Source: an uncultured Eubacteriales bacterium
GTDB taxonomy: Bacteria > Bacillota > Clostridia > Lachnospirales > Lachnospiraceae
DNA: 64,000 nt
Reading direction: 5' to 3'
Assembly: GCA_900314885.1 (NCBI GenBank)
Contig: OMWY01000013.1
Location: 1 to 64,000 of the forward strand
In this document: one piece after another, positions 1 to 64,000 of the stretch
Layout of the letters: the number at the start of each line of letters is the position of its first letter
Position numbering within the stretch: position 1 is the first letter of the stretch
Program-made: the position numbers and the translations under genes
The notes under the pieces: model-generated
The model's database searches: none
Told to the model about the DNA's origin: nothing
The model's input: the letters and a program-made list of their open reading frames with translations, nothing else

Positions 1-271
1 CGTCAATACCGGCCGCCATAAAAGTATGGGTAATCAGGTTCGCCGGATAACTTGAATTCATCACCTTGTTATCTGAGGCAACAGCCTCTCCGTTCTTTGC
101 GAGATCGGCTCTTATAAGCTCCTTAATATATCCCTGACGGTTGCCTGTGGCGTTCAACTTGTCAAGCACATCCTTATCGGTTCCACGATTCAGCTTGAGA
201 GTTATCTGTCTTGTATTCGCGGCGTCATACTTCGCAGTCGCTCTCTTCTGGGCTTCTTTGTTCTTCTGCAT
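1..271 (-). CDS. Small ribbon-helix-helix-like protein, 3' end beyond window edge
   Basis: The reading frame is open for 90 codons from the ATG at 271 to the left edge, so the C-terminus is missing. An AAGGAG ribosome site lies just upstream (about 280-286). The N-terminal 60 residues are basic and contain a short beta-like stretch (RQITLKLNR) followed by helical segments ending GYIKELIRADL. This resembles the small Arc/MetJ-like ribbon-helix-helix proteins common on Firmicute accessory islands. The following part (SSYPANLITHTFMAAGID) is not recognised. It borders a degraded IS66-like element. DNA binding is inferred from the fold-like pattern only. Confidence 0.5.
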   Translation of the reverse strand, partial: MQKNKEAQKRATAKYDAANTRQITLKLNRGTDKDVLDKLNATGNRQGYIKELIRADLAKNGEAVASDNKVMNSSYPANLITHTFMAAGID

Positions 272-415
272 ATATTTACTCCTTTTAAAATTTTCAGGAA
301 TTACTTTCCTTACATAGATTATATACCTATATAAGAAGTTTTGTCAAGCCCAAGATATCCGTGCTGCACAATGTCGTTTTATCGTTACTGTTCACAGGTA
401 GGCTTGTAAATAAAT

Positions 416-455
416 GCCCGATGTCATAGAATATAGCCATAAGATGACATCGGGC
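416..455. terminator. Hairpin terminator
   Basis: GCCCGATGTCAT (416-427) pairs perfectly with ATGACATCGGGC (444-455), and TTTTG follows on the plus strand. It lies downstream of the minus-strand transposase fragment and inside the IS66-like remnant. It may also shield the partial gene at the left edge. Confidence 0.55.
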
Positions 456-562
456 TTTTGCGCTGATTTATGAATCGAAGATATTTGCTACGCTTTCCAT
501 TGCATTCTGTTCGCCATCAAGGCGCAACAATAAAAGCATGCCCATGCCATCGCATAGTTTCT

Positions 563-865
563 CTATACTTGAGAAACTTCTATATGACACAGTCTGCGCT
601 TGCTCGCTTTCTTGATGATAGTCTGTTTCTCGTTCTCGACATCTTCAGCGACCTGCATAAAGTAAGTACGCACACGTTTAGTCTCCATGTGCGCTTCGGC
701 GAGAGCGTTATTTAACTTGCCGATTTTCAGGTGAAACGCACGGAAATACGCGTCTCTTATAGCTTTAAATTTATCGTATATTGCGTCTGAACTGAAGTCC
801 TCAAGTTTCTTCTCGAGACCTTTAATCCTGTACTGGAGTTGGGTAATTTATGAAAATGCGCTCAT
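563..865 (-). pseudogene. IS66-family transposase N-terminal fragment with nonsense codon
   Basis: Reading from the ATG at 865, which has an AGGAAAGG site just upstream, the frame is MSAFS, then TAA, then 94 further codons to a TAG at 563-565. The downstream part is a charged helical sequence (ITQLQYRIKGLEKKLEDF ... AEAHMETKRVRTYF ... EDVENEKQTIIKKASKR). I recognise this as similar to the coiled-coil N-terminus of Lachnospiraceae IS66 transposases, which precedes the zinc-binding and DDE domains. Both domains are absent. The internal stop and truncation make it non-functional. The family call is from memory of the pattern. Confidence 0.45.
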
Positions 866-973
866 TCTGTCAAACCTTTCCTGTTATAGATTATTCAGCT
901 CATTTAGCGAGATTTCGGGTATGGTAAAATTGACGAGTGGATAACTTTATAAAACAGGGTCACAATCGGACCA

Positions 974-1107
974 AAATCGGAAGAAGCGGTGGATAAAATC
1001 CACCGTTTCTTCCGATTTGAAAGCGCGAAGCGCTAAAAATGTTGATAACTTTTCCAAAATTCCGGCTACTCGAAGAGTTATCAACTGATTCTGAGGCATT
1101 GCCTCAG
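974..1107. repeat. Cluster of four inverted repeats
   Basis: Four hairpins are packed in 134 bp. A 21-bp stem pairs 974-994 with 998-1018 (one G-T mismatch, 3-nt loop). AGCGC-GAA-GCGCT lies at 1022-1034. GTTGATAACT (1041-1050) faces AGTTATCAAC (1076-1085). CTGAGGCA-T-TGCCTCAG lies at 1091-1107. There is no believable gene in 866-1267. The cluster sits in the presumed 5' region of the IS66-like remnant and may be terminal-region structure of that element. Confidence 0.6.
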
Positions 1108-1216
1108 GCAATCCACAAAGAAAAAAATTAAAATTCAGCACTTTTCACAAGGCTGTGGTAGGGGTGTGAACTGTAACAAGTATGGATAACGATTGTGTAC
1201 GACTTACGAATTAACC

Positions 1217-1245
1217 TTGACAATATGTCGTAAACGTCATATAAT
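1217..1245 (+). promoter_or_regulatory. Sigma-A promoter of the higBA operon with operator-like repeat
   Basis: TTGACA (1217-1222) and TATAAT (1240-1245) are separated by 17 bp, a consensus vegetative promoter 23 bp before the toxin start codon. ATATG (1223-1227) and CATAT (1238-1242) form an inverted repeat across the spacer, a plausible site for autorepression by the antitoxin. Confidence 0.75.
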
Positions 1246-1267
1246 AATACCAAGGAGTATTTTTGAT

Positions 1268-1615
1268 ATGGAAATTTGTTTTTACAAAACAGCAGAAGGC
1301 GTTGAACCGGCGAGAGAATTTCTTGATTCTCTCAAACCCAAAATGCTTGCCAAGATGCTTCGTTCAATTGATTTATTGGAAGCCAACGGCATTGCGCTAC
1401 GGGAACCATATTCAGCGCCGTTACAAGATGGCATTTTCGAACTTCGCGCAAAGCAAGGTTCTGATATTACCAGAGTTCTTTATTTCTTCCAAGTTGGCAA
1501 CAAAGCGTATCTTACGAACGGTTTTACTGAGAAAACGCAGACCACGCCACCATCTGAGATTGCGCTTGCCAAGAAATACCGTGAAGACCATTTAAGGAGG
1601 CATCCAAATGAATAG
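1268..1615 (+). CDS. higB: Type II toxin, HigB/RelE-like (phage Gp49-like family)
   Basis: A 115-residue basic protein of the Gp49-like/HigB branch of the RelE superfamily, predicted to be a ribosome-dependent mRNA endonuclease. Typical segments are MEICFYKTAEGVEPAREFLD at the start, the central PLQDGIFELRAKQGSDITRVLYFF strand region, and the TNGFTEKTQTTP turn before the final KYREDH helix. The ATG at 1268 is preferred over an upstream in-frame one at 1193, because AAGGAG lies at 1252-1257 and the upstream codons precede the promoter. The stop overlaps the antitoxin start by 8 bp. Toxin-first order is usual for HigBA. Confidence 0.85.
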   Translation: MEICFYKTAEGVEPAREFLDSLKPKMLAKMLRSIDLLEANGIALREPYSAPLQDGIFELRAKQGSDITRVLYFFQVGNKAYLTNGFTEKTQTTPPSEIALAKKYREDHLRRHPNE

Positions 1616-1898
1616 TTATCAAGAATACAAGCAGAAGGCATTAGAAAATCCGGAAGTCAAAAAAGAATATGAAGCATTGGGCCCTGAATATGATATCATA
1701 CAGGCCATGATTGACGCAAGGAAAGACCAAAATCTGACTCAGAAAGAACTTTCCGAACGCACGGGAATCACTCAAGCCGATATAAGCCGCATCGAACGTG
1801 GAACAAGGAATCCAAGCCTTGAAATGATAAAGAGGCTTGCCCGAGGTCTTGGTATGCGACTCAAACTGGAATTTGTTCCAGACACCGCTGCGAAGTGA
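1608..1898 (+). CDS. higA: HigA-type antitoxin, XRE family
   Basis: A 96-residue protein with a helix-turn-helix at about residues 32-85 (LTQKELSERTGITQADISRIERG), as in Cro/CI-type antitoxins. It is expected to bind and neutralise the upstream HigB-like toxin and repress the shared promoter. Its start codon lies within the 3' end of the toxin gene, which implies translational coupling. An AAGGAGG site lies at about 1595. The acidic N-terminal 30 residues are the likely toxin-contact region (inference). Confidence 0.85.
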   Translation: MNSYQEYKQKALENPEVKKEYEALGPEYDIIQAMIDARKDQNLTQKELSERTGITQADISRIERGTRNPSLEMIKRLARGLGMRLKLEFVPDTAAK

Positions 1899-1959
1899 TA
1901 AAAAGATGGTAGCTTATAGAATTAAAGAAGAGAGGTTTGTATCCCCTCTTCTATTGTTT

Positions 1960-2277
1960 TCAGACCGCATTGCCTTTTTTACTATTCACAGCGTCTATAA
2001 TCATGGCTTTTTCTTCTTTAGTCCAGCAGTCGCGACTCTCTTCTATCATAGCCATAACCGTCCTAAACGTATCCTCGCTATCGGTTGGATTCCTCATAAG
2101 ATATGATGGCGCAACACCAAGCGCCTTAGCTAGCTTCTTGACGACATCCATCTTGGGCTCACGGCTTCCATTTATATACCTTGATATAGTACCTTCTGAG
2201 ACGTCTGCCTCTGCAGACAGCATTCTCTGAGACATACCAATATCTTCCATTCTTTTCATCAAATTTTCTCTAAACAT
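1960..2277 (-). CDS. XRE-family transcriptional regulator
   Basis: A 105-residue regulator with an N-terminal helix-turn-helix (SQRMLSAEADVSEGTISRYINGSREPKMDVVKKLAKAL) and a short C-terminal helical tail. I chose the ATG at 2277 because GTGGGAG precedes it. An upstream ATG at 2301 would add MIFLVGEN and has no visible ribosome site. A perfect 12-bp palindrome at 2314-2325 upstream is a candidate autoregulatory operator. It is convergent with higA, with 61 bp between them. Target genes are unknown. Confidence 0.8.
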   Translation of the reverse strand: MFRENLMKRMEDIGMSQRMLSAEADVSEGTISRYINGSREPKMDVVKKLAKALGVAPSYLMRNPTDSEDTFRTVMAMIEESRDCWTKEEKAMIIDAVNSKKGNAV

Positions 2278-2313
2278 ATTTTCTCCCACTAAAAAAATCA
2301 TTGCTTAATTTAT

Positions 2314-2325
2314 AAGGTGCACCTT
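2314..2325. promoter_or_regulatory. 12-bp palindrome, candidate operator
   Basis: AAGGTGCACCTT is a perfect palindrome 37 bp before the XRE regulator start, in the A/T-rich region expected to hold its promoter. Symmetric sites in this position are typical for autoregulated XRE repressors. Binding is inferred. Confidence 0.4.
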
Positions 2326-2446
2326 TATTGCTATGGTATAAATAAATATATTATTATTTATAATTATACACGTATCTACCGTAAATGTCAAGTGTGATGC
2401 ATTACTACATTATTTCATTAAATGTAAGCTCACGCAATAAAAATAG

Positions 2447-2475
2447 TTGACAATGCGTATAATTCGCATTACAAT
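2447..2475 (+). promoter_or_regulatory. Sigma-A promoter of signal peptidase/ADH pair
   Basis: TTGACA (2447-2452) and TACAAT (2470-2475) have a 17-bp spacer. The spacer itself is an inverted repeat, ATGCG-TATAATT-CGCAT (2453-2469), so a dimeric regulator could occlude the promoter. A similar ATGCG...CGCAT repeat lies upstream of pflB at 57261-57278. Confidence 0.7.
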
Positions 2476-2525
2476 TCATTATATGTGGTATTTTTAAAAC
2501 TGTCAGAAAAAGAAGGTAAGGACGC

Positions 2526-3083
2526 ATGAGGTTTAGTTATCCTGCTATATTTACAAAAGAAGATCATCGGCGAAGCCTTCGCTGGGACATTATCAAATGC
2601 GTTTTAGCCACCGTACTAACAATTTTCGTGTTTACTCAAATCATAGGACTTCATTATGTACCAACAGGTTCTATGATACCGTTCATACAGAGAAAGGATA
2701 TATGCGTATCTTATAGGCTTGCGTATAACAGTTCTCCGCCTCAAAGAGGCGATGTTATAACCTTCATACATGATGGCGAGCCTCTTGTTAAAAGGGTTAT
2801 AGGCTTGTCCGGGGAAAACATAAGCTTTATGGATGGCAAGGTCTATATTGACGGAAGTCAATTGGATGAGAGTGATTATTTACCAAGGTCGGTCAAGACT
2901 ATGAGCAAAAAAGAATTCACCGTTCCTGAAAATTGTGTGTTCTGTCTTGGAGATAATCGTGAAAGTTCATACGATTCAAGGTTTTGGGATAATCCTTACG
3001 TACCTTATTCAGAGATAACCGATAAGGTATGTTTTGTTATTCCTGTACACGTACTGGGAACATTTCTTGAAACGACTGATTAG
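2526..3083 (+). CDS. lepB: Signal peptidase I
   Basis: A 185-residue type I signal peptidase (S26) that cleaves signal peptides of exported proteins at the outer face of the membrane. One transmembrane helix lies at about residues 24-42. The Ser nucleophile is Ser49 in VPTGSMIP, and the general-base Lys is Lys89 in LVKRVIGLSGE. The box D/E sequence (CLGDNRESSYDSRFW) is clear. Length is normal for Gram-positive Sip enzymes. The gene has its own promoter at 2447 and lies 12 bp before the alcohol dehydrogenase, so the two are probably cotranscribed. Confidence 0.92.
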   Translation: MRFSYPAIFTKEDHRRSLRWDIIKCVLATVLTIFVFTQIIGLHYVPTGSMIPFIQRKDICVSYRLAYNSSPPQRGDVITFIHDGEPLVKRVIGLSGENISFMDGKVYIDGSQLDESDYLPRSVKTMSKKEFTVPENCVFCLGDNRESSYDSRFWDNPYVPYSEITDKVCFVIPVHVLGTFLETTD

Positions 3084-3095
3084 AAAGGAAAAATT

Positions 3096-4172
3096 ATGTT
3101 TTACTATATGCCTGTCAAGGTTTACGAAGAAAAGGACTGCGTCGCGAAGCACGCAGAGGAGCTTGCAAGCTTCGGTCGCAAGGCTCTCATCGTCACGGGA
3201 GCTCATTCAGCTAAGGCAAATGGCTCTCTTGATGACGTTATAAATGCCTTGAAGTCGGAGAAGACCGAATACGCAATATTTGATAAGGTTGAAGAAAATC
3301 CCTCAGTCGAAACAATCATGAGGGCGCGTGATTTTGGGCTTTCTGAGAACGCCGACTTCCTTATCGGTATAGGCGGCGGATCACCTATGGATGCCGCGAA
3401 GGCCATCGCCTACATGATGAAAAATAAAGACCTTACAAGCGAAGCTCTCTTTGATAAAGGCGCAGTTTCTGACTATCTCCCGGTCATCGCGGTACCTACG
3501 ACCTGCGGAACAGGCTCTGAAGTAACCGGCGTTTCAGTTCTTACAAGGAACGATATTCATACAAAGATGTCTATGACTCATAAAATATTTCCGAGCCTCG
3601 CTCTCATAGACGCCAAGTATCTTCTGACAGCGAGTAGGAATGTTATTGTAAATACTACAATGGACGCCTTCGCCCATCTTGTCGAAAGCTATATTAACAG
3701 CACCGCGACCGAATTCAGCCGGGATATAGCCATCACCGGGTTAAAATACTGGTCCCTGTCAAGGGAAATAATTCTTAATAACGAAAAGCCAAGCTATGAT
3801 AATCTAAGAAATATGCTCCTTGCCTCAACCTACGGTGGCATGGCAATAGCCCACACCGGAACCTCTCTGCCTCACGGACTTAGCTACGCCCTAACCTATA
3901 ACACCCATATGGCCCATGGCAAGGCCTGCGGATATTTCATCGGTGGCTATCTTGCCGAGTCCGATAAGGAAGAAGTGGGTACGGTCCTAAGAGCAGCGGG
4001 ATTTTCTTCTATCGATGATTTTAATAAATATTACGAAAATACCTGTGGCAGGGATACCGTAAGCTCTGATATACTTGAGCTCTCAATAAAGGATATTCTA
4101 ACAAATCCCGGCAAGCAGAAAAAAGCGCCTTTTCCTGTGGATGAAAAGGTGCTAAGAAGAATTGCCTTATAA
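3096..4172 (+). CDS. Iron-containing alcohol dehydrogenase
   Basis: A 358-residue group III Fe-dependent NAD(P)-linked alcohol dehydrogenase. The nucleotide-binding GGGSPMDAAKA lies at 93-103. Metal ligands are apparent at Asp190, His194, His260 and His274 (DAFAHLVE, LPHGLSYAL, MAHGKACG). It likely reduces aldehydes to alcohols in fermentation; the substrate is not predictable from sequence. GAAAGG precedes the ATG. The 3' end overlaps the convergent glycosyltransferase gene by 6 bp, and no terminator is visible between them. Confidence 0.9.
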   Translation: MFYYMPVKVYEEKDCVAKHAEELASFGRKALIVTGAHSAKANGSLDDVINALKSEKTEYAIFDKVEENPSVETIMRARDFGLSENADFLIGIGGGSPMDAAKAIAYMMKNKDLTSEALFDKGAVSDYLPVIAVPTTCGTGSEVTGVSVLTRNDIHTKMSMTHKIFPSLALIDAKYLLTASRNVIVNTTMDAFAHLVESYINSTATEFSRDIAITGLKYWSLSREIILNNEKPSYDNLRNMLLASTYGGMAIAHTGTSLPHGLSYALTYNTHMAHGKACGYFIGGYLAESDKEEVGTVLRAAGFSSIDDFNKYYENTCGRDTVSSDILELSIKDILTNPGKQKKAPFPVDEKVLRRIAL

Positions 4173-5153
4173 ATTAAGGCAAGAAAGTCTTTCCTTCGGG
4201 AGGGTGTCATGGCAATTAAGCGCTAAGACACTCTCCGTCTCTTCGCTTGCGTTTATATACCACATTTTGGCTTCTTCCTTATCTCCATTATTAAGAAAAT
4301 ATTCTCCCATTTCAAAGCATAGCTCCGATGGAATTTCGAGCGTAGGTTTGTTATCCGAAATTAAGGCAAAAAGCCTTGATGAGTATTTAATAAATTCCGG
4401 AGCATTTGCTTCTAATCTCGAGTTCCTTATTAATACAAGCAGTACTTTGACAAGCCGGTCTTCATCGGTCTCATTTTCTGACATTTCTTTAAAATATGGT
4501 TCCGCCTTCTTAAAATCCTCCCTATCGCCCGAGATAAATAATTCTCTCGCGTACATATCCTTTAAATGATCCGATAATTGTCCGTCCTTTTCTATTGCAT
4601 TTAAATAAGCCCCGAAGTCACGCTTACTGTGATTTCCCGTCGGAGCATGGATTATTTTTATGTCGCTCTCATATACAACAGGGTCAAGCCTAACCGCCTC
4701 ATGCACAGGGTCTATCCAGGTAAATTCACGCAAACGCTTATATAATTTCGGCCGTAATTCATCATTATAATTATAGGTCGTATTATAGGTAAGCTGCCCG
4801 GTGTAGTGCATTTCGACTATTTCTATCTCCGGTAATAAAGCTTGTTTTAAATAGAGAAATTTCTGTCTGTTTTCCTCGTCAATAATTTCATCCGCGTCAG
4901 CGGAATAAATATAATCACCTGTCGCCTTGCTAAAGGCAAAATTCCTTGCGTCGGAAAAGCTCCCGGTCCAGGTAAAATCATATATTTTATCGGTATATTT
5001 CTTAGCGATTTCCCTCGTATTATCAGTGCTTCCGGTATCGACAAGAATTAATTCGTCGTAAATACCCGCCAAGGAATCAAGGCATCGCTTAAGAACATTA
5101 CCTTCATTTTTTACAATCGTGCAGACACTGATTGTTATTCGGTTATCGGTCAT
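4167..5153 (-). CDS. Family 2 glycosyltransferase with C-terminal TPR-like repeats
   Basis: A 328-residue GT-A glycosyltransferase. The N-terminus (ISVCTIVKNEGNVLKRCLDSL), the nucleotide-sugar segment LILVDTGSTDNT and the metal-binding DXD region (YIYSADADEII, about residue 85) are characteristic of the SunS/YcdI-like GT2 branch. From about residue 190 the sequence becomes helical and TPR-like, as in protein-glycosylating members. Acceptor and sugar are unknown. The start is supported by GGAGGTG. A role in S-layer, flagellin or cell-surface glycosylation is possible but not shown. Confidence 0.82.
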   Translation of the reverse strand: MTDNRITISVCTIVKNEGNVLKRCLDSLAGIYDELILVDTGSTDNTREIAKKYTDKIYDFTWTGSFSDARNFAFSKATGDYIYSADADEIIDEENRQKFLYLKQALLPEIEIVEMHYTGQLTYNTTYNYNDELRPKLYKRLREFTWIDPVHEAVRLDPVVYESDIKIIHAPTGNHSKRDFGAYLNAIEKDGQLSDHLKDMYARELFISGDREDFKKAEPYFKEMSENETDEDRLVKVLLVLIRNSRLEANAPEFIKYSSRLFALISDNKPTLEIPSELCFEMGEYFLNNGDKEEAKMWYINASEETESVLALNCHDTLPKERLSCLNL

Positions 5154-5219
5154 AATTTAACACCTCCACAGCGATAATTCTACCACAAGGAAGGGAGATA
5201 AGCAAGATTTACAGATTCC

Positions 5220-5281
5220 GTGCCAGGTACACAAAAATTTGCATAAACTAACGTTTATATAAATTTTAGTGGACCAGGCAC
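5220..5281. repeat. GTGCC hairpin repeat, copy A
   Basis: A 62-bp imperfect palindrome beginning GTGCCAGGTACACAAAAATTT and ending AAATTTTAGTGGACCAGGCAC. It matches the elements at 34237, 36562 and 40260 in both ends and in the internal AAATTT boxes. This is the only copy lying wholly between genes, and it sits between the pullulanase terminator and the glycosyltransferase gene. Confidence 0.8.
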
Positions 5282-5296
5282 TTGCTAATGCAAAAT

Positions 5297-5326
5297 AAAA
5301 AATAGGGGGGAAACCCCCTATTTTTT
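5297..5326. terminator. Bidirectional rho-independent terminator
   Basis: A perfect 13-bp stem (AAAAAATAGGGGG, 5297-5309, with CCCCCTATTTTTT, 5314-5326) closes a 4-nt loop. A U-run is present on both strands. It begins within the pullulanase stop codon (5325-5327). Confidence 0.9.
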
Positions 5327-8012
5327 ATTTCTTAATCAGGATTGCTGCTGATATTTTCTTTACGGTTACCTTACCGTTTACGGTCTCAAACTTTGTGGTT
5401 CCTGCCTTGCCGCCGTTCGCGTATACGCCCCATTTTCCATCAGGAAGACTTATCTTCTGACTCTTATCTGTAGGGTTATAGATGACAATGATATCATTCT
5501 TATCCGTATCTGACGGCTTAATCTCAAACTCAATTATGTCATCATCGTTTCCGGTATTTATAACATTAAGACGTTCCTTTGACTCTTCCTTCGTCGCGAT
5601 TGAGAAGCCCGGATAAGCCTTTCTCAGAGCGATAAGTCCCTTATAATAATTATATACGCTCTTATAGGTCTTGGTCCTGTTATAATCAAGTTCATTTACA
5701 GCGTCACTGCTTGAATAGCTGTTGCTGTCGAATGTGCCGTCTTCCTTAGTCTTGGTTCTTAAGAACTCATCGCCCTCCTGGATAAACGGTGTGCCTTCGG
5801 CGGTAAATACGATTGCAGCAGCCAGTTTATCACGGCTGATATTTGTCTTCTCATCGTCCTCGGCATTTGAAGAATTAATCTTATCCCAGAGGGTAAGGTT
5901 ATCATGACAGCTAGCGTAGTTCATGGTCTGTGATGGAGCAGGTGACCATACGAGTGAATATTTAACACCATGAAGTACGTCACTTACGCCATTAATGGTT
6001 CCCTTGTCATTTATAGGACCATTTACATAGCCCTTATCAGCGGCATCAAATACAGAACCCTTGATACCGTCGCGGATTGTATCACTGAAGTAAGCTATAC
6101 CAGGAGTAAGCGCTGCCGCATCCTGAGTAGAGCCCTGGGTACCGTCCTTTGTGAAGTTCGTGGTCATGGTCCAGCCTTCACCGTAGATGATAATCTTAGG
6201 GTCGATAGCGTCAAGAGACTTGCGAATCTCGTTCATGGTGTCCGTATCTATAAGGCCCATAAGGTCAAATCTGAAACCGTCAAGATGGTATTCACTTGCC
6301 CAATAACTTACTGAATCAACGATAAATTTACGAACCATGGAACGCTCAGTTGCCACATCATTTCCACAACCGGAGCCGTTACTGTCAGGCCTGTAGAAAT
6401 ATCCCGGAACAAGCTTGTTAAAACAGTAGTCTGTGTTGTACGTATGGTTGTAAACTACATCCATTACGGCGCCGATACCGTTCTTGTGGAGCGACTCAAC
6501 CATCTGCTTGTATTCATTTACACGTACTTCGCCGTGATAAGGGTCGGTTGAATATGAACCCTCAGGAGCGTTATAGTTCACAGGGTCATAGCCCCAGTTA
6601 AACTGTGGCGTGTCAAGCTTGGTCTCATCAACTGAGCCGTAGTCATATGAAGGTAAAATGTGAACCGCTGTTACGCCTAAGTCCTTGAGGTGGTCTATAC
6701 CCGTAGGTACACCTTCGCTTGTCTTAGTTCCTGTTTCTGTAAAGGCGAGGTACTTGCCCTTATTGGTCATACCGCTGTCCTCAGCGATAGAGAAGTCACG
6801 AACATGGGTCTCATATACTACATTTTCAGTAATGGAATCCTTGGTCTGACGCTCGTCTGAATCCCAGCCGTCAGGGTTGGTGCTCTTAAGATCGAGAATC
6901 TCGCCGCGTGCTCCGTTAACACCTACGGACTTAGCATATGGGTCAACAATGTCCTTATTCTCGGTTCCATCGTCAAAATAAGCGTTGTATGTGTAGTATT
7001 TATTCTTGAGATCACCCTTAACAGTAGCAATCCAAGTACCATTTACATCGCTAGTCATTTCATCGGTTTCTGTAGCTTCACCACCGTCACCGTTATCGTA
7101 AATATTTATCTCAAGCTTGGTGGCTGTAGGCGCCCATACACGGAAGCTTGTGGCTTCCTTGGCATAGGTAGCTCCAAGATCTGTGCCTGTGTAAGTGTAC
7201 TGGTTCTCAAACTCTTCCGATGAGTAATAGTCAGGCATCTTGACAGGAGTCATCGCGCCATTATAGACAAGGGTATAATCCTTAAAGTAATCTATTTCTG
7301 AAGAAGTGGTGATAATACCCTTGGTAGGCTTTGAAGAATCCGGTGTCACGGAAGCGATAGCGACTTCATCACCCTTCTTATCCGTAAGCTTGAAATCGGA
7401 GACGGATGCGTCACCGGCGTCCATAGTGAGCTCATAGCTTATTTCTGTCCTTGAGTCAGCACTTGCGCCAACGAATTTCACACCCTTCACGATATCATTT
7501 CCTTCCTTAACATCAAAGCTCTCTTCACCGGTCTTGCAGTAAATATCAAGTGTTCCGGCGACTATATCACCTATTTCAACAAACCTGTCTCCGTCTGTGT
7601 CCTTGAGGGACCAGTCATTTTTCCTGATAATAAAGCCATACTTCGTGGAACCGTCAGTGACTGTTATAGTCGCTTCAGCGCCGTTCTCATCGCCGTTATC
7701 TATAAGGTCGTAGCTTGCGCCGTCTCCTGCGTTAGGCTCGTAAGGCCATGCCCATACCGACATATCAGTGTAGTCACCGTCAGTTCTAAGGTAATGAAAA
7801 TGAAGTGTAACCTCACTTTCGACCGGAGTAGCGCTTGTCTCAGCCGTTTCACTTGCAGAAGCCACAGTGGAAGCGGATGTACTTCCAGCACTCGCCGAAC
7901 TACTGGATGTACTTGTCTTGTTCTCGCTTCCGCATCCTGTCACGGTAAGACAGAAGGCCGCTATGAGGCCTGCGAAAATTCGCGAAAACTTTCTCATTGA
8001 ACCCTTGTTCAT
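5325..8012 (-). CDS. pulA: Type I pullulanase, lipoprotein
   Basis: An 895-residue debranching enzyme that hydrolyses alpha-1,6 links of pullulan or starch at the cell surface. An N-terminal lipoprotein signal ends at Cys27 (LTVTGC), followed by a Ser/Thr/Ala linker. A pullulanase-associated (PUD/CBM41-like) domain lies at about 67-150, a CBM48 domain at about 275-370 (FRVWAPTATKLEINIY), and a GH13 barrel from about 395. The type I signature FNWGYDP is at 471-477. Catalytic residues are Asp583 (RFDLMG), Glu612 (YGEGW) and Asp704 (SCHDN). It is monocistronic, with a promoter at 8088-8116. Confidence 0.93.
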   Translation of the reverse strand: MNKGSMRKFSRIFAGLIAAFCLTVTGCGSENKTSTSSSSASAGSTSASTVASASETAETSATPVESEVTLHFHYLRTDGDYTDMSVWAWPYEPNAGDGASYDLIDNGDENGAEATITVTDGSTKYGFIIRKNDWSLKDTDGDRFVEIGDIVAGTLDIYCKTGEESFDVKEGNDIVKGVKFVGASADSRTEISYELTMDAGDASVSDFKLTDKKGDEVAIASVTPDSSKPTKGIITTSSEIDYFKDYTLVYNGAMTPVKMPDYYSSEEFENQYTYTGTDLGATYAKEATSFRVWAPTATKLEINIYDNGDGGEATETDEMTSDVNGTWIATVKGDLKNKYYTYNAYFDDGTENKDIVDPYAKSVGVNGARGEILDLKSTNPDGWDSDERQTKDSITENVVYETHVRDFSIAEDSGMTNKGKYLAFTETGTKTSEGVPTGIDHLKDLGVTAVHILPSYDYGSVDETKLDTPQFNWGYDPVNYNAPEGSYSTDPYHGEVRVNEYKQMVESLHKNGIGAVMDVVYNHTYNTDYCFNKLVPGYFYRPDSNGSGCGNDVATERSMVRKFIVDSVSYWASEYHLDGFRFDLMGLIDTDTMNEIRKSLDAIDPKIIIYGEGWTMTTNFTKDGTQGSTQDAAALTPGIAYFSDTIRDGIKGSVFDAADKGYVNGPINDKGTINGVSDVLHGVKYSLVWSPAPSQTMNYASCHDNLTLWDKINSSNAEDDEKTNISRDKLAAAIVFTAEGTPFIQEGDEFLRTKTKEDGTFDSNSYSSSDAVNELDYNRTKTYKSVYNYYKGLIALRKAYPGFSIATKEESKERLNVINTGNDDDIIEFEIKPSDTDKNDIIVIYNPTDKSQKISLPDGKWGVYANGGKAGTTKFETVNGKVTVKKISAAILIKK

Positions 8013-8087
8013 GTGTAAACCCCTTTTCTTTTGAATTATTACTATTCTTGTGACACATGTCTATAATCTGCGCCACATTTTATAGAA

Positions 8088-8116
8088 AGTTTAACACATT
8101 TCACAAAGGATGTCAA
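8088..8116 (-). promoter_or_regulatory. Sigma-A promoter of pulA
   Basis: On the minus strand TTGACA (8111-8116) and TAAACT (8088-8093) have a 17-bp spacer, 75 bp upstream of the pullulanase start codon. No convincing CcpA (cre) site was seen next to it. Confidence 0.65.
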
Positions 8117-8169
8117 TCAGTTTTCGCAAGAATTCGAAAATTTACGAAACATTGCTCTCATACAGAAAG

Positions 8170-8205
8170 AAAAAAGCGTTTTCATATATTATATTATGAA
8201 AACGC
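8170..8205 (-). terminator. Terminator of the map/LRR operon
   Basis: GCGTTTTCATA (8176-8186) pairs with TATGAAAACGC (8195-8205) and is followed on the minus strand by six U residues. It lies 9 bp after the stop of the secreted leucine-rich-repeat gene. Confidence 0.85.
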
Positions 8206-8213
8206 CCTTCTTA

Positions 8214-9056
8214 TCACCGGTTACCCGACTGAACCATTACTGTTTGCAGACCTTTATTGGTAAACAAAGACTTATATTTAGATAGATTCTTCTTATAGAC
8301 TGTTATTTTCAAGTTAATATCAGTACCTGTTAAGGCATTCTTGCCAACACTCGTAAGCTTCTTTGACAAAACGGTAATCCGGTTCAGGTGGCTGCAGCCT
8401 CTAAAGGCTTCCTTGCCTATTTTTTCCACATTTGTGCCGATAACAGCCTTTCTAAGCCTTGTATAATCGGCAAATGCCTTCTCATTTATTTTTACCACCT
8501 TGAAATTTGTCTTTTTATATTTCACCTTGGCAGGAATAATGATATGCGTGTTGTATTTACTTGTCATTCCCGACACACGGACAGTTTTATTCTTTACGCT
8601 TGTAATCTCATAAATGAGACCACCACTCTTAATTTTATCGCCAACCTTGTAAGCTACAGCAGGCTTTACAGGCTTCGATGGCTTTGTCGGCTTAGACGGC
8701 TTGTCAGGCTTTTCAGGCTCTACGGCAGGACCGGTTGTAATAGATGGGCCTGTCACCGCAGGACCGCTTGGATTGCCCGGTTCCACTGCGGGACCGGTTG
8801 TAATGGATGATCCTGTAACCGTAATGCCGGCAGGAGTTCCAGGTTCCATGGCAGGACCACTTGTTATCGCGCCACCCGTTACAGCCGGGCCGCTTGCCGT
8901 TCCAATGCCTATTGCCTCTCCTGTCGAAACCTCAACAGCAGGTGGAGCAGTCGTTACAGGCACGTCATTATTTTCAGCCGCAAAGGTCGGAGTAAATGAA
9001 CCTGCCGATATCAAAAATGTCATCGCAATTGTAAGAACCTTCTTATTCATTACCAT
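8214..9056 (-). CDS. Secreted protein with Pro/Thr-rich linker and BspA-type leucine-rich repeats
   Basis: A 280-residue exported protein. A signal peptide ends near residue 27 (FTPTFAAEN). A low-complexity region at about 30-130 carries repeated units such as ITTGPAVEPG and SGPAVTG and ends in KPSKPTKPSKPVKP. The C-terminal half contains leucine-rich repeats of the BspA/Treponema type (VVKINEKAFADYTRLRKAVIG, VEKIGKEAFRGCSHLNRI). These often mediate surface contacts. Its start overlaps the methionine aminopeptidase stop codon by 7 bp (8-9 bp after GAGGT), so translation is probably coupled. The ligand is unknown and no wall anchor is visible. Confidence 0.8.
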   Translation of the reverse strand: MVMNKKVLTIAMTFLISAGSFTPTFAAENNDVPVTTAPPAVEVSTGEAIGIGTASGPAVTGGAITSGPAMEPGTPAGITVTGSSITTGPAVEPGNPSGPAVTGPSITTGPAVEPEKPDKPSKPTKPSKPVKPAVAYKVGDKIKSGGLIYEITSVKNKTVRVSGMTSKYNTHIIIPAKVKYKKTNFKVVKINEKAFADYTRLRKAVIGTNVEKIGKEAFRGCSHLNRITVLSKKLTSVGKNALTGTDINLKITVYKKNLSKYKSLFTNKGLQTVMVQSGNR

Positions 9057-9928
9057 GCCAATACCTCGTTTCCATTCTCAGTTACCGCTATAGTTACTTC
9101 CCATTGTGCCGAGTAGCTGCCATCCTCCGTGTAAACAGTCCAGTCATTATCCTCATCAACATAGACCTCAGGTTCACCAAAGTTAACCATAGGCTCAATG
9201 GTAAATACCATACCCGGTGCAAGAAGGTAATCTGTACCCTTCCTCGTAACATAGCTTACCCATGGGTCCTCATGGAACTCAAGTCCAACACCATGTCCGC
9301 CTATCTCACGCACCACAGAGTAGCCGTTTGCCTTAGCATAGTCGTTTATCACCTGACCTATATCTCCAAGATACCCCCAAGGTTTAGTTTCCTTTATACC
9401 GCGGTTAACCATTTCCTTTACGTCATCGACAAGCTTCTTATCCTCAGGCTCAACATTTCCTATGCAGAACATCCTGGAAGCGTCAGCGTAGAAGCCCTTG
9501 TAAATGGTTGTACAGTCGACATTTACTATATCGCCGTCTTCAAGCACATCCTCGGTGCTCGGGATTCCATGGCAAACCTGGTCATTTATGGATGTACACA
9601 CGCTCTTAGGGAATTTCTCGTAATTAAGAGGAGCGCAGATTCCGCCGAGCTTCTTGGTCGTCTCTGAAACAATATCATCTATCTCCTGGGTGGTCATGCC
9701 AAGCTTTATCTTCGCCGCAACCTCATCAAGTACGGCGTTATTAACCTTTCCTGCCTCACGGATGCCATCTATCTGTTCAGGAGTCTTAATCATCTTATGT
9801 GTAGGAACCTTGTGGCCTCGAAGCTTGGCAGCCCTGATTTTATTGTCAAATTCTTCATGACACTGCTTATACTTCTTTCCGCTTCCGCACCAGCATGGGT
9901 CGTTCCGACCTATTTTCTCAAATAACAT
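9050..9928 (-). CDS. map: Methionine aminopeptidase with N-terminal SEC-C zinc motif
   Basis: A 292-residue type I methionine aminopeptidase that removes initiator Met from nascent proteins. A SEC-C motif (NDPCWCGSGKKYKQCH) occupies about residues 8-25, as in clostridial long-form enzymes, and probably helps ribosome docking. The M24 metal ligands fall in VNVDCTTIYKGFYADASRMF, EIGGHGVGLEFHEDP and FTIEPM. I take the ATG at 9928, preceded by AGAGG, instead of an upstream in-frame codon at 9988. The promoter is at 10027-10055, with an 18-bp palindrome in the leader. Confidence 0.92.
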   Translation of the reverse strand: MLFEKIGRNDPCWCGSGKKYKQCHEEFDNKIRAAKLRGHKVPTHKMIKTPEQIDGIREAGKVNNAVLDEVAAKIKLGMTTQEIDDIVSETTKKLGGICAPLNYEKFPKSVCTSINDQVCHGIPSTEDVLEDGDIVNVDCTTIYKGFYADASRMFCIGNVEPEDKKLVDDVKEMVNRGIKETKPWGYLGDIGQVINDYAKANGYSVVREIGGHGVGLEFHEDPWVSYVTRKGTDYLLAPGMVFTIEPMVNFGEPEVYVDEDNDWTVYTEDGSYSAQWEVTIAVTENGNEVLAW

Positions 9929-9989
9929 ACTTTGCCTCTTCTGTATATAAACTGTTACAATTATAAAATAAGCTCCATGTGAAGTCAAT

Positions 9990-10007
9990 AGTTAGATATA
10001 TCTAACT
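9990..10007. promoter_or_regulatory. 18-bp perfect palindrome in the map leader
   Basis: AGTTAGATATATCTAACT is a perfect palindrome about 20 bp downstream of the map -10 box. It could be an operator or an RNA hairpin in the 5' leader. No U-run follows it, so it is not a simple terminator. Confidence 0.5.
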
Positions 10008-10026
10008 GCAAAATCACACAGAGTCT

Positions 10027-10055
10027 ATTTTATGACTATTATGAGTTTTTGTCAA
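10027..10055 (-). promoter_or_regulatory. Sigma-A promoter of map
   Basis: On the minus strand TTGACA (10050-10055) and TAAAAT (10027-10032) are separated by 17 bp. They lie about 100 bp before the methionine aminopeptidase start codon. Confidence 0.7.
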
Positions 10056-10073
10056 GTATAATCAGAGCGAATG

Positions 10074-10616
10074 TCACTCCTTCCAGAAATCTACGGGTTC
10101 ATAATCCGTAAGATTCGCAAGGAACCCTGCATCGGCAAGCTTCTCCTGGATAAGGTCAAGAATTTCCACCGAATCGGCGTTCACGGTATGGTAATGATAG
10201 CCGCTAGTTATCGTAAGAAGAGGCTTCGATTTGGCGTCCTTTATCTGGGCCAGGTAATTCTTTATATCGAGCCTCGACTTAATCTTAAGATCTACCTTAA
10301 CCACTCCGTATACCTTGTGGTAGACGAAGACATCGAGCACCCGCCCGCCAAGATCTACTATAAGGTTCAGTTCTTCTTCTATCTTAGAAGCGTCGTGACA
10401 GACCTTAAAGACTCGGGTCAGGGCGTGGACGTCCTGCAAATAATAGCCTCTGTTTGTGGAGAAAATCTGGTAGCCATGCGCCCTAAGAATAGCTATGTCC
10501 TGGACTATAACCTGGCGGCTTACGTCGAGCTGGTCGGACAGGCTTCCGCCTGACACCGGCTTCTCATTGTCACTGAGGATTCTGATCAGATTCTCTCTTC
10601 TTTCTTCACTCTTCAC
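10074..10616 (-). CDS. niaR: NAD-biosynthesis repressor NiaR (HTH_11 plus 3H domain)
   Basis: A 180-residue niacin-responsive repressor of the NiaR/YrxA family. The winged helix-turn-helix (residues about 5-60, GGSLSDQLDVSRQVIVQDIAILRAHG) is followed by a 3H domain with conserved His residues in VFVYHKVYGVV and TSGYHYHTV, which bind metal and nicotinate. The probable GTG start overlaps the nadC stop codon. It is the last gene of a nadB-nadC-niaR operon, so it likely regulates this operon and the divergent nadA. The length is normal for the family. Confidence 0.88.
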   Translation of the reverse strand: MKSEERRENLIRILSDNEKPVSGGSLSDQLDVSRQVIVQDIAILRAHGYQIFSTNRGYYLQDVHALTRVFKVCHDASKIEEELNLIVDLGGRVLDVFVYHKVYGVVKVDLKIKSRLDIKNYLAQIKDAKSKPLLTITSGYHYHTVNADSVEILDLIQEKLADAGFLANLTDYEPVDFWKE

Positions 10617-11467
10617 TATACTCTCCTAAGGTTTTTCATCGACAGATCAAGGATAGGGGCGGAGTGGGTGAGGGCCCCGCTTGAGACGTAATCGACCGGA
10701 AGATCACGGATCCTTGCTATATTTTCTTCCGTAACATTTCCTGAAATCTCTATCTCCGCCTTCCCGGCTATGATTTCACAGGCAAGCTTCATGGTATCGT
10801 GGTCCATGTTGTCAAGCATTATTATGTCAGCTCCCGCTTCAACTGCCTCACGAACCTCATCAAGTGTCTCGGTCTCGACCTCTATTTTCCTTACAAATGG
10901 AGCGTAAGCCTTTGCCGCAAGCACTGCTTCCTTTACACCGCCTGCTGCCCCTATATGGTTGTCCTTAAGAAGAACTCCATCAGAGAGGTTATAACGGTGG
11001 TTCCTCCCTCCACCGACTGTTACGGCGTATTTTTCAAAAACACGCATGCAGGGACTCGTTTTCCTTGTGTCAAGTAGGGTTATCTTAGTCCCTTCAAGGA
11101 GCTTCGCCGTCTTATGGGTAAGGCTTGCGATACCGCTCATCCTCTGCAGATAATTAAGGGCGGTCCGTTCTCCTGAGAGGAGGACCCTGATGTCACCCGT
11201 AACATTTCCAAGCTTGTCGCCCTTCTTGACCTCGTCTCCATCCTTCACGTTAAAGCTTACTTCCGTCGCCGGATCAAGAATCGTAAATACCCTCGCGTAA
11301 ACCTCAAGTCCGCAGATTATGCCTTCCTCCTTCGCGATAAGGTCAACGGTCCCCTTCACATACCCGGGCATTACCGCGTTCGTGCTCACGTCCTCGCTCG
11401 TGATGTCCTCTTCAAGGGCCAGTTTAATATATTTGTCAGCGACAAGCTCCATAGTTATGCTATTCAT
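10616..11467 (-). CDS. nadC: Nicotinate-nucleotide pyrophosphorylase (quinolinate phosphoribosyltransferase)
   Basis: A 283-residue enzyme that converts quinolinate and PRPP to nicotinate mononucleotide with release of CO2. Family landmarks are LLSGERTALNYLQRMSGIAS, LLDTRKTSPCMRVFEKYAV, GGGRNHRYNLSDGVLLKDNHI and the C-terminal GADIIMLDNMD and VDYVSSGALTHS segments. The start overlaps the nadB stop (ATGA), consistent with an operon. It acts in the cytoplasm, third in the aspartate pathway to NAD. Confidence 0.95.
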   Translation of the reverse strand: MNSITMELVADKYIKLALEEDITSEDVSTNAVMPGYVKGTVDLIAKEEGIICGLEVYARVFTILDPATEVSFNVKDGDEVKKGDKLGNVTGDIRVLLSGERTALNYLQRMSGIASLTHKTAKLLEGTKITLLDTRKTSPCMRVFEKYAVTVGGGRNHRYNLSDGVLLKDNHIGAAGGVKEAVLAAKAYAPFVRKIEVETETLDEVREAVEAGADIIMLDNMDHDTMKLACEIIAGKAEIEISGNVTEENIARIRDLPVDYVSSGALTHSAPILDLSMKNLRRV

Positions 11468-12798
11468 ACAGCTTCTTTTTCCTCTATCTTTCTCGTATTT
11501 TTCTCTTCATCTATCTCGCCAAGAACCATTTCCTTATATTCCGCGGCGACCTTCTCACTGTCATTATACTCATTTAAGTTAAGATTTGCAAATGCCCTGT
11601 CGTCCGGCTTTTCTATATTTCCTTCGAAATAATCCTCGCTTATTTCCTTAGCCGCCCTCTTGGCAAATACCATGCTCTCAAGGAGGGAGTTGCTTGCGAG
11701 CCTGTTCTTTCCATGAACGCCGTTGCAGGCAGTCTCGCCGACAGCGTAGAGGCCCTTCATCGAAGTCCGGCTGTTATAATTTACCTTAATTCCGCCCATA
11801 AAGTAGTGTTGGGCCGGGCATACAGGAATCGGAGTCTTCGCCGGGTCATAGCCCTCTTCCTTGCAGTGGTCTACAATATTCGGAAAATGCTTCTCCCTCT
11901 CCTCGTCAGGGATAGGCCTCATGTCCTCCCAGACAAACTTAGTATCATCCTTTGCCATCTGCTTACGTATCTCTGCCGTCAGAAGGTCACGAGGAAGAAG
12001 TTCATTTGTAAAACGCTCATGGTTCTTAGCAAGGAGCTTAGCCCCTTCTCCGCGCACCGATTCCGAAATCAGGAAGGCCCTCTCTTCAGGGTTTTCAGAA
12101 TAAAATGTGGTCGGGTGGATCTGGATATAGTCGACATCCTTAAGCTCTATACCGTGCTTAAGGGAAATAGCTACACCGTCTCCCGTCAAATGATGATAAT
12201 TCGTAGAATGGTCAAAGAGGCCGCCTATTCCACCCGTAGCAAGGATTGTAACATCAGCCTTTACAGTAGTAACCGTGCCGTCAGCAAGTCTTATGACACC
12301 GCCGACACACTTCCCGGCATTTTCAACTATATCAAGTATCGTCGTGTATTCCATAATTGTTACGTTAGGAAGGTTTCTAACTGCAGCTAAGAGGTGGGTC
12401 GTAATCTCCTTGCCTGTAACGTCCTCATGGTAGAGAATTCTGTGGTGGCTGTGGGCGCCTTCCCTGGTAAATGCGAAGCTCCCGTCCGGATTCCGCTTAA
12501 AATCGACACCTATATTTACAAGGTCATGAATAACAGACCTGGATGACTTAATCATAATCTCGACAGCGCCGCGGTCATTCTCATAGTGGCCTGCCTTCAT
12601 GGTATCATCAAAATAAGACTCATAGTCGCTCTTGCTCTTAAGCATGCAGATTCCACCCTGGGCAAGCATGGAGTCATTGCTTTCGACATCGCTCTTAGTG
12701 ATCATGAGAATCTTCTTATCCCTCGGAAGATTCAGGGCAGCATAGAGGCCTGAGCAGCCGGTTCCCGCGATAAGCACGTCAGTTTCCATATTTTGCAT
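11464..12798 (-). CDS. nadB: L-aspartate oxidase
   Basis: A flavoenzyme oxidising L-aspartate to iminoaspartate for quinolinate synthesis. The Rossmann motif for FAD is at the N-terminus (VLIAGTGCSGLYAAL), followed by SMLAQGGICM, the HSHHRILYHEDVTG region, the VTILATGGIGGLFDHSTNY segment and the C-terminal GLYAVGETACNGVHGKNRLASNSLLE. At 444 residues it is shorter than E. coli NadB (about 540), lacking most of the C-terminal helical domain, as in many Clostridia. The ATG at 12798 sits 8 bp after GGAGG and is preferred to an in-frame GTG at 12804. Confidence 0.93.
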   Translation of the reverse strand: MQNMETDVLIAGTGCSGLYAALNLPRDKKILMITKSDVESNDSMLAQGGICMLKSKSDYESYFDDTMKAGHYENDRGAVEIMIKSSRSVIHDLVNIGVDFKRNPDGSFAFTREGAHSHHRILYHEDVTGKEITTHLLAAVRNLPNVTIMEYTTILDIVENAGKCVGGVIRLADGTVTTVKADVTILATGGIGGLFDHSTNYHHLTGDGVAISLKHGIELKDVDYIQIHPTTFYSENPEERAFLISESVRGEGAKLLAKNHERFTNELLPRDLLTAEIRKQMAKDDTKFVWEDMRPIPDEEREKHFPNIVDHCKEEGYDPAKTPIPVCPAQHYFMGGIKVNYNSRTSMKGLYAVGETACNGVHGKNRLASNSLLESMVFAKRAAKEISEDYFEGNIEKPDDRAFANLNLNEYNDSEKVAAEYKEMVLGEIDEEKNTRKIEEKEAV

Positions 12799-12863
12799 TT
12801 TCACTTCCTCCGTGTCATGCTGTGAAGCAGTATGGCAAAATCATTTATCTACATTTGTACCAT

Positions 12864-12892
12864 ACTATACCACAAAATTTTCTATCTGACAA
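12864..12892 (-). promoter_or_regulatory. Sigma-A promoter of nadB-nadC-niaR
   Basis: On the minus strand TTGTCA (12887-12892) and TATAGT (12864-12869) have a 17-bp spacer. GACA-type half-sites crowd the -35 side (12887-12900). This is where a NiaR dimer could act on both divergent promoters, but no consensus match was confirmed. Confidence 0.65.
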
Positions 12893-12924
12893 GACAGTTG
12901 TTAATATTTTTCTTTACAGCTGAC

Positions 12925-12953
12925 TTGACAGTGAAGGTTCACCGGATTATAAT
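12925..12953 (+). promoter_or_regulatory. Sigma-A promoter of nadA
   Basis: TTGACA (12925-12930) and TATAAT (12948-12953) have a 17-bp spacer, a full consensus promoter. The spacer starts with the inverted repeat GTGAA-GG-TTCAC (12931-12942), a candidate operator. Confidence 0.75.
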
Positions 12954-13015
12954 GCTGATAAGTCGTTTTAAATTTAATCAGTCGTGCCACGTCACAACAA
13001 TAAAGGAGAAAGCAA

Positions 13016-13930
13016 ATGACTACAAGAGAATTACAGGACAAAATCCTTGAATTAAAGAAGAAAAATGATTTCTGCGTACTCGCCCACGCCTACCAGGGGC
13101 AGGAAATATGCGATATAGCTGACTTCGTCGGCGATTCCTATGGACTTTCCGTGAACGCCACAAAGACAAGCGCGAAAAATATAGTAATGGCGGGAGTCCG
13201 TTTCATGGCTGAGACCGCGAAGCTCCTCAATCCCGATAAGAACGTCTACCTCGCCAATTCCATGGCTGGCTGCCCTATGGCAGACCAGATAGACAAGGAG
13301 ACAGTAGAAAAATTAAAGGAAGAGAATCCGGGATATACAGCTGTATGCTATATAAATACAACAAGCGACACGAAGAGGGCCGTGGATGTGGTCGTAACAT
13401 CTTCAAGCGCTGTTAAAATAATAAAGAACATAAAAAATGACAAGATTCTCTTCATCCCCGACTGCAACCTCGGCAGATGGGTCGAGAAGGAATGTCCGGA
13501 GAAGAAGTTTGTATTCTTTAAGGGTGGCTGCCCTACCCATATGAGAATTACGGAAGAAGAGGTCAAGGCATGCAAAGCTGCCCACCCGGATGCCGAATTT
13601 CTCGTTCATCCCGAAGCCCTGCCTCCTGTCAGCGCTATGGCGGATTACGTAGGAAGCACTACAGGAATCATGAAGTACGCAAAGGAGAGCCCGAAGAAAG
13701 AATTTATTATCGGGACCGAACAGTCTATAGTGGAACATTTGCAATACGAATGCCCCGATAAAAAATTCTACCTGGTATCTAAGGGTCTCGTCTGCCACAA
13801 TATGAAGGTAACAACCCTGATGGACGTATATAACGCTATAAGCGGAAGTGGGGAATTAATTACCCTTCCTCCCGAAACCATGCTTGAGGCTAAGAAGCCT
13901 ATCGATGAAATGATAAGCTTAGGTGGTTGA
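13016..13930 (+). CDS. nadA: Quinolinate synthase A
   Basis: A 304-residue 4Fe-4S enzyme condensing iminoaspartate with dihydroxyacetone phosphate to quinolinate. Motifs include VLAHAYQGQEICDIADFVGDS, the first cluster cysteine in YLANSMAGCPMAD, FIPDCNLGRW, the GGCPTHMRI loop, GSTTGIMKYA, FIIGTEQSIVEHL and a final cysteine in GLVCHNMKVTTL. AAGGAG precedes the ATG. It is transcribed divergently from nadB and shares a 211-bp regulatory region with it. The terminator is at 13951. Confidence 0.95.
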   Translation: MTTRELQDKILELKKKNDFCVLAHAYQGQEICDIADFVGDSYGLSVNATKTSAKNIVMAGVRFMAETAKLLNPDKNVYLANSMAGCPMADQIDKETVEKLKEENPGYTAVCYINTTSDTKRAVDVVVTSSSAVKIIKNIKNDKILFIPDCNLGRWVEKECPEKKFVFFKGGCPTHMRITEEEVKACKAAHPDAEFLVHPEALPPVSAMADYVGSTTGIMKYAKESPKKEFIIGTEQSIVEHLQYECPDKKFYLVSKGLVCHNMKVTTLMDVYNAISGSGELITLPPETMLEAKKPIDEMISLGG

Positions 13931-13950
13931 CGGCTCTGTTCATAACTATA

Positions 13951-13984
13951 AAAGCGGCCGGAATTAATCCGACCGCCCTTTTAT
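13951..13984 (+). terminator. Terminator of nadA
   Basis: GCGGCCGGA (13954-13962) pairs with TCCGACCGC (13968-13976) with one mismatch, followed by CCTTTTAT. It also lies right after the 3' end of the convergent EAL gene. Confidence 0.75.
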
Positions 13985-13985
13985 A

Positions 13986-15647
13986 TCACAAAATTCCCAT
14001 AAAATCATCCTCTGTCAGCGGCTTATAGAAGTAGTAGCCCTGAATCATATCACAGCCACTGCCCTTAAGGAAGAGGTACTGCCTCTCATCCTCAACTCCT
14101 TCCGCGACCACCTTCGCCCCGATAGAATGGGCAAGCTCAATAGTGGAGCGGATTATGGACTCGGCCTTTCCGCTTATTCCTATTTTCCTGATAAAGCCCA
14201 TATCGAGCTTCACCACGTCAAAATCAAAGCTCTCAAGTGTAGAGAGACTCGACATGCCGGAGCCATAGTCATCGAGGAATATTTTCACATCCATGCTTCT
14301 AAGCTTATTTAAAAACGCAACAGCCTCCTTCTCCATGACCGCATATGCCGATTCAGTAACCTCAAATCGGAAGAGGCTCCTGTACTTTCCGGCATTTTCA
14401 ACCGCGGACATGATATCTGAGAGCAATGTCGTGTCATAGAAATCAATACGCGAGAGGTTCATGGCGCAGGGAACCATAGGCAGCCCCTCCTCTGCCCTCT
14501 TCATACAGAAGTCCATGACATGCCATATCATGAACCTGTCGAGACTTGAAATCTGTCCTGACCGTTCAAAAAGCGGCACGAACATTCCGGGACTTACCAT
14601 ACCGATGTCATGGTGCTGCCAGCGGATAAGGGCCTCGGCGCTCACAACCTCTCTTGAACGCGCGTCCACAACCGGCTGATAGAAGACCTTGAACTCTCCG
14701 TTTTTTATGGAATCCGAAAGATCGGCTATGAAGGTACGCTCCCTCATATAGGTGATCTGGATCTCATTTGAAAATGTGGCCCATGGCCTTACGCTGCTCT
14801 CCTTGACTGTCTTCTCCGCGAGTCTCGCCCGGTCTATCATAATTCTGACCGGCACCGTCCTGTCGATTATCGGGTAAATACCTAAGCACATATCAAACCG
14901 GTATTTCTTCGAATCCTTCACGAATTCCCTGTGGCAAAGGATATTCAAATTTTCGTCACTGAGTACCGCGTCAGGGCAGATAAAGGCGAAATGGTCGCTC
15001 TCTAGTCTTGCGAGTATAACGGGTCTCAGTGTCTCCTTTATGGCGTCGCGCATCTGAAAAATAGCCATATCGCCACTCTGCTCGCCGAATATCTCATTTA
15101 TAGCCTTAAAGCCGTGGACATTCGTATACACAAGTGAATAGTGCTCCTCGAGGGAGAGCTTCTTAAGGAGCTCTCCCGCCTTTACTATAAAGCCTGACCT
15201 TGCGTACTCATCTGTCATCCAGTCATGGTCGAGAGCCGCCGATATATCAAATATCACAAAGAGAAGCTTCCCGTCAGACCCCGGGATATTCCTGACTCTT
15301 ATGCTGAAGGCTCTCCGGCCCTCTCTGGCCTTGAAGTGTACAGTCCTCGCGAACTCGTTATGGTCGAGAATTTCATCTGCCATAGTCTTATAATTTATCT
15401 CTCTGTCAAATGTTCCTCTTTCATCTGATACAACGAGTTTGCCGGATATAGCTCTGGCCAGTTCATCAAGGTTGGCGCAATTTTTAATGTCAACTCCTGC
15501 CTTCACGAATTTTTCCGCGAAATAGAGATAACGCAGATTCTCGTCTCTGTCAATTATTATAACTGACTGGAAACCGTTCTGCATCAATGTCTGCCACAGA
15601 TCATCAGAGATAATGTCTTCTCTGGTCTTTATTAGATCATTCTCCAT
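13986..15647 (-). CDS. Cyclic-di-GMP phosphodiesterase candidate: PAS-like, degenerate GGDEF, EAL
   Basis: A 553-residue signalling protein. The N-terminal 150 residues look PAS-like. A GGDEF-type fold follows (LVYTNVHGFKAINEIFGEQSGD), but the active-site loop reads ESDHF where GGDEF is expected, so it is probably not a cyclase. The C-terminal EAL domain keeps the key motifs: VVSAEALIRW, NLSRIDF, FEVTESA, FLDDYGSGMSSLSTL, VKLDMGFI and VVAEGVE. It should hydrolyse c-di-GMP. It lies between NAD genes and the flagellar block, so a link to motility control is plausible. No transmembrane helix is evident. Confidence 0.85.
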   Translation of the reverse strand: MENDLIKTREDIISDDLWQTLMQNGFQSVIIIDRDENLRYLYFAEKFVKAGVDIKNCANLDELARAISGKLVVSDERGTFDREINYKTMADEILDHNEFARTVHFKAREGRRAFSIRVRNIPGSDGKLLFVIFDISAALDHDWMTDEYARSGFIVKAGELLKKLSLEEHYSLVYTNVHGFKAINEIFGEQSGDMAIFQMRDAIKETLRPVILARLESDHFAFICPDAVLSDENLNILCHREFVKDSKKYRFDMCLGIYPIIDRTVPVRIMIDRARLAEKTVKESSVRPWATFSNEIQITYMRERTFIADLSDSIKNGEFKVFYQPVVDARSREVVSAEALIRWQHHDIGMVSPGMFVPLFERSGQISSLDRFMIWHVMDFCMKRAEEGLPMVPCAMNLSRIDFYDTTLLSDIMSAVENAGKYRSLFRFEVTESAYAVMEKEAVAFLNKLRSMDVKIFLDDYGSGMSSLSTLESFDFDVVKLDMGFIRKIGISGKAESIIRSTIELAHSIGAKVVAEGVEDERQYLFLKGSGCDMIQGYYFYKPLTEDDFMGIL

Positions 15648-15748
15648 ACATTAACTCCCGAATGCTATTTATTTTCCCCTATTATAGCACACCCTACAGT
15701 AAAAACACAAATGTTAGTTAGATTTAATATTGCTTTAATACTCATGCA

Positions 15749-15777
15749 TTGAAATTGATATAAAAAAATAGTATAGT
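15749..15777 (+). promoter_or_regulatory. Sigma-A promoter of the small helical protein gene
   Basis: TTGAAA (15749-15754) and TATAGT (15772-15777) with a 17-bp spacer lie 52 bp before the ATG at 15829, which has AAAAGGAG ahead of it. Confidence 0.65.
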
Positions 15778-15828
15778 AGTTATCAGATACTCGTTTATCC
15801 CTAATACTATAAAAAGGAGACTGAAAAC

Positions 15829-16209
15829 ATGAGTAACGAAGATAAAATAGCTAATGGTTTTAAAAAGGCCTTTTACGCCGGCGTTGGCGCCGCTGCCTTT
15901 ACAGCTGAGGCCATAGGTAAGGGAATCGACGCCCTCGCTAAGAAGGGCGAGGAGGTTTCTAACTCTACCGCCTTCAAGGAAGGAAAGGAGCACGCCAGAG
16001 AAGCTGCCGAGGAAACCATCGAATTCACCAAGAAGACCGTCGATACGGTTGTAAATGAGTCCGAGAAGAAGTTCAATGAGTGGAAGGCCCGTCAGGATAG
16101 CGACAAGGATGCGCCTGTGAACGAAGCTAAGCCTGAGTCTTCAGATAAGAGCACATCTGATGAGAAGGAAGACAGTGCTTCAGACAGCGACTATTCCGAT
16201 GACGAGTAA
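15829..16209 (+). CDS. Hypothetical highly charged helical protein with acidic tail
   Basis: A 126-residue protein not assigned to a family. The N-terminal half is amphipathic and alanine-rich (FKKAFYAGVGAAAFTAEAIGKGIDALAKKGEEV). A charged helix follows (EHAREAAEETIEFTKKTVDTVVNESEKKFNEW), in a style seen in phasins and YtxH-like stress proteins. The last 40 residues are almost only Asp, Ser, Glu and Lys and are probably disordered. It has its own promoter and terminator, a good ribosome site, and flanks a flagellar operon on the opposite strand. A surface-coating or stress role is speculation. Confidence 0.75.
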   Translation: MSNEDKIANGFKKAFYAGVGAAAFTAEAIGKGIDALAKKGEEVSNSTAFKEGKEHAREAAEETIEFTKKTVDTVVNESEKKFNEWKARQDSDKDAPVNEAKPESSDKSTSDEKEDSASDSDYSDDE

Positions 16210-16247
16210 GTAATCGGAAGGCTTGCCGGCTTAATACCGTATACGAC

Positions 16248-16275
16248 AAGAGGAGAGAAATTTCTCTCCTCTTTT
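16248..16275. terminator. Bidirectional terminator between helical-protein gene and flagellar operon
   Basis: AAGAGGAGAGAAA (16248-16260) and TTTCTCTCCTCTT (16261-16273) form a perfect 26-bp palindrome followed by TTTT. Its right end runs into the stop codon (16274-16276) of the last flagellar operon gene. Confidence 0.85.
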
Positions 16276-16753
16276 ACTTTTTCTTTTTTCCTACGAACTG
16301 AAAGCCATCATTGTCAATGCTCATGCTTTTATAGTAATTTGCCACAGCCTTCTGGCTGACATTATATGTGCGAATCTTCTCCTTGCTCTTCTTGAGTGCG
16401 TTATCAAGGTTCGGCTGGTTCCGTCTCTCTTTCGCCTCAAGCTTCACGCCGAGCTCCGTGAGCTTCTTTATTTCCGCCTGCATTTCCTTTATTTTAGCTG
16501 TATATTTTCCCGGGCGGTCCTTTACTTCTTTTTCTATAATTTTAAACGTAGAGTTGAAGCCGTCATCAAGGACATTTATCAGCTTTATCACCTCACCCTT
16601 TTCACCGATATAATAGAGAAACTTATCAGCGTCGAATTTCTCGGCACCAATAAGCTTCGTCTGTTCATCAGTATAGAGGAGGAGCTTTTTTAGCGCCTCC
16701 TCTTTTTTGTTGAGTGATAATATCATACTGTCAAGATATTCATCAATCTCCAA
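16274..16753 (-). CDS. FliT/FlgN-like flagellar chaperone candidate
   Basis: A 159-residue, lysine-rich, almost wholly helical protein (LDSMILSLNKKEEALKKLLLYTDEQTKLIG...). It follows fliS by 10 bp in the fliD operon, the place usually taken by FliT, the chaperone for the filament cap protein FliD. The N-terminal heptad pattern resembles FlgN/FliT. The basic C-terminus (VGKKKK) is unusual. The likely start is TTG at 16753, directly behind AGGAGG. Assignment depends on position more than on sequence. Confidence 0.6.
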   Translation of the reverse strand: MEIDEYLDSMILSLNKKEEALKKLLLYTDEQTKLIGAEKFDADKFLYYIGEKGEVIKLINVLDDGFNSTFKIIEKEVKDRPGKYTAKIKEMQAEIKKLTELGVKLEAKERRNQPNLDNALKKSKEKIRTYNVSQKAVANYYKSMSIDNDGFQFVGKKKK

Positions 16754-16763
16754 GAGCTTCCTC

Positions 16764-17162
16764 CTATGCGCTAAGAACAGCGCCCTTCTTTACGCCTTCA
16801 TTTCTCTGCTTCATGAGCTGAGCCCAGATCTGCTTCATATCACGGATATCCTTAAGGGCAGCATCGATATACTCTGTCTTCTTCGTAATATTCGCCTGGA
16901 CAAGATTATTGTAAATATTTGAATATACAACATCAAAGTCCTTCGCCACAGGATATTTAAAATCAAGCGTACTGCGAAGCTCAGTAATAATATTCTCAGC
17001 CTTCATAATATTTTCATGGGACATAAGAATATCCTTTTTCTCAATGCCGATTACAGCCTTATTGCAGAACTTAATCGCGCCATCATATAGCATCATAGTA
17101 AGGTCAGCAGGGTCAGCTGTATTAATCGCTGATTTCTTGTAAAACATTGCTGCGTTATTCAT
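16764..17162 (-). CDS. fliS: Flagellar secretion chaperone FliS
   Basis: A 132-residue flagellin export chaperone. Typical features are the N-terminal FYKKSAINTADPADLTMMLYDGAIKFCNKAV and the following four-helix bundle pattern, with YSNIYNNLVQANITKKTEYIDAALKDIRDMKQIW near the C-terminus. FliS binds flagellin C-termini in the cytoplasm and prevents early polymerisation. It lies 22 bp after fliD. In clostridia it also connects to FliW, which binds flagellin and is encoded further up in this block. Confidence 0.92.
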   Translation of the reverse strand: MNNAAMFYKKSAINTADPADLTMMLYDGAIKFCNKAVIGIEKKDILMSHENIMKAENIITELRSTLDFKYPVAKDFDVVYSNIYNNLVQANITKKTEYIDAALKDIRDMKQIWAQLMKQRNEGVKKGAVLSA

Positions 17163-17184
17163 GCCTTATCTCCTCCTTAGAAAA

Positions 17185-18765
17185 TCATGAGCCAATCATA
17201 CCTGAAATTGAAGAGCTCTGAGAGTTAAGTGTAGAAAGAGCTTTCTCCATTCTGGTAAACTGATTGTAATAGCGTTCCTCTATATCAGCTACCTTATCCT
17301 GCATCTTCTTTAACTCTGTCTTATAATCAGCCGCCTCTTTTTTCAGCTGTTTATCATTGTAGAACTTCTGTGAGCTCTTATAGTCATTGCTTGTCATGGC
17401 AATTTCCGAAAGGCCGCTTAAGCTTCCCTTCTTAGTACTGCCATAGAGCTTACCAAAGAGCTGGCTTAAAGCTTCACTTGCAGCATCCGGGTCTTCCTCG
17501 AGTGCCTTCTTTAGCTTATCCTCATTACCACTTGTGAGGTTATCATCACTATCTCCAGCGAGATGAAGCTTGCCGTGTTCAGTATATGTTACAGAGCTGA
17601 TACCGAATGAAGAAAGTGAGTACTTAGTACCGTTTACAACAACCACAGCGCTCGTAAGATCATTCTGTAAATGATTAAGTACCTTCTTTGCGCTGTCATC
17701 TCTTCTTAAAAGAGCACCCTTAATCTTATCGTTCCACTGCTTTTCCTCATCATCCGACATCTCTTCCTTCTGATCATCGGTAAGGATATCATAGTCTTTA
17801 GCGTCATCCGCATTGTATGCGTCATATACGGCAGTCAGAACCTCATTAAACTCCTTAAGGAGCTCCTTGACATTTTTATATACTGAATCTATATCATTTG
17901 AAACAGTAATTGTTGTGGTCTTTCCTGTATCTGAATCGTAGTCGTCGGTAGTGCCGGTAACAGTCACCTTAAGACCGTTAATGGTATTTGTATTGCTTGA
18001 CTTTTTATATTCAACATTATCAAGCTTAAATATAGCATCAGCTGCATCAGTGGTAATTGACTTATTGTCAGTTCCACTTAATATGTCAGACAGAGCTGTC
18101 GTTGTCGTAGTCGACTTACCATCTGAATCAACCGTAGTCGCTGTCTTTGTAATGGTAAAGCTATTAGCGGTGCCGGACTGCTTTGAGGATATATAGAATC
18201 TTCCCTCTGTCGAATCAAATGCCGCATTTAAACCGGCTTCCTGAAGCTTAGACGTGAAGGAGCTGATAGTGTCGTCGTTTCCGACGGTATAAGATACTGT
18301 CTTAGTGTCTTCGCCCTCTTCATTTACAGTAATTGTAAATGAGTCGCCCGCCTTAAATAAAGCATCCGAGGAACCGCTTAATTTAAGATCTGAAAGCTTA
18401 GTGCTTCCCTTAGTGCCACTCGCCATCTTGCCGCTTACGATAGATTGAGCCTGCGCAAGCTGTTTAACCTTAAGAGTATGTGTGCCGTTAACTGCGTTTC
18501 CAACGCCTTCAGCTGAAGCTATGGTAGAATCCGCAACGTTTACCTTCTTAACATTGTACGCAGACTGAAATCTTGCGTTAGAAAGCTTACCCGTATAGAA
18601 CGTGGAAATCTTGGTATTGAGTTCCTTCCATTTATCTGTTTTCCATTCAAGCTTTGTCTGCTTATTCTTAATATTAGTAACCTTCTGGTTTTCTGCCTTC
18701 ATCAGTTCCTTGACAATAGCTTCTGTGTCAAGGCCTGAATTAAGCCCACTCATTCTGATAGCCAT
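17185..18765 (-). CDS. fliD: Flagellar filament cap protein FliD (HAP2)
   Basis: A 526-residue cap protein that guides flagellin folding at the filament tip. The N-terminal domain (MSGLNSGLDTEAIVKELMKAENQKV ... KNKQTKLEWKTDKWKELNTKI) and the C-terminal coiled region (MQDKVADIEERYYNQFTRMEKALSTLNSQSSSISGMIG) are conserved and form the coiled-coil ends. The centre is Thr/Ser/Asp-rich and variable, as expected for a surface-exposed domain. AAGGAGG precedes the ATG. It is the second gene of the flaG-fliD-fliS operon. Confidence 0.93.
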   Translation of the reverse strand: MAIRMSGLNSGLDTEAIVKELMKAENQKVTNIKNKQTKLEWKTDKWKELNTKISTFYTGKLSNARFQSAYNVKKVNVADSTIASAEGVGNAVNGTHTLKVKQLAQAQSIVSGKMASGTKGSTKLSDLKLSGSSDALFKAGDSFTITVNEEGEDTKTVSYTVGNDDTISSFTSKLQEAGLNAAFDSTEGRFYISSKQSGTANSFTITKTATTVDSDGKSTTTTTALSDILSGTDNKSITTDAADAIFKLDNVEYKKSSNTNTINGLKVTVTGTTDDYDSDTGKTTTITVSNDIDSVYKNVKELLKEFNEVLTAVYDAYNADDAKDYDILTDDQKEEMSDDEEKQWNDKIKGALLRRDDSAKKVLNHLQNDLTSAVVVVNGTKYSLSSFGISSVTYTEHGKLHLAGDSDDNLTSGNEDKLKKALEEDPDAASEALSQLFGKLYGSTKKGSLSGLSEIAMTSNDYKSSQKFYNDKQLKKEAADYKTELKKMQDKVADIEERYYNQFTRMEKALSTLNSQSSSISGMIGS

Positions 18766-18776
18766 AAGGAGCCTCC

Positions 18777-19208
18777 TTATCTTTTCTCGTCAACCATAAT
18801 GCCCATAAGGTCATATAGTCTCTCTACCATAGAAAGTGTCTCTTCAGGCGGAATTTCACGTATAACCTCCTTAGTTGTGGCATCATAGACCTTTATGGAA
18901 ATCCTGTTTGCCTTCTCATCGTAAGAAAAAGCGCACTGCCTCCGACCTACATGCTTAACCTTCTGGTTAGCCTGATCTATGGCGCTTTCCATACGTCTGT
19001 TAACCTCTTCTTCTGTAACATCCTCTTCCGTCTGATCATCATTTTTCTGATTAATATTCTTATTCTTGTTATCAGACTTAATATTAGGAATAGGTTCAAT
19101 AGGCGTTGTCTGCCCCGAGCCCATCACATCGAACTGGTAAGCCTTGGTATCACCAACATCCTGGCCTACGGTCCCCGCCACACCGGTGGCTATTGAATTC
19201 AGGTTCAT
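18777..19208 (-). CDS. flaG: FlaG family protein
   Basis: A 143-residue protein with the conserved FlaG C-terminus (FSYDEKANRISIKVYDATTKEVIREIPPEETLSMVERLYDLMGIMVDEK). The N-terminal 70 residues are polar and Asn-rich (IKSDNKNKNINQKNDD). FlaG affects filament length in several bacteria. It is the first gene of the fliD operon and starts 96 bp downstream of a sigma-28 promoter that overlaps the end of csrA. Confidence 0.9.
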   Translation of the reverse strand: MNLNSIATGVAGTVGQDVGDTKAYQFDVMGSGQTTPIEPIPNIKSDNKNKNINQKNDDQTEEDVTEEEVNRRMESAIDQANQKVKHVGRRQCAFSYDEKANRISIKVYDATTKEVIREIPPEETLSMVERLYDLMGIMVDEKR

Positions 19209-19303
19209 ATCGTTTACCTCCGTGTAAACAGTGACCTTCGTACGGTCTTGTCATTCCGTTTCAAAATCCTTCTCAAAACGGACAGTTCCCTTTTACACTC
19301 TCT

Positions 19304-19331
19304 ATATCGGCAGAAAATTTCTCTAACTTAA
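19304..19331 (-). promoter_or_regulatory. Sigma-28 promoter of flaG-fliD-fliS
   Basis: On the minus strand GCCGATAT (19304-19311) is an exact sigma-28 -10 element. A TAAGTTAG/TTAAGTTA box sits 11-12 bp upstream. It overlaps the last codons of csrA, so the late-class fliD operon is initiated from the tail of the preceding operon. Confidence 0.75.
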
Positions 19332-19564
19332 CCTTTTAATATATCATTAAGATTTTTAACAGCATCGACCGCATTATCTATGCTCTCCGAGGCTGCCTTA
19401 TTTTCTTGCTGAATCTGGTCATAGAGCTCTTTTCTGTAAATACCGACTGTTTTTGGTGCCTTAATGCCCAACTTAACCTGATCGCCTTTGACTTCAAGAA
19501 CGGTAATTTCTATGTCATTGCCGATCACAAGGCTTTCGTCGGGCCTTCTTGATAATGCAAGCAT
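19328..19564 (-). CDS. csrA: Carbon storage regulator / translational repressor CsrA
   Basis: A 78-residue RNA-binding protein. The N-terminus MLALSRRPDESLVIGNDIEITVLEVKGDQVKLGIKAPK and the YRKELYDQIQQENK helix are canonical. In Firmicutes CsrA represses flagellin (hag) translation and is antagonised by FliW, encoded immediately upstream. The gene is last in the flgM-to-csrA operon. Its C-terminal tail (ASESIDNAVDAVKNLNDILKG) is the longer form seen in FliW-type systems. Confidence 0.95.
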   Translation of the reverse strand: MLALSRRPDESLVIGNDIEITVLEVKGDQVKLGIKAPKTVGIYRKELYDQIQQENKAASESIDNAVDAVKNLNDILKG

Positions 19565-19583
19565 AATTTCTCCTTCCCAAAGT

Positions 19584-20039
19584 CTAAGCTTTTGTTTTCT
19601 TTACCAGATCTGCTACTTTTGTATGGATATCATAGTCCTCATTATCCACAATGATTTGTATGCCCCTTCTGTTTTCAGGGTTAATAATAAATGGTGCCTT
19701 AAAATTAGCCGTTGTATCGGCTGGCCTCCCCACCGGTACTGAAAGAGAAAGGAAAATCAGAAGGTCCTCATCCTTAAAATTTCCTAACGGAGCAAGTAAT
19801 TCATCTTCCACAAGAGGCGAATATGTATCAACAAGGGAAAATGGACTTATAATCGGCATTGCGAAGCCCGACTCATCAAGACTCTGAAGCCATGAAACAG
19901 GGGCATTCTCGCCCCTGTCCTTATCGTATAATATTGTCCACCTCTTCATATCAGGAAACCCCATGATTCCCTCTTCAAATGTTAAAACCTTATCATCTGA
20001 CAGATCTACTGTACCGAAGAACCTGGTTTCGTATTCCAT
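19584..20039 (-). CDS. fliW: Flagellar assembly factor FliW
   Basis: A 151-residue protein that binds flagellin and, when free, sequesters CsrA to relieve repression of flagellin translation. Family landmarks are LTFEEGIMGFPDMKRWTILY, WLQSLDESGFAMPIISPF and LIFLSLSVPVG...TANFKAPFIINPENRRGIQIIVD. It lies 19 bp before csrA and 15 bp after flgL, the usual Firmicute order. Confidence 0.95.
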   Translation of the reverse strand: MEYETRFFGTVDLSDDKVLTFEEGIMGFPDMKRWTILYDKDRGENAPVSWLQSLDESGFAMPIISPFSLVDTYSPLVEDELLAPLGNFKDEDLLIFLSLSVPVGRPADTTANFKAPFIINPENRRGIQIIVDNEDYDIHTKVADLVKKTKA

Positions 20040-20054
20040 TTTCTAATCTCCTGT

Positions 20055-21614
20055 TTAGCTTATGAAATCAAGCAATGTATTCTGTATCGACCTGGCTCCG
20101 GCATTGAGCGAAGCGGTATATACATTCTTCATTGTTGTAAAATTAATAATTGTCTCTGTCAGGTCAGCGTCCTCATTGTTCGAAAGCAAATCCTTCGTCT
20201 CTGTCTGCTGGGATTGGAGTCTTGATGTGGTAAGCTTAAGTCTCTTCTCCCTTGCTCCAAGGTCAGAAAGAGTTATATTGCACTGATCGGATATTGCCTT
20301 CACGTTATCGAGGCCATAAGAGAAGCGTTCATGCATAACCTTCTCCTTGAGGGCCTTCTCAGTCTCGAGCTGGTCCTTCATTTTGTTAAGGTTAGCAAGG
20401 TATTCCTCTTTTTTATCAGCTTCAATTTCGGTATCGGCGCTTGTAGAGTCTATAACCTTCTGAACCTCGCTTATCTTACTTTCAACCGCCTTGACATCAT
20501 CTATGCTTGAAATGATACCGTCGAGCTCACGCCCAAGGTCAGGGGTGAGGCAGGAGCTTGCCTGGACATTGACAGTCAGCTTCTGGTTGTAGGTAATCTC
20601 ATATTCTATCTGCTGGTCCTCTTTAGTATACTTAATTTTCTTGCCCTTTTTGTCCTCAATCATAGTGCCATCAGCATCGGCTTTGAGTGGAGTCTCAATA
20701 CAGTCAAAATAGTGAACAGGACGGATGTCGTTTTTCTGAAATCTTGACTTGTCGTAGGTTATCGAAAATTCGATCTTATTATTAATAACATCCTTTGCTA
20801 TTTTGTTTCCGATAACCATCTCACCGGTGTCCGAAAGGAAATTAACTTCATTGTCGCCTACCTTATAGGCATCTGTAGCTGTTGATATTTTCGTATTTAC
20901 CGTATAGTCCGTATTGCCAATTTTTATCTTCGTATTTGTAGTAAAACTATCGGCATCTATAGTAGTAAAACTATCGGCATCTATATTTTTATAAGCAAGA
21001 TTTAAGATATAAACCTTATCGTTCTCCGCAATACTCTCAGTTCCGGTTGTAACATCCTTTTCCCGATTAATATCAGTATTTAAATAACCTCCCTTTGTAA
21101 CCGTAAGGAGCTTAATATCGTCCTTGTCAAAGTTCTCTGTAATCGTATATCTCTTGGAATTATCATCCTCAAGATAAGTTAAGCTGGTCTGTGTCTTATA
21201 TCCCGTAAAAAGATAGCGGCCGGCATAGCTTGCGTTACCCTCGGTATAGAACTCATCCCTGTACTGCTTGCAGGTATTATAAATGGTCTCACGATCATTT
21301 ACCGTAAATGTATCGGTCGCGCCGGCATTTAAGTTCTCGTGAATTACACGGAGCATATCTATTCCGGCGTTAAGTGTACTCTCGGTATTGCTCATCCAGT
21401 TCTTAGCATCGGGAGCATTTTTCTGGTAGTACTGATTTACTTCCGAAAGATTATTTCTAAGCTTAAGAGCGCGGATGGCTATGACGGGATTGTCGCTCGG
21501 ACGGCTTATTTTCTTGCCTGTCTGATACTGATTTTCTATGTCAACAAGTCGCTGCTTATTATTATTTATATTAGTAAGAGTTTTATTCGTGATAATCTGG
21601 TTAGTAACACGCAT
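20055..21614 (-). CDS. flgL: Flagellar hook-associated protein 3 (FlgL)
   Basis: A 519-residue hook-filament junction protein. The N-terminal flagellin-like helices (MRVTNQIITNKTLTNINNNKQRLVDIENQYQTGKKISRPSDNP) and the C-terminal TTMKNVYTASLNAGARSIQNTLLDFIS are characteristic. The centre is larger than in Bacillus FlgL (about 300 residues) and carries a tandem DADSFTT duplication (20938-20985). It is exported by the flagellar type III apparatus. Co-operonic with two flgK genes and fliW. Confidence 0.92.
   Translation of the reverse strand: MRVTNQIITNKTLTNINNNKQRLVDIENQYQTGKKISRPSDNPVIAIRALKLRNNLSEVNQYYQKNAPDAKNWMSNTESTLNAGIDMLRVIHENLNAGATDTFTVNDRETIYNTCKQYRDEFYTEGNASYAGRYLFTGYKTQTSLTYLEDDNSKRYTITENFDKDDIKLLTVTKGGYLNTDINREKDVTTGTESIAENDKVYILNLAYKNIDADSFTTIDADSFTTNTKIKIGNTDYTVNTKISTATDAYKVGDNEVNFLSDTGEMVIGNKIAKDVINNKIEFSITYDKSRFQKNDIRPVHYFDCIETPLKADADGTMIEDKKGKKIKYTKEDQQIEYEITYNQKLTVNVQASSCLTPDLGRELDGIISSIDDVKAVESKISEVQKVIDSTSADTEIEADKKEEYLANLNKMKDQLETEKALKEKVMHERFSYGLDNVKAISDQCNITLSDLGAREKRLKLTTSRLQSQQTETKDLLSNNEDADLTETIINFTTMKNVYTASLNAGARSIQNTLLDFIS
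20938..20985. repeat. Perfect 24-bp tandem duplication inside flgL
   Basis: Two identical 24-bp units (20938-20961 and 20962-20985) encode the repeated DADSFTT segment in the variable domain of FlgL. In-frame units of this kind can change in copy number by slippage. Confidence 0.9.
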
Positions 21615-21626
21615 AATATACCTCCC

Positions 21627-23576
21627 TTAAACGGCCATTTGATTTATTAATGTATTATATATTTCGTTCATAACCTTGATGACGTGGGCTGACAGGTTAT
21701 AGGCCTGCTTGAATTTTACCAGATCAACAATTTCCTCATCGGTATCAACACCCGATATGGAAATACGCTGCTCTTCTATATTCTTCACCAGCAGATTCTG
21801 ATTTTCTGATACTGTCTTCGAGTCCTTTGTGTCAACACCGATATCTGCAATAAGTGTCTGGAAAAATTCAGAAGGCTTTCCTTCATCAAACATAGAAGAA
21901 TCCGTCTTTAGCTTCTCAATCAGATCCATATTATCCTTATTTTCGACATCAGCCTTGGCTATAGTACCCGGATCAGGGGTTTCCTTATCATTTTCCGGTT
22001 TCTTCGCTGCGGCAATCTTATCCTTATCAGCGACGATAGCGGCATTAATAGTGCAATTCGCTGTCGTTAATTTATAATAGGTCTCGTCATCACTGGTAAA
22101 TGATTTTGCATAGTCTGTGGTCTTTTCATCACTATCAAGCACACCCGGACCTACAAAGGTAAAATTCTTGCCGCTCACCTTATCCGTTCCGTTAAATAAA
22201 TCAAGTCCCAGCTCGCCGTTAAGGTCAACACCCTTTTTATGCTGTTCATTTACATTCCTCGAAAATGTTCTTATAAACTGATTTATTTTATTCTGATAAT
22301 AAGGAATTCCCTTATAATTTACGCTCTGTCCTATATAGGCATTGGCATTCTCTTTTGGAACCTTTATATCTACATTATCTGCAAGGGTAAAGGTATACGT
22401 AAAGGTACCATCATTTTCATTAACATCAACCTTGAAGCCCTTATATTTATACAGGTAACCGGCCACATTTATTTCGCCCTCTGAAGGCATATTCATAAAA
22501 TCAACAGAATTAATGTTTGTATTGGTTACAATAACCTGGGCGTTACTCGAATCTGTCTTAGACACCGTTTTAGCCGTACCCTGAAAATTTCCGAGATTAT
22601 TGCCGTCACGCATTTCAACCAGGCCCTGAAGGACACCCCCAAGATGGCTGTCATAAAGGTTGAAATCCTGTCCGTCAGACCAGGCAAAATCATATAATCC
22701 CTCCGAGTCCATCTGATTAAACTGGGCTCTAGCATTTTGTATGGAATCAATCTTCGGCGTAACCGTACCGCTTGTACGAGGAATAGCCTCTATCGTATTA
22801 TAATTATAAATATTTACAAGGTACCTGCCATTTAGCATTACTGTTAATGCTTTAGCGTTATTAAATGAAGCAGGGAGTTCATTATCGGTATCGGTTAACT
22901 TTTCCTCCTTCACCGATACATTCGCTATCTTGGAAAGCTTATCTATGGCGAGATTTCTCTGGTCGCGAAGGTCATTCGCGAATCCACCATTAACCTCTAT
23001 AATATTTATCTGTTTATTTAAGGTCGCTATCTGTTGGGCATAGGAATTTATCTGGTCAATATTGCTCTTTAGGCTGTCATTAATTTCCTTCTGCAGATTC
23101 GTAAGGTTCGCGGAAAGGTTATTAAAATAATCAGTAACGCTTGCAGCCTGGTGAATAAGCTGGCTTCTCGCCGACCCGCTCGCAGGATCCTTTTCGACCT
23201 CCTCCACGTCCGCCCAGAAAGCGTTGAACGCAGTCGTGAAACCACCTTCATTTCCGACATCGTTGAAATAATTCTCAACGGTATTCATATAATAATATTT
23301 AGTGTCAAGCTTTCCGTAGACATTATTAGCGGAACGATATTTCGCGTCAAAATATGCATCACGGTTCTGAGTTATTTTATCGGCAGCGACACCCGTACCG
23401 ACCATGCCGTATCTCTGTCCTATGGAAATAGGCTCACTTGCGGTACGATTTACAATCTGCTTGCTGTAGCCTTCAGTCTGCGCGTTAGCTACATTATGCG
23501 CAGTAGTATTGAGAGCTGTCTGGTATATATTTAATCCTGTAGCGCCTATATCAAGTCCAAAAAATGTAGATGGCAT
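21627..23576 (-). CDS. flgK: Flagellar hook-associated protein 1 (FlgK), second paralogue
   Basis: A 649-residue FlgK. The rod/hook N-terminus is clear (FFGLDIGATGLNIYQTALNTTAHNVANAQTEGYSKQIVNRTA), as is the C-terminal zipper (VDTDEEIVDLVKFKQAYNLSAHVIKVMNEIYNTLINQM). It follows a longer FlgK homologue by 14 bp. The two differ strongly in the middle and in the first residues, so this is an old duplication and not a recent copy. One may form the standard HAP1 ring and the other an additional junction layer (inference). Confidence 0.9.
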   Translation of the reverse strand: MPSTFFGLDIGATGLNIYQTALNTTAHNVANAQTEGYSKQIVNRTASEPISIGQRYGMVGTGVAADKITQNRDAYFDAKYRSANNVYGKLDTKYYYMNTVENYFNDVGNEGGFTTAFNAFWADVEEVEKDPASGSARSQLIHQAASVTDYFNNLSANLTNLQKEINDSLKSNIDQINSYAQQIATLNKQINIIEVNGGFANDLRDQRNLAIDKLSKIANVSVKEEKLTDTDNELPASFNNAKALTVMLNGRYLVNIYNYNTIEAIPRTSGTVTPKIDSIQNARAQFNQMDSEGLYDFAWSDGQDFNLYDSHLGGVLQGLVEMRDGNNLGNFQGTAKTVSKTDSSNAQVIVTNTNINSVDFMNMPSEGEINVAGYLYKYKGFKVDVNENDGTFTYTFTLADNVDIKVPKENANAYIGQSVNYKGIPYYQNKINQFIRTFSRNVNEQHKKGVDLNGELGLDLFNGTDKVSGKNFTFVGPGVLDSDEKTTDYAKSFTSDDETYYKLTTANCTINAAIVADKDKIAAAKKPENDKETPDPGTIAKADVENKDNMDLIEKLKTDSSMFDEGKPSEFFQTLIADIGVDTKDSKTVSENQNLLVKNIEEQRISISGVDTDEEIVDLVKFKQAYNLSAHVIKVMNEIYNTLINQMAV

Positions 23577-23590
23577 AATTTACCTCACTT

Positions 23591-25864
23591 TCACGTCATG
23601 GATGTGAGCAGTGTCTCAAGCATAGAATTTATTACTGTTATATATCTCGAATTAGCGTTAAATGCCTGCTGGTATTTTATTAAAAATGTAAGCTCCTCAT
23701 CGGCATTTACACCCACTACCTGCTGCCTCTGGTTCTCAACACTGTTAACCGTAACCTCCTGGCTCTTCTGGAGGGCCTTGTAGGTCTGACCTGTATTCGC
23801 TATATCCGACATATAGGCCGAATAATAGTCGGCAAAATCATACTTTGTAAGCGAATTAGGATTAACGGTTGCGAATTTCTCATGCCATACATCAGCTAGC
23901 TTATCGGCCGTCTTCGCGCTGTAGTCCCCGGTGTCAGTCACGTAGGAAATAGGAAGAAGTGAAACAGCATCCTTCACCGACCTATTAACCTCTTCCTCAC
24001 CGATGGTAAACATGGTGTAGGCATCATCGGGATTTTCATAGTTATAGAGGCGTAAATATGTGCCTGCCCCTTTTACGTCACTTGCGTCTACAGCTCCACC
24101 GTCAGCCTTATCGCAATACCTGTCTACTGACTTCCTGTTATAGAGGGCATGGCCCTGAACCTTACTTGAGTCAAGACTTATAGGAGCAGCTACAAGATCA
24201 AGCATCTTAAATTCGCACTTTTCATAGCCCCTGTTTCCCTCGCCCATAGCTGTCTTCTTCACAAAGTCTCTCGGTGTCGTTCCATCGATTGACTTGTGAT
24301 CTGGATCGGAAAAACCAAGCATCTTACTTGCGGACAGCTCATTTTTAAGAATCAAATCGCTCTTCTTATGGTCCTTATCGACCAACTCGGTAACATCATT
24401 TCCCTTTTCGTCACGCCAGATTAAATTTCCAGCATCAGCCCACTTTACCGTTTTTCCGTTAGAATCGGTCGTATCGGCAGCCGGTGTTTTGCCATCCTCC
24501 TGTACATTACAGATATATCCATCTCCATCACGCCAGGTAATTATGCCGCTGGTAGCGCCTATCTTATCCTTATCGACCTCATTAAAGGTTGTACCATCAT
24601 CCCCGATTTTGCCCTCGGTAAAATTTCCTTCTGTATCAATCTTTCCCGTGAGCACAAATGACGCAGTCAGATTAGGTGACAAAATATCATTCGTTATCGT
24701 AGCCATACCATGAATCAGCTGATCGAATTCAGCCTGAGCATTAATGATGACGGATGCCTTTGTAATATCGTTATATTTATCCTTTTCTATATTGTATTTA
24801 GAAAGAGCGGCATTGTAGGCATTTCTCATTGTATCATCTTTTATATCATTCGCGCTCTTAAGGTCGCCTGTTTCAGTCGTCCTGTAGTCATTTATATCAG
24901 GCTCAACAGGAATATTCGTATAACGCCCACTGGATCTTCCTCTTGAAAGTAAGAGTCCCTTAACATATCCTATATCGTTATCACGTTTTGTGGAAATTTT
25001 GATATCTGTATTAAATACCTCCGTGCCGTCAGCCCAGGTAGGAATATAGAGGTCACGGCAGTTGTCGTCCACCTTGTCACCGCGTTTCTTAGCCAAATCC
25101 TCTACCGTCGCGAGTTTAATTTCCTCAGCACCGAACTCGGTGACAAAGGCAGTTCCCTCAAGGTTAATGGAGCATGTTCCATCATTAAAATGTCTTACGG
25201 AAATATCGGCAAGATTACCAAGCTCATCTATTAGCTTATCTCTCTGGTCACGGTAATCGTTCGCCCGCTGGCCATTTGACTCATCCTTTCTTATTTCCTT
25301 ATTTAGCTTGAATATTTCATTACCAATCTCATTTATTCTTTCAACAGAGGACTTGACCTTTGTATTCATGTCCTTCTGATATTTGGTGAGCTGCTTGTAA
25401 ATGTCCTCGCATCTGTCCATAAATGACTTGGCTGTCTGTACAAAATCGGTTCGACTTACTATGCTCTCAGGTTCCTTCTTTAATTCCTGAACAGAGGTCC
25501 ACAGAGACTCCATATCAGCCTGAAAGGTAGAGCCCTCAAGCTCTCCGAACAAATTTTCAACTTCCTCTATGGCATAAGTCTCGGCATCATAAAAACCCTG
25601 CCTCCCGTATTGTCTGCGATAGGCTGTATCAAGGAACTTATCCCTGATAGTCCTTATCTGCTCAATAAGAGAGCCAAGGCCATATTCTTTGACACCTGAC
25701 TGCGTATTAACAGGCAGATAATCCTTGTCTACAAGAACTACCTGCTGTCGTGTATATCCCTTAGTATCAACGTTTGTCACGTTGTGGCTCGTAGCGTTAA
25801 GCGCAGCCTGAGCCGCTGTAAGTCCGGCTACACCTGTATTAAAGCTCGTAAAAAGTCCACCCAT
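23591..25864 (-). CDS. flgK: Flagellar hook-associated protein 1 (FlgK), long paralogue
   Basis: A 757-residue FlgK, longer than the usual 450-620. Conserved ends: GLFTSFNTGVAGLTAAQAALNATSHNVTNVDTKGYTRQQVVLVD at the N-terminus and VENQRQQVVGVNADEELTFLIKYQQAFNANSRYITVINSMLETL at the C-terminus. The middle 300 residues are acidic, with many Asp/Lys/Thr turns, and are probably an exposed insertion. It sits 23 bp after flgN, whose product chaperones FlgK and FlgL. Only one FlgK is needed in Bacillus, so the tandem pair is notable. Confidence 0.9.
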   Translation of the reverse strand: MGGLFTSFNTGVAGLTAAQAALNATSHNVTNVDTKGYTRQQVVLVDKDYLPVNTQSGVKEYGLGSLIEQIRTIRDKFLDTAYRRQYGRQGFYDAETYAIEEVENLFGELEGSTFQADMESLWTSVQELKKEPESIVSRTDFVQTAKSFMDRCEDIYKQLTKYQKDMNTKVKSSVERINEIGNEIFKLNKEIRKDESNGQRANDYRDQRDKLIDELGNLADISVRHFNDGTCSINLEGTAFVTEFGAEEIKLATVEDLAKKRGDKVDDNCRDLYIPTWADGTEVFNTDIKISTKRDNDIGYVKGLLLSRGRSSGRYTNIPVEPDINDYRTTETGDLKSANDIKDDTMRNAYNAALSKYNIEKDKYNDITKASVIINAQAEFDQLIHGMATITNDILSPNLTASFVLTGKIDTEGNFTEGKIGDDGTTFNEVDKDKIGATSGIITWRDGDGYICNVQEDGKTPAADTTDSNGKTVKWADAGNLIWRDEKGNDVTELVDKDHKKSDLILKNELSASKMLGFSDPDHKSIDGTTPRDFVKKTAMGEGNRGYEKCEFKMLDLVAAPISLDSSKVQGHALYNRKSVDRYCDKADGGAVDASDVKGAGTYLRLYNYENPDDAYTMFTIGEEEVNRSVKDAVSLLPISYVTDTGDYSAKTADKLADVWHEKFATVNPNSLTKYDFADYYSAYMSDIANTGQTYKALQKSQEVTVNSVENQRQQVVGVNADEELTFLIKYQQAFNANSRYITVINSMLETLLTSMT

Positions 25865-25887
25865 ATTGATGTCCCTCCGGGAAATGA

Positions 25888-26400
25888 TTAACTCCTGGCA
25901 TCAAACGCTCTTCTTTCGATACCATTTTCTTCCATTTCGCTTGATTTACCGTACTGTCCGGCCCCCGGCGACATCCTTGTACTCTGTATGACGTTCATAT
26001 CGAACTCTATCATATCCAGGGATTGCTTTATTAACATCTGATTAGTGTCATTAATCTGCTGAAGTCTTGTGAGATCGCGCTTCAACCTGTCATGGATAAA
26101 CCTCAGAGCCTCCTGCTCCTTCGGCTGTCCCTCAATCAGATCTATAATCGTCTCAAAATTAAGTCTCTCAGGGTCCTTATTCATAACGACCCCGATATTA
26201 CGTATGACCTCCGATCTCTTCTTCTCAAGATTACTGATGGCATCACAGATTTCCTGTTCTCTGCCTGTAATCTCGTTAAGGGACTGAAGGTCATTATTTA
26301 CAATAGCCTTGGTTTTATTGTCAGCGATAGGAATAAGCTTCTCATACAAATCCGTCTCTTTGCTTAGTGTACTGATCAGGTCTTCAATAAGACTCGCCAT
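25888..26400 (-). CDS. flgN: Flagellar export chaperone FlgN
   Basis: A 170-residue helical chaperone for the hook-associated proteins FlgK and FlgL. Family features are the opening MASLIEDLISTLSKETDLYEKLIPIADNKTKAIVNNDLQSLNEITGREQEICDAISNLEKKRSEVI and the later QINDTNQMLIKQSLDMIEFDMNVIQS. The ATG overlaps the flgM TGA by one base (26400), so translation is coupled. Its targets follow directly downstream. Confidence 0.88.
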   Translation of the reverse strand: MASLIEDLISTLSKETDLYEKLIPIADNKTKAIVNNDLQSLNEITGREQEICDAISNLEKKRSEVIRNIGVVMNKDPERLNFETIIDLIEGQPKEQEALRFIHDRLKRDLTRLQQINDTNQMLIKQSLDMIEFDMNVIQSTRMSPGAGQYGKSSEMEENGIERRAFDARS

Positions 26401-26666
26401 CAGTCATCCTCCAGGAGCTTATCCGCAATATCAGAAGCGCTGACATTATAAGTGCCATTCTCATAGGCACTCTTAAGCTCTGAAACACGTCCCTCGCGAA
26501 TATCCGGCGCTGCCGCTACCGCTGCTCTCACAGCGCTGAAGGTCTTAGCCTCATCAGAAATCACATATGAATCCTTGGCTCCTTCAGTCTTCTTAGCGCT
26601 GCTTACCTTCTTAGGACTGCCGATATTATAGATCTTACCTATAGAACCATAAGCGTCAATCCTCAT
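26400..26666 (-). CDS. flgM: Anti-sigma-28 factor FlgM
   Basis: An 88-residue negative regulator that holds sigma-28 until the hook is complete. The N-terminus is short and polar. The C-terminal sigma-binding part (YVISDEAKTFSAVRAAVAAAPDIREGRVSELKSAYENGTYNVSASDIADKLLED) matches the FlgM pattern. It is the first gene of the operon and lies 84 bp downstream of a near-consensus sigma-28 promoter, giving the usual feedback loop. Confidence 0.93.
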   Translation of the reverse strand: MRIDAYGSIGKIYNIGSPKKVSSAKKTEGAKDSYVISDEAKTFSAVRAAVAAAPDIREGRVSELKSAYENGTYNVSASDIADKLLEDD

Positions 26667-26749
26667 AAAATCACCACCTTACAACTTACTTAAGTCAGAA
26701 ATCTATTCTCCTCAAGTAAAAAAACTGTTTACTGCTTCTGTCAATAACT

Positions 26750-26776
26750 ATATCGGCAGGTTTATAAAATACTTTA
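26750..26776 (-). promoter_or_regulatory. Sigma-28 promoter of the flgM operon
   Basis: On the minus strand TAAAGTAT (26769-26776), an 11-bp spacer and GCCGATAT (26750-26757) match the sigma-28 consensus TAAAGTTT-N11-GCCGATAA closely. It should drive flgM through csrA. Confidence 0.88.
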
Positions 26777-26870
26777 CCCCTCTTAAACAGTTTTTCGCAT
26801 AAATTTCTTTAAGATTAGCGTTTTCGTGAAGTCGCTCAGAATTTTTGCTTTTTGAAGACTTTATTGTTAT

Positions 26871-26902
26871 AAAAAGAGGACCATTCATATGAAATGGTCC
26901 TC
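26871..26902 (-). terminator. Terminator of lysA
   Basis: GAGGACCATT (26876-26885) pairs with AATGGTCCTC (26893-26902) and is followed on the minus strand by five U residues, right after the lysA stop. Confidence 0.85.
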
Positions 26903-26911
26903 AGCGATTTA

Positions 26912-28180
26912 TCACTTTATCAGCTTCGATGCGAACTCAGTATGGTCAAAGGTGGCGAAATAGTCATTTAAGGTCTCCGCCCGCCTGATTTCCTTAATTG
27001 AACCATCCACGCATTTCATAAGCTCAGCGCTCCAGAGCCTTCCGTTATAGTTATAACCCATAGCGAAGCCGTGGGCACCGGCGTCATGGATTGTCAGATA
27101 ATCTCCCCTATCAATCTTCGGAAGCATGCGGTCGATCGCGAATTTGTCGTTGTTCTCGCAGAGTGACCCTGTCACGTCATACTTATGGTCGCAAGGTTCA
27201 TCCTCCTTGCCGAGCACCGTAATATGGTGGTAAGCCCCGTACATGGCCGGCCGCATAAGGTTAGCGGCGCAGGCGTCACACCCTATATATTCCTTATAAA
27301 TGTGCTTCTCGTGGATTGCCTGAGTCACAAGCTCTCCGTAAGGCCCCGTCATAAAGCGGCCCATTTCCGTAAAAATGGCAACATCAGTTAAGCCTGCCGG
27401 AATTAAAATCTTCTCATACTCCTTACGGACACCGTCACCTATAGCCATGATGTCGTTAGGCTCCTCACCCGGCTTATAAGGAATTCCGACACCCCCTGAG
27501 AGATTAATAAACGATATGGAAATGCCAAGCTTCTCCTTTATCTCAACCGCCAGGCCAAAGAGCTTCGAGGCGAGTAGCGGATAGTACTCGTTCGTAACCG
27601 TGTTGGAAGCTAAGAAGGAGTGGATGCCAAAGCGCTTAGCTCCCAGGTCTCTTAACTGCTTAAAGGCGTCAAGGATCTGCTCATGGGTCATACCGTACTT
27701 CGCGTCGCCCGGATTATCCATGATTCCATTTGAAAGTTCTATGACACCGCCCGGATTATAGCGACAGCAGATGGTCTCAGGAATTCCCGCGTTCTCCTTA
27801 AGAAAATCGATATGGGTTATATCATCGAGATTAATGATGGCGCCAAGTTCCGCCGCCTTTTTATACTCCTCGGCCGGCGTAACATTTGAAGAAAACATGA
27901 TATCCTGTCCCTTGATGCCGACCACCTCGGAGAGGATGAGCTCTGCCATTGATGAGCAGTCGCTCCCGCAGCCCTCTTCGTAGAGAACCTTCATAATATA
28001 AGGATTCGGTGTCGCCTTGACAGCAAAATATTCGCGGAAGCCCTTGTTCCAAGAAAATGCCTTATTTACTCGTCTCGCGTTCTCTCTGATTGCCTTCTCG
28101 TCATAGATATAAAATGGTGTAGGATGAGTCTTAACTATCTCCTCAACTTCCGCCTTAGTAAGAATAGGAATTTTTTTCAT
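26912..28180 (-). CDS. lysA: Diaminopimelate decarboxylase-like PLP enzyme
   Basis: A 422-residue fold type III (alanine racemase-like) PLP-dependent decarboxylase. The PLP Lys lies in YFAVKATPNPYIMKVL, the phosphate-binding part in INLSGGVGIPYKPGEEP, and substrate residues in EMGRFMTGPYG and CDACAANLMRPAMYGAYH. The final GSLCENNDKFAIDR segment matches the CESGD-type motif. It is expected to convert meso-diaminopimelate to lysine. The sequence is of the group annotated as DAP decarboxylase but distant from Bacillus LysA, so another carboxylated amino acid is possible. The ATG at 28180 follows GGGGG; a longer start at 28213 lies on the promoter repeat. Confidence 0.82.
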   Translation of the reverse strand: MKKIPILTKAEVEEIVKTHPTPFYIYDEKAIRENARRVNKAFSWNKGFREYFAVKATPNPYIMKVLYEEGCGSDCSSMAELILSEVVGIKGQDIMFSSNVTPAEEYKKAAELGAIINLDDITHIDFLKENAGIPETICCRYNPGGVIELSNGIMDNPGDAKYGMTHEQILDAFKQLRDLGAKRFGIHSFLASNTVTNEYYPLLASKLFGLAVEIKEKLGISISFINLSGGVGIPYKPGEEPNDIMAIGDGVRKEYEKILIPAGLTDVAIFTEMGRFMTGPYGELVTQAIHEKHIYKEYIGCDACAANLMRPAMYGAYHHITVLGKEDEPCDHKYDVTGSLCENNDKFAIDRMLPKIDRGDYLTIHDAGAHGFAMGYNYNGRLWSAELMKCVDGSIKEIRRAETLNDYFATFDHTEFASKLIK

Positions 28181-28193
28181 AATTACCCCCTTC

Positions 28194-28245
28194 GATTGTA
28201 CTGTTGTATACAATCTATCGTAACCTACTTGTATAGAGATGTCAA
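28194..28245 (-). promoter_or_regulatory. Sigma-A promoter and operator-like repeat of lysA
   Basis: On the minus strand TTGACA (28240-28245) and TACGAT (28217-28222) are 17 bp apart. Directly after the -10 comes GATTGTA-N8-TACAATC (28194-28215), an inverted repeat over the likely transcription start. It is a candidate repressor site or a leader hairpin. Confidence 0.65.
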
Positions 28246-28260
28246 GGGGTAATTCTATTA

Positions 28261-29307
28261 TTATTCATCATAGCTTATCATTCCTCGGGCACGTATCTTG
28301 TCGCCTTCGGTATCGATATATCTTGTGGTCGTTGAAATGCTCTCATGGCCAAGGACGTCCTTCACCATCTCTATATCACCGCCACTCTTGTTATAGAGAG
28401 CTGTGCCGTATGCCTTACGCAATTTGTGAGGACTTATCTTCTTATCATAAATGCCCGCCGCCTCACCGTAGCTCTTCACCATAATCTGAATATTACGGGC
28501 TGTCATCCTTGTGCCGCGATTTGATATGAAAAGGGCATTTTCACCTTCAGGAATATCCTGCTCCGCCCGGTAACCCGTAATATAATCGTGGAGAAGCTCC
28601 GCCAGGTTGTCAGAGATATAGACGAGGTCAGGGTGACCACCCTTTCTCGTAACGGTAATTCTCTTTTCTTCAAAATTAATATGGTCAAGGTCAAGGCCGA
28701 CGCACTCTGAAATACGGATTCCGGTTTCAGCCATCAGCCTTATTATGGTATAGTCCCGTTCAGTCCTGTGTGACCGCATTTTCTTTGTACGCTCGGACAT
28801 GTTACCGTCATTATTTTCTATGGTCCTGAGGATTTTCGCTATATCATCGGTATTAAGCCAGGCCTGGCCCTTGGTCTTAGGTTCCTTAGGTCGTTCAACC
28901 ATTTCAACAGGATTAAGCTGCAATTTGCCCCGGACCATATAGTATTTAAATAACCCATTTAGAGGAATTAATTTTCTCGCTATGGAATTACGGTTATTAT
29001 TATAATCACTGATGCTTCCCTTGCTCAGATAGTACATATAGCTCTGCAGATCATCGGGAGTAATTTTCGCGAAATCATCAAGCGTAATGTCCTCTATTTC
29101 CTTGTCGCGTACATATTTCTTGTTATCATGAAACCAGTCAAAAAATATATTCAAATCAGAAATATACTCTGCCTTAGTTGACTCCTGCAGCTTCATCCTG
29201 GCATTGATAAACCGGCTCACAAACTCCGGGAGTCTGCTTTCGAGCCGGTCTATCTTTTCAGCGCATTCATGCAGGTGTTCACCGTAATAATCTGAATATT
29301 CCGGCAT
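28261..29307 (-). CDS. Tyrosine recombinase (XerC/XerD-like)
   Basis: A 348-residue site-specific recombinase. The N-terminal SAM-like DNA-binding domain (residues about 30-150, KAEYISDLNIFFDWF) precedes a catalytic domain. All active-site elements are visible: Arg in ETGIRISECVGL, Lys in VTRKGGHPD, HKLRKAYGT (His and Arg), His in VLGHESIS and the Tyr nucleophile in TTRYID. No attachment site or prophage genes flank it, so a Xer-like or regulatory inversion role is as likely as an integrase remnant. It ends only 81 bp before the lysA start. Confidence 0.85.
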   Translation of the reverse strand: MPEYSDYYGEHLHECAEKIDRLESRLPEFVSRFINARMKLQESTKAEYISDLNIFFDWFHDNKKYVRDKEIEDITLDDFAKITPDDLQSYMYYLSKGSISDYNNNRNSIARKLIPLNGLFKYYMVRGKLQLNPVEMVERPKEPKTKGQAWLNTDDIAKILRTIENNDGNMSERTKKMRSHRTERDYTIIRLMAETGIRISECVGLDLDHINFEEKRITVTRKGGHPDLVYISDNLAELLHDYITGYRAEQDIPEGENALFISNRGTRMTARNIQIMVKSYGEAAGIYDKKISPHKLRKAYGTALYNKSGGDIEMVKDVLGHESISTTTRYIDTEGDKIRARGMISYDE

Positions 29308-29328
29308 AATAACCTCACTTATTAAACA

Positions 29329-30693
29329 TCAATCCGCAAGTGTTCCCATAGGATCCCATGGATAGAAATGCTTAGGTTCATTTTTCAATGCGCCAAGCAT
29401 CTTTTCTGTCATAAATTCCTTTTTAACCACAGCCTGGAATACGTACTTATCAAACCAGCCGGCGTTCATTACAAAATATCCTTTATTTCCGCGCTCATCG
29501 CTCCAGCTGTTCTCTATCTTCCAACGATCTGGCTTGCCATTCACTCCGAAATTAACACCGGTAATAACCATAGCGTGGTTCATGGCGCTGTCCCTGTATG
29601 GAAGGGCAAATTCCTTGGTCATGGAAAAATCAATGCCGAGCGTTCCATTGTAATCAAAGAGCGCGTCGCTCCACAGGCCCATCTGGCGTTCACCCATCTT
29701 GCTCACGTCGCTTCCGAACCAGACAGGCATACCGCTCTTAAGCTGCTTAACTATAGCAGACTTCATATCTTCCATAGGAACATTCAGATACTTCACAGGA
29801 CGGCCCTCCGCGACATTGTTAAGCCAGTCTATGGTAACATTCTCATAGAAAGGCTTATCCTCCGTAGGAGAATTTATAAGACTGGCAAAGTCATTCGCCA
29901 GGTCACAGCCTATGTATTTTTCATAAAATGACTTAGGAGTAAGGTCTCTGTCCGCATGGTAGTTTCCATCCTTGTCAGTATACTCAAAATCAAATGTCTT
30001 AGGAGGCTCGCCAAAGCACATGCAAAGTAAGGAATAGAAGTCAAACATCATTTCTTCCTTCTCATACTTTATACTCTTCGCGTCTTTTCCTCCGGCTACA
30101 CTGTTTCTGAGCTCAGCGGCGCTCTGACGAAGCTTGGTATTTATCAGCTCATTCATATGCGCTGTGTTCTCACTCTGGAAGGTCTCTTCCATAGCGGACT
30201 GAGGAACAACTCCGTATTTCTCAACTACGTTTACGAACATATCCCACTGGCCGCCATCATTTATGCCGCTCTGGAGAATATAATCAACAAGCCTGTCATC
30301 TAAAGGTCTGTCAGCCAACGCTATTATGCTCTCAAGAAAATAATTAATCTTCTCAAATTTATCCCAGAAGGCGACATAATTCTGAGAGAGCTCGAACTTC
30401 TCAGGATAGCTTTTCCTGTCTATATTGCAGGTGTCTGCTGCCTTCTCGCGAAGAACATTCAAAGCTGAAAATATCCAACACCTGCCGCTCTTCTTCTGAT
30501 TTGTCGCAGGAAGAGTCTTGATGTCTACATCAAACTGAAACTGCGTCGCGGCTCTTCCTGAATTCACAAAGACCACATCATCAATATCATGCTTGGCAAG
30601 AGCATTCGTAAGAGGCTTTGATAATATATTCTCCTCAAAGGTTTTTTTGAAATCCGACAAGGTTTTTTCATTAATGCCATTCATATCTGCCAT
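29329..30693 (-). CDS. pepC: Aminopeptidase C (bleomycin hydrolase family)
   Basis: A 454-residue cytoplasmic cysteine aminopeptidase (C1B). The catalytic Cys is in NQKKSGRCWIFSALN, His in MNHAMVITGVN and Asn in KIENSWSDERGNKGYF. The C-terminus ends DPMGTLAD, the tail that reaches into the active site of this family. It trims peptides to free amino acids. The ATG at 30693 has AAGGA upstream and is preferred to an in-frame codon at 30711. Confidence 0.93.
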   Translation of the reverse strand: MADMNGINEKTLSDFKKTFEENILSKPLTNALAKHDIDDVVFVNSGRAATQFQFDVDIKTLPATNQKKSGRCWIFSALNVLREKAADTCNIDRKSYPEKFELSQNYVAFWDKFEKINYFLESIIALADRPLDDRLVDYILQSGINDGGQWDMFVNVVEKYGVVPQSAMEETFQSENTAHMNELINTKLRQSAAELRNSVAGGKDAKSIKYEKEEMMFDFYSLLCMCFGEPPKTFDFEYTDKDGNYHADRDLTPKSFYEKYIGCDLANDFASLINSPTEDKPFYENVTIDWLNNVAEGRPVKYLNVPMEDMKSAIVKQLKSGMPVWFGSDVSKMGERQMGLWSDALFDYNGTLGIDFSMTKEFALPYRDSAMNHAMVITGVNFGVNGKPDRWKIENSWSDERGNKGYFVMNAGWFDKYVFQAVVKKEFMTEKMLGALKNEPKHFYPWDPMGTLAD

Positions 30694-30799
30694 ATTTTTC
30701 CTTTCCGCCAACCGGCCTCGAAAATTTTGCGTTCACACGCTAGTACTATTATAACCGATAAAGGTATTTTTTTAAAGTAGAAATTATAACAAAAGCAAG

Positions 30800-30822
30800 A
30801 AGACCTCCTTAATGGAGGTCTT
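30800..30822 (-). terminator. Terminator of the ECF S-component gene
   Basis: AAGACCTCC (30800-30808) pairs with GGAGGTCTT (30814-30822). The minus strand continues CTTGCTTTTG, a weak U-tract. Confidence 0.65.
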
Positions 30823-30844
30823 ATAATGTATAAGTATTAATTTA

Positions 30845-31456
30845 TCAGATGAGATCTGCCTTTCTCAGCGCCGGTCTCAAGAGGAGATAAAGAATCGTAG
30901 CAACCGTAACGCTGATAAGAGCGTTCACTGTGGTTGTCAGTGAAGCGAATTTCGCGAGAAGCTCAGCTCCGGTGCTCTCCATACCAAAGAAGATCCTGTG
31001 ATAGAGGTATCCGAGGGTCGGATCCGCTACAACGTTAAAGCCAAGACCGGCAATAGAGGAAACAATAGTTGCGGCAGCAAGCTTCTTGCCATCTTTAATC
31101 TCATTTATCCTGAAAGCCTTATGAGCTACTGTTCCTGTGATAAAGCCAATAAAGAACTTAAGAATGAATGTGAGAGGCGCGCTGGTTGCGTATCCGCTTG
31201 TAAGGTCCGCGATTGAAAGTCCGATACCACCCGCGAGACCGCCAACAGGGCCGCCCAGGAAAAGGGCCGCAAGCACTACAAATGAGTTCGCGAAATGGAA
31301 GGCTGTCTTACCTCCTCCGACAGATATATCGATTTTAAAGAAGGCAAAACCGATATAAGAGAGGGCGGCAAAGAGCCCCGCGAGCGCTATGCGCTTAACC
31401 TTCGTTGATGTCTCATCTACTGATGTTCTCATGGTTGTTGTCTTTGTATTATCCAT
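30845..31456 (-). CDS. ECF transporter S component, substrate unknown
   Basis: A 203-residue integral membrane protein with about six hydrophobic segments, of the energy-coupling-factor substrate-binding family. Typical features are the N-terminal RIALAGLFAALSYIGFAFF helix and the glycine-rich FHFANSFVVLAALFLGGPVGGLAGGIGLSIADL segment. It would bind a vitamin or cofactor precursor and share the EcfAAT module encoded elsewhere. No riboswitch was recognised in the 89-bp upstream gap, so the substrate stays open. Confidence 0.8.
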   Translation of the reverse strand: MDNTKTTTMRTSVDETSTKVKRIALAGLFAALSYIGFAFFKIDISVGGGKTAFHFANSFVVLAALFLGGPVGGLAGGIGLSIADLTSGYATSAPLTFILKFFIGFITGTVAHKAFRINEIKDGKKLAAATIVSSIAGLGFNVVADPTLGYLYHRIFFGMESTGAELLAKFASLTTTVNALISVTVATILYLLLRPALRKADLI

Positions 31457-31545
31457 AGTTTTTCTCTCCTTTATGTTTTGTTTATAATTTTGAACCCTAT
31501 AATAACACTAAAAAAGAGAAAAGTAAAGACCTTTTGAAAATATTT

Positions 31546-32712
31546 TTACGGTTTTTCCGTAGGATTAGTAGGTAAAGTCTCTTTTTCTGCCTTTTTCTTC
31601 TCCCGCAGTTCAAGGAAGTCATGATACATGAAATCACTTATAGCCGCGAAAGGTATAGCAAGCAGAATTCCTGCCACGCCGAACATCCTGCCACCTACGA
31701 TTATGCAGATAAGGATATAAACTCCCGGAACACCGAGCGTCCCACCGAAAAGCTTCGGCTTAAGCACGTATCCGTCCATGGTCTGAAGGATTATGGTAAA
31801 TATAAGGAACCAGAGGGCATACCATGGATTAACAAGAACAAGGATAAAGGCTCCGATCACAGCTCCCGCGATAGGGCCGAAGGTCGGGGCAAGATTCGTA
31901 ACACCAACTACCACCGAAACGATGACACTGTAAGGCATCCGCATTATACCCATAAATGCCGCGTTCGCCAGTCCCACTATCAATCCGTCAAGAAGGTCGC
32001 ATACGATATATCTTATTAAAATGGTGTTGCACCTTGCCCAGAAATTCCCGGATGTCTTATAGGTCTTCTCACTCATAAACGACCGCATGAGCCGCTTGAA
32101 GCCATTCTGCAGGCGGACCTTATCAGCCAGAAAATATATGGCAAGGATACAGCTTATTATTATGTTAAATATATTCTTCCCGATACCAAGCGAGGTATCA
32201 ATGATATTTGTCCCGCCCGAAGCCTTCTCAAAATAAGAGAGGAGGTTGTTGAGCATATTTTCGCCAAACGATGTCGCGGAAGAAATATCAAGGTTTCTGC
32301 TGCTAGCGAATTTCGTGAGCTCATTCAAGAGAGCCTGAAGCTGCGATACATAGGTGTCAAGGTTTGTAATGAACATCTGTATGCTTTTTACAAGCTGCGG
32401 TATAAGGGCAACGAGTAGCAGGGCAAAGAGCGCCACTATAACAAGCAGGGCGACAAGTATGGACAGATTTCTGCGTAGGCGGTCACTCTTAACATTTTTA
32501 AAAACAGACCGCTCAAAGGCCTTTACAATGGGGTTAATTACGTAAGCAATAATTAAGCCATAAATCGCCGGTGAAATAAAGCCGAAAAATACTCCTATGC
32601 CGTGGAATATATTTCCAAGGTTAATCAATATTACGTAAAATAATATCGCAATGCAGAGAGCTAAGGCATATTCAGCCCATTTCTTGCCGGATAAATCTTT
32701 TTTAAATTTCAT
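31546..32712 (-). CDS. AI-2E family transporter (UPF0118)
   Basis: A 388-residue membrane protein with seven to eight predicted transmembrane segments. Conserved regions are the N-terminal FYVILINLG helix, the central LGIGKNIFNIIISCILAIYFLADKVRL and the C-terminal IPYSVIVSVVVGVTNLAPTFGPIAGAVIGAFILV-like stretch. Family members export autoinducer-2 or act as Na+/H+ antiporters. Sequence alone does not decide between these. The start overlaps the end of the M32 peptidase gene by 11 bp, suggesting an operon. Confidence 0.82.
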   Translation of the reverse strand: MKFKKDLSGKKWAEYALALCIAILFYVILINLGNIFHGIGVFFGFISPAIYGLIIAYVINPIVKAFERSVFKNVKSDRLRRNLSILVALLVIVALFALLLVALIPQLVKSIQMFITNLDTYVSQLQALLNELTKFASSRNLDISSATSFGENMLNNLLSYFEKASGGTNIIDTSLGIGKNIFNIIISCILAIYFLADKVRLQNGFKRLMRSFMSEKTYKTSGNFWARCNTILIRYIVCDLLDGLIVGLANAAFMGIMRMPYSVIVSVVVGVTNLAPTFGPIAGAVIGAFILVLVNPWYALWFLIFTIILQTMDGYVLKPKLFGGTLGVPGVYILICIIVGGRMFGVAGILLAIPFAAISDFMYHDFLELREKKKAEKETLPTNPTEKP

Positions 32713-34222
32713 ATAATCTCGTATATTTATCGGTCAGGTAATCAAGGAAATCATCAGGTGTAAATTCTCTTCCTGTGATGTCCTTAATCCAATCCATCGG
32801 TGCTAAATAATTTGCCTTCTTAAATACGTGTTCTGCCATCCAGCCATTTATCAGGTCAAAATCCCCTTCGGAAATGGCCTTAGAAATGTCGATGTCCTCT
32901 TTCATTTTATTATAGTACATGGCATTATACATATTGCCAATAGCGTAGGCCTGGAAGTATCCGAAGCCGCTTGCCCAGTGAACATCCTGAAGGAGGCCTT
33001 CTTTGTCATTAGATGGTCTGATTCCGAGATATTTTTCATATAAATCATTCCATCTTTCCGGGAGCTTGTCATCAATTGGCATATTACCATCGACAAGCGC
33101 TTTCTCGAGTTCATAGCGAATTATGATGTGAAATGTATATGTAAATTCATCAGCCTCTGTGCGGATAAGTGAAGGCTCAACCACATTTATGGCCTCATAA
33201 AATTCTTCCTCGGTTACATCAGAAAATACCTGAGGGAATATTTCCTTGCACTTCGGGAAAATGAGGTGAATAAATTCCCTTGAGCGGCCGATTCTGTTTT
33301 CATAGAATCTTGACACGCTCTCGTGCATTGCCATGGACTGTGAGTCGTTGTTAAAATGAGGGTAATCCTCCTCGGGCTGGAGCTGCATAAACAACGCGTG
33401 GCCACCCTCGTGAATCACCGAGAACATGCTTGATGTAAAGGCTGTCGGATAATAGTGAGTCGTGATTCTCGCGTCATCCTTAGCGAGGTTATCGGTAAAT
33501 GGGTGCTCAGTAGTGGTTATGGCACCGCGACTTTTATCGAAATGGATTACATCAAGTAAATATTCAGCCATCCGGCGCTGCTGCTCATCCGTAACCTCAC
33601 GGCTTAAGAAATCCGTCCTGATTTTCTTCTTACTTGATTTTATTTTCGAAAGGAGCGGGGTAATTCTTTCCTTAAAAGCATTAAAAGCCATGTCTATCTC
33701 GTCGGTAGTCACGCCTCTTTCATATGCGTCAAGAAGGGCGTTATAGGCTGTCTTGGGACGTTCTCCGTCATAGTCGCTTAACTCAAACTGTTCTAACTGG
33801 GTTTCGCGGACCTTATTCAATGAATCCTTGAAAATGGAAAAATCAGCCTTGTTCTTCGCCTCAAGCCAGTCAACAAAGGCCTTATTGAATATTTTAGAAA
33901 ATTCAAGATCCTGTTCAACTGAAATATTACGGGTACGCATATAATTACGGCGAAGGCCTTCGGCAAGGACCTTGTCCTCATAGTCAAGTTCATCGCGGTG
34001 TTCATACAGATAATTCGCGGCATTGACAAAGTCATCGCTCTTGGTTAATTCAAAGGCTTTGTTTGATAAAAATGATATGGTCTCGCCCTGGTTTTCCATT
34101 GCCTTCTTAGGGCAGATGGTTTCCTCGTCATAATTAAGAACGTGGCAGGCGTTAGTGTACTTCTCACAGATAGCAAGTGTGTCAAGTACGAGGGTCAGGT
34201 TTTTTAGGGTTATTTCTTTCAT
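32702..34222 (-). CDS. M32-family metallocarboxypeptidase
   Basis: A 506-residue zinc carboxypeptidase of the Taq/Pfu type. The HEXXH zinc motif is HEGGH in SVIHEGGHALFMQLQPEEDY. Downstream come the family motifs HESVSRFYENRIGRS and IRTEADEFTYTFHIIIRYELEKAL, then GYFQAYAIGNMYNAMY. It removes C-terminal residues from peptides in the cytoplasm. The ATG at 34222 (MKEITLKN) is preferred: an upstream in-frame start at 34267 would begin inside hairpin repeat copy B. Confidence 0.9.
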   Translation of the reverse strand: MKEITLKNLTLVLDTLAICEKYTNACHVLNYDEETICPKKAMENQGETISFLSNKAFELTKSDDFVNAANYLYEHRDELDYEDKVLAEGLRRNYMRTRNISVEQDLEFSKIFNKAFVDWLEAKNKADFSIFKDSLNKVRETQLEQFELSDYDGERPKTAYNALLDAYERGVTTDEIDMAFNAFKERITPLLSKIKSSKKKIRTDFLSREVTDEQQRRMAEYLLDVIHFDKSRGAITTTEHPFTDNLAKDDARITTHYYPTAFTSSMFSVIHEGGHALFMQLQPEEDYPHFNNDSQSMAMHESVSRFYENRIGRSREFIHLIFPKCKEIFPQVFSDVTEEEFYEAINVVEPSLIRTEADEFTYTFHIIIRYELEKALVDGNMPIDDKLPERWNDLYEKYLGIRPSNDKEGLLQDVHWASGFGYFQAYAIGNMYNAMYYNKMKEDIDISKAISEGDFDLINGWMAEHVFKKANYLAPMDWIKDITGREFTPDDFLDYLTDKYTRLYEI

Positions 34223-34236
34223 GGTAACTTCTTTCC

Positions 34237-34332
34237 GTGCCATGTGTTGTCGTAGATAGGGGTCCACAGCTTGCTGTGGGAAAGTTATCTACGACCAAAA
34301 TTGTGCTTGCACAATTTTACGGGACCAGGCAC
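34237..34332. repeat. GTGCC hairpin repeat, copy B, with internal GTCGTAG hairpin
   Basis: A 96-bp composite. The outer ends are GTGCC (34237-34241) and GGGACCAGGCAC (to 34332). Inside are GTCGTAGATA (34249-34258) facing TATCTACGAC (34286-34295), CCACAGC-TT-GCTGTGG (34264-34279) and AAAATTGTGC-TT-GCACAATTTT (34297-34318). The right end overlaps the TAG stop of the DUF5662 gene. The left end is 15 bp from the M32 start codon. Confidence 0.75.
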
Positions 34333-34892
34333 TAGTATTCTTCCTTTTTTTGTAATAATTCTTTCAGGTAGGCGAAGGCTGCGTCTTCTCCTTCATCGCG
34401 TACCATTTTGAGGAGTTTTTCAAGAAGGGCCTGCGTCTCTGGATGAATGATATAGTGGCTGTGCACCTTCTCGTAATAATCCCAGGGGTCGCTCTCCTTA
34501 TAATCCGCTCCCTTATAGGTCTTGCTTGCGGCAAGTCGGTCGCAGAACATCTCGGCTACGTATCTGAGAGGCATCTTCATACCCTTCATCTTAACATCGC
34601 TGCTAAGATCGTTCTCGTAGTCAATCCAGTACTCTATATGGTGTTTATTGCGGCCCTTGTGGTGGAGCCAGGCAAGGCTGATTCCCCCATTTGCCTCCTT
34701 CTCGGCGAAGTTCGGGCTTCTGAAGCCCTGGTAGTATTTTACTCCGACCCAGAACTCGGTCGGTGAATATTTTGAGAGATCATGGCACAAGCCCTGCTTA
34801 TATAGGCCAAGCCTGAAGCAGCCATTTCGCACGAGGTGCCGGTGGTGGGTTATCGTTTTAAAATGTCCGGTAAATCTTTTCCAAAAATTCAT
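34332..34892 (-). CDS. DUF5662 family protein
   Basis: A 186-residue cytoplasmic protein of a clostridial family of unknown function. His/Asp pairs are regularly spaced (THHRHLVRNGC, GLCHDLSKYSPTEF, AWLHHKGRNKHHIEYW, FCDRLAASKTY), a pattern like metal-dependent HD hydrolases. The active-site role is inferred. Its TAG stop lies at the end of repeat copy B. Co-directional with the S66 peptidase 15 bp upstream. Confidence 0.75.
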   Translation of the reverse strand: MNFWKRFTGHFKTITHHRHLVRNGCFRLGLYKQGLCHDLSKYSPTEFWVGVKYYQGFRSPNFAEKEANGGISLAWLHHKGRNKHHIEYWIDYENDLSSDVKMKGMKMPLRYVAEMFCDRLAASKTYKGADYKESDPWDYYEKVHSHYIIHPETQALLEKLLKMVRDEGEDAAFAYLKELLQKKEEY

Positions 34893-34907
34893 CTTCGTCC
34901 TGTTCTA

Positions 34908-35927
34908 TTATACCTCATTCAGGTCATAAGTTAAAGTAAAATCATTGTTAAGATATTCTATATTTGCTTTAGCCCCATTAATCATAGTAAATCTAGGCGG
35001 CCTGTGGCCAATATCAGCGCCGGTGATAATCGGCACGTCAAAATCATGGATGGCGTTTTTCACAGCATCATCAAAGCTCACTTCGTAGCCGGAACTAAAG
35101 AAGCAGGGCCTGCCAAATATAAATGCCTTCGCGGTATCAAACCAGCCTGCGCTCTTAAGCTGCCAGAGGGCAATCTCTATGCGTTCGGAAGCGAGACCAA
35201 AGGATTCGATATACCAGATTATGCCATCATCACGGTACTTATCAATGAAGGCTCTTGTATTGTCGAATTTCGTGCCGCAGAGGGCTATCAGGACGTCAAG
35301 GCACCCGCCCAAAAGCCTTCCTTCTGCCCTTGCTGCCCCATTACCACCAAGAAGATGATATGAAACCGGCTCAGTCAGAACAAATTCCTCATCTCCGGTA
35401 ACCCTGTCCTGAAACGAAGTCTCATATTTGTCATAATTCCTCTGGGTTATATTATTTCCTTCAAGTATTCCAATATTGTCTAGGAGAGATTTATGCCAGG
35501 TTTTCATTCCGAAGTCAGAAAAATTCCCGGCATAAACTGAAGCCACGTCTGAAATAGTTGTCAGAGTATAGGTAATTCCGGTGTTATCGGAGTACCCCTG
35601 GAACCACTTAGGATTATCTCTTATCTCATTAAAATCGATATAGTCAAGCGTTTCAAAGAGATAATCCCCACCGGAGGCTGAAAATACACACCTAACGTCA
35701 CGATTTTTCATGAGTCCCATGAACTCTTCCGCGCGGGCTTTGCCGCCGGCGCTCCTGCCGCCGATGCTCTTCCTCACATCGTTTGTCTCAAGAGTCCTGT
35801 ATCCGCGGGATTCTAAGGCACGCTCTCCATTTTCAAGGCGGATAATATCCACAGGCTCTCCTATGCCATCACTTGGAGCAGTAATGCCGACTGTATCGCC
35901 CGGTTTTATGAATTCAGGAATAATCAT
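34908..35927 (-). CDS. S66-family serine peptidase (LD-carboxypeptidase/MccF-like)
   Basis: A 339-residue peptidase of the MccF/LD-carboxypeptidase family. The N-terminus IPEFIKPGDTVGITAPSDGI, the Ser nucleophile in KWFQGYSDNTGITYTL, Glu in WYIESFGLASERIE and His in ITGADIGHRPPRFTM give the Ser-Glu-His triad. GGCLDVLIALCGT is also typical. Members cut peptidoglycan tetrapeptides or inactivate microcin C-like nucleotide peptides. The GYSDNT motif and the ESFGL sequence favour the MccF-like branch. Confidence 0.87.
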   Translation of the reverse strand: MIIPEFIKPGDTVGITAPSDGIGEPVDIIRLENGERALESRGYRTLETNDVRKSIGGRSAGGKARAEEFMGLMKNRDVRCVFSASGGDYLFETLDYIDFNEIRDNPKWFQGYSDNTGITYTLTTISDVASVYAGNFSDFGMKTWHKSLLDNIGILEGNNITQRNYDKYETSFQDRVTGDEEFVLTEPVSYHLLGGNGAARAEGRLLGGCLDVLIALCGTKFDNTRAFIDKYRDDGIIWYIESFGLASERIEIALWQLKSAGWFDTAKAFIFGRPCFFSSGYEVSFDDAVKNAIHDFDVPIITGADIGHRPPRFTMINGAKANIEYLNNDFTLTYDLNEV

Positions 35928-36048
35928 GAAAATCTCCTATTATCATTTCTTGGTTCTGAACAAAATTCAAAATCAGTAGTGCTTTTTTTATCAAAGAATG
36001 TTATAGTAGTAACTAACCAAATATTCGCTTACCTATGGGAGGTGGAAA

Positions 36049-36588
36049 ATGATTAGCTACAATCCTTCACTTTACAAGGATTACTGTATCTACAGAAGGC
36101 GCTACATTCCTGACGAACTCGTCTCACTTAAGGGGGACACTATCTATTATATTTCAGACGAGCTCATTCTTACTTCGTGGAAGGCTCTAAAGAAGCGACC
36201 CGATATAGCGGGCGGTCTTTCGGCTTATTTTCCAAAGCTTGGTGTGAAGGTCAGTAAGAAGCTTTCTGAGGATGGGAAGCTCGTCTACTGGTACAACGAT
36301 ATCTGTGAGGTCGTCTTCGATGGGAAGAATATCACGATGAATGATATGCTTCTCGATCTCCTTGTATATCCTGATGGAAATATCCGTCTGGTGGACTCGG
36401 ATGAGTTCGCGGAGGCGATGGAGAAGGATATTATAACAAAGGAGCAGAGCATAAGGACTATGAAGAGCCTCAGTAAGCTACTCGATATGGTCTACTCTGA
36501 CAGGTATGACGAACTGCAGGGACCGGTGGAACAATTAGAATCTTTCTTGGCACAAAATCCCGTGCCAGGTACACAAAAATTTTTGTAA
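36049..36588 (+). CDS. DUF402 domain protein
   Basis: A 179-residue protein of the DUF402 family, which includes nucleoside tri/diphosphatases. The family core is KLVYWYNDICEVVFDGKNITMNDMLLDLLVYPDGNIRLVDSDEFAEAM at about residues 83-130. Acidic residues in this stretch would bind divalent metal. The last ten residues (VPGTQKFL after NP) are encoded by repeat copy C, so the C-terminus was extended or replaced by the repeat. GGGAGGTGG precedes the ATG. The biological substrate is unknown. Confidence 0.82.
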   Translation: MISYNPSLYKDYCIYRRRYIPDELVSLKGDTIYYISDELILTSWKALKKRPDIAGGLSAYFPKLGVKVSKKLSEDGKLVYWYNDICEVVFDGKNITMNDMLLDLLVYPDGNIRLVDSDEFAEAMEKDIITKEQSIRTMKSLSKLLDMVYSDRYDELQGPVEQLESFLAQNPVPGTQKFL

Positions 36589-36631
36589 ACTTCGTTTCAC
36601 TCGTTTACAGAAATTTTAGTGGACCAGGCAC
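36562..36631. repeat. GTGCC hairpin repeat, copy C
   Basis: A 70-bp copy starting GTGCCAGGTACACAAAAATTT and ending GTGGACCAGGCAC, with GTAAAC/GTTTAC inner arms. It lies exactly between two convergent genes. It encodes the last residues and stop of the DUF402 gene on the plus strand, and its final base is part of the TAG stop of rpiB on the minus strand. Confidence 0.85.
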
Positions 36632-37062
36632 TAGCGCTCTATCTTGTTAATCCTGCGGATGTGGCGCTCTTCGTTTGAAAACGGAGTGTCAAGGAAGGTG
36701 TCAACTATCTTAAGCGCAAGGCCGGGGCCTACCACTCTGCCGCCCATAGCGAGGATATTCGCGTCATTGTGAAGTCTCGTCGCTTCCGCTGAGAAGCAGT
36801 CAGAGCAGAGGGCCGCCCTGATGCCCTTTATTTTATTCGCAGTTATAGAAATTCCTATTCCTGTGCCGCATATCAGTATACCAAAATCATATTCTTTGTC
36901 GGCTACGGCGTGAGCTACAGGCTTCGCTATATCAGGATAATCGCATGACTTACTGTCATAGCAACCAAAATCCTTAAACTCGATTCCGCGCTCTGTTAAA
37001 TGTTCCATAACGGCCTGCTTTAACTCAAAGCCGCCATGATCTGATCCGATAGCAATTTTCAT
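36631..37062 (-). CDS. rpiB: Ribose-5-phosphate isomerase B
   Basis: A 143-residue RpiB/LacAB-type isomerase interconverting ribose 5-phosphate and ribulose 5-phosphate. Motifs are IAIGSDHGGFELKQAV, DFGCYDSKSCDYPDIA, LICGTGIGISITANKIKGIRAALCSDCFSAEATRLHNDANILAMGGR. The catalytic Cys lies in LICGTG. The start overlaps the phosphatase-like gene by 4 bp. Last gene of the helicase-sua5-phosphatase-rpiB operon. Its stop codon touches repeat copy C. Confidence 0.95.
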   Translation of the reverse strand: MKIAIGSDHGGFELKQAVMEHLTERGIEFKDFGCYDSKSCDYPDIAKPVAHAVADKEYDFGILICGTGIGISITANKIKGIRAALCSDCFSAEATRLHNDANILAMGGRVVGPGLALKIVDTFLDTPFSNEERHIRRINKIER

Positions 37063-37556
37063 GATGTAGTACCCTCCTCATTAATATTAGTATGTGTACG
37101 AGCTTCCTCAAGCTTGTAAATCGCTTTCTTCACAAGCCTGACGAGCTCGGTATAGCACTCTTCAAAATCCACCAGCGTTCCGCCGTATGGATCCTTGACG
37201 TCACCGGCTTCGCCGCAGTATTCCTTTATCGTAAATACATTTGAAGCTTCCGGAAACATTTCCAAAACCTGCTTCTTTAAGGCGGCAGTCATGGTAAGCG
37301 TCAGCGTAGTCGATTGATTTTCCACATTTTCAATATCCCGCATCTTAAGCTGGATACTGTTTGGATGGTCAAAGGACAGGTTGTGGTTATTAATAATTGT
37401 CGCGGCCTTAGGATTGACCGGCTCTGAAAACAGTACTACCGTCCCCCGCGAAATGGCGTTAATGCCGGTCTCCTTACCAAGATTGTAGAATATTGCCTCT
37501 GCCATAGGTGAAACTATGGTATTTTCAGTACATACAAATACTATCTTTTCAATCAT
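37059..37556 (-). CDS. Low-molecular-weight phosphatase homologue without catalytic Arg
   Basis: A 165-residue protein with the LMW phosphatase fold, placed where Bacillus has the protein-arginine phosphatase YwlE (between sua5/ywlC and rpiB). The P-loop normally reads C-X5-R-S, as in VCTGNTCRSPMAEAI. Here it is VCTENTIVSPMAEAIF: Cys9 is present but the catalytic Arg is Val15, and the usual Gly and Cys are Glu and Ile. The general acid region DPYGG is kept. It is probably catalytically dead or altered. The gene overlaps both neighbours by 4 bp, so it is kept in the operon and the frame is intact. Confidence 0.85.
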   Translation of the reverse strand: MIEKIVFVCTENTIVSPMAEAIFYNLGKETGINAISRGTVVLFSEPVNPKAATIINNHNLSFDHPNSIQLKMRDIENVENQSTTLTLTMTAALKKQVLEMFPEASNVFTIKEYCGEAGDVKDPYGGTLVDFEECYTELVRLVKKAIYKLEEARTHTNINEEGTTS

Positions 37557-38644
37557 TTCTCTTCTACTTTGATTATATTGTATCCTGCTGCCTTGCGCAA
37601 GCGGTTCATTATCGCAAGACCTAAGTTATCATCATTAAAGCTCTCAGAGAACAGGCTGTCAGCACCTGCCTCATCAAATTTTCTTAACACATCAAATAAA
37701 TTGTGAGCTATCGAGTCCGGATTCTTACGGCTGCCGGCTGAAAATACAAAATCAGCCTTATAAGCCTCCTTCGTCTCATCCGTTGCAAGGACAGCCGTAA
37801 TATGACCTGCTTCCTTAGCCTTAGCCGCGTCCTTGTTAATCCTCTCAATCACGGCTCTCTCGCTTCCCTCATATATAGCCATATCACCCCTCGGGGCGTA
37901 GTGCCTGTATTTCATCCCCGGTGCCTTAGGACGGAGGTTAGGGTCAGGGTGTAAGGTTGTAATTACAGGGTCGAGGCTTGCGTCAGGGAAAAGCTTAAGC
38001 ATCATTTCCTCGGTAATGTACCCCGGTCTCAGCATAACCGGTGACTCTCCGGTAACGTCAATGATTGTCGACTCAAGCCCGATTCCTACCGGACCTCCAT
38101 CAAGAATCATATCTATTTTCCCATCGAGATCCTCTTTTACATGCTCCGCTCTCGTAGGGCTTGGTCTTCCCGATGAATTCGCGCTCGGAGCTGCTATAGG
38201 AGTTCCCGCAGCCTTTATAAGGGCCCGGGCGGCTATATGACTTGGCATTCTAACCGCCACTGTGTCGAGGCCACCGGTCGTACTATACGGAACCAGAGAC
38301 TTTTTCTTCATAATCATGGTGAGAGGCCCCGGCCAATACTTATCAGTTAAAATCCTCGCGGCTTCAGGAACTTCCTCAACTATTCCATCAAGATCACTCA
38401 TTTCCGTAATATGTAAAATGAGCGGATTATCGCTCGGACGCCCCTTAGCTGCGTAAATTTTCTTTGATGCCTCAGCGTTTAGGCCGTCCCCGCCGAGGCC
38501 ATATACGGTCTCGGTGGGAAAGGCAACCAGGCCGCCATTTTTTATTATTCTGCCTGCCTCTTCTATCAGAGGGGTAATCACTCCGTCACGTTTTCCATTA
38601 TTTTCCTTCATCCAGTCTATGAGGGAAATATACCTTGTTTTCAT
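37553..38644 (-). CDS. sua5: L-threonylcarbamoyladenylate synthase (Sua5)
   Basis: A 363-residue enzyme making threonylcarbamoyl-AMP from threonine, bicarbonate and ATP for tRNA t6A37. The YrdC domain occupies about residues 25-215 (GGLVAFPTETVYGLGGDGLNAEASKKIYAAKGRPSDNPLILHI; SANSSGRPSPT; GIGLESTIIDV). A Sua5 C-terminal domain follows the PGMKYRHYAP linker. The start overlaps the helicase TGA by one base, and its end overlaps the next gene by 4 bp. Confidence 0.95.
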   Translation of the reverse strand: MKTRYISLIDWMKENNGKRDGVITPLIEEAGRIIKNGGLVAFPTETVYGLGGDGLNAEASKKIYAAKGRPSDNPLILHITEMSDLDGIVEEVPEAARILTDKYWPGPLTMIMKKKSLVPYSTTGGLDTVAVRMPSHIAARALIKAAGTPIAAPSANSSGRPSPTRAEHVKEDLDGKIDMILDGGPVGIGLESTIIDVTGESPVMLRPGYITEEMMLKLFPDASLDPVITTLHPDPNLRPKAPGMKYRHYAPRGDMAIYEGSERAVIERINKDAAKAKEAGHITAVLATDETKEAYKADFVFSAGSRKNPDSIAHNLFDVLRKFDEAGADSLFSESFNDDNLGLAIMNRLRKAAGYNIIKVEEK

Positions 38645-40230
38645 CAGTGCCTTTCTTTCTTGGCCGGCTCTATATTTACCTTCTTACCTTTAATCTTTGC
38701 GTGTTTCATGGCATGAAGAACATTTTCGCCATACTCAGCCGGCACTTCAACAAAAGTGAACTTATCATACATCTTTATTTCACCGACAAGCTTGCCCGGA
38801 ATCTTCGCCTCTCCCGCGACAGCTCCAAGGATATCGCCCGGCTTTACGTGGTCCTTCTTGCCGACATTTATAAAGAGCCTTACCTTGCCACCGGAAACCT
38901 CGTCATCGTACTCGTCATCCGTAGCTTCCTCGCTGCTGCCGCCCATTTTGCTGTTTAAATACATCTTAAGGAAGGCGCTCGCCACGTCAAGGCTCGTGTA
39001 ATCGCTTTCATTTACCTTATCCTCGATAAGCTCGCTCATCTTGGAGAGGTCCTCTTCCTGCATAATCTCCTCGAGACGGTCAAATACGTAGTTCACGCGG
39101 GTATTCGTTACATCATCGAGGCTAGGCACAGGCTTCAGCTTAATCTTTGTATGGCAATAGCGCATGATTTCCTTTAATTTGTAAATCTCGCGTCCCGTTA
39201 CAAATGATATGGCAAGTCCGGATTTTCCGGCCCTTCCGGTTCTTCCGATTCTGTGGACATAGTACTCGTCATCCTGCGGGAGGTCATAATTTACAACAAG
39301 GTCGACACCGCTTACATCTATTCCGCGGGCAGCCACATCGGTAGCCACGAGAATATCGGTTTTGCCATTCCTGAAATTATCCATGACAGCATCACGCTGG
39401 TTCTGCTTAAGGTCTCCGTGAAGTCCCTCAGCAAAATACCCCCGCTCCGAGAGCTCGTTCGCAACCTCCTGAGTCTTCATTTTCGTATTGCAGAAAATGA
39501 TGGTAAGCTCAGGATTGTAAACATCAAGCACACGAGAAAGGATCTCGTCCTTCCTGTCGCGGCGTACCTCATGATAGTACTGCTCTATATTTTCAACCGT
39601 AAGCTCCTTCTTCGCTATGCGGATATTCTCGGCGTCATGCTGGTAGTGGGCAGCAAGCTCCCTTATCGGCTGAGGCATGGTCGCAGAAAAGAGCATGGTC
39701 TGGCGATCCTCCGGCACCTGACTCAATATAGTCTCTATATCATCGCGGAAGCCCATATCAAGCATTTCATCGGCTTCATCGAGGACTACCTGGGCTATAT
39801 GCTCGCAGCGTATGGTCTTACGCCTCATATGATCCATGATTCTTCCCGGGGTTCCGACTACTATCTGAACGCCCTGCTTAAGGCTTCTTATCTGCTTCAC
39901 TATATCCTGCCCGCCGTAAACAGGTAAAAGTTTTACGTCGTGCATATACTTTGAAAGCTTCCTGAATTCTCCGGCTACTTGGAGGGCAAGCTCCCTTGTA
40001 GGGCATAATATCAGGGCCTGAACATGCTTATCCTCGGGGTTAATCCTCTCAAGAACAGGTATCGCGAATGCGCAGGTTTTGCCTGTTCCTGTCTGAGCCT
40101 GACCTATGATGTCACGCCCTGTAAGGGCCTCAGGAATTGCCTTAGCCTGTATCGGTGTTGCTTCTTCGTATCCTAAATCACTGATCGCGCGGTTAATCTC
40201 CGGCGAGAGGTTCATATCTGTAAAGTTCAA
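38644..40230 (-). CDS. DEAD-box ATP-dependent RNA helicase (CsdA/DeaD type)
   Basis: A 528-residue RNA helicase. Motifs in order are the Q motif (ATPIQAKAIPEAL), AQTGTGKT, PTRELALQVA, GTPGRIMDH, DEADEMLDMGF, SATMPQ, IIFCNTKM, VATDVAARGIDV and HRIGRTGRAGKSG. The C-terminal part (VRLFINVGKKDHVKPGDILGAVAG, about 450-520) is a DbpA-type RNA-binding domain. It likely helps ribosome assembly or mRNA turnover, especially in the cold. First gene of the operon ending at rpiB; its promoter lies near repeat copy D. Confidence 0.94.
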   Translation of the reverse strand: MNFTDMNLSPEINRAISDLGYEEATPIQAKAIPEALTGRDIIGQAQTGTGKTCAFAIPVLERINPEDKHVQALILCPTRELALQVAGEFRKLSKYMHDVKLLPVYGGQDIVKQIRSLKQGVQIVVGTPGRIMDHMRRKTIRCEHIAQVVLDEADEMLDMGFRDDIETILSQVPEDRQTMLFSATMPQPIRELAAHYQHDAENIRIAKKELTVENIEQYYHEVRRDRKDEILSRVLDVYNPELTIIFCNTKMKTQEVANELSERGYFAEGLHGDLKQNQRDAVMDNFRNGKTDILVATDVAARGIDVSGVDLVVNYDLPQDDEYYVHRIGRTGRAGKSGLAISFVTGREIYKLKEIMRYCHTKIKLKPVPSLDDVTNTRVNYVFDRLEEIMQEEDLSKMSELIEDKVNESDYTSLDVASAFLKMYLNSKMGGSSEEATDDEYDDEVSGGKVRLFINVGKKDHVKPGDILGAVAGEAKIPGKLVGEIKMYDKFTFVEVPAEYGENVLHAMKHAKIKGKKVNIEPAKKERH

Positions 40231-40259
40231 AATTAATATCCTTTCTAAATCTCAACACA

Positions 40260-40326
40260 GTGCCAGGTACCATTAAATTTTTCAAAACCGCTTCACGGTT
40301 TAGAGAAATTTAACGGGACCAGGCAC
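40260..40326. repeat. GTGCC hairpin repeat, copy D
   Basis: A 67-bp copy from GTGCCAGGTACCATTAAATTT to AAATTTAACGGGACCAGGCAC, with an inner AAACCG/CGGTTT stem. Its right part is read as the last codons of the GH18 gene (residues SAWSR and the TAA stop). Its left end is 30 bp upstream of the helicase start. Confidence 0.85.
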
Positions 40327-42049
40327 TAACGTTTTCCCACACTTCAGGGCGTTCGAGCCCTAATTTCCAGAAGGCTACGCCGCCACAGTTCGGGGCTTTG
40401 GTGTCTATGGCCTTAATCTTCGTACCTATCGACTTTTCTTCTTCCAGCCAAATCCGCATAGTGTCATCCCCATCCATCCACTTCGCTATATACTGACCAT
40501 ATTTTTTGCTCCACTTAGGAGTCGCTCCGCCTTCCTTAACACGGGCAAGGCCGCCATCCATAGACAGGGCGCGGCTGGTAAGCGTACCATCCGGAGCGGT
40601 GCGCCATATTCTCGTATAAAAAGGCAACCCAACAATCATCTTCTCCTCCGGAATCAGTTCCAGAGTACTATCTATGCCATTTTTCACCCAGGAAACAGAA
40701 GAAACCGACCCCGGCGTCGAGCTTCCCGAATAGTGCTCATCATAAGCCATGATAATTAAGAAATCAGCGACCGTACCGATCTCCGTCCTGTCATAATAAG
40801 CGGTATATTCGGTCGGAACATAGGTATCAACCGAAAGGGTCTTCCCCGCCTTTCTCATCGATACGGAGAGCTCCCTGATAAATTCGGTATAATCAGCGCT
40901 ATCCTCACTCGTAATATTCTCAAAATCAATATTGATTCCATCAAGATCATATTTATTGATAAAGTACATGATGTTGAGAATGAGCCCGTTTCTCTTCACA
41001 CGGCTTGCGAAAATTCCCGCGAAATCAACATTCTTGTCGAAATCATTTACAAGAGGCCATATCTGCATACCTGCATCATGAACCGTCTTAACATAATTTT
41101 CGTCAGCGAGAGTCGAAAGCGTGCCATCATTTTGCACGACAGAGAACCATGTAGGCGAAATGACATTGAGCGTCCCATTTCCGGAAATCACAGAGTCAAG
41201 GGTTGAGTTAGCGGCTTCATTCGTAACCTGGTGCCATCCGAGTACAACCTTCCCGTCCCGCTTAACACTTGTATAAATCTCGCTGTCCTTTTCACGCTTA
41301 AAATCGGTTTTATACAGTTCGGATTCACCAAGCTTACTAAGAAGACAATACCCCGTAACACCGTCTTCCGTAAGCACATTTACAAACTTACTGTCAGCCG
41401 CGCCGCCGAGAAGGTAAAGCCTGTCGCCCTTCTTTACATCGGAAAGCACATTTCCCTTGATGGTAGCGTCATCGCGGACCTGCGTATCTTCCTTAACCGT
41501 ATGTACATCGTACTCGGCGCCATTCTTCTCAAAAAGAACTATCCTTCCCGGGTCAGCCGACACATTTACACTCATATCATGCTTAGACTTGATAAAGTCT
41601 GTTGAAATGTACCACGAACCATTATCCCCGGCAATGACCGCCGGTACCTCGAGGCTCTTCTTCTCATCGCTGTTGACGGTGTACTCGGTGCTGTTAAGCG
41701 GATACTCCTCGACCTCTGTCGGTGTCGTGAAAATGACCTCGCTCGCGGTCTTATCGGCGTAAAGTCTCGGGAGCATGTTCTGGGCAGTGCTAAGGAGTAT
41801 ATATCCCTTGCCGTCAATAACGGCTCCCTTTTCACCGGAATTCTTAGTGTCAATGAAGAGCTCGGCCTCATTCCCGGCAAGGCTGTAATAATCCGTCAGT
41901 TTCTTAACCTCCTTCGAAGGCGTGAAATGCTCTATAACCTTCACAAGAACAATCACGCACAGGAGGCAGACAAGCAGGGCAATTAACAGAATGACCTTCC
42001 TGTTAAACTGATTCCTACCTTCGTTCTTATAGTTTTCGTTATTATCCAT
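40310..42049 (-). CDS. Membrane-anchored GH18 glycosidase with SH3-like domain
   Basis: A 579-residue protein with an N-terminal transmembrane anchor (RKVILLIALLVCLLCVIVLVKVI, about 20-42). It has a copper-amine-oxidase-like N-terminal segment, an SH3-type domain (TQVRDDATIKGNVLSDVKKGDRLYLL, about 195-245) and a GH18 barrel from about 265. The catalytic signature is DLDGINIDFENI; FLIIMAYDEHY and MIVGLPFYTRIW are also family motifs. It is of the YaaH/SleL-like peptidoglycan glucosaminidase group. The ATG at 42049 has GGAG at good distance; a start at 42061 is possible. The last residues come from repeat copy D. Confidence 0.88.
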   Translation of the reverse strand: MDNNENYKNEGRNQFNRKVILLIALLVCLLCVIVLVKVIEHFTPSKEVKKLTDYYSLAGNEAELFIDTKNSGEKGAVIDGKGYILLSTAQNMLPRLYADKTASEVIFTTPTEVEEYPLNSTEYTVNSDEKKSLEVPAVIAGDNGSWYISTDFIKSKHDMSVNVSADPGRIVLFEKNGAEYDVHTVKEDTQVRDDATIKGNVLSDVKKGDRLYLLGGAADSKFVNVLTEDGVTGYCLLSKLGESELYKTDFKREKDSEIYTSVKRDGKVVLGWHQVTNEAANSTLDSVISGNGTLNVISPTWFSVVQNDGTLSTLADENYVKTVHDAGMQIWPLVNDFDKNVDFAGIFASRVKRNGLILNIMYFINKYDLDGINIDFENITSEDSADYTEFIRELSVSMRKAGKTLSVDTYVPTEYTAYYDRTEIGTVADFLIIMAYDEHYSGSSTPGSVSSVSWVKNGIDSTLELIPEEKMIVGLPFYTRIWRTAPDGTLTSRALSMDGGLARVKEGGATPKWSKKYGQYIAKWMDGDDTMRIWLEEEKSIGTKIKAIDTKAPNCGGVAFWKLGLERPEVWENVSAWSR

Positions 42050-42236
42050 AAATGACTCCATTAAGCATAGATATTGATATTATATCACGATATATGCATC
42101 GTTTGTTGAAAATTATATATTAATTTTATATTAACTGTTATTTTATATAAATTTAATATAAATTGTACCGGTATCGCCCCATAAAGGTGGTATACTATTT
42201 CTATGTTTTAACACTTTAACTAAGGAGAATCTGCGG

Positions 42237-43175
42237 ATGAGAATAGAAAAAATAAGCGAAAAGGAAATAAAATGCACATTCAGCAAGACGGACCTTAAGA
42301 AGCGGTCACTCTCAGCTGAGGATGTAATAAAAAATACCGAAAAATCCGACATCCTTTCGTCTGAAGCTGTATCGGCGGCCGACAGAAAGTTCCATATAGC
42401 GAAAAACGGCATTTCACTGTCAACTAAGCCCCACGCCAACTCGAATGGGAGTCTTTCATATATAATTAAATTACACAACGAGAAATTATTGTCCGGCAGT
42501 AAGGGCCTGTTTGAGCCGGTTACGAAGTCCGTAAAGCCTGATGTTGACGCAGGCATTTTTATGAGTCTTGATAACTTTAACGGCTCTGCCAATGGAAGCT
42601 TAGTCGATGTAAATATACCCTCTGATAATCATGACATCTCCTTTGAGGATATCTGGGATGATATGGATACTGACTTTCCCGATTACGAAGGAACGTTTGA
42701 CCTAGGAGATGGAAATTCACTTAGCTTTGCCATTACTGCAGTTCCAATCAGTGATGAAATGATGACAAACGCTCTCTACATGCTCGCTTCCGATGACGAA
42801 GACGACGTTTTCGGCCCGGAACATTCATTCTTGCCTCTGCCTGATTTCTTACGAGGCGATGACGAAAAGACTGCGGACAGGCATTTCGACTGCCGTATAT
42901 ACAGGTTCTCCTCATTTAGCGAAGTGAGTCGGATCGCGGGAAGTCTTGCCGGCGTTTACCACGGAAGCAGCTCTCTTTACAGGGATAAAAAGGGCGATTT
43001 TCTACTGATTCTCGACTTCAGTGGCGTAAAGAAAGAAGAAATCGGAGAAGCCCTCGCTGTGCTTTCAGAATTCACCTCATCCATAAGTGCGAATTACGCA
43101 AGTATCTCTTATATCAAGGAGCACATGGAAAAGATTGTTGAAAATAACGCTCTTCAGATCATAAATGTTACATAA
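42237..43175 (+). CDS. mecA: Adaptor protein MecA family
   Basis: A 312-residue ClpC adaptor. The N-terminal substrate-binding part begins MRIEKISEKEIKCTFSKTDLKKRSLSAEDV. The C-terminal ClpC-binding domain has YRFSSFSEVSRIAGSLAGVYHGSSSLYRDKKGDFLLILDF. Compared with the usual 200-240 residues there is a long acidic, Ser/Asp-rich middle (about 100-190). MecA hands substrates such as competence regulators to ClpCP. AAGGAG precedes the ATG. Monocistronic, with a perfect terminator overlapping the stop codon. Confidence 0.82.
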   Translation: MRIEKISEKEIKCTFSKTDLKKRSLSAEDVIKNTEKSDILSSEAVSAADRKFHIAKNGISLSTKPHANSNGSLSYIIKLHNEKLLSGSKGLFEPVTKSVKPDVDAGIFMSLDNFNGSANGSLVDVNIPSDNHDISFEDIWDDMDTDFPDYEGTFDLGDGNSLSFAITAVPISDEMMTNALYMLASDDEDDVFGPEHSFLPLPDFLRGDDEKTADRHFDCRIYRFSSFSEVSRIAGSLAGVYHGSSSLYRDKKGDFLLILDFSGVKKEEIGEALAVLSEFTSSISANYASISYIKEHMEKIVENNALQIINVT

Positions 43176-43212
43176 GAAAAGCCTGCCGCAATAACGGCAG
43201 GCTTTTCTTATG
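43171..43212. terminator. Bidirectional terminator between mecA and DUF1858 gene
   Basis: A perfect 18-bp stem (CATAAGAAAAGCCTGCCG, 43171-43188, with 43195-43212) and a 6-nt loop. It includes the mecA stop codon and ends 5 bp before the convergent DUF1858 gene. U-runs occur on both strands. Confidence 0.92.
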
Positions 43213-43217
43213 CTCAA

Positions 43218-43469
43218 TTATTCTTCGCTTCCGCTTTCATACTCGTTAAGCATATCGCAGAGGTCATCAGCGTCAAGTCCATGAACCATAGCGGCCTCCT
43301 CAAGGGTCTCCCCTAAAGAAGCAGGACATGTTATACAGTGCATTCCGGCATTCATAAGGAGTGGGATCGTATTCTGGTCCCTCTGGATAATCTCAGCTAC
43401 AATCATATCCTTTGTTATAGTAAACTTTTCTGTATTATTTACAGGTGTTGCAACAGCATTTGCGTCCAT
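43218..43469 (-). CDS. DUF1858 domain protein
   Basis: An 83-residue acidic protein with the DUF1858 fold (ITKDMIVAEIIQRDQNTIPLLMNAGMHCITCPASLGETLEEAAMVHGLDADDLCDMLNEY). The paired cysteines in HCITCP are the conserved redox- or metal-linked feature of this family, often seen with hybrid-cluster proteins and Ric-type iron-sulfur repair proteins. The first 15 residues are a variable extension. AAGGAAGG precedes the ATG. The partner protein is not in the window. Confidence 0.88.
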   Translation of the reverse strand: MDANAVATPVNNTEKFTITKDMIVAEIIQRDQNTIPLLMNAGMHCITCPASLGETLEEAAMVHGLDADDLCDMLNEYESGSEE

Positions 43470-43558
43470 ATCAAAACCTTCCTTTCAAAGTTCGTGACAA
43501 TTCCTGTCACATGTTATTTCCTACTTATCTGGTAAGAATTATACAATGTTATTCTCAA

Positions 43559-46051
43559 TTAGTCAATAGCATTTACTTCAGTACCGTCGTTACCATTTGA
43601 CGGATTTGTATCCGGTTCAACCGCGTTATCGTCCTCGCCCGGTGTTCCGGTATCCGTACCGGGTTCGGTAGTTGCGTCATCGCCGTCGCCCGCATCGGTT
43701 TCATTGCCTCCGTTTGCGTCAACCGTCGTGCCGCCGGTAGCTCCGCCATTGTCACCTCCGGTAGTTGTTGTTCCCGTTTCACCCTGATTATTGTTATCGT
43801 TGCCTGTATTTGTTCCGGTCTGGCCCTCATTGGCGTTCGTTCCGCCATTGCCGGCTTCCGCGCCATCATTTGCTGTGCCGCCATTGCCGTTTTCACCGGC
43901 GCCACCGGCATTATCTGCTGCGCCACCATTATTGTCGGTATTGTCAATAGCGTTATCGTTCCCATCATTTATCGCAGCATCTGAAGCGTTTTCTTCATTT
44001 GGGTTGTTGTCCTCATCGATAGCGGACTCAGTAGCAGCCTTGGTATCAGGCTTCTTTGTCTTCCAATCTGAAAGCTTCACGCTCTTAAGGCCTGTATGAA
44101 TATCCTCCATGTAATTCTTCCAGATTGTTAGCGGCCTCGCGTTCTGCGAAAGGTCATTAAGACTCGCGGGAAGATCGTACCCAACCCAGACACTAGTTGT
44201 ATAATAATGGGTGAAGCCTACAAACCATAGGTCATGGGCATCGTTTGTGGTACCTGTTTTCCCGGCGCAAGGCATACTCGCTAGCTTTCCGTTCCGCCCG
44301 GTACCTGTATTCATAACCTCTTCCATACAGGTTGTCATCATTTTCGACGCGTCTTCAGCGTAAACGGAATAGGCATCTTCATTTCCGTAAAATGTATCGC
44401 TTACGATGTCGTTTCCATCCGCGTCAGTAATCTTCACTATGCATGAAGGACTTCTGAAAATGCCGGCGTTTTCAAGGGTTGAGAAGCCGCTCGCCATTTC
44501 GACAGCGCTGACACCGTGAGAGAGGCCTCCCAAAGCAGCCGACGGATAGAAATCATCATTTGTAATTCTTGAAAAGCCCATATCAAAAAGCTTGTTAAGT
44601 CCCGTCGCAGGTGATATTTCTGTAAATAATTTCCATGCAACAGTATTGACACTTACCGCAACCGCCTGCTTGATTGTCATATCTCCGCGGAAATATCCGT
44701 CAGCGTTGACCGGGCCTCCGTCTATTTTCTCATCCTTAACGATACTGTTAGGCGTGTATCCCGCTTCGAAGGCCGGTGTATAGACTATAAGCGGCTTGAT
44801 TGAGCTTCCGGGCTGCCTGAAGCTCTGGTAGGCCCTGTTCAGGGTCTGACCCTCAAAATTCTGAGTTCTTCCTCCGACTATAGCCACAACACGTCCCGTG
44901 TCATTATCTACCGTGACAGCCGAGCCCTGAAGCTTATAGACCCCATCGTCAGACTTTGCCTTCGACTCTGAGAGCCCATCATCTAGCGCCGCCTGAAGCT
45001 TCTTCTGAAGAGCCGGATTTAAGGACGTATAAACCCTGTAGCCTCCGGAATAAAGTCTCGTCTGACAGTTGTCATACTCTTTATTGTAGAGGTCATTATA
45101 GTCATCTTCCTCCGCATCTGAGTCGAAGCTGTACTTGAAGACAAATCCATTTGCCTTCATCAGAGCCTTCACCGCGCAGTCATTTGCGTAGGTTATCATG
45201 TAGGAGCTGGTCGTAGACTTCTTCTTCTTTAAGGTGATGCTCTCACCTATAGCCTCGTTGTACTGCTCCCCGTCTATCTTCCCGTCTGCGAGCATCTGAC
45301 CAAGTATTCTGTCACGACGGCCTAAGGTACCCTCCATATTCTTGTATGGATCATACCGGTTCGGGCTGTTAGGTATTCCTAATAGGAATGCTGTCTGCGA
45401 CAATGATAACTCGCTGACACCCTTGCCAAAATAGCCGAAGGACGCAGCCTGGAGGCCGTAATAGCCGTTTGCGAAGTAAATATTGTTGAGATAGAACTCC
45501 ATTATCTGCTGCTTGGAGTATTTCTTTTCAAGCTCTATTGATATAAATATCTCACGGGCTTTTCTCTCCCAGGTCTCATCGAAGTTTAAGAAAATGTTCC
45601 TCGCAAGCTGCTGGGTGATGGTGGAACCGCCCTGGGTAATAACGCCTTTATTCCTGATATAAGCGTATGCGGCTCGTAAAATCGCGTACGGATCATAGCC
45701 CCTGTGGCTGAAAAACTTCTTATCCTCTATACTCACGATAGCGTTCACAGCGTTAGTCGGAATATCCTTGTAGGAAATGTAGTAGAGGTTCTTCTCGCCG
45801 GCAAGCTTCGAGAGGAGCTCTCCATTACTGTCATAGATGAGACTGGTCTCTGTCTGCCTGAAGGTGGATGGTGAGCTGCTTTCGACTGTAGCGATAGCGT
45901 CATTTCGCATAGCCATGACACGGGCTCCGTACTTTCTGTACACAAGCAGTCCTATCACGATGATTACGACAAGGACAGTCAGGATGAAAAAGCGGAGTAT
46001 CGTCCCTAAGACATGCCCTATGCCGGATTTTTTCTTCTTCTTTTTTGCCAA
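43559..46051 (-). CDS. ponA: Class A penicillin-binding protein (PBP1A)
   Basis: An 830-residue bifunctional peptidoglycan synthase. A basic start and transmembrane helix (about 13-36) are followed by the GT51 glycosyltransferase: EDKKFFSHRGYD, GGSTITQQLARN, RKAREIFISIELEKKYSKQQIMEFYLN. The transpeptidase has the Ser of RQPGSSIKPL, SVN and KTGTT. From about residue 665 to the end there is a 166-residue tail of Asn, Gly, Thr, Asp, Ala and Glu without aromatic residues. It is probably a disordered wall-spanning extension. The tail DNA (43570-44030) is low in complexity. Confidence 0.93.
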   Translation of the reverse strand: MAKKKKKKSGIGHVLGTILRFFILTVLVVIIVIGLLVYRKYGARVMAMRNDAIATVESSSPSTFRQTETSLIYDSNGELLSKLAGEKNLYYISYKDIPTNAVNAIVSIEDKKFFSHRGYDPYAILRAAYAYIRNKGVITQGGSTITQQLARNIFLNFDETWERKAREIFISIELEKKYSKQQIMEFYLNNIYFANGYYGLQAASFGYFGKGVSELSLSQTAFLLGIPNSPNRYDPYKNMEGTLGRRDRILGQMLADGKIDGEQYNEAIGESITLKKKKSTTSSYMITYANDCAVKALMKANGFVFKYSFDSDAEEDDYNDLYNKEYDNCQTRLYSGGYRVYTSLNPALQKKLQAALDDGLSESKAKSDDGVYKLQGSAVTVDNDTGRVVAIVGGRTQNFEGQTLNRAYQSFRQPGSSIKPLIVYTPAFEAGYTPNSIVKDEKIDGGPVNADGYFRGDMTIKQAVAVSVNTVAWKLFTEISPATGLNKLFDMGFSRITNDDFYPSAALGGLSHGVSAVEMASGFSTLENAGIFRSPSCIVKITDADGNDIVSDTFYGNEDAYSVYAEDASKMMTTCMEEVMNTGTGRNGKLASMPCAGKTGTTNDAHDLWFVGFTHYYTTSVWVGYDLPASLNDLSQNARPLTIWKNYMEDIHTGLKSVKLSDWKTKKPDTKAATESAIDEDNNPNEENASDAAINDGNDNAIDNTDNNGGAADNAGGAGENGNGGTANDGAEAGNGGTNANEGQTGTNTGNDNNNQGETGTTTTGGDNGGATGGTTVDANGGNETDAGDGDDATTEPGTDTGTPGEDDNAVEPDTNPSNGNDGTEVNAID

Positions 46052-46090
46052 AATATTGCTTCCTTTTTAAATCAGAATAAAATTTACTAT

Positions 46091-46119
46091 TGACATTTTT
46101 ACATTCAGCCTTTATAATA
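46091..46119 (+). promoter_or_regulatory. Sigma-A promoter of the queT riboswitch transcript
   Basis: TTGACA (46091-46096) and TATAAT (46114-46119) have a 17-bp spacer. Transcription would start near 46126, leaving about 40 nt before the riboswitch. Confidence 0.85.
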
Positions 46120-46164
46120 CACTTTCGTAACGAATTTGGCAAGTTAATTTTACAGAGATTTGCC

Positions 46165-46205
46165 CGAGTGTTAGTATCCCTTCCCACTCGTCAAAACTAA
46201 GCGGA
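46165..46205 (+). promoter_or_regulatory. preQ1 class I riboswitch
   Basis: CGAGTG (46165-46170) pairs with CACTCG (46185-46190) as P1. The loop starts UUAGU (46171-46175) and contains CCC. The 3' tail is A-rich and ends ACUAA (46196-46200), which pairs with UUAGU to form the P2 pseudoknot. This is the compact preQ1-I architecture. It lies in the leader of a QueT-family transporter gene, the expected target. Confidence 0.8.
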
Positions 46206-46232
46206 TAAAGTGAGTGATTATCGCTGATTATG

Positions 46233-46283
46233 CTCCTTTATATTTTTCGCTTCGTTTCATGAGTGGAGGAAAATATAAAGGAG
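46233..46283 (+). promoter_or_regulatory. Ribosome-site-sequestering hairpin in queT leader
   Basis: CTCCTTTATATTTTTC (46233-46248) pairs with GGAAAATATAAAGGAG (46268-46283), 16 bp with one G-U, and buries the AAGGAG ribosome site of queT. It is positioned to act as the expression platform of the preQ1 riboswitch. The short TATTTT after the stem also leaves open termination. Confidence 0.75.
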
Positions 46284-46289
46284 TATTTT

Positions 46290-46784
46290 ATGCGTAACAA
46301 GAAAGTTTTGTACATTGCCCAGGCAGGCATCATCGCTGCCATCTATGTCGTTCTTACTGCCCTTGCCGCGGGATTTGACCTTGCGAGCGGAGCTATCCAG
46401 GTAAGATTTTCTGAAGTCCTTACAGTAATGCCATACTTTACCCCGGCAGGAATCCCCGGCGTAACCTTAGGCTGCCTTATCGCTAACATAGTTACCGGGT
46501 CGGCCATGCCTGATGTAGTTTTCGGTACCTTAGCGACCCTACTCGGAGCGCTTGGAACCTACGCCTTAAGGAAGAACAGATGGATAGCTCCAATCCCTCC
46601 GATTGTCGCAAATGCGGTAATCATTCCATTTGTATTAAGATTTGCTTACCACATTGAGGGCTCACTTCTCTTCTTCGCGGCAACGGTCGGCGCCGGAGAG
46701 GTTATCACCTGCTACATCTTCGGACAGATTTTAATCTCAGCTCTCAATCCTGTGAAGAGACATGTATTCGCCATAGATAACTGA
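46290..46784 (+). CDS. queT: QueT-family queuosine-precursor ECF transporter S component
   Basis: A 164-residue membrane protein with about five hydrophobic segments. Typical QueT sequence: IAQAGIIAAIYVVLTALAAGFDLASGAIQVRFSEVLTVMPYFTPAGIPGVTLGCLIANIV. It should import preQ0/preQ1 with a shared ECF module. The preQ1 riboswitch in its leader supports this. The ATG at 46290 follows AAAGGAG; an upstream in-frame codon at 46263 falls within the sequestering hairpin. Confidence 0.92.
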   Translation: MRNKKVLYIAQAGIIAAIYVVLTALAAGFDLASGAIQVRFSEVLTVMPYFTPAGIPGVTLGCLIANIVTGSAMPDVVFGTLATLLGALGTYALRKNRWIAPIPPIVANAVIIPFVLRFAYHIEGSLLFFAATVGAGEVITCYIFGQILISALNPVKRHVFAIDN

Positions 46785-46795
46785 AGATAACTTCG

Positions 46796-46826
46796 AAGTG
46801 GACAGGAATAAGCCTGTCCACTTTGC
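46796..46826 (+). terminator. Terminator of queT
   Basis: AAGTGGACAGG (46796-46806) pairs with CCTGTCCACTT (46813-46823), followed by TGCGTTTTCT. It lies 12 bp after the queT stop. Confidence 0.8.
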
Positions 46827-46858
46827 GTTTTCTCCTATTCTAGTAGTAATTACTTCAC

Positions 46859-49800
46859 TTAGTTAATTACCTTCGGTACTCTTATTCTTTCATAATTGCC
46901 GTTATGCCACAGAAGGCCATCCGGGAATTTTGGTGCGGCTTTAAATGACTCAAGCGGGAAGGTAGACAGAGCACCCTGCTCGCCCAGCATCAGCCCCTCT
47001 GTAGTGTGTATAATGGTTTTAGCGATATCATCATAGGAGTTGACCTTAGCAGAATTCGCTGTAAAAATCATAGTGACACACACTCCTGAGCCTCTCTTTA
47101 TGAGATCAGGCACGTCATCCTCATAATCACTGCCATCAAAATATTTTGCGAAATCACTAAGCTCGTCTACGAGTAAATATACCGGAGAGAACCTATAGGC
47201 AATCTGCTTCGGACTTTCACTGCCATCATTGAGCAAGGCTTCCTTTAGCTTATTTTCCCTTTCGGTGACAATATTTTCAAATTCAGAAACGAATTCTCCC
47301 GCATTATCTTCTCCGTAATAATTGACATGCTTATCAGCTCTGTAAGAAAAGAGCTCCATCTCCTTTGAGTCAAAGAGGTATAGCTTAGCATCGTCAGCGA
47401 ATTTCTCAAGAAGCTGGTTAAGTATAAGGCGAAGCACGTTTGTCTTGCCCTTCTTAGCCTCTCCCAGAATCAGGAATGGAGTATCATTTCTCATCATGCC
47501 GCTTGGCAATACCTCTGATTTATTAAGTCCAAGGTAAATATCCTTTTTCGTATATGCATTTTCCACGAATTCCGCAAAATTCTCATCCGTAAGCTCCTCA
47601 GGAAGTACAGGAATAGACGGAGCCTTCTCATCCGGATATAAGCTGTTAATATCTGACACAAGCTTTTCAATCGCCTTCGTATACTCAATCTCATTTTTTG
47701 ATTCGCACATCGAGTAAACCTGCATAAAGGATATATTGTCTTTAATTTTTACAAATGCACGTCCCTTCACCTCCGACATTTTATAGTCTGTTTTTCCAAC
47801 CAGCGAATTAACGTCAGAATCATCGATAACATAGCCGCATATTTTATTTTTAAAATTATTGGCCAGCTGATACTTTAAAGCGCTGCCTCTTGTAGCCGAT
47901 ACTATAAAATAAATTCCGAGTCCCTGTCCATCACGCGTAAGTCTGTTCATAAAATCATCATCCAGATAGTCAAGCTCATGCACAGCGTCAATATTATCAA
48001 GCATTATGACGATTGCCTTCATACGCTTTTCGGGCTCAACCACCTTATTGTAGACTTCAAAGCTTTGTACGGCGGACACAGCGAGTTTCTTTTTTCTGTC
48101 CGCCATCTCAGAATTCATGATATTGACAAACTTATTTATACGTTCCTTATCATCAAGGCCTATATAATCAGATACATGGTTCAGGTTCTTAAGCGGTATA
48201 AGACCACTGTTACCAAAGTCAAGAAGATAAATATTTAACATATCAACGCTGTTTTTCATGGCAAGGCTAAGCGTTGCCGTTGTTAAAAATACGGTTTTTC
48301 CAAATCCGGCCGCGGCGACAAAAAGCACATTTCCGTCAGTTGCAAGGTTGACTGTATAAGGAATCTGTTCCTGCTTTTCCGGAATATCCACAAGGCCAAA
48401 ATCAATCGTCAGATTAGCTAAATTTCCATGCGCGTCTATAATTTCCACCGGACTCTTAATAATATCACCAAGCGGTGGCAGCCATGGCCTTGTAACCGGG
48501 ATTGCATTTAATCCCTGATAATAATCATGGATATAATCAACCGTAACATCCAGTTCTGTCTTTACTATTTTGTTCTTATCGTCTTCAATCGCAGATAAAT
48601 CAGGGTTTATTAATTCGCCCTGGCCTAAATCATTTATCACATAGACCCTGTTATCCTTAACGTCAGCATCACTCTCGTCGACAACCTGTGCCCCACTCCA
48701 GGCTGACTGGAACAGTTCATATATTTCATTGTTTCCTACCTGGAGATACGCGCGTCCTGTCTGGGTTATATTTGCGGCATCAGGAGTTTTTAATACCTCG
48801 TTGGAATCAGAAGCGTTCTGAACCTTAAGCGCTATCTTGAACTTACTGTTTGACCAGATCTGATCGTCCACGACGCCTGCCGGCTTTTGTGTCGCAAGAA
48901 TAAGGTGTACACCCAGGCTTCGACCTATACGGGCAGTAGATACAAGCTCGCTCATAAATTCAGGCTGTTCCTTCTTTAATTCCGCGAACTCATCACTTAT
49001 AATAAACAGATGCGGAAGCGGTTCCTTTGCATCCCCTGATCTGAAAAGCTTGTTATAGCTGTTAATATGGTTAACATGAAATATATTAAAAATCTCCTGT
49101 CTCCTAGAAAGCTCTGCCTTAATTGAAGCCATGGCTCTCAAACTCTCAGTCCCGTCCAGATTCGTTATGGTACCGAGAAGATGTGGCAGCCTGTTAAATA
49201 GACCGGCCATGCCACCGCCCTTATAGTCTATTAATAGAAACGCAACCTCATAGGGGCTGAAATTCACAGCAAGCGAAAGTATATAAGACTGAACAAGCTC
49301 TGATTTTCCCGACCCTGTGGTTCCGGCAATAAGTCCATGCGGTCCGTGCGCCTTTTCATGAAGGTTAAGATAGACATAATCATTCTCAGCCCTGGCACCA
49401 AGAGGTACCGCAAGTGATTTTGAAGAGTCATGCTTTCTCCACCTCTCGGGAATATTCATCTCCGCAGGACCCTTCACTCCATACATTCCAAAAAAAGTAA
49501 TACTCTTCGGAATATGGGAACCTGCGTCCTTCTGATGTTCCAATATCCCCAAATCTCTCGCTGTCCATTCGAGCCTGTCTACATTTAGGCTTTGTATACC
49601 AAACCTTTTATCCTTCTCCTTCCTTTCAGTCCTTTCTTTGTATGCCAAGTCAATATTTGACGGATTGTCTCCATGGAAGAGCTTATAATCAAATGCGCCT
49701 TCTGCCGCCCAGCCTCCAATCGTTCCGGCTCCTAATCCTATGAGAGTCGCGGTTCTGTCATCAGCACCGTTTATTTTTGCAATCTCCTCGCCTCCGGCAC

Positions 49801-50380
49801 CGGCGGCCTGTCCTGCCGCCATGGAAGTTAAGGTTTTAGCTGTGGTATATTTGATAGTTGACATAGTAGGGACTGTAGCCTTGCTTACCGCTCCTATAGG
49901 TGTCATTATTGATGTTCCTATTCCGAAGACAGTTTCAACAGCATTATAATTGGCATCATTTCCATGGAAAGCTCCGTCTAGCAGTGGATTCCACGCTCTG
50001 GTTACGGTATCGCCAATGCGACCACAGTATATATATTGGCTGCCTTCTACTGTATCAAAGAATCCAAATGTTAGGCTTCCGCCTCCTGCCGCTACTCCAA
50101 ATCCCACAACTACCGGAGTGGCAGCCCCAGCAGATAATATTATGCATGCCGCTCCTCCGACTACAAGTCCTACACCTGTTATTGTTTTTACTATGCCTCT
50201 GGTATCTCTTTCATCTTCACGTTCTATAGTGCTATATATCTTCTCCCAGTCGGCTTCGTATTCGCTCCGGTGTATGTTGTGGTTATTTGCCGCTGCGTTT
50301 ACTAGGTTCACTAGATTGACTAAATCAGGACTTGCAGGAAATGATCTACTCTCCTTGATTACATTAACTTTCTTGCGCAA
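46859..50380 (-). CDS. EssC-type FtsK/SpoIIIE ATPase fused to an LXG-toxin-like N-terminal region
   Basis: A 1173-residue protein. From about 290 it is a clear type VIIb secretion EssC motor: [10 protein letters not shown], Walker A [9 protein letters not shown] (352-360), [15 protein letters not shown], Walker B LFIISDEF (DE 463-464), [41 protein letters not shown]. A second ATPase has a degenerate loop AAAGFGKT (690-697) and a third has GEAKKGKT (974-981). The usual two FHA domains and membrane region are missing. Instead residues about 40-235 resemble the glycine-rich middle of LXG toxins: two hydrophobic stretches (66-110), [15 protein letters not shown] and [21 protein letters not shown]. 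The start is probably TTG with a weak ribosome site. No EsxA, YukD, EssB or EsaA gene is nearby. Confidence 0.85.
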   Translation of the reverse strand: [1173 protein letters not shown]

Positions 50381-50415
50381 ATTTACTTAAAGCATATTCT
50401 ATCAAGAACAGGTTC

Positions 50416-50444
50416 AGTATACCACATATGTTAAACCATTACAA
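50416..50444 (-). promoter_or_regulatory. Sigma-A promoter of the EssC-like fusion gene
   Basis: On the minus strand TTGTAA (50439-50444) and TATACT (50416-50421) are 17 bp apart, 36 bp before the start codon. The gene therefore appears to be its own transcription unit. Confidence 0.65.
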
Positions 50445-50461
50445 GCTTAAATTTTATTAAC

Positions 50462-50502
50462 AAAAAAGCAGCAGGCTAAAAACTGAAGCCTGCTGCTTTT
50501 TT
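50462..50502. terminator. Bidirectional terminator after priA
   Basis: AAAAAAGCAGCAGGC (50462-50476) and GCCTGCTGCTTTTTT (50488-50502) form a perfect 15-bp stem with U-runs on both strands. It separates the priA operon from the EssC-like gene. Confidence 0.9.
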
Positions 50503-50519
50503 ATAATATTCAATTATGG

Positions 50520-52781
50520 CTATATAGTTCCCTCAGGATCAAAATCAAACTGCACACTTACTTTGGCAAATCCCTTATTCTCAAGAACTTTATTTTCTAT
50601 AATATCCTTCAGGCCGACGAGGACTTCCCTCTCTTTTGCCCTGATATATACGACCTTCCTGTACCTGTCGCGGAGCTTCGCTATGGTCGCCCACACCGGT
50701 CCCGTCATCATGATATCATGCTCTGCCGGTATATTTTCCTCTACCATTGTTGAAATAATTTTAGCCTTTTCCGTGACTGTATCCGGGTCAGCCCCGACAG
50801 TTATTATGGCAAGCATATGGCCCGATGGAGGGAAACCGCCCATAAAGCGCATCTTCATTTCCTGCTTGTAAAAATCGTTATAATTTCTTTCCGCGGCGTC
50901 AATTACGGCATAATGCTCGGGATGATATGTCTGAATCACTACATTTCCGGGAATTTTCCCTCGCCCGGCTCGTCCTGCTGCCTGAAGCACCAGATCAAAT
51001 GTGCGCTCGCCTGCCCTGTAATCATTTGTAAAAAGCGACAGGTCAGCAGCCAGAACTCCCACAAGCGTTACTCTCGGGAAGTCGTGTCCCTTCACTATCA
51101 TCTGGGTTCCAATAAGTATGTCGGCCTCACCATTTCTGAATATTGAAAGAATCTCCTCGTGGCCGTTTTTGCCGGCCGTCGTGTCACCATCCATCCTAAG
51201 CACTCTCGCTGAAGAAAAGGCCGCCTTTACAGCCTCTTCAACCTTCTCAGTGCCAAGGCCGAACGTCGCTATATATTTCGACCCGCACGTCGGACAGATT
51301 TTAGGCATTTGACGCTCATAGCCGCAGTAATGGCACACAAGCCGCCCAGGCCTGTGAAATGTCAGCGATACGTCGCAGTGCGGGCATTTTAAAACGGTAC
51401 CGCAGCTTCTGCAGTTAACAAACCCCGCATAGCCGCGACGATTTATAAAGAGCATAATCTGCTCATGTTTTTTAAGCCTGTCTTCGATGAGTCCCGCAAG
51501 CCGTCTGCTTATCACCGAACGATTTCCCGCTTTAAGCTCTTCGCGAAGGTCTATGATATCAGTATGAGGAAATTCGGCTCCTCCGGCGCGCCTCGTGAGG
51601 CTTAGCATAGTAAGCTTCTTATCCGAAACCATCTTAATGGCTTCAAGGCTTGGTGTGGCTGAGCCTAAAACAATATCAGCCTTTTCCCTCTCAGCCCTGT
51701 GCATAGCGGCCTCGCGGGCATGGTATCGCGGTGTCTTCTCGCTCTTATAGCTTTCCTCATGCTCCTCATCAACTATTATTAATCCTAATTTCGGAAATGG
51801 CGTGAACAAGGCAGACCTCGGCCCAACTATTATCGATATCTCACCTTCCTTCGCCTTCAGATACTGATCATATCGCTCTCCCTGACTCATTTTGGAATTA
51901 AGCATGGAGATTTTACCGCCGAAGCGCCTTGATAATCTGTCAATCATCTGAAAGGTCAGAGCTATCTCAGGAATCAGAAAAATAACCTGCTTACCGGACG
52001 CAATGACATTTTCCATCATTTTCATGTAAACTTCGGTTTTTCCCGATCCTGTGACACCAAAAAGGAGGAAGCCATGGCTCTCTCCTTCTCTGTGATTATT
52101 TAAAAATGTATCGACTGCCTTCTGTTGTTCCTCGTTAAGCTCTACCTTACCGGCATCCCTCTCATCTGCGCTGTTCGCAGCCTTCACCACCATGTCCGGG
52201 TCTCTCGATATCCGACCATCAGAAAGCTTAATAAATCCGTTAGCTTCTATATCCTTAAGTGCCTGATATGTAAGTCCGCACTCGGAATAATTGGTAAAGC
52301 TTATGGCGTTGCCATCTGCCTCAAGCAGCCTTTTAAGGAGTCTTGCTCTCGCGGTTTTGTGATGTATTTCAAAATCCGTTATAAGAGCCCTCGCTTTATC
52401 CGCAGAAACCGCCAGACTCATCGTATGCAGAATCCTGCTCTCAGTCTTCTTCGGGGCAGGAATTACGGAATGTATGGCATCGTTCATGGTCCCGCCGTAA
52501 TTCTTGCGAAGCCATGCCGCCATTTCCATGAGGTTTTCTTCCACGCCTGTTGACCCATTTACAGGAGCGATTATATCCTTAGCAGCGGACTCATCGAAAT
52601 CTATCTTATCAGTGAGACCGATTACAAATCCCTTTATTTCCCTGTTTGATTTTCCAAACGGAATTAAGACCTCCCGTCCTATAATTTCATTTACAGGAAT
52701 TGGGAAGTCTTCAGGGATTCTGTAAGTAAATGGTCTGTCAAGTCTGTCAACAGAGGAACTGATAATAATCTCAGCGTACAA
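50520..52781 (-). CDS. priA: Primosomal protein N' (replication restart helicase PriA)
   Basis: A 753-residue superfamily 2 helicase that reloads the replisome at stalled forks. An N-terminal DNA-binding domain is followed by Walker A in GFLLFGVTGSGKTEVY, DEEH in LIIVDEEHEESYKSEKTPRYHARE, and the zinc-binding cysteines in CRSCGTVLKCPHCDVSLTFH, LVCHYCGY and KICPTCGSKY. C-terminal helicase motifs include LIGTQMIVKGHDFPRVTLVGVLAAD and LVLQAAGRAGRG. It starts 1 bp after the rpoZ stop, in the Firmicute order gmk-rpoZ-priA (coaBC is absent here). Confidence 0.95.
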   Translation of the reverse strand: MYAEIIISSSVDRLDRPFTYRIPEDFPIPVNEIIGREVLIPFGKSNREIKGFVIGLTDKIDFDESAAKDIIAPVNGSTGVEENLMEMAAWLRKNYGGTMNDAIHSVIPAPKKTESRILHTMSLAVSADKARALITDFEIHHKTARARLLKRLLEADGNAISFTNYSECGLTYQALKDIEANGFIKLSDGRISRDPDMVVKAANSADERDAGKVELNEEQQKAVDTFLNNHREGESHGFLLFGVTGSGKTEVYMKMMENVIASGKQVIFLIPEIALTFQMIDRLSRRFGGKISMLNSKMSQGERYDQYLKAKEGEISIIVGPRSALFTPFPKLGLIIVDEEHEESYKSEKTPRYHAREAAMHRAEREKADIVLGSATPSLEAIKMVSDKKLTMLSLTRRAGGAEFPHTDIIDLREELKAGNRSVISRRLAGLIEDRLKKHEQIMLFINRRGYAGFVNCRSCGTVLKCPHCDVSLTFHRPGRLVCHYCGYERQMPKICPTCGSKYIATFGLGTEKVEEAVKAAFSSARVLRMDGDTTAGKNGHEEILSIFRNGEADILIGTQMIVKGHDFPRVTLVGVLAADLSLFTNDYRAGERTFDLVLQAAGRAGRGKIPGNVVIQTYHPEHYAVIDAAERNYNDFYKQEMKMRFMGGFPPSGHMLAIITVGADPDTVTEKAKIISTMVEENIPAEHDIMMTGPVWATIAKLRDRYRKVVYIRAKEREVLVGLKDIIENKVLENKGFAKVSVQFDFDPEGTI

Positions 52782-53054
52782 TTATTCCACCGATTCTGTA
52801 ACTACCTTGTCGTCGCCGTCTTCACCACCGATAATCTTAACCTTGCCCTCATAGAGTTCCTCTACAGCTGTAGAGAGTGGCTTGCTCTTCTCATCGGTTG
52901 GAACATATGCCGGAGCGCCGTCTATAAGCTGTCTCGCGCGCTTAGCGGCTGCAAGAACTATAGAATAACGGCTGTTAACGAGTTTTTCCTCGCCCTCGTC
53001 AACTCCTTCGTTAGCGACTTCCATAAGATCCGAATAGGACGGATGAAGCATCAT
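52782..53054 (-). CDS. rpoZ: RNA polymerase omega subunit
   Basis: A 90-residue omega subunit. MLHPSYSDLMEVAN and SRYSIVLAAAKRARQLIDG are the conserved parts, followed by KSKPLSTAVEELYEGKVKI. It promotes beta-prime folding and polymerase assembly. Two adjacent ATGs (53054 and 53051) are possible starts, and AAGGAAA is upstream. It lies between gmk and priA, the usual place. Confidence 0.93.
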   Translation of the reverse strand: MMLHPSYSDLMEVANEGVDEGEEKLVNSRYSIVLAAAKRARQLIDGAPAYVPTDEKSKPLSTAVEELYEGKVKIIGGEDGDDKVVTESVE

Positions 53055-53072
53055 AATATTTGTTTCCTTTCT

Positions 53073-53702
53073 TTATACCTCAAACTTGTTCTTTATCTGC
53101 TGTGACAGAATAGTGAGGAATTCATCATTATTGCCAAGTCTCATATGGGCTGACTGAATCACGGTATGAACATCAAGAACAGCCCTCTCAAGATCATCAT
53201 TTACAACTACATACTCGTAATTCTTAATATAGGCTGTCTCTTCAGCCGCGCGACTTAAACGATCCTTGATTGTATCAGCGTCTTCCGTGCCTCTGCCCTT
53301 TAATCTCTCGCGAAGCACATCCGCGGTAGGCGGCACTATAAATATAAGCAGAGCGTCAGGGTACTGCTTCTTTATCTGGAGCGCTCCCTGCGCGTCTATC
53401 TCAAGTATGACATCCTTGCCTTCCGATAGCTTTCTCTCGACGTAAGCTCTCGGAGTACCGTAATAGTGGTCAACGTATTTCGCGTATTCAATGAGACCAT
53501 CATCCTTTATCATACTCTCAAATGCTTCATTTGTCAAAAAGAAATAATCTCTGCCGTTCTCTTCGCCTGGACGCGGATTTCTCGTAGTAGCGGAAACAGA
53601 GACGGCATATTCATCATGCTCGCTTACTAACTTTTTTACTATCGTTCCCTTACCGACACCCGAAAATCCGGAAATGACGGTAAGTACACCTTTACGTGGC
53701 AT
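53073..53702 (-). CDS. gmk: Guanylate kinase
   Basis: A 209-residue enzyme phosphorylating GMP to GDP with ATP. P-loop VISGFSGVGKGTIVKKL, GMP-binding SVSATTRNPRPGEENGRDYFF and YGTPRAYVE, then VILEIDAQGALQIKKQYPDALLIFIVPPT and RLSRAAEETAYIKNYEYVVVNDDLE. The ATG at 53702 has AAGGAGG at 7-bp distance; the in-frame GTG at 53708 lies too close to it. Precedes rpoZ by 18 bp. Confidence 0.95.
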   Translation of the reverse strand: MPRKGVLTVISGFSGVGKGTIVKKLVSEHDEYAVSVSATTRNPRPGEENGRDYFFLTNEAFESMIKDDGLIEYAKYVDHYYGTPRAYVERKLSEGKDVILEIDAQGALQIKKQYPDALLIFIVPPTADVLRERLKGRGTEDADTIKDRLSRAAEETAYIKNYEYVVVNDDLERAVLDVHTVIQSAHMRLGNNDEFLTILSQQIKNKFEV

Positions 53703-53732
53703 TTTCACTCCTCCTTTTTACCTATATCCAGT

Positions 53733-54008
53733 TTAGACATCTCTTATTATATGCACCGGAGCGCTCGCAGGATTTCCTGTGGCTCTCGCTGTTATAGTTT
53801 CAGGAAGTATCGCCGATAAAATGATGTGCCCGTCATCCATAATGAGGACCGCTCTCGTTTTCCTGCCACAGGTCGCGTCAACCGCGAGATTCTCATCCTT
53901 GGCGTGCTGCACCATACGCTTCACCGGCGCCGCTTCAGGGCTCAGAATCGCCGTTATCTTCTCAGCGTTCGCGATATTTCCATAACCAATATTTATTAAC
54001 GAATTCAT
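53733..54008 (-). CDS. remA: RemA/DUF370 family regulatory protein
   Basis: A 91-residue protein matching RemA (YlzA): [62 protein letters not shown]. In Bacillus RemA is a ring-forming DNA-binding activator of matrix and osmoprotection genes. The location upstream of gmk is conserved in Firmicutes. The ATG overlaps the pflA stop by 4 bp, an unusual coupling of this regulator to the pyruvate formate-lyase activase. Confidence 0.92.
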
Positions 54009-54745
54009 TGTTCGGCTCCGAGGATTTCCTTGGCGTGCTTTACGCTCTCAGCCGTAGGAGCGCTGACTCCCTCAAGTCTGTAAGGAATTCCCAGTTCTTC
54101 GTACTTGTGAATACCAAGCGTATGATACGGAAGCACCTCTACCTTCTTCACCGTCTTAAGTGAATCGATGAATTTTCTTGTCGCGTATAGCTCCTCATCA
54201 CTGTCGGTCACTCCCGGCACAAGTACGTGACGGATCCACATATCCACCCCATTATCCGACAAAAATCTCGCGCAGTCAAGAATATTTGTATTAGGACATC
54301 CTGTGAGCTCGATATGCTTATCATTATCTATTTCCTTAATATCAAAGAGCACCGTATCGGTGACCTTGATAAGTTCTTCAAATTTTGAAAAGAAGGGCTC
54401 TTCCCTCGTAAAAGGTTCGCCACTGGTATCCAAACATGTATTTATACCACGTTTTTTAGCTTTTGTAAAGAGGTCAAGCACAAAATCTATCTGAACAAGC
54501 GGATCTCCCCCGCTTACCGTAATGCCGCCTTCATCTCCCCAGTACTCCTTATAACGACAGGCAAGATCAAGCAGCTCATCGGCAGTTCTAAGATCGTCTG
54601 ATTTCAAAACCCACGTATCAGGGTTATGGCAGTACTTGCACCTCATATTGCAGCCCTTTGTAAATATAACGAATCTCAGTCCCGGGCCATCAACGCCGCC
54701 AAAACTCTCAGTAGAATGAATGAGTCCCTTGATTGCTTCTGCCAT
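54005..54745 (-). CDS. pflA: Pyruvate formate-lyase-activating enzyme
   Basis: A 246-residue radical SAM enzyme that installs the glycyl radical on PflB. The cluster motif CX3CX2C is in [40 protein letters not shown] and CLDTSGEPF are family motifs, with VTDSDEEL and [21 protein letters not shown] later. AAAGGA precedes the ATG. It follows pflB after a hairpin at 54792, which should lower its expression relative to pflB. Confidence 0.95.
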
Positions 54746-54791
54746 GGTATTGTCCTTTCTATGGTAAATGTATCGTCTCTAATATGTCAAA

Positions 54792-54824
54792 AGACCGCCG
54801 GTACTGCGTCAGTGCCGACGGTCT
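54792..54824 (-). terminator. Hairpin between pflB and pflA
   Basis: AGACCGCCGGTACTG (54792-54806) pairs with CAGTGCCGACGGTCT (54810-54824) with two mismatches. The minus strand continues TTTTGACA. A partial terminator here would set the pflB to pflA ratio. Confidence 0.7.
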
Positions 54825-54876
54825 AAGTTTATCGCCTTAAAGCCGCGATAGAAATTATCACATCAAGTATCTAAGC

Positions 54877-57123
54877 TCAAAGAGTCTTGTGCTCAGTTCT
54901 CATGATAACATCATCCTGCTGTTCCTTGGTAAGGTTGATGAACTTAACAGCGTAGCCTGATACACGGATAGTGAAGTTAGCGTACTCAGGTTTCTCAGGA
55001 TGAGCCTGGCAATCCTTAAGCTTCTCAACACCGAATACGTTAACGTTAAGGTGATGAGCGCCCTTTGCGAAGTAGCCATCAAGAACTGTAACGAGCTTGT
55101 CTGACTCTTCTTCCTCTGTATGGCCAAGTGCGCCCGGATTGATGGTCTGAGTATTTGAAATACCATCAAGAGCGTACTCATAAGGAACCTTAGCTACAGA
55201 GTTAAGTGAAGCAAGAAGTCCTGACTTCTCAGCGCCGTATGATGGGTTAGCGCCAGGTGAAAGAGGCTCCTTATCCTTACGTCCGTCAGGCATTGAACCT
55301 GTAGCCTTGCCATATACTACGTTAGAAGTAATGGTAAGGATAGATGTTGTAGGTTCACTGTTTCTATATGTATGATGCTTCTTAATCTTTCTCATGAATG
55401 TCTTAAGAAGGTTAACCGCAATCTCATCAGCGCGGTCATCATCGTTACCGTATCTTGGGAAGTCTCCCTCAGTTACGTAGTCAACTACGAGGCCGTCAGC
55501 GTCACGAACTGCCTTAACCTTGGCGTACTTGATAGCTGAAAGAGAATCTACTACGTGTGAGAAGCCTGCGATACCGGTAGCGAATGTACGACGTACATCT
55601 GTATCGATAAGAGCCATCTCAGCTGCTTCATAGTAGTACTTATCATGCATGTACTGGATGAGGTTAAGTGTATTTACATAGATGCCTGCGAGCCAATCCA
55701 TCATCTTGTCATACTTCTCAACTACTTCGTCATAGTCAAGGTACTCTGAAGTGATAGGCTTGTACTCAGGTCCAACCTGCTGCTTTGTATGCTCATCAAC
55801 ACCACCGTTGATAGCGTAAAGAAGACACTTAGCAAGGTTAGCGCGGGCACCGAAGAACTGCATCTCCTTACCTGTCTGAGTAGCGGATACGCAGCAGCAG
55901 ATGCTGTAGTCATCGCCCCATTCAGGTCTCATGACATCATCATTCTCATACTGGATAGCGCTGGTTTTAACAGAAATCTTAGCAGCGTACTTTCTGAAGT
56001 TCTCAGGAAGTCTCTTGGTGTAGAGAACTGTAAGGTTAGGCTCCGGAGCAGGTCCCATGTTCTCAAGGGTGTGAAGGAATCTGAAGTCGTTCTTTGTAAC
56101 CATAGAACGTCCATCTGAACCCATGCCTGCTACTTCAAGTGTAGCCCATACAGGGTCACCTGAGAAGAGCTGATTGTAAGACTCGATACGAGCGAACTTA
56201 ACCATACGAAGCTTCATTACGAAGTGATCGATAAGCTCCTGAGCCTCGCTCTCGGTGATCACACCGTTCTTAAGGTCTCTCTCGATATAGATATCAAGGA
56301 ATGTTGATACACGGCCAACGCTCATTGCGGCACCGTTCTGGGTCTTGATAGCCGCGAGATATCCGAAGTAAAGCCACTGAACAGCTTCCTTAGCGTTCTT
56401 AGCAGGCTTGCTGATATCAAATCCATAAGACTGAGCCATAACCTTCATAGCTTCAAGAGCTCTTACCTGCTCGGTAAGTTCCTCTCTCTGACGAATGATA
56501 TCATCTGTCATTGTGCCATCGCCACAGTTAGCGAAGTCTTCCTTCTTCTTCTCGATAAGGAAGTCGATACCGTAAAGGGCAACTCTTCTGTAGTCACCTA
56601 CGATACGGCCACGGCCATATGTATCAGGAAGTCCGGTAAGGATCTTGTTGTGACGGCACTTCATCATCTCAGGAGTGTAAGCATCGAATACACCCTGGTT
56701 GTGTGTCTTGTGATATACGGTGAAGATCTTGTGAAGTTCAGGATCCGGTGTATAACCGTACTGCTCACATGACTGCTCAGCCATCTTAATACCGCCGTAA
56801 GGCATGAACGCTCTCTTAAGAGGCTTGTCTGTCTGAAGACCTACGATCTGCTCAAGGTCCTTGGTCTTGTCATCTATATAAGCTGCGCCGTAGGAAGTGA
56901 TATCGGAAACAACCTTTGTCTCCATATCAAGAACTCCGCCCTTAGCGTGCTCTTCCTTCTGAAGTTCCTGAACCTTGTTCCAAAGTGTGGTTGTAGCGTC
57001 TGTAGGTCCTGCGAGGAAACTAGCGTCTCCATCGTATGGTGTGTAGTTGTGCTGGATGAATGATCTGACATTAACGTCTTCTACCCAGTGACCGCCTTCA
57101 AAACCGTTCCATTCGTCTCTCAT
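54877..57123 (-). CDS. pflB: Formate acetyltransferase (pyruvate formate-lyase)
   Basis: A 748-residue glycyl-radical enzyme converting pyruvate and CoA to formate and acetyl-CoA, central to mixed fermentation. Catalytic cysteines are in [20 protein letters not shown]. The radical glycine is in [12 protein letters not shown], 25 residues before the C-terminus. The opening [23 protein letters not shown] is typical. The ATG at 57123 follows GGAGGT; a start at 57138 would precede that site. Strong TTGACA promoter at 57225-57253. Confidence 0.96.
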
Positions 57124-57224
57124 TACATTTACCTCCAAGTAATGTACGTGAATGATTGATATGTCGATTCGATATATCTGTTCTACGAAAACCTGTATGG
57201 TTTTCTGTTACTTATCACACCTCA

Positions 57225-57253
57225 AATATACACCGTGAAAATGGTTTTGTCAA
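57225..57253 (-). promoter_or_regulatory. Sigma-A promoter of pflB with upstream inverted repeat
   Basis: On the minus strand TTGACA (57248-57253) and TATATT (57225-57230) have a 17-bp spacer. Just upstream lies ATGCG-N8-CGCAT (57261-57278), a candidate regulator site similar to that in the promoter at 2447. The leader is about 100 nt and contains an AAAACC/GGTTTT hairpin (57188-57204). Confidence 0.8.
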
Positions 57254-57343
57254 TAGCAAAATGCGCTATTTTACGCATGTTCCCCGATAAAAACAATAAT
57301 CATTATCAATTTTGTATTTTACATGGAACATACATGGCCTTGC

Positions 57344-57372
57344 TTGATTTTTTGTGGATTTTGTGGTATAAT
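57344..57372 (+). promoter_or_regulatory. Plus-strand promoter between pflB and pckA
   Basis: TTGATT (57344-57349) and TATAAT (57367-57372) have a 17-bp spacer. No plus-strand gene follows. The hairpin at 57432-57463 lies about 55 bp downstream, so a short transcript is possible. The whole 57124-57567 gap has no coding sequence: it holds the pflB leader and promoter, this promoter, the pckA terminator and a hairpin repeat. Confidence 0.45.
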
Positions 57373-57429
57373 AATATGCTATAATTTTATATTTTTGTTT
57401 ATATTTTCTTTATATATGTTCTAAGCCGC

Positions 57430-57463
57430 AAAAAGCTCCTCCGTCGTATGGCGGAGGAGCTTT
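57430..57463. terminator. Terminator downstream of pckA
   Basis: AAAGCTCCTCCG (57432-57443) pairs perfectly with CGGAGGAGCTTT (57452-57463). The minus strand has five U residues after the stem. The plus strand has TTTCTC. Confidence 0.85.
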
Positions 57464-57477
57464 CTCACGTCAAGTGA

Positions 57478-57570
57478 TAATTATTGCTGAATGCTCCTTC
57501 GGAGCAAACTTAGTCGTAGCCTACTCTCCCACTCGCATAGCGAGTGGGTCCCTCTCTACGACAATTATTA
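57478..57570. repeat. GTCGTAG hairpin repeat at pckA stop
   Basis: The outer arms TAATTATTG (57478-57486) and CAATTATTA (57562-57570) enclose GTCGTAG (57513-57519)/CTACGAC (57556-57562) and CCCACTCG (57528-57535)/CGAGTGGG (57541-57548). The small hairpin GCTCC-TTC-GGAGC also lies inside (57492-57504). The last three bases are the pckA stop codon. The GTCGTAG core matches the one inside repeat copy B at 34249-34295. Confidence 0.7.
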
Positions 57571-59178
57571 CAGCTGAGGGCCTGCGGAAACAAGAGCCTT
57601 ACCGGCTGCGTTTCCTTCGTACTTCTTGAAATTCTTCTGGAATCTTGCGGCAAGGTCCTTTGCCTTCTCTTCCCACTCAGAGGCGTTAGCGTAGGTATCG
57701 CGTGGGTCAAGAATCTTAGGATCTACTCCTGGAAGCTCTGTAGGAACCTCAAAATCGAAGAATGGAATCTTCTTTGTAGGAGCCTTGGCAACATCGCCGT
57801 TCTGAATAGCAGTGATGATACCACGGGTATCCTTGATGGAAATTCTCTTGCCTGTGCCGTTCCAGCCAGTATTTACGAGGTAAGCCTTAGCGCCGCTCTT
57901 CTCCATCTTCTTAACGAGCTCTTCAGCGTACTTTGTAGGATGAAGCTCAAGGAATGCCTGTCCGAAGCAAGCTGAGAAGGTAGGAGTAGGCTCGGTTATA
58001 CCACGCTCTGTACCTGCGAGCTTAGCTGTAAATCCTGAAAGGAAGTAGTACTTTGTCTGTTCAGGTGTAAGGATTGAAACAGGAGGAAGTACTCCAAAAG
58101 CGTCAGCTGAAAGGAAGATAACGTTATCAGCCGCAGGGCCATGGCTGATAGGCTTAACGATCTTCTCGATATGATAGATAGGATATGATACACGGGTATT
58201 CTCGGTAACGCTCTTATCATCAAAGTCAAGCTTTCCGCCGTTCTTGTCATCTACGGTAACATTTTCAAGAAGAGCGTCTCTCTTGATAGCGCCATAGATA
58301 TCAGGCTCAGCGTCCTTATCGAGCTTGATAACCTTAGCGTAGCAGCCGCCTTCAAGGTTAAATACGCCATTGTCATCCCAGCCGTGCTCATCATCACCGA
58401 TGAGGAGTCTCTTAGGATCTGTTGAAAGTGTGGTCTTACCTGTACCTGAAAGACCGAAGAAAATGCAGGTATGCTCGCCGTTAAGGTCGGTGTTGGCTGA
58501 GCAGTGCATAGAAGCGATACCCTTAAGTGGAAGATAGTAGTTCATCATAGAGAACATACCCTTCTTCATCTCACCACCATACCAGGTATTTACAATAACC
58601 TGCTCGTGGCTGGTGATATTGAAGAGAACGGCGGTCTCAGAATGAAGGCCGAGCTCCTTATAATTTTCTACCTTAGCCTTAGAAGCGTTATATACTACGA
58701 AATCAGGCTTGAAGTTAGCCTCTTCCTCTGCTGTTGGTCTGATGAACATGTTCTTTACGAAATGTGCCTGCCAAGCGACTTCCATGATGAAACGGACAGC
58801 CATTCTTGTATCCTTGTTGGCACCGCAGAAACCATCAACAACGTAAAGCTTCTTGTTAGAAAGTTCCTTCTTCGCGATCTCCTTAACGGCCTTCCATGTA
58901 TCCTCTGAAGCACGATGGTTATCGTTAGGATACTCATCACTTGTCCACCATACGGTGTCCTTTGAATTCTCATCCTCTACTATGAACTTATCCTTAGGGG
59001 AACGGCCTGTGAATTCACCTGTGAATACGTCAACAGCGCCAAGCTCGCTTACATGACCAACTTCATAGCCTGTAAGGCCATCCTTGGTCTCTTCCTTGAA
59101 GAGTTCCTCGTAAGTAGGGTTGTAAACGATCTCTGATGTTCCGGTGATGCCGTACTGTGTAAGATCTACCTTTGACAT
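57568..59178 (-). CDS. pckA: Phosphoenolpyruvate carboxykinase (ATP)
   Basis: A 536-residue enzyme interconverting oxaloacetate plus ATP and PEP plus CO2 plus ADP. In fermenters it often runs toward oxaloacetate. Motifs: [35 protein letters not shown]-loop [38 protein letters not shown] and ENTRVSYPI. The ATG at 59178 lies behind AAGGAGG; an ATG at 59205 is upstream of that site and unlikely. The stop codon is shared with the GTCGTAG repeat. Confidence 0.96.
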
Positions 59179-59252
59179 AAAAGCTTCCTCCTTGTTGATT
59201 CTCATTTTTGATTGCGCCGGTTATCCGGCAAGTAAATCTGAATCCACTAGCA

Positions 59253-59281
59253 AGTATAGCACTATTCTCTCATTATCGCAA
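59253..59281 (-). promoter_or_regulatory. Sigma-A promoter of pckA
   Basis: On the minus strand TTGCGA (59276-59281) and TATACT (59253-59258) have a 17-bp spacer, 75 bp before the ATG. A GCCGG-ATAA-CCGGC hairpin (59216-59229) lies in the leader. Confidence 0.7.
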
Positions 59282-59305
59282 GGAAAAATAGAATTTTTAT
59301 ATTTT

Positions 59306-59553
59306 GTTACTGTTCAGACCCAATAAATCATGCACCAATACAGCTTGCTGTAATTGCTGTTTTGATTTATTGGGTTAAGAGGGGCGATAATTGAAGTGCC
59401 GCGCTAGCGGTGCTTCGTAGATTGTCGCTTTGCGAAGCAATGCGACTCGCCTTGCGCGAAGCGCAACTATAATGGCGTGGGTATCAAATCCCCCTTGAGC
59501 CCACTACATGAGAGATGCGCTAGCATCTCGAATGCGTGGGCGTGAACAGTAAC
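59306..59553. mobile_element. 248-bp non-autonomous repeat with GTTACTGTTCA ends (MITE-like)
   Basis: GTTACTGTTCA (59306-59316) and TGAACAGTAAC (59543-59553) are perfect 11-bp terminal inverted repeats. Inside are AATAAATCA/TGATTTATT arms, GCCGC-GCTA-GCGGTGC, GAGATGC-GCTA-GCATCTC and several GCGAAGC motifs, but no gene. The ends match those of the IS66-like remnant at 384-1177. No clear target duplication was seen. It fills most of the 59179-59632 gap. Confidence 0.65.
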
Positions 59554-59632
59554 TTCCATTTTCCTTATATTTGTGTTATACTCTCCTTTAAACAGACATT
59601 CATGGACAATAAGGCATTCCGGAGGATAAGAT

Positions 59633-60268
59633 ATGCGCATAATAACCATAAGCAGACAATTCGGTTCAGGAGGGAGAGAACTGGGCAAGCGCCTCTCAGA
59701 TGTAACCGGATACGACTATTACGATAAGGAAATAATCACTGCGCTTGCCGCGGAAGAAGGACTTCACCCCGACAACGTGCAGCGCATTCTTTCATCACAC
59801 GGCTGGAGCAGCTATCCCTTAAACTACGGCAGTCAGTTCCGGGCATCCATCCATCACGATTCTTTTCAGGCGACAGAGCTCCTTGTAAAGCAGCGTAGGA
59901 TAATAGAAAAAATCGCTAAAGCGGGCAACGACTGCATTATTGTAGGCCGTGACGCGGATATTATTCTTGCGGACTACAGCCCTCTTAGAATCTCCATCTG
60001 CGCTGACTTTGAGGAGAGGCTTGCCAGGTGCATGCGCTTTGAAGAAAAAAAGCCCGCAGATGAGCAACTGACAAAGAAACAGGTCGCATCCAACATAAAA
60101 AGGATTGACAGAGAACGTAAAAGCACCAGAGAAGTTCTGACAGGAAAGCAAATTTCCGATTCCAGTACCTTTGATCTTACGATAAATACAGGAAAATGGA
60201 ACATGCAGAGCCTTGCGGAGGCAGTAGCTGACTTTTCGGGCAGGTGGTTTAGGCAGGAGAATTCATGA
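59633..60268 (+). CDS. Cytidylate kinase-like family protein
   Basis: A 211-residue P-loop kinase-like protein. The N-terminus ITISRQFGSGGRELGKRLSDVTGYDYYDKEII and CIIVGRDADIIL are typical of the AAA/cytidylate-kinase-like family of Clostridia. These resemble CMP kinase but lack its full substrate motifs. The true substrate is unknown. GGAGG precedes the ATG. The last codon overlaps the MATE gene start by 4 bp, so the two are cotranscribed. Confidence 0.8.
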   Translation: MRIITISRQFGSGGRELGKRLSDVTGYDYYDKEIITALAAEEGLHPDNVQRILSSHGWSSYPLNYGSQFRASIHHDSFQATELLVKQRRIIEKIAKAGNDCIIVGRDADIILADYSPLRISICADFEERLARCMRFEEKKPADEQLTKKQVASNIKRIDRERKSTREVLTGKQISDSSTFDLTINTGKWNMQSLAEAVADFSGRWFRQENS

Positions 60269-61632
60269 ATACCAGTAAAGAAGCAAAGAACGACCTTACA
60301 GAAGGAACCGTGTGGAAAAAGCTTATTGTTTTTTTCCTTCCAATAGCCGCGGGTACCATTATCCAGCAGCTCTATAACGCGGTAGACGGACTTGTCGTGG
60401 GCAGATTCGTGGGGACAACCGCGCTTGCCGCGGTTGGCGGAAGCGCAGCCCAGATAATAAACGTACTGGTGGGATTTTTCGTTTCCATGACCGCGGGGGC
60501 GGCTGTAGTAATAGGGCAGATATATGGGGCCGGCAGAAGAGAGGATCTGAAGAATGCCATAGGAAACGCCGTAGCAGCTCTCACCGCAATCGGAATCCTG
60601 CTTATGATCTTTGGTATCGTTGCCGCGAGAGGAATGCTTATACTAATGAAGACAACTCCGGATACCTTGGATGATTCTGTACTTTACCTCAGAATCTATT
60701 TTATCGGGGTTCCCTTCATTATGGCGTTAAACATGGAATCGGCCATATTGAGGGCTCTTGGAGATTCCATACACCCATTTATCTATATGATCGCGGGGTG
60801 CTTATTAAATATCGTGCTTGATATTGTCTTCGTGGTAGCCTTCCACTGGGGAGTCGCGGGTGTGGCAATTGCCACTATCCTTGCCCAGGTTCTTAATATG
60901 GCGCTGCTTACCCTGCAGCTTATGAATACGAAGGAAGTATACCGCGTGACCTGGCGTGACTTAAAGCTTAGGGGCGTCTATCTTTCAAACATGATGAGGC
61001 TCGGAATCCCCGCAGGTCTTCAGTCATCCATGTACAGCGTATCAAATATGATCATTCAGATTGCGGTCAACACCCTGGGCACTACCGTTATTGCGTCCTG
61101 GGCCATGTCTTCGAAAACAGACGGCTTCTACTGGGCGGTCACAAACGCCATGGGAGCAGCTATCACAAGCTTCGCAGCGCAGAATTACGGAGCGGGAAAA
61201 TATGACCGCGTAAAGGAATGCGTAAAGCAGAGCATGATCATGCACATTACGGGAACCGTGGCCATAAGTGCCATACTGCTCTTTACAAGCATCCCGATTC
61301 TCCGCCTTCTGACTCCTGATGAAGCTGTCGTGGCGACGACCTTTCAGATTATGACCTATTTCGTCCCATTTTATTTTACCTGGTCACCTGTAGAGGTACT
61401 TTCCGCTGTGCTTCGCGGCGTCGGTGATGCAGTTAAACCGGTAATTATCATAGGCGTGACAGTCTGCCTCTTCAGGGTAATATGGATTATCACGGTATTT
61501 GGACAGGTCCATACACTATTTTCCCTCTGCGTGTCATATCTCATATCATGGACACTTGCCGGGATCTCGCTGATCATATATTACAAGAGAGGCGGGTGGA
61601 ACAGGCAAAGCGGCAGGATTATTGACAAATAA
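60265..61632 (+). CDS. MATE family efflux transporter
   Basis: A 455-residue membrane protein with twelve hydrophobic segments in two repeats. N-terminal signature: FFLPIAAGTIIQQLYNAVDGLVVGRFVGTTALAAVGGSAAQIINVLVGFFVSMTAGAAVVIGQIYGA. The second half starts near residue 230 (RLGIPAGLQSSMYSVSNMIIQIAVNTLG). It should export cationic drugs or metabolites in exchange for H+ or Na+. The substrate cannot be told. Coupled to the kinase-like gene. Confidence 0.92.
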   Translation: MNTSKEAKNDLTEGTVWKKLIVFFLPIAAGTIIQQLYNAVDGLVVGRFVGTTALAAVGGSAAQIINVLVGFFVSMTAGAAVVIGQIYGAGRREDLKNAIGNAVAALTAIGILLMIFGIVAARGMLILMKTTPDTLDDSVLYLRIYFIGVPFIMALNMESAILRALGDSIHPFIYMIAGCLLNIVLDIVFVVAFHWGVAGVAIATILAQVLNMALLTLQLMNTKEVYRVTWRDLKLRGVYLSNMMRLGIPAGLQSSMYSVSNMIIQIAVNTLGTTVIASWAMSSKTDGFYWAVTNAMGAAITSFAAQNYGAGKYDRVKECVKQSMIMHITGTVAISAILLFTSIPILRLLTPDEAVVATTFQIMTYFVPFYFTWSPVEVLSAVLRGVGDAVKPVIIIGVTVCLFRVIWIITVFGQVHTLFSLCVSYLISWTLAGISLIIYYKRGGWNRQSGRIIDK

Positions 61633-61685
61633 TTACATATTAGCTTCAAGAGCTATAACATCCTCAAAATGCCTCCCTCAAAAGC

Positions 61686-61720
61686 AGAGGGTCTGACACC
61701 ATCGGAGTCAGACCCTCTTT
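61686..61720. terminator. Terminator between MATE and SDR genes
   Basis: AGAGGGTCTGAC (61686-61697) pairs perfectly with GTCAGACCCTCT (61707-61718), followed by TT. It serves the two convergent genes. Confidence 0.85.
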
Positions 61721-61727
61721 ACCTATA

Positions 61728-62501
61728 TCACATACATGTATATCCACCGTCAACAGGAACCATGATTCCTGTTACATAAGAAGAAGCCGGTGAAGATAGG
61801 AACAGCGCTGCTGTATCCAGTTCTCCCTCCTTGCCATACCTTTCTTCCGGAATCATGGTTTTTGCATTTGCCTGGAAGAAGTCAGAATCCAGGGTTTCTC
61901 TGGTGAGATCTGTGTAGAAATAACCCGGGCAAATCGCATTTACGGTTATTCCATATTTGCCCCACTCTGCCGCCAATGCACGAGTAAGGTTTACGACTCC
62001 GCCTTTTGCTGCATGATAAGGAGCGGATCCGGCAATTTTATTTCCTACAAGACCATACATGGAAGCAATATTGATAACACGTCCGAATTTTGCCGGAATC
62101 ATCGCTTTTTTTGCTACAGCTCTTGCAACACGAAATGTTCCAAACAGGTCGATATTCATTTCATTGCCGAACTGCGCGTCTGTAATGTCCTCAGCCGGAG
62201 CCACGGCACCGGTCCCTGCATTATTGATCAAAATATCAATACGGCCGAATTTTCCCATTACTTTGTCAACGGCCTCATTTACCATGTCTGTATCGGTAAT
62301 GTCACACTTCACCGGGAATGTCTCGACACCAAAATCCTCTGTGATTTCCTTTGCGACAGCCTCCAGCTTCTCCATGCGGCGCGCAAGCGGAACAATCTTG
62401 CACCCTTGGCTTGCCAGCGCCTTTGCCATCTGAACACCCAGCCCTGCTGAGCATCCGGTAACAATGGCAACACGATCATTCAGATCAAAGTAATTTTTCA
62501 T
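61728..62501 (-). CDS. Short-chain dehydrogenase/reductase (gluconate 5-dehydrogenase-like)
   Basis: A 257-residue classical SDR. The cofactor motif GXXXGXG is in AIVTGCSAGLGVQMAKALA; LINNAGTGAVAPAEDI, the catalytic Ser/Tyr/Lys in NIASMYGLVGNKIAGSAPYHAAKGGVVNLTRALA, and ITVNAICPGYF are present. The C-terminus SSYVTGIMVPVDGGYTCM is typical. Possible reactions include 5-keto-gluconate or other polyol oxidation. AAGGAGG precedes the ATG. It lies next to an IS200/IS605 remnant and alone on its strand, so acquisition by transfer is possible. Confidence 0.88.
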   Translation of the reverse strand: MKNYFDLNDRVAIVTGCSAGLGVQMAKALASQGCKIVPLARRMEKLEAVAKEITEDFGVETFPVKCDITDTDMVNEAVDKVMGKFGRIDILINNAGTGAVAPAEDITDAQFGNEMNIDLFGTFRVARAVAKKAMIPAKFGRVINIASMYGLVGNKIAGSAPYHAAKGGVVNLTRALAAEWGKYGITVNAICPGYFYTDLTRETLDSDFFQANAKTMIPEERYGKEGELDTAALFLSSPASSYVTGIMVPVDGGYTCM

Positions 62502-62554
62502 TGTAAACCTCCTTTGGTTTGAGAAAAAATTAATGAGTCCCTATTTGACATACT

Positions 62555-62574
62555 CCCATGACTAAAGTCGTGGG
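62555..62574 (-). mobile_element. IS200/IS605 right-end hairpin
   Basis: CCCATGACT-AA-AGTCGTGGG is a 9-bp stem with one G-U, 43 bp beyond the tnpB stop. On the minus strand it reads CCCACGACTTTAGTCATGGG, the familiar subterminal hairpin at the right end of clostridial IS605-group elements. The guide-RNA (omega RNA) of TnpB would end here. Confidence 0.75.
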
Positions 62575-62616
62575 ATTCTTAAGGAAACTGCTATTTAAGT
62601 TTCCACCTGACTTTTG

Positions 62617-63303
62617 TCAGGCAAGCTTTATCCTTAATGGATGTGCCAAGCATCCACTAGACGGTAGCGAAATATCACATCCGTTTACCTTTGCTTTGCG
62701 TAAGATATTTGCCGCGCCATTGACATCAGCGTTAAGCAACGTGCCATCAGAGGATTTGTAAAGTCCCCTATACACCCGTTTGCCACTAAATGTACCCGTG
62801 TATGGCTGTTCTGTATACTGAATGTTATATCGTTCACATAGGTACTGAAGGCTTTGGCGTAAATCTCCAAGTGGCAGCTGTACAAAGTTTTGATTGTTCC
62901 TTTGACCAAGGTTAGCGTTACGTTTAAAATCTTCGTTGTAGCCAACGACAATAGTCCCGATATCATTGCTTATACAATAGTTTACGATACAGCGAGCTGA
63001 CTTCCGGATGCAATCCTTTACCTTGTTGTTGCGTTTAAAGTTAAGTAAAGCTATACGTTTTGTGACACCATTGATTTTTTGATGGTCAGCTATAGACTGA
63101 TAGTACGCTTTCTTTTTGTTCCAGTAACGGTTATATGATTTGAGTTTACGTCCGTCAATTATGAACGGAGTCCCGTCTGATGGAACACATGTAACGAGAT
63201 TATCCACGCCGAGGTCTATGCCGAGAGCTTTCGCGTTATCAAGTGTCTGCGGCTCTTCTTCCTGAACATAGACATACTGAATCTTATATTTCATTTTTCG
63301 CAT
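62617..63303 (-). pseudogene. tnpB: TnpB (IS200/IS605 family) lacking its N-terminus
   Basis: A 228-residue reading frame covering the RuvC half of TnpB, the RNA-guided nuclease of IS605 elements. ALGIDLGVDNLVTCV (Asp30) and LNADVNGAANILRKA carry the RuvC aspartates. GYNEDFKRNANLGQRNNQNFVQ lies between. Full proteins have about 370-400 residues, so about 150 N-terminal residues are missing. The zinc-finger region is also shortened: YTEQPYTGTFSGKRVYRGLY lacks the usual SYTSKASF stretch. It is fused to the 3' end of an Rpn-like fragment and is presumably inactive. Confidence 0.82.
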
Positions 63304-63577
63304 TATCGCTACCTTTTTGCATGCCCTCCTGTATACCTTTTTGTATACCTTCCTGTATGCCTCTTTTCATACCTTTTTCATATATTCCATCACTCATGTT
63401 ACACATATTGTTCACCTCCATCTTTACTTTCTCAGTCATCGGAATGCCGAAGTCCTTCTCGATGATTTCTTCCTTAACATCAACGGGAGTCTCACTGTCG
63501 AGAAGCACATTCATGAGTTTCAATAGCTGATTCTTAACATCTTTATCACCGGTTTTGAGGTTTACTATAACCCCGGT
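63284..63577 (-). pseudogene. C-terminal fragment of an Rpn/PD-(D/E)XK putative transposase
   Basis: A frame of 97 codons after an in-frame TAG at 63578-63580. The sequence (VKNQLLKLMNVLLDSETPVDVKEEIIEKDFGIPMTEKVKMEVNNMCNMSDGIYEKGMKRG) ends in repeats GIQEGIQKGIQEGMQKG. This is the tail of the Rpn-family recombination-promoting nuclease/putative transposase common in Clostridia. The catalytic N-terminal PD-(D/E)XK domain is absent. A TTG at 63523 might start translation, without a ribosome site. Its stop overlaps the tnpB fragment by 20 bp. Confidence 0.7.
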
Positions 63578-63915
63578 CTATGTCATGCTGCGAAGCGGTA
63601 TGACCCGCGATGAGCGAAGCGAATCGATTGGCTTTACATCAAAGAAAGTCAGCCTTGCTGACTTTCTTCCTTTATCTCAACACTTCTAGCTATATCTGTT
63701 TTAGTTTCCATTTTCTAATCCTTTTAATTTTCTACTCATATAATACCATACATCATAGGTTTTTGGCAAGTCCGGACATAAGGATCTTGTCTCTCCGGGC
63801 TTTACAATAATTTTCAGTCCATTTTACAGAAATAGCTATTGTTTTCTGACAACATATGCTATAATCTAGATGTAGTAGGAAATGTTGGCCATACCACAAA
63901 CAGGAGGCAACCTGA
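63578..63915. other. Intergenic region before phoH-like gene
   Basis: No believable gene. It holds a hairpin AAGAAAGTCAGC (63642-63653)/GCTGACTTTCTT (63657-63668), short GCGAAGC motifs at 63590-63625 like those in the MITE-like repeat, and a TATAAT box at 63860-63865 without a good -35 sequence, probably the -10 of the following gene. Confidence 0.55.
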
Positions 63916-64000
63916 TTGAAAAAAACTTATGCGCTCGACGCAAACGTACTGATGCAGGCGCCGTACGCCTTAAGCAGCTTTGATGACAACGAGGTTGTGC
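63916..64000 (+). CDS. PhoH-like protein with N-terminal PIN domain, 5' end only
   Basis: 28 codons are visible before the right edge. The TTG at 63916 follows AGGAGG (63902-63907) by 8 bp and reads KKTYALDANVLMQAPYALSSFDDNEVV. This is the opening of the PIN domain (LDANVLM with the catalytic Asp) found at the N-terminus of YlaK/PhoH2-type proteins. These couple a PIN ribonuclease to a PhoH ATPase. A PIN-only protein cannot be excluded. Confidence 0.75.
   Translation, partial: MKKTYALDANVLMQAPYALSSFDDNEVV

Follow-up and report, generated by a model that had tools for sequence, protein, structure and literature searches.

A probable diverged preQ1 aptamer with a distant ribosome-site-sequestering hairpin before a Lachnospiraceae queT gene

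Background

Three classes of preQ1 riboswitch have reportedly been described by McCown and colleagues. The literature drawn on here consists of parts of five papers (PMC11625349, PMC10622847, PMC8752633, PMC12519234 and PMC11476745). Within what those parts cover, preQ1-I switches rank among the smallest known, and the reviewed translational examples of class I have the ribosome site within the pseudoknot or adjoining it (PMC11625349); the type 1 switches of Listeria queT repress translation (PMC12519234). Among the titles and abstracts listed (in one case 15 of 68 papers), none describes an output of the kind considered below, most of the subscription literature lying beyond their coverage.

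The locus analyzed here lies in 64,000 nucleotides of an uncultured Eubacteriales bacterium (contig OMWY01000013.1, positions 1 to 64,000; the window). With moderate confidence, we read the leader of its queT gene as a translational OFF switch in which a preQ1 aptamer of class I, diverged but type I-like, is joined to a distant sequestering hairpin.

The queT gene and its leader

The gene at 46290-46784 (+; 164 aa from the ATG at 46290) is queT, encoding a preQ1 transporter: it matches the PF06177 profile with E 1.5e-44 and is the sole match to that profile in the genome. Its named relatives include one from an uncultured Lachnospiraceae bacterium (51%) and one from Oribacterium parvum (45%), which would put the host within or close to the Lachnospiraceae. 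TGT is present in the genome; QueC is represented by two weak partial matches only, with no clear full-length protein (one of them passes the cut-off only when summed, at 25.8 bits, and covers positions 1-59 of the 210 in the profile, inside a 398-aa frame). The presence of TGT and lack of a clear full-length QueC would fit salvage of preQ1 by way of QueT, and repression by preQ1 of its own importer would be the expected sign of control, by analogy with Listeria queT.

A promoter-like TTGACA-17-TATAAT (46090..46118, +), which is a consensus match only, agrees at 12/12 consensus positions and would place the transcript start near 46125. The putative aptamer spans 46165-46207 and lies upstream of a queuosine gene, the adjoining queT. 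Its P1 helix is made of CGAGUG (CGAGTG in DNA; 46165-46170, +) and CACUCG (CACTCG in DNA; 46185-46190, +), enclosing the 14-base loop UUAGUAUCCCUUCC (46171-46184, +), and is followed by an A-rich tail, UCAAAACUAA (46191-46200, +), that is retained from the ordinary form of the family. A hairpin at 46138-46164, which ends exactly at the start of P1, might stack on that helix.

The ribosome site, AAAGGAG (46277-46283), is located ~70 nt from the aptamer tail (46207 to 46277) in the 3' strand of a long stem (46231-46248/46268-46285, +; 18 pairs, two of them G-U; -22.7 kcal/mol), whose 5' strand contains the anti-ribosome-site strand CUCCUUUAU (46233-46241). The sequence-only reading had named the P1 strands and a queT ribosome site, both confirmed here, and had placed about 30 nt between switch and platform, which is the distance from ACTAA to the stem; the stem that it held to bury the ribosome site is real, with 18 pairs rather than the 16 that it counted.

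This strong stem, followed by UAUUUUAUG, could be taken for an intrinsic terminator, which would make the switch transcriptional like that of B. subtilis; terminators do occur among class I switches (PMC11625349). The 3' strand of the stem, however, is the ribosome site, with the start codon immediately after. The stem is also absent from a terminator scan, a weak objection as that scan covers loops of 3-8 bases only. We judge termination here very improbable.

Other elements accompany the stem and the gene. A 12-codon frame (ATGAGTGGAGG..., 46259-46297) begins in the hairpin loop, overlaps the start of queT and stops at queT codon 2; no ribosome site is seen upstream of it. GGAGG at 46265-46269, within the stem loop, could serve as a standby site, and a 13-pair terminator-like hairpin (46794-46825) lies 3' of queT.

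The ordinary form in the family

A QueT gene occurs in 265 of the 397 genomes sampled from the family. The 139 leaders examined include 4 of the window's own genus, one being the window's; of the other 135, 130 come from the QueT-bearing genomes of other genera and 5 from named records. A script identifies the aptamer in 127 of the 135 leaders other than those of the window's genus; the loop has twelve bases in 125 of these 127, all 125 reading UUCGNRACCWUC, and the ribosome site falls in the pseudoknot tail in 127/127 by the script's loose test. This is the pattern of class I, type I (PMC11625349; PMC8752633, in the parts covered). Among the eight leaders that the script misses, two (L039, L101) show the aptamer on reading, L038 is incomplete in sequence, and the remaining five have no aptamer in the leader sequence shown.

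The ordinary form varies in minor ways. By script, 10/127 leaders carry extra sequence between P1 and tail; such insertions before the A-rich tail, often a small hairpin, are seen in L004, L062, L074, L078, L086, L111, L120 and L139. CCAUC replaces CCUUC in 11/125 loops (L029, L030, L064, L075, L104, L115, L117, L121, L131, L142, L157), and these loops accompany tails that are, by reading, one A short (ACUAAGG or ACUAGG, not ACUAAAGG), a joint change that possibly reflects an interaction of loop position 15 with the tail.

Kinship of the window element

The sequence-only reading had proposed a preQ1-I riboswitch before queT, to be given up if no preQ1 model scored and its pseudoknot did not covary. 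The Rfam models were run, and the first half of this is what was found: RF00522 has no match at E<=1 over 4.5 kb, nor at E<=10 over 181 bases, and these scans yield zero matches to Rfam preQ1 families of any class. (A permissive Rfam scan of the leader gave 19 matches, mostly microRNA-like on the long stem and none preQ1; these were discarded as the chance result of any long hairpin.) The genomes of relatives show that the Rfam model under-scores aptamers of this family, RF00522 passing its cut-off in just 3 of 98.

A model built from 38 type I aptamers, all outside the window's lineage (R1), has the window element as its top hit both in the window (E 5e-4) and in the genome (E 0.02), the next genome match (E 0.06; C15:412156) being not aptamer-like on inspection. 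R1 recovers 11 of the 18 lineage loci supplied to it and at E<=1 misses L007, L161, L191, L192, L194, L199 and L210. Homology to the type I aptamers of the family is supported by these R1 matches. As to the hallmarks of type I, the UU immediately 3' of the P1 5' strand is present (46171-46172), as is CUA in the 3' tail (46197-46199); the UC before the P1 3' strand is absent, CC standing at 46183-46184, with the specificity C in place and the preceding U not. Because the Rfam score and the UC are both missing, the element is filed apart from plain members of the class. The preQ1-I type aptamer is nevertheless supported by homology, through R1 and the leaders of family and lineage, although Rfam leaves it unscored. 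The element is probably a diverged class I, type I-like aptamer, predicted to sense preQ1 (a building block of tRNA), that descends from the type I switches of the family and probably works like one.

Comparison with the leaders of orthologous queT genes, which the sequence-only reading had advised, also bears out this kinship. The queT genes closest to the window's come from g267, a large genus with queT in 52 of 61 genomes; forms intermediate between the ordinary aptamer and that of the window are seen both in g267 and in the genus of the window. In these two genera most loops read UUA...CCUUCC, at lengths of 12-61 bases, the longest containing inserted hairpins (61 bases in G488, 40 in G496, 38 in G464). 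In these three (L199, L202, L211) the inserts lie between UU and CCUUCC, and P1, tail and ribosome site are still ordinary. Among 19 lineage sequences, the ribosome site is in the nearby tail in 11 and displaced in 7 (the window, G454, G473, G476, G498, G457 and G471); in the remaining one, G003, the tail as a whole is displaced. G457 and G471 retain AAGGAG in the tail, and translation starts from a second copy downstream.

The window's tail, AAAACUAAGC (AAAACTAAGCGGAT), stands after CACT and before queT in 4 of 62 g267 genomes, and the frame 3' of each of these four tails is a QueT 56.5-68.2% identical to the window's. Across the 397 family genomes, the 13-base tail pattern occurs at 25 places in 24 genomes, none of which, other than the window, has CACT directly before it. 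At one of them (L245) ACTCG precedes the pattern, but no strand complementary to it stands in the 40 bases displayed, and G214, which carries this locus, is not one of the genomes listed with QueT.

Many further g267 queT leaders show no aptamer. In one locus directly before queT (L201, of G443) the P1 5' strand is, by eye, apparently gone, and loop end, P1 3' strand and tail remain; this seems to be a riboswitch in decay. Aptamer-less leaders and the apparent loss of the G443 P1 5' strand together establish that loss occurs in the lineage.

The register of the pseudoknot

The P1 hairpin loop and the A-rich tail have the pairing potential of an H-type pseudoknot. Each of the 19 lineage sequences allows four or more consecutive pairs between the 3' portion of its loop and its tail (a statement of pairing potential only), the loop-tail helix ending two bases before P1 in 18 and one base before it in G473. 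In the window the strands are UAUCCCUU in the loop (46175-46182, +) and AAGcGGAUA in the tail (46199-46207, +), which form 8 pairs with one bulged C. Pairing is better with a sequence's own tail than with one exchanged from another: across all 19, 53 of 5000 swaps do equally well, and among the 7 displaced forms 111 of 5000 do; the position at the edge of the helix is A-U in 5, C-G in 3, U-G in 5 and unpaired in 6 (hand alignment, bulge ignored). Because the sequences are related, the evidence from swaps and alignment is only moderate.

The pseudoknot of the sequence-only reading, UUAGU/ACUAA, uses two strands that do exist (TTAGT at 46171-46175 in the loop and ACTAA at 46196-46200 in the tail, both +). 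By eye, its third pair (A-U) can form in 15/19 and its fourth (G-C) in 7/19, with no two-sided changes across the 19 sequences; the neighboring pairing is the better supported. The earlier register is probably wrong, and we prefer UAUCCCUU/AAGcGGAUA, a tentative choice, because the crystal structure of the Carnobacterium (Can) type I RNA shows other contacts in the loop-tail region (PMC8752633, in the part covered).

Rival pairings and the sequestering stem

The predicted fold of the RNA 46126-46300 is better than that of every one of 200 shuffles (z -4.3). With the ribosome site constrained to be open, a rival structure comes out best, in which the anti-site strand is bound by the tail and the P1 3' strand by GAGUGG in the loop of the stem (46261-46266, +), a potential displacer of P1 and the alternative partner of CCACUC (46184-46189, +). 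The linking sequence, whose role the sequence-only reading found not obvious, would thereby acquire one: folding suggests that it carries an anti-sequestor, GGAUAAAGuGAG (46203-46214, +), complementary to the stem 5' strand at 46233-46241 (46205-46214 can pair with it, one U being bulged), and that the P1 3' strand has a complement in the loop of the stem. Each of these pairings excludes the aptamer, and they are candidates for competing with it and freeing the ribosome site. A hairpin within the linker (46200-46225) was considered as the main switch and set aside, being at most 0.07 populated in growing transcripts.

The cost of opening the ribosome site, in energies that exclude the contributions of pseudoknot and ligand, rises by 10.1 kcal/mol, from 6.4 in the free RNA to 16.5 when P1 and the pseudoknot strands are held. 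This difference is reached in 0/300 shuffles of linker and loop (mean 1.2, sd 1.4), 1/300 of tail, linker and loop, and 0/300 of the loop alone; shuffling tail and linker alone reaches it in 17/300, which counts against the reading. Blocking GAGUGG raises the free opening cost to 13.3, and blocking the tail raises it to 16.1. The direction is the same with the Andronescu 2007 parameters (3.9 to 12.2 when the aptamer is held) and those of Langdon 2018 (9.8 to 15.0), and is unchanged, with Turner 2004, at other transcript ends or with UUAGU/ACUAA held instead.

Folding of the relatives with displaced sites gives a mixed picture. Holding the aptamer raises the opening cost from 2.0 to 7.1 in G457, from 2.6 to 6.8 in G471 and from 4.0 to 5.9 in G498, barely changes it in G476 (2.1 to 2.4) and leaves it at 5.2 in G473. 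The probability that the site is unpaired falls in G476 from 0.64 to 0.16 or 0.02 (a value sensitive to the exact 3' end, 0.65 becoming 0.39 in a second computation) and in G498 from 0.16 to 0.01 or 0.00; it stays at 0.57 in G473, and in G454 there is no fall (0.30 to 0.32 or 0.35). G457 and G471 have a like decoy logic in other sequences (tail GGAGC, anti-site GCUCC, site GGAGC), and the GAGUGG exchange has been noticed in the window only. From these mixed results, displacement of the site is shared, the decoy logic is shared in part, and the exact wiring is not conserved.

Timing and a proposed mechanism

In the full-length RNA the site ends up closed whether the aptamer is held or not (P unpaired 0.00), so that equilibrium gives no switch and the one proposed would be co-transcriptional and kinetic. 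As the free transcript grows, pairing of the tail with the anti-site strand amounts to 0.96-0.97 at every end sampled in the range 46252-46282, and P1 drops to 0.00 at end 46268. The sequestering stem reaches 0.94 at 46280 if the aptamer is held; in free RNA it is already favored at 46284 (0.73), and it is complete by 46300, held or free.

These computed states are compatible with the following scheme. With preQ1 bound during transcription, P1 and the loop-tail pseudoknot would keep both the tail and the P1 3' strand engaged; 46231-46248, transcribed afterwards, would then find no rival partner and close on the ribosome site, and no QueT would be made. Without preQ1, the tail GGAUAAAGuGAG would pair with the anti-ribosome-site strand once that is transcribed, GAGUGG would next capture the P1 3' strand and break P1, and the ribosome site would be temporarily free until the more stable hairpin re-forms. 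On a tentative further reading, not far short of an even chance, the tail that once bore the ribosome site has become a decoy that contends with the displaced site for one anti-site strand, the hairpin loop can rip P1, and the change from direct masking to a kinetic anti-sequestor has possibly occurred more than once.

That the hairpin wins at equilibrium in all full-length states modeled also suits a real aptamer whose switch is decayed or weakly active, the long hairpin holding queT translation low regardless of ligand, and the losses in g267, including that seemingly in progress in G443, point the same way. This we nonetheless think unlikely: UU, P1 and the tail AAAACUAA are retained though the tail no longer bears the ribosome site, and the rival fold exceeds its shuffles. 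It is improbable, too, that the aptamer acts nearly alone, the bound pseudoknot impeding ribosomes indirectly and the hairpin being secondary; the Can type I switch does regulate with its ribosome site moved by <=10 nt (PMC11625349), but the site here is ~70 nt from the tail and inside an 18-pair stem.

Comparison with known systems

The proposed kinetic OFF switch combines traits of several described riboswitches. With class I, type I (Carnobacterium Can; Listeria queT), in the parts of the sources covered, it shares P1, the UU after the P1 5' strand, the A-rich CUA tail and a downstream queT (PMC8752633, PMC12519234); it departs from that type in its 14-base loop, in the A that follows UU where the family has C, in CC rather than UC before the P1 3' strand, and in a ribosome site ~70 nt off in a separate hairpin. 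As in class I, type II of B. subtilis, the aptamer would work through a separate downstream hairpin (PMC11625349), which in B. subtilis is a terminator, whereas that of the window covers the ribosome site. Like the class III preQ1 riboswitch it stands before queT with an expression platform remote from the pocket (PMC11625349), but class III is a 100-nt, five-helix RNA and the window matches no Rfam preQ1 family. A parallel in logic comes from anti-sequestor riboswitches, for example that of E. coli tbpA (TPP), in which a sequestering or an anti-sequestering stem is chosen during transcription (PMC11476745), although ligand and aptamer differ. One aptamer with its ribosome site either in the tail or displaced by ~70 nt or more would constitute a natural series in which the output has been swapped and the sensor kept.
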